A stretch of DNA of 8,664 bases from SAR92 clade bacterium (GTDB taxonomy: Bacteria > Pseudomonadota > Gammaproteobacteria > Pseudomonadales > Porticoccaceae). A program made the translations under genes and the position numbers. The notes below the pieces were generated by a model, which ran no database searches, had not been told where the DNA came from, and saw only the letters and a list, made by a program, of their open reading frames with translations. Below, in pieces: positions 1 through 8,664 of the stretch (the first letter of the stretch is position 1; each line of letters begins with the position of its first letter). Location: positions 1 through 8,664 of the forward strand of contig JABBBF010000146.1 of assembly GCA_018607545.1 (NCBI GenBank). Direction: 5' to 3'.

Positions 1-52
1 CGATCAGGCGCTGCTGAGGGTTTTCTGGGTGGATTGAAAAATATTCGCTCAA
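1..52 (-). CDS. yciO: YciO / Sua5-YrdC family protein, 5' end only (runs off the window)
   Basis: Seventeen complete codons are present; read from a TTG at 52-50 they give MSEYFSIHPENPQQRLI (initiator TTG read as Met). This closely matches, from memory, the N-terminus of E. coli YciO and its orthologues (M-S-x-F/Y-x-I-H-P-x-N-P-Q-x-R-L-I). YciO belongs to the Sua5/YrdC/TsaC fold family. TsaC and Sua5 make threonylcarbamoyl-adenylate for tRNA t6A modification, while the role of YciO itself is less settled. The TTG start is chosen because the homology begins there and a GGAG lies 9 nt upstream (65-62). An in-frame ATG at 103-101 would add 17 residues unlike the family, and part of it lies in tandem repeats. 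The gene follows the large kinase gene in the same direction after a 136-bp spacer and probably belongs to a separate conserved block outside the window. The fragment is too short to show any catalytic residue. Confidence 0.85.
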   Translation of the reverse strand, partial: MSEYFSIHPENPQQRLI

Positions 53-61
53 GGATGGACT

Positions 62-65
62 CTCC
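62..65 (-). promoter_or_regulatory. Ribosome binding site of the yciO-like gene
   Basis: The minus strand reads GGAG (GGAGAG if extended to 60) with 9 nt before TTG at 52-50. This site decides the start codon in favour of the TTG over the in-frame ATG at 103-101. Confidence 0.6.
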
Positions 66-77
66 AAAGATAAGCTT

Positions 78-125
78 ATAGCGCCATCTAAGAATAGCGC
101 CATCTAAAAACAGTGCTATCTAAAA
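78..125. repeat. Three tandem copies of a 16-bp unit
   Basis: On the plus strand the units are 78-93 (atagcgccatctaaga), 94-109 (atagcgccatctaaaa) and 110-125 (acagtgctatctaaaa). Units 1 and 2 differ at one base; units 2 and 3 differ at three. They lie head to tail without spacers between the kinase stop and the yciO-like start. If yciO has a promoter in this spacer, the array would lie in its 5' untranslated leader. The unit length is not a multiple of three, so it is not a coding repeat. Its function is unknown: it could be replication slippage or an array of protein-binding sites. Confidence 0.85.
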
Positions 126-156
126 TGAAATATTACTACGGGTAATTTTTGCCGGC

Positions 157-165
157 ATTATCCCA
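157..165 (-). promoter_or_regulatory. Possible extended -10 promoter for the yciO-like gene
   Basis: The minus strand reads TGGGATAAT: an extended -10 (TGn) followed by GATAAT, five of six matches to TATAAT. I see no good -35 hexamer 16-18 nt upstream. Transcription would begin near 150 and leave a leader of about 100 nt that contains the 16-bp repeats. This is a weak prediction based on one short motif. Confidence 0.25.
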
Positions 166-188
166 TACAGCAATACAAATAAGTTGAT

Positions 189-3100
189 TTAGATTGCTTT
201 TTCTGTGGATAAAAACTTCTTGGCAAATAACTTGGAGGTCAAGGGCTTGCTGAACAGGTAGCCCTGGTAACTATCACAGCCTAATTCTTCGAGTATCTGG
301 CGCTGCTCTTCGGTTTCCACACCCTCGGCAACGGTCTTCATCTTGAGGCTTTTAGCGAGCCCGATAATACCTGCAACTATGGCTCTGTCACTGGGGTCTG
401 ACTCAATATCAGAGATAAATGAACGATCGATTTTTAATACATCTACCGGCAGGCGCTTGAGATAGTTAAGCGAGGAATAGCCACTGCCAAAGTCATCTAC
501 AGCAATGGTGATGCCCATCCGCTTGATCTTGTTAATTTCTGTAATCATTAACTCCGGGTGATCCATCAAAGTGCTCTCGGTAATTTCTAATTCGAGAACT
601 TTTTTCGGCAAGCTATTGCGCTGCACTAGGTCGTGCAATTTACTGTGTAACTCTTCGGCCATCACATCCTTGACCGACAGATTGACTGCAAGGGTCAGTT
701 GATGGCCCTTCTGGATCCAGCGCTTTAACTGCACGGCGGCATTTTCCAGCACCCAGTCGCTGAGCTGATTGATCAAACCGCTCTCCTCGGCAAGGGGAAT
801 AAATACCTCAGGCGACACCAGGCCTTTCACCGGGTGCTGCCAGCGTACAAGTGCTTCGGCGCCAATTAGCTCGCCGGTCTTTAAGTTGACCTGTGGTTGA
901 TAGTGTAAAACCAGCTCATTCTCATCAATGGCTTTGCGCAGTTCCTGTTCCATTTTCAGACGCTTGGCAATCTCCGCCTCCATGCCCTGCTCGTAAAAAC
1001 AGAAATTATTGCGTTTCTCTTTGGCGCAGAACATCGCCGAATCCGCGTGCTTGATCAGGGCGCTGACATCTTCGCCATCGTCGGGGAAAATTGATATGCC
1101 AATACTGGCAGTAACAAACATCTTCTGCTGCATAAACACAAAGGGTTGACCCACTGATCTGCAGATTTTTTCGGCGACACTGGAGGCACCGTCGGGACTC
1201 TCTATATTTTCCAGCACAATGGTAAATTCATCACCCCCAAGGCGGGCAATAAAGTCAGTCTCGCGCACACAGTGACGGATTCGATCGGCAACTGCTTTCA
1301 ATAAAAGATCGCCAGCATCATGACCCATGGTGTCATTGATCATTTTAAAGCGATCCAGGTCGAGAAACAGAATGGCGAAGCGCTGATTTTCTATGGCTGC
1401 ACGGTTAACAATAATGCGTATCTGCTGTTTTAACTGGGCGCGGTTGGGAAGCCCTGTCAGAGGATCGTGGTAGGCGAGCTTCTTAACATCTTTCTCCGCC
1501 TTATTGGCCTTAATCAGGCGTGCCACGCGCTGCTTCATTACTGAGAAGTTAATCGGTTTGGCAATATAATCTGTGGCGCCACTGGAGAAAGCCCTGACAA
1601 TTGAATCTTCGTCTTCAAGAGCAGTCACCATCAACACAGGTATATCTGCACCCTGCGATGTATCCCGAATCATCTGGCAGGCATCAAAACCATCCAGCTC
1701 TGGCATAACCGCATCCATTAGCACCAGATCCGGCATTCGCCGTTTGCAGATATTCAGTGCATGCATGCCATTGCTAGCCTCTTCCACTTCGTAGTTTTCT
1801 TTAAGAAAGGCATCGACTAATGCCATGCGCATGGTGCGATCGTCATCGACCACCAGAATTCGACTGTGATGATCATTTTTAAAGGGGACTTTGACGGTCT
1901 GATTGACCGGTGATATCTCCTGCTTTAGATCATCTTTTAAAATATCAAAGGCGGCAGACATTCTACTGACATGGTCCAGCACGTGGCTGAGGTCATCCCG
2001 AGCGGCGCGGTCCTCGAGAACTTTGCTCAACCCAACCAGTTCATAAGCACCAAAATTAGCGGCGCTGCCCTTGATGGTATGGGCCATTTCGCGAACATGG
2101 CGGGCATTTTTTTCAATGGCAGCAGTTCTTAACTTTTCGAGATAGACCGGGGTATCTTCGACAAAGGCTGAGACCATAGAGGATACAACTTCACCCACCG
2201 CCTCGCGCAGCGCTGCAATCACTTTTACGTCATAACTCAGGGATCTGTAGGCGCTTTCAGGCTGCTTTATCATAGCGGGGCTGGACGACTGGTGCTGCTG
2301 CGCCGGCTTAAATTCACAGGACACCCAGCGCTCCAACTTCTCGCTCAAGCCGCCCAGACTTAGGGGCTTGGGTAAAAAGTCATTCATCCCCACATCCTTA
2401 CAGTGCTCTTCTTCAGCTTCGCTGTTATTTGCTGTCATCGCAATAATAGGCAGAGTTCCCGCTTTATCGCCCTCGAGGTCGCGTATTTTTTCCGTCGCAT
2501 CATAGCCGTTCATCACTGGCATATTGCAATCCATCAATATCAGATCGTAGTGTTCGCGACTCACTCGCTCCAGAGCTTTCTGGCCATTTTCGGCAATGCT
2601 GACCTGACAATTAAGCTTTTCCAGCATGGCCATAGCGACCTGTTGATTGGCTCGATTGTCGTCGACAACCAATACCCTGCAACCATTGCCCTGCGGTTCT
2701 TCTACCAGTTGGTATTCCTCGGATTCGCTGAGGTGTTCGGTAACAAAATATTTAACCAGCAGATCGGAAAAGGAGTTGGAGCGCAACGGCTTATTGAGGC
2801 GCGGCAGAGAGAGTTCGCGAACCTGCGGATCAAGCGCCCAGGGGTTGCTCAGCATCACCGCCAAACGCTGGCTAAAATTTTCTTCCTGTTTAACAAAGCC
2901 AATAAAATCACTGACCTTAATATCACTGATATCCTCATCGACAAACAAAATATCGAAACGCTCCGCAGCGCTGCTATCGCGAATAAGCTGCAGGGCCTCA
3001 GATCCGCAGCTGGAAAATCTAACGCTCAGGCCCAGGGCTCTGAGCTTTTGATCGGCAACTGAATTGAGTATTTCACTGTCACTGACAAACAGCGCATTGA

Positions 3101-4679
3101 TGCCGTCCAGCTCCGCGTAAATCGGAGGCTCTTCTGGGGCCTGACGGGTTTTTATGGGCAGGGTAAAACCAAACTCACTACCGACACCAACCTCACTTGA
3201 GACAAAAATATCACCGCCCATCATCTCAACAATCTGGGCGCTTATGGCCAGGCCCAGGCCCGTACCCTGATATTCTTTGGTATTAGAGGAATCAACCTGG
3301 GTAAAGGCATCAAAGACCCGCGGCTGATCTTCCCGAGAAACGCCTATACCTGTATCTTTAACCACAAATTTAAGCTGAGTCAGGCCCTCGGCTTCCTCTA
3401 AATTGGTGATATCGCGATCGACGCTGACATGAATAGAGACCTCTCCACTCTCGGTAAACTTAACCCCATTGCCAGCCAGGTTGATCAGTACCTGACGAAT
3501 CCTAACGCTGTCTGAATGCAGCGCCTGAGGCACATCTTCATCGACTATATAGCCAATCTCTATATGCTTTTTGAGTGCTGTGCTGGACAGCAGGCCAACA
3601 ATGTCGTCGAGGCTCTCGTTGAGCAGGTAGTCGTGATTGTTAATACTGATCTTTCCGGCATCGCCTTCAGAGAAATCCAGTATCTCGTCGATAAGGCTGA
3701 GTAAACTCTCGCCGGATGACTTGGCTGTCTCCACATACTCTCTCTGTTTGTAGCTCAGCCCCATCGTCAGCAGCAAGTCGAGCATACCTAAAACAGCATT
3801 CATCGGTGTGCGCAACTCGTGGGTTACATTAGCGGCAAATTCACCCTTAACTCGCGCAGATTCCAGCGCCGAATTCATCACCAGTTCCAAAGCGCTCTGA
3901 CGATCTTCGAGCACCTGCATCATGCTATTAAAAGAATCCTGTATCTCGGTAATATCGACCGGGCCATTTACCCGAGCTCTGATCTTTTTCTTTTTACCGT
4001 CTTGAGCCCTCTTCATCACCGCTGACAAACGCTCGATAGGCTGGGTAAGGCGACGGGAAAAATACAGTAGAACAAAGAGTAGAATCATCGCCCCGGCAAA
4101 AGAAACCAAGAGGTTATTTTTCAAGGTACTCTGCTGCATCAGTCGCAAGGTATCTTTGCCGACAATAACCGTAATATAGCCGAGTAACATCTCCTCATCA
4201 GATGTGTTCTGGGCACCCAGACCAATGCCGTCATTGCTAAAAAATACCGGCGATCTAAACTTCCAAAGGTTTTCGTTCTCCTCAACCAGACTTAATTCGT
4301 CGGAGCTGACAGGCCGAGCCTCCGAGGAATCTGCAATCGATGGCTCAAGAGATGTAACACCTATATCAAACAGCAAATCTGATTTTTCTGTTTCAATGAT
4401 AATTCCCTTAACCCCGGGAAAATTAATTGCACTCTTACCTATATCCTCAGCACTTTCAGCACTCTGGTAGAGCAGTGCCACTTCACTTTGGCGGGCCAGT
4501 GACTCGGTTACCTGCATCCCCTGAAGAACCTGATGCCCTTCAATAATGCCACTGGATATCTTGCTGACGACCATCGAGGTGATAGAGGCCAGCAACAGGA
4601 TGCCGACCACGAAAACCAGTGTCAGCTGAGTTTTAAATCTAAGCCTGTCGAACCAGCCTTTTTTAGGGTTTCTTTTCAT
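189..4679 (-). CDS. Membrane hybrid sensor histidine kinase with two REC, Hpt, third REC, GGDEF and EAL domains
   Basis: This 1496-residue inner-membrane protein carries a full phosphorelay and a c-di-GMP output. Domains in order: TM helix ~17-39; periplasmic sensor ~43-186 (CHASE8/BarA-like by impression); TM ~189-208; HAMP ~209-262; HisKA with phospho-acceptor H287 (VTHELRTP); HATPase with N-box N400/N404, DTGIG at 442 and GTGLGLA at 472; REC1 ~526-648, divergent, with S533/D534, D581 and K630; REC2 ~668-786, with D673/D674, D717 and K771; Hpt ~812-917, with H867 (AHTIKGSA); REC3 ~939-1058, with D945/D946, D989, T1019 and K1041; GGDEF ~1068-1228, with an intact GGDEF at 1148-1152 and an RETD inhibitory site at 1139-1142; EAL ~1245-1490. 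In EAL the expected residues are all visible: E1275, N1333, E1365, D1395/D1396, K1416, E1452, Q1472. Both diguanylate cyclase and phosphodiesterase activities therefore look possible. The start lies 2 nt after the stop of the binding-protein gene and has no clear Shine-Dalgarno, which suggests translational coupling. The input ligand is unknown. Confidence 0.96.
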   Translation of the reverse strand: MKRNPKKGWFDRLRFKTQLTLVFVVGILLLASITSMVVSKISSGIIEGHQVLQGMQVTESLARQSEVALLYQSAESAEDIGKSAINFPGVKGIIIETEKSDLLFDIGVTSLEPSIADSSEARPVSSDELSLVEENENLWKFRSPVFFSNDGIGLGAQNTSDEEMLLGYITVIVGKDTLRLMQQSTLKNNLLVSFAGAMILLFVLLYFSRRLTQPIERLSAVMKRAQDGKKKKIRARVNGPVDITEIQDSFNSMMQVLEDRQSALELVMNSALESARVKGEFAANVTHELRTPMNAVLGMLDLLLTMGLSYKQREYVETAKSSGESLLSLIDEILDFSEGDAGKISINNHDYLLNESLDDIVGLLSSTALKKHIEIGYIVDEDVPQALHSDSVRIRQVLINLAGNGVKFTESGEVSIHVSVDRDITNLEEAEGLTQLKFVVKDTGIGVSREDQPRVFDAFTQVDSSNTKEYQGTGLGLAISAQIVEMMGGDIFVSSEVGVGSEFGFTLPIKTRQAPEEPPIYAELDGINALFVSDSEILNSVADQKLRALGLSVRFSSCGSEALQLIRDSSAAERFDILFVDEDISDIKVSDFIGFVKQEENFSQRLAVMLSNPWALDPQVRELSLPRLNKPLRSNSFSDLLVKYFVTEHLSESEEYQLVEEPQGNGCRVLVVDDNRANQQVAMAMLEKLNCQVSIAENGQKALERVSREHYDLILMDCNMPVMNGYDATEKIRDLEGDKAGTLPIIAMTANNSEAEEEHCKDVGMNDFLPKPLSLGGLSEKLERWVSCEFKPAQQHQSSSPAMIKQPESAYRSLSYDVKVIAALREAVGEVVSSMVSAFVEDTPVYLEKLRTAAIEKNARHVREMAHTIKGSAANFGAYELVGLSKVLEDRAARDDLSHVLDHVSRMSAAFDILKDDLKQEISPVNQTVKVPFKNDHHSRILVVDDDRTMRMALVDAFLKENYEVEEASNGMHALNICKRRMPDLVLMDAVMPELDGFDACQMIRDTSQGADIPVLMVTALEDEDSIVRAFSSGATDYIAKPINFSVMKQRVARLIKANKAEKDVKKLAYHDPLTGLPNRAQLKQQIRIIVNRAAIENQRFAILFLDLDRFKMINDTMGHDAGDLLLKAVADRIRHCVRETDFIARLGGDEFTIVLENIESPDGASSVAEKICRSVGQPFVFMQQKMFVTASIGISIFPDDGEDVSALIKHADSAMFCAKEKRNNFCFYEQGMEAEIAKRLKMEQELRKAIDENELVLHYQPQVNLKTGELIGAEALVRWQHPVKGLVSPEVFIPLAEESGLINQLSDWVLENAAVQLKRWIQKGHQLTLAVNLSVKDVMAEELHSKLHDLVQRNSLPKKVLELEITESTLMDHPELMITEINKIKRMGITIAVDDFGSGYSSLNYLKRLPVDVLKIDRSFISDIESDPSDRAIVAGIIGLAKSLKMKTVAEGVETEEQRQILEELGCDSYQGYLFSKPLTSKLFAKKFLSTEKAI

Positions 4680-4681
4680 TG

Positions 4682-5611
4682 TTAGCGCGCCGGAAGTGTC
4701 AAATCAATATGGGTGCGCATCTCATCGGTAAGATCAATACCCAGGTGGTTGCTGGTGCGCTCATTCACAGTAACGAACACATCCTCCAACGCCTGCATCT
4801 GGCGTTGCGGAGAATTACCCTGGACTATATCCTGAGCCAGGCGGCCGAGACTTAAACCCATTTTGTAATTGTTTGGATATATCGAAAAAAGCGCACCGCG
4901 TTTCACATGGACGGGATTTGAAGAGAAAACTACAAAGTGCTTTTCCCATGATTCATGAAGCAGAATGGCTAACATAGCATTGTTCATAAAGGAGCCTTTG
5001 GGCAGGATCCACACCGCATCCTCTTTATCCAGTGTCTGCATAAGATCCCGATAGACCTTGGCGGCAACCCTGATATCCTCAGCCTGATAAATTGATAGCT
5101 GAATACCTTGCTGTGACAGCGCCTCTGTTGCCCGATCAAAATCCAGCAGGTTGTTTTCAGCATTGGTCACTATATGGACAGTCTTTATTCCGGGCACCAG
5201 AACCGGCAGCTTATTGGCGATAACCGCGGCGTCGGGAATAAGCGTAATACCAAATACATCAGTGTATTCAGTGCTTACTGCGCCAACAATTAAATCTCTA
5301 TCGGCATTGTGTTCGGTGACCTGCCGTGCCAGTCGGTTGCCGAGAACTAACACCGGAGAACTCTGGTCCAGAACATGCACAAAGTCGACTGGCGATTGAT
5401 TTTCAGCCATAGAGACGCGCCTGACTTTCTGCTGATAGCCCTCCTCTGCTCCTCGAACTACCTCTTCAAAAACTCTGGCGAAGGGTTCGCGCACCTCTGG
5501 GTAAATAATCACCAGATCAACGGCGCTCTTGGCAACAGTAACAGCACCAGCTTGGCACAGAAATCCCATGGAGATCAGACCGACTAAAGTCAGCCAAAAT
5601 ACAGACACCAT
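4682..5611 (-). CDS. Periplasmic ABC-type substrate-binding protein (ABC_sub_bind / PF04392-like), orphan
   Basis: The 309-residue protein has a hydrophobic N-terminus with a probable signal peptidase I site near residue 23 (CQAGA/VT). No lipobox is seen, so it should be soluble in the periplasm. The second half has the pattern of the ABC_sub_bind family: a strand ending in HFVVFSSNPVHVKRGALFSI (225-244), then Y245 and a helix MGLSLGRLAQDIVQGNSP, and a C-terminal NERTSNHLGI segment near 283-292. This family binds small solutes for ABC importers, but no permease or ATPase gene is present here. The gene ends 2 nt before the kinase gene, so its likely job is to deliver a ligand to the kinase sensor domain (inference). 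The ligand cannot be read from the sequence. The start is uncertain: ATG at 5611-5609 lacks a well-placed Shine-Dalgarno and gives a signal peptide with no positive charge, whereas GGGAG at 5638-5634 points to an in-frame ATA at 5626-5624. GTG at 5608-5606 is also possible. Confidence 0.92.
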   Translation of the reverse strand: MVSVFWLTLVGLISMGFLCQAGAVTVAKSAVDLVIIYPEVREPFARVFEEVVRGAEEGYQQKVRRVSMAENQSPVDFVHVLDQSSPVLVLGNRLARQVTEHNADRDLIVGAVSTEYTDVFGITLIPDAAVIANKLPVLVPGIKTVHIVTNAENNLLDFDRATEALSQQGIQLSIYQAEDIRVAAKVYRDLMQTLDKEDAVWILPKGSFMNNAMLAILLHESWEKHFVVFSSNPVHVKRGALFSIYPNNYKMGLSLGRLAQDIVQGNSPQRQMQALEDVFVTVNERTSNHLGIDLTDEMRTHIDLTLPAR

Positions 5612-5621
5612 CTGTTTGATT

Positions 5622-5652
5622 TTTATAGCACTACTCCCTGTACTGCTGTAAA
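5622..5652 (-). promoter_or_regulatory. Possible internal promoter before the binding-protein gene
   Basis: The minus strand carries TTTACA (5652-5647, five of six to TTGACA) and TATAAA (5627-5622, five of six to TATAAT) separated by 19 nt, longer than the ideal 17. Transcription would begin about 5615, giving an almost leaderless message at ATG 5611. It sits directly after a predicted terminator, where a new promoter would make sense. The long spacer and the overlap with the candidate Shine-Dalgarno keep confidence low. Confidence 0.3.
5634..5638 (-). promoter_or_regulatory. Shine-Dalgarno-like GGGAG before the binding-protein gene
   Basis: GGGAG lies 22 nt before the ATG at 5611, too far for normal use, but only 7 nt before an in-frame ATA codon (5626-5624). 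Starting there would add a KIKQ basic n-region to the signal peptide. It matters only if the message reads through from the receptor gene. Confidence 0.4.
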
Positions 5653-5684
5653 AAAGTCAGCCAGTCATCTAGACCAAAGCTGAC
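5650..5684 (-). terminator. Intrinsic terminator or attenuator after the TonB-dependent receptor gene
   Basis: On the minus strand a 6-bp stem (GTCAGC, 5684-5679, with GCTGAC, 5661-5656) is followed at once by six T residues (5655-5650). Inside the 17-nt loop a further 3-bp pair (GTC 5674-5672 with GAC 5666-5664) can form around a 5-nt loop. This is the usual layout of a Rho-independent terminator, though of moderate strength. It lies 39 nt beyond the receptor stop and before the binding-protein/kinase pair, so it may separate or attenuate the two halves of the cluster. Confidence 0.6.
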
Positions 5685-5722
5685 ATTGAACCCCTCACTT
5701 TCACCCTGAGTCTAACCGGCGT

Positions 5723-7852
5723 TTAAAAGCTATAGCGGATTTCACCCAATACTGTTCTACCTGATAAGGGTAGATCATTGGGTATAAAAGGCACTGGGGC
5801 AGAGTTGGGGCTCGGCTCTCGAGCGTCCTCATCAAAAGCATTATTAATCGTAAACCCTAGCTCAAACGACTTAGTTAATACCTTTCGAACTGATACGTCG
5901 ACAATAAGATAATCATCAACCTGTGGACGTGAATCTCCTATCATGCGATTCCGATCCATCACCCAGTTAGCCTGCATATTCACTCGCCAATCACTGGGCA
6001 ATGTCCAGTCGCCACGCAGATAAAACTGCTTTTCCGGTGATTTGGAAGCTGCTACATCAAGGGTTTCATCAGTAGATTTCTGAATGGAAAAGTTACTGCT
6101 GATAGTTAAATCATCTGTCGCTGACCAATTGACCTCAAACTCCATACCGTAACCAGTCTGCTCGCCGGCATTTTGCGCCGTTCGAGTACTGCCACTCATA
6201 TCCGGTATAAACTGAATAATATCTGTCCAGTCATAGTAGAAAAAATTGGTATTCAAGGTTAATTCATAGTTCGGACGATAATCGAATGCAATCTCATAAC
6301 TCTTAATCTCTTCCGGCTTAAGATCGATATTACCCAGAATCAATGGATTGTTAATTGCTCTTGTCTGGGCAAAAGATGGCGCACGAAATGCCTCGCCGTA
6401 GAGGAACTTGGTGGTTAACTTATAGCTGGTCGACCAGACCAGCGCGATACGCGGGTTGGTGGTAGAACCAAAATCGGAATATTTATCGAAACGAAGACCT
6501 GCGGTCAGCTCCCAGTCATTGTCAATCAACCAGACATCCTGAACGTACAGATAGTGATTGTCCCGCTCGTCTTCAGTCAAAAATACCAGCGGTGTGTCAG
6601 AGACATCCACTAGCGGATCACCGGGCAAAATCGGCAACAATGTGTCCGGGTGGATACCAAAGTTTTTCTCTTCGGTAACCTTGTCGATCTGGCCATGGTA
6701 ATAGCCGCTGCCCATACTCAGATTGTGGTGCTCTATACCTTTGTAGTTGAGACGCAGGCTAGCGCGAAAATGATTTTCAAAAATTTCCGGATTGCCTATT
6801 ACGCCGTCAGGGAAAGGCGGAAATATCGGCGCGCCAAGTGAATCGAAAAATGGACCTCTGGAACCCGGGGGATAGAGAATAAAGTTGCCTTCAACTTCCT
6901 GGGAGGTATCCAGATAACTGGCCTGAAACTCAAGGGAGGTGTTTTTAGAAAGTTCGGCTTCTGTATAGGTGAAATCAAAATTTAAACGCTGGCTGGCAAA
7001 TTTATTTTTTCTATTGAGTGTTTCAGCTACACCGGCACCATCGCCAATACCTTTACGAATTTGACTGCCCAACCTAAAGCGCATCTTTTTGTACAGGGCT
7101 TCAAGTCTGATATCGATATTTTGCTGGGAGCGATTAACCGATCCCGGCGCATTTGATACTGAGGTTCCCGAGAGAAAATCCAGCAGGCTCTGAGCATCAC
7201 TCTCAATCTGCTCATCAGTACCATCGGTTTCACCCAATTCAATAATCGCCGAATAGGCCATCTCGCCCGCTTCACCCTCTGCAGCAACCCAAGCTCCTCT
7301 CGTACCAAAGTTACCTATAGTTGCACCGGCAGAATTTTTCTCCAACTCTTCCGGCCCTTTGGTAACTATATTAATAACACCGGCAAAGGCATCGGCACCA
7401 TAGAGCGCAGAACCCGGCCCACGAATTACCTCTATCCTTTCAATTGCCTCAACTGGCATACCGGTCCAGATTAAATTTCGGTCTCCCTGAAATAAATTAG
7501 TCAGTGGGATGCCATTTATTAGCATTAGTACTTGAGGATTAAAGTCAGCATTAACACCACGAAAGATGTACATAGAGTTATAAAGGGGACTGTGAGTAAT
7601 ATGAAGGCCCGGAACGCTCTCAAGAACCTGATCAATATCTCTGACACCCATAGCCTGAATCTGCTGGGCCGTAATTACCGAGGCGACTGCCGGAGCTTTG
7701 GCAATGGGCTGAACACTACCTGTGGCAATAGAGACAAAGTCTTCATCACCATAGAATCCAGCAAAATCAACATCCGAATCTAAACTATCCTGACCCAAGC
7801 TATTAATTGAAATTAGCCCTGCTACTAAAAATACTCCATATAGTTTACACAT
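5723..7852 (-). CDS. TonB-dependent outer-membrane receptor
   Basis: The 709-residue protein has a short signal peptide (cleavage near residue 20). A likely TonB-box region follows at about 36-45 (DEDFVSIATG). The plug domain spans ~46-165 and includes SVITAQQIQAMG, DIDQVLESVPGL and the typical end IERIEVIRGPGSALYGADAF (137-156) then AGVINIVTK. A C-terminal beta-barrel ends in ...GEIRYSF, a terminal Phe as expected for Bam-assembled barrels. The length fits siderophore/cobalamin-type receptors (about 600-750). Receptors of this class take up scarce ligands such as iron chelates, vitamins or other organics using TonB energy; the substrate here cannot be named. The segment at ~327-350 (YPPGSRGPFF...PPFPDG) is rich in Pro, Gly and Phe and is probably an extracellular loop. 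The ATG lies 3 nt after the stop of the citrate synthase-like gene with a strong Shine-Dalgarno, so the two genes almost certainly share a transcript. No TonB/ExbBD genes are in view. Confidence 0.96.
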   Translation of the reverse strand: MCKLYGVFLVAGLISINSLGQDSLDSDVDFAGFYGDEDFVSIATGSVQPIAKAPAVASVITAQQIQAMGVRDIDQVLESVPGLHITHSPLYNSMYIFRGVNADFNPQVLMLINGIPLTNLFQGDRNLIWTGMPVEAIERIEVIRGPGSALYGADAFAGVINIVTKGPEELEKNSAGATIGNFGTRGAWVAAEGEAGEMAYSAIIELGETDGTDEQIESDAQSLLDFLSGTSVSNAPGSVNRSQQNIDIRLEALYKKMRFRLGSQIRKGIGDGAGVAETLNRKNKFASQRLNFDFTYTEAELSKNTSLEFQASYLDTSQEVEGNFILYPPGSRGPFFDSLGAPIFPPFPDGVIGNPEIFENHFRASLRLNYKGIEHHNLSMGSGYYHGQIDKVTEEKNFGIHPDTLLPILPGDPLVDVSDTPLVFLTEDERDNHYLYVQDVWLIDNDWELTAGLRFDKYSDFGSTTNPRIALVWSTSYKLTTKFLYGEAFRAPSFAQTRAINNPLILGNIDLKPEEIKSYEIAFDYRPNYELTLNTNFFYYDWTDIIQFIPDMSGSTRTAQNAGEQTGYGMEFEVNWSATDDLTISSNFSIQKSTDETLDVAASKSPEKQFYLRGDWTLPSDWRVNMQANWVMDRNRMIGDSRPQVDDYLIVDVSVRKVLTKSFELGFTINNAFDEDAREPSPNSAPVPFIPNDLPLSGRTVLGEIRYSF

Positions 7853-7855
7853 GCT

Positions 7856-8662
7856 CTACACCTCCCAGTGTCTGACCTCTTCGACGCCTGTATAACTGAG
7901 TCGAGAGGTTCGCAAGGGGAAAAATCCTCCCTCCTGCTGATTACTTGCATCGATAAAACAGGGCATAGCGCCAGCGGTAAAAGACAGGGTAGCCAGGTTA
8001 TACAATTCAACTGGATCTATACCTTCGTCAGCCAACAATGCTGCACAAACTGCCGCTATATTGATCTTGTATTTAAGTCTGGTACTGCTTAAATACTCAT
8101 CTACCTCAAAGGCCAATTTGACATACTTGCCATTGCCACAGCCAATTGAACGAGCAAATTCCATCATTGGCTTTACGCGTTCATCCGCATCTGCAATAGG
8201 CCGTCCATAACCGTACACACTGCGGAACTGCTTTAGCTCTGCCTTCACTATCTGCTCTAAACACTCACCCTGTTCTAGTCGCTGATCTGCACGAATTAGG
8301 AAATCTGAAGCACCTTTAATTGGCTTTAACCCGTATACCGTCGCCTCTGTTACTGCCAGCGATCCAGCTGCGGCCAAAACTCCAGTTGAGCGAGCAGTTC
8401 CTGCCAGTGCAGAGATCCGGTTATTCCAGATGCGCGGGTCGGGAAAGCTGGTACAGATCACCCAAATAGCTTCTATTAAGCGCGCTATCCTAGGCGATTC
8501 TTTGCCGGTTGCCGCATATAACAGATATTCCATCCATGGTTTTTCATTCAACTCGGCAAAAACATCCTTGCCGCGCAAAACAACTTCCCCCTCAAGAGAC
8601 CAACCGCCCATTGAGGTTTGCCAATTATCCTCAAACTTCTCTAACTTACTGTGAACCGACAT
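7856..8662 (-). CDS. Citrate synthase / citryl-CoA lyase fold protein with altered catalytic residues
   Basis: The 268-residue protein shows the citrate synthase fold by pattern. An early EGEVVLRGKDVFAEL (24-38) resembles the family's LRGYDIEEL. ALAGTARSTGVLAAAGSLA (85-103) matches the helix before the first active-site His. VYGYGRPIADADER (149-162) matches G-F-G-H-R/P-x-Y-x-x-x-D-P-R. YKINIAAVCAALL (198-210) matches NVDFYSGALL. RTSRLSYTG (251-259) matches the C-terminal RPRQLYTG. At the catalytic positions I read Y110 (or a neighbour) for the first His, R154 for the second His and N201 for the Asp; F228 replaces a substrate-binding Arg. The protein is much shorter than citrate synthase (about 370-430) and close to citryl-CoA lyase modules (about 260-280). 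It is probably cytoplasmic, with no signal peptide. Enzymatic citrate synthesis is unlikely; it may bind an acyl-CoA or organic acid, or catalyse something different. The ATG is 2 nt from the window edge, so a start further upstream cannot be excluded. Confidence 0.85.
   Translation of the reverse strand: MSVHSKLEKFEDNWQTSMGGWSLEGEVVLRGKDVFAELNEKPWMEYLLYAATGKESPRIARLIEAIWVICTSFPDPRIWNNRISALAGTARSTGVLAAAGSLAVTEATVYGLKPIKGASDFLIRADQRLEQGECLEQIVKAELKQFRSVYGYGRPIADADERVKPMMEFARSIGCGNGKYVKLAFEVDEYLSSTRLKYKINIAAVCAALLADEGIDPVELYNLATLSFTAGAMPCFIDASNQQEGGFFPLRTSRLSYTGVEEVRHWEV
7861..7865 (-). promoter_or_regulatory. Ribosome binding site of the TonB-dependent receptor gene, inside the preceding gene
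   Basis: GGAGG (part of GGGAGGTG, 7866-7859) lies 8 nt before ATG 7852-7850. It overlaps the last codons (Trp-Glu-Val) of the citrate synthase-like gene. It fixes the receptor start and ties translation of the two genes together. Confidence 0.8.
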
Positions 8663-8664
8663 AC

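Follow-up and report, generated by a model that had tools for sequence, protein, structure and literature searches.

Citrate-synthase-fold proteins without a full catalytic triad recur with a ThDP enzyme, a TonB-dependent receptor and sensory genes in Gammaproteobacteria

Introduction

What might a protein that has the fold of citrate synthase and lacks its canonical catalytic residues be doing directly beside the gene of a TonB-dependent receptor? The question is raised by an 8,664-nucleotide stretch of DNA from a SAR92 clade bacterium (the window), in which a gene for a 268-aa protein, here called CSB (positions 7856–8662, minus strand), ends 3 nt before such a receptor gene. The first-pass annotation had proposed a pseudoenzyme or a neofunctionalised citrate-synthase-fold protein tied to this receptor. 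Our comparison across genomes supports that proposal and also reveals it to be incomplete, as the recurring unit is larger: CSB is joined in it by another gene resembling citrate synthase (CSA) and by genes for a ThDP enzyme, a binding protein and a sensor. Because the window stops 2 nt beyond the CSB start codon, the genes upstream of CSB lie outside it and are visible in relatives only.

Results

CSB is an intact protein of the citrate synthase fold

We characterised CSB by its open reading frame, NCBIfam matches, a predicted structure model with fold search, and conservation. Its best NCBIfam match was the citryl-CoA lyase model NF004868 (E 3.1e-12) at 46 bits against a cut-off of 193, and CSB reached the curated NCBIfam score of neither citrate synthase nor citryl-CoA lyase. 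No Pfam domain was found in CSB, nor in the CSA of the related locus L001. A PDB search with the single CSB sequence returned a chance match only, while one with a profile of 24 CSB-family sequences led to citryl-CoA lyase, and the fold search with the predicted model placed CSB nearest to 6HXP, the citryl-CoA lyase of Hydrogenobacter thermophilus. By model and fold search CSB thus has the citrate synthase/citryl-CoA lyase fold, and the fold first read from the flagged frame was borne out by these together with the NF004868 match below its cut-off.

Comparison with the three closest loci tested gave dN/dS values of 0.09–0.10, so that CSB is under purifying selection. A decaying gene is ruled out by this ratio of ~0.1, and the earlier description of an intact, non-decaying frame 3 nt from the receptor gene holds in both spacing and dN/dS (0.10). 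Source names of the taxa with homologues include Porticoccaceae, SAR92, Porticoccus, Cellvibrio, Thalassocella and others; the homologue P0265 comes from the environmental strain Cellvibrio sp. PSBB006. One CSB homologue of 57% identity (P0098) is filed under a Flavobacteriales MAG, through either transfer or mis-binning.

The catalytic residues are replaced by other invariant residues

Residues were placed on an alignment that joined the family profile to GltA of E. coli and to four short proteins of the citrate synthase fold from other genomes. Counts drew on 91 loci, which yielded CSB of the right length in 89 and CSA in 83, with the window supplying the 90th CSB; locus L006 was left out because its CSB is broken. 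At the position of the second catalytic histidine (His305), all 90 CSB sequences carry Arg154, within a motif G-Y-G-R154-P-x4-D-E-R162 (8177–8212, minus strand; GltA alignment and counts in 90 CSB) that replaces the G-F-G-H ... D-P-R of citrate synthase. The D-P-R arginine is retained as R162 in 90/90, accompanied by D160 in 87/90 and E161 in 84/90. Where citrate synthase has N-V-D362, the window CSB has N201-I-A203 (8054–8062, minus strand; alignment and counts): the Asn is kept as N201 in 90/90, while the Asp is lost, with Ala203 at the Asp362 position and Asp at 199–205 in 0/90. The loop of the first catalytic histidine (E. coli His264) corresponds to CSB residues 110–117 (Y-G-L-K-P-I-K-G; 8312–8335, minus strand; alignment and counts), which hold no conserved His. 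The His264 position falls in a gap after L112 or at I115 of the window CSB, depending on the alignment, and His occurs nearby, with uncertain placement, at column 112 in 10 of the 90 sequences, at 113 in 1, at 117 in 2 and at 119 in 2. P74, W79, N81 and G151 are also invariant (90/90).

Both the GltA alignment and the 90 sequences therefore agree with the first-pass annotation that the canonical His/His/Asp triad is missing, and the substitutions are consistent across the 90 homologues rather than random. Its reading of the triad as Tyr, Arg and Asn was right for the second His, which is Arg, and wrong elsewhere, as the Asp position is Ala (the conserved Asn, N201, stands two residues before it) and no clear counterpart exists for the first His. 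Because the substitutions are conserved over 90 sequences, the catalytic residue losses are fixed across the CSB family. The invariant charged or polar residues R154, R162 and N201 lie at or beside former active-site positions, which suggests that the pocket is in use, and the two invariant arginines in the predicted site suggest an anionic partner for CSA and CSB.

Among the four comparison proteins inspected by eye, which come from the six control matches outside the cassette, L124 and L129 show His, His and Asp motifs. The other two, L126 and L128, keep a GH motif and miss the other catalytic motifs (also by eye), so partial loss of the triad is not confined to the cassette.

CSB is paired with a second divergent paralogue behind a ThDP enzyme

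The locus L001, from a Pseudomonadales MAG, is collinear with the window (8,576 bases, 87.7%), and in it CSB is preceded by a 263-aa CSA and a 610-aa ThDP enzyme. Given this collinearity, both genes presumably also lie upstream of CSB in the window's own genome, beyond the window. CSA matches citryl-CoA lyase models of NCBIfam below their cut-offs, its predicted model (mean pLDDT 92.1) is nearest to 6HXP (E 3.7e-9), and its profile aligns with that of CSB at an hhalign E of 6.7e-17. The Asp position is never Asp in 83/83 CSA and the His columns are unconserved, with His in 17/83 at column 112, which aligns with the first His, and in 26/83 at column 163, one past the second, such that neither CSA nor CSB keeps the full catalytic triad. 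Records nevertheless name the CSA homologues P0126, P0141, P0144 and others 'citryl-CoA lyase'.

CSA and CSB share a strand, with CSA on the upstream side and no more than 300 nt away in 75/78 loci. The two genes overlap by 4 nt in 28/82 loci, and in a further 49/82 CSB starts within −30 to +60 of the CSA stop. The pair stays with the ThDP enzyme while CSB diverges to ~26% identity. From sequence and gene context, a CSA/CSB heteromer is likely.

The L001 ThDP enzyme carries the Pfam TPP N, M and C domains, and its family has the motifs of such enzymes, with a strict catalytic-Glu pattern in 73/78 module members and GDG..N in 77/78; a looser Glu pattern adds one more case and leaves 4/78 without. 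Among solved structures, those closest to the enzyme are BbmA (288 bits) and CsmA (236 bits), with acetolactate synthases at 195 bits or less. In the passages cited here, CsmA and 'BpmA' are given as homologues of CybE (PMC12395478), which performs an acyloin condensation of two alpha-keto acids (PMC12395478, PMC13288894), and the module ThDP enzyme may likewise be an acyloin-condensing carboligase. The next furanolide enzyme, CybF, is of the 3-oxoacyl-ACP-synthase type according to the cited part of PMC8777810, and the product of the module need therefore not be a furanolide. The furanolide pathway as such was rejected as an identity for the module, CybF so described being of another fold family than CSA and CSB.

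The cassette recurs across Gammaproteobacteria

Searching genomes at three taxonomic levels recovered CSB in 45 of 390 genomes of the order (E 1e-20 or better), 45 of 369 of the class (two weak matches, two fragments) and 15 of 398 of the phylum (five weak), so that ~12% of the sampled Gammaproteobacteria carry it (43/369, two weak matches left out). The strong loci analysed numbered 40, 38 and 8, respectively. Left out were five of the 45 order-level genomes (G001, G165, G084, G306 and G017) and seven of the 45 class-level matches (the G001 repeat, G586, G650, the fragments G428 and G446, and the weak matches G079 and G748, the last two being used as controls). Of the 15 phylum-level matches, the repeats G001 and G480 were dropped and the weak G760, G862, G885, G978 and G079 served as controls. 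Components were labelled with HMMs trained on L001–L006, L015 and the order-level loci, with class- and phylum-level loci out of sample.

These comparisons revealed four recurring companions of the CSA–CSB pair: a ThDP enzyme of the acyloin-condensing type, a TonB receptor from one subfamily, a binding protein of PF04392, and a sensor that is either a histidine kinase or a GGDEF/EAL protein. By six-frame count, the 40 order-level loci held the ThDP enzyme in 37, CSA in 40, the receptor in 39, the binding protein in 26 and the sensor in 34; the corresponding numbers were 30, 34, 32, 26 and 34 for the 38 class-level loci and 8, 8, 4, 4 and 7 for the 8 phylum-level loci. Twenty control windows of 18.7 kb from CSB-carrying genomes held 0, 0, 2, 0 and 8, and each component was enriched in the order and class sets against these windows (Fisher p 6e-4 or lower), which were hand-placed at round coordinates rather than at random. 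Kinases are common, as the 8/20 control windows with a sensor label show. The linkage of CSB to a TonB receptor, suggested from the window alone, thus extends to 39/40, 32/38 and 4/8 loci at the three levels, as against 2/20 control windows.

Restricting the counts to loci with at least 8 kb on both flanks gave ThDP 25, CSA 25, receptor 25, binding protein 19 and sensor 22 of 25 at order level, 22, 25, 23, 19 and 24 of 26 at class level, and 4, 4, 2, 2 and 4 of 4 at phylum level; the 26 class-level loci thus missed the ThDP enzyme in 4, the receptor in 3, the binding protein in 7 and the sensor in 2. All six components occurred together in 25/40 order-, 22/38 class- and 4/8 phylum-level loci (51/86 in total), and the 35/86 loci without at least one component are in many, not all, cases at contig ends. 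After grouping at 60% CSB identity, the 51 groups had the ThDP enzyme in 46, CSA in 48, the receptor in 45, the binding protein in 37, the sensor in 46 and all six in 35.

Gene order and strand vary among loci. In L001–L006, within the limits of each contig, the genes run ThDP enzyme, CSA, CSB, receptor, PF04392-type binding protein, giant sensor; L005 has this run intact between flanking genes unmatched in L001. Around six weaker citrate-synthase-fold matches outside the module, the HMMs gave no ThDP, receptor, PF04392 or sensor label. A search of the open-licence PMC literature found no description of the cassette. At L006:10001-12946, from the X_MB111 assembly, CSB is split between frames and the receptor frame is shortened, with small length differences from L001, while the ThDP, CSA, binding-protein and sensor frames look whole, as might arise by recent decay or by long-read errors.

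The enzymes are attached to a sensory trio with variable outputs

The window receptor (709 aa; 5723–7852, minus strand; Pfam Plug and beta-barrel) lies 3 nt downstream of CSB. Scored with the module receptor HMM, 33/37 receptor matches of class-level loci reach 701–972, phylum-level module receptors (L120–L123) score weakly at 447–463, and receptors of trios without the enzymes score 114–193 in 8/9 cases and 479 in one.

Next is a PF04392 substrate-binding protein, presumed periplasmic (309 aa; 4682–5611, minus strand; Pfam PF04392 E 1.2e-9, and linkage), beside whose L001 counterpart no ABC permease or ATPase was recognised by eye. PF04392 is rare, with 36 matches in 20 genomes (~0.6 per Mb), a lower bound on the family because the Pfam model misses some module binding proteins (none matched in G064 or G480). 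Of 19 PF04392 matches outside the module, 10 were taken for neighbourhood comparison; a TonB receptor accompanied 9, a kinase or GGDEF/EAL protein 9, and ThDP, CSA or CSB none, so the sensory trio exists alone and the cassette is a receptor–binding protein–sensor trio with enzymes attached. The same genomes repeatedly carry such trios of receptor, PF04392 protein and kinase or GGDEF protein with no biosynthetic genes attached (L131–L140), and we found no paper on a general receptor–PF04392–sensor device in the open-licence PMC literature.

The sensor of the window (1496 aa; 189–4679, minus strand) is by domain scan a hybrid kinase of sCache_4-HAMP-HisKA-HATPase-receiver-Hpt-receiver-GGDEF-EAL arrangement, with kinase, receivers, Hpt, GGDEF and EAL joined in a single chain. 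Sensors vary between lineages. In L060 the sensor consists of two chains, a kinase encoded next to the binding protein and a distinct receiver-PAS-GGDEF-EAL protein, and other loci are similar by HMM label. Loci without the PF04392 protein can hold a YfiR/HmsC-like domain (L050, L066, L087) or an SBP_bac_3 protein (L050, with a below-cut-off match in L070). A methyl-accepting chemotaxis protein (domain scan) replaces the kinase beside CSB at L061:9788-11431; L064 has a gene of the same size and place, known by position rather than by domain scan. In L116–L119 the ThDP–CSA–CSB genes have no TonB receptor and adjoin a large protein of 1,727–1,771 aa in 3/4, L117 being cut by the contig end; the domain scan of L116 reads it as Ser/Thr kinase-AAA-GAF-histidine kinase, with a LuxR-type regulator. 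Sensor output is thus directed to c-di-GMP or chemotaxis, and in one variant to a LuxR-type regulator.

Discussion

A possible circuit that makes and senses its own signal

The reading that we favour, and to which we give slightly less than an even chance, is that a small molecule is made by the ThDP enzyme together with CSA and CSB, is secreted, and reaches the sensor by way of the receptor and the binding protein, forming a circuit for a self-made signal. The reaction, the secretion and the match of sensed ligand to own product are each steps that we infer from sequence. In the ThDP step, an acyloin-type condensation would couple one keto acid either to a second one or to some other acyl donor or acceptor. 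CSB would be half of a tandem, probably heteromeric, pair with CSA, its old catalytic residues having given way to the invariant Arg/Arg/Asn set, and the pair would bind an anionic partner, possibly linked to CoA, and either transform it or pass it along. After secretion, the TonB receptor would recapture the product, the PF04392 protein would bind it in the periplasm, and its presence would be signalled to the sCache_4 kinase, which would set c-di-GMP through its relay and GGDEF-EAL domains. Several points count against this reading: no product exporter was identified, 35/86 loci lack at least one component, the receptor is absent from L116–L119 and matches the module model weakly in L120–L123, kinases are common in control windows, 4/78 ThDP enzymes lack the catalytic-Glu pattern, triad residues are also partly lost outside the cassette, and a substrate-induced catabolic unit would look alike.

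More speculatively, and with a chance that we put nearer to one in three than to one half, the cassette could represent a widespread, previously undescribed cell–cell (or self-) signalling system of Gammaproteobacteria, in which a ThDP carboligase and an obligate re-wired citrate-synthase pair would produce a new class of autoinducer. A dedicated TonB receptor would pass this to the periplasmic binding protein and kinase and on to c-di-GMP, with sensors exchanged between lineages and the synthase trio constant. If the circuit is real, ~12% of the sampled Gammaproteobacteria, including marine relatives of SAR92 and Porticoccaceae, would possess a small-molecule circuit, so far uncharacterised, in which biosynthesis is coupled to capture at the outer membrane and, often, to control of c-di-GMP. 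It would also offer a clear case of two enzyme paralogues that have lost the standard catalytic set and nonetheless remain associated, and several homologues now called 'citryl-CoA lyase' or 'citrate synthase' would need renaming. The three-gene synthase set is small enough for expression with a mass spectrometry readout.

Alternative explanations

The main rival, which we consider unlikely though deserving of weight, is catabolic uptake, whereby a carboxylic or keto-acid compound in short supply would enter through the receptor and be cleaved by the ThDP enzyme and CSA/CSB, with the binding protein and kinase sensing the nutrient. A TonB receptor, a periplasmic binding protein and cytosolic C–C enzymes form a common layout for nutrient use, lyases of the citrate synthase fold are known, and the sensory trio is also found without the enzymes, all of which fit such uptake. 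Against it, metabolic or transport families do not accompany the module regularly in 52 locus groups (clusters in at least 4 groups; some loci without a CSB frame counted as their own groups): a mixed ABC-ATPase cluster occurred in 13 and two unnamed clusters in 6 and 5, and clusters read by eye as short-chain dehydrogenase, CheW-like, ComF-like, molybdate-type permease plus binding protein, and biotin synthase in 4 each. The outputs, being c-di-GMP, chemotaxis or a LuxR-type regulator, are moreover those of general signalling.

We regard it as rather improbable that CSA and CSB are a pair of pseudoenzymes without catalysis of their own, whose regulatory or structural role would be to control the ThDP enzyme or to bind acyl-CoA, leaving the chemistry to the ThDP enzyme. 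The full triad is kept in neither protein, as this explanation would have it, but the invariance of R154, R162 and N201 in 90/90 CSB suggests a used pocket, and the pair's persistence with the ThDP enzyme down to ~26% CSB identity also speaks against it.

Less likely again, with a small chance of being correct, is a metallophore, in which the enzymes would produce a hydroxycarboxylate that chelates iron or another metal and returns with it through the receptor. Hydroxy-carboxylates do chelate iron, and among the NCBIfam models that the receptor matches, below cut-offs, are those of siderophore and haem receptors; on the other side, the sensor ends in GGDEF/EAL and a Fur-box-like signal is absent, which bears on iron and not on other metals. 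Across 150 regions upstream of ThDP or receptor genes, the mean best Fur-box match was 11.1/19 against 11.0 in shuffled sequence, with none at 15 or above, using a general Fur-box consensus. An iron siderophore was rejected on this absence of a Fur-type operator.

That these are an ordinary citryl-CoA lyase or citrate synthase, as the fold and the source names 'citryl-CoA lyase' and 'citrate synthase' on some CSA and CSB homologues would have it, is very improbable given Arg at the second His in 90/90 CSB, no Asp in 90/90 CSB and 83/83 CSA, and NCBIfam scores far under the cut-offs.

Comparison with known systems

Citryl-CoA lyase (6HXP) and the CCL module of ATP-citrate lyase resemble CSB in whole-chain fold, in a length of ~260 residues and in the DPR-type arginine (R162), whereas CSB has no canonical His/His/Asp, is one of two tandem divergent paralogues and is linked to a ThDP enzyme and sensors. 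In LuxP/LuxQ-type sensing, a periplasmic binding protein feeds a hybrid kinase, as we propose for the cassette; the cassette differs in its PF04392 protein, sCache_4 kinase, GGDEF/EAL output and biosynthesis genes within the unit.

Among solved structures the module ThDP enzyme is nearest to BbmA and CsmA, which belong with CybE to the cyanobacterin and furanolide pathways, and its catalytic motifs are mostly present. In the furanolide pathway CybF follows (PMC8777810), whereas the module has the citrate-synthase-fold pair, and the passages cited mention no sensory genes for that pathway. Azoarcus sp. BH72, in the part of its description cited here, has a hitherto unidentified, small and hydrophilic autoinducer and neither an AHL nor an AI-2 synthase (PMC3262810).

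In ScrABC of Vibrio parahaemolyticus, as described in the passage cited, ScrA makes a signal, ScrB binds it periplasmically and ScrC (GGDEF/EAL) alters c-di-GMP (PMC11315295). The shared layout is a signal-making enzyme, a periplasmic binding protein and a c-di-GMP enzyme (PMC11315295), and the L001 run, the window and the recurrence reveal enzyme, periplasmic binding protein and GGDEF/EAL genes in one unit. ScrA, however, is given there as an aminotransferase while the module synthase is by Pfam a ThDP enzyme, and the operon as described has no TonB receptor or citrate-synthase-fold pair, unlike the cassette. The likeness to ScrABC is therefore one of layout, by which it may be taken as the closest working analogue of a cassette that is not itself a member of that system.
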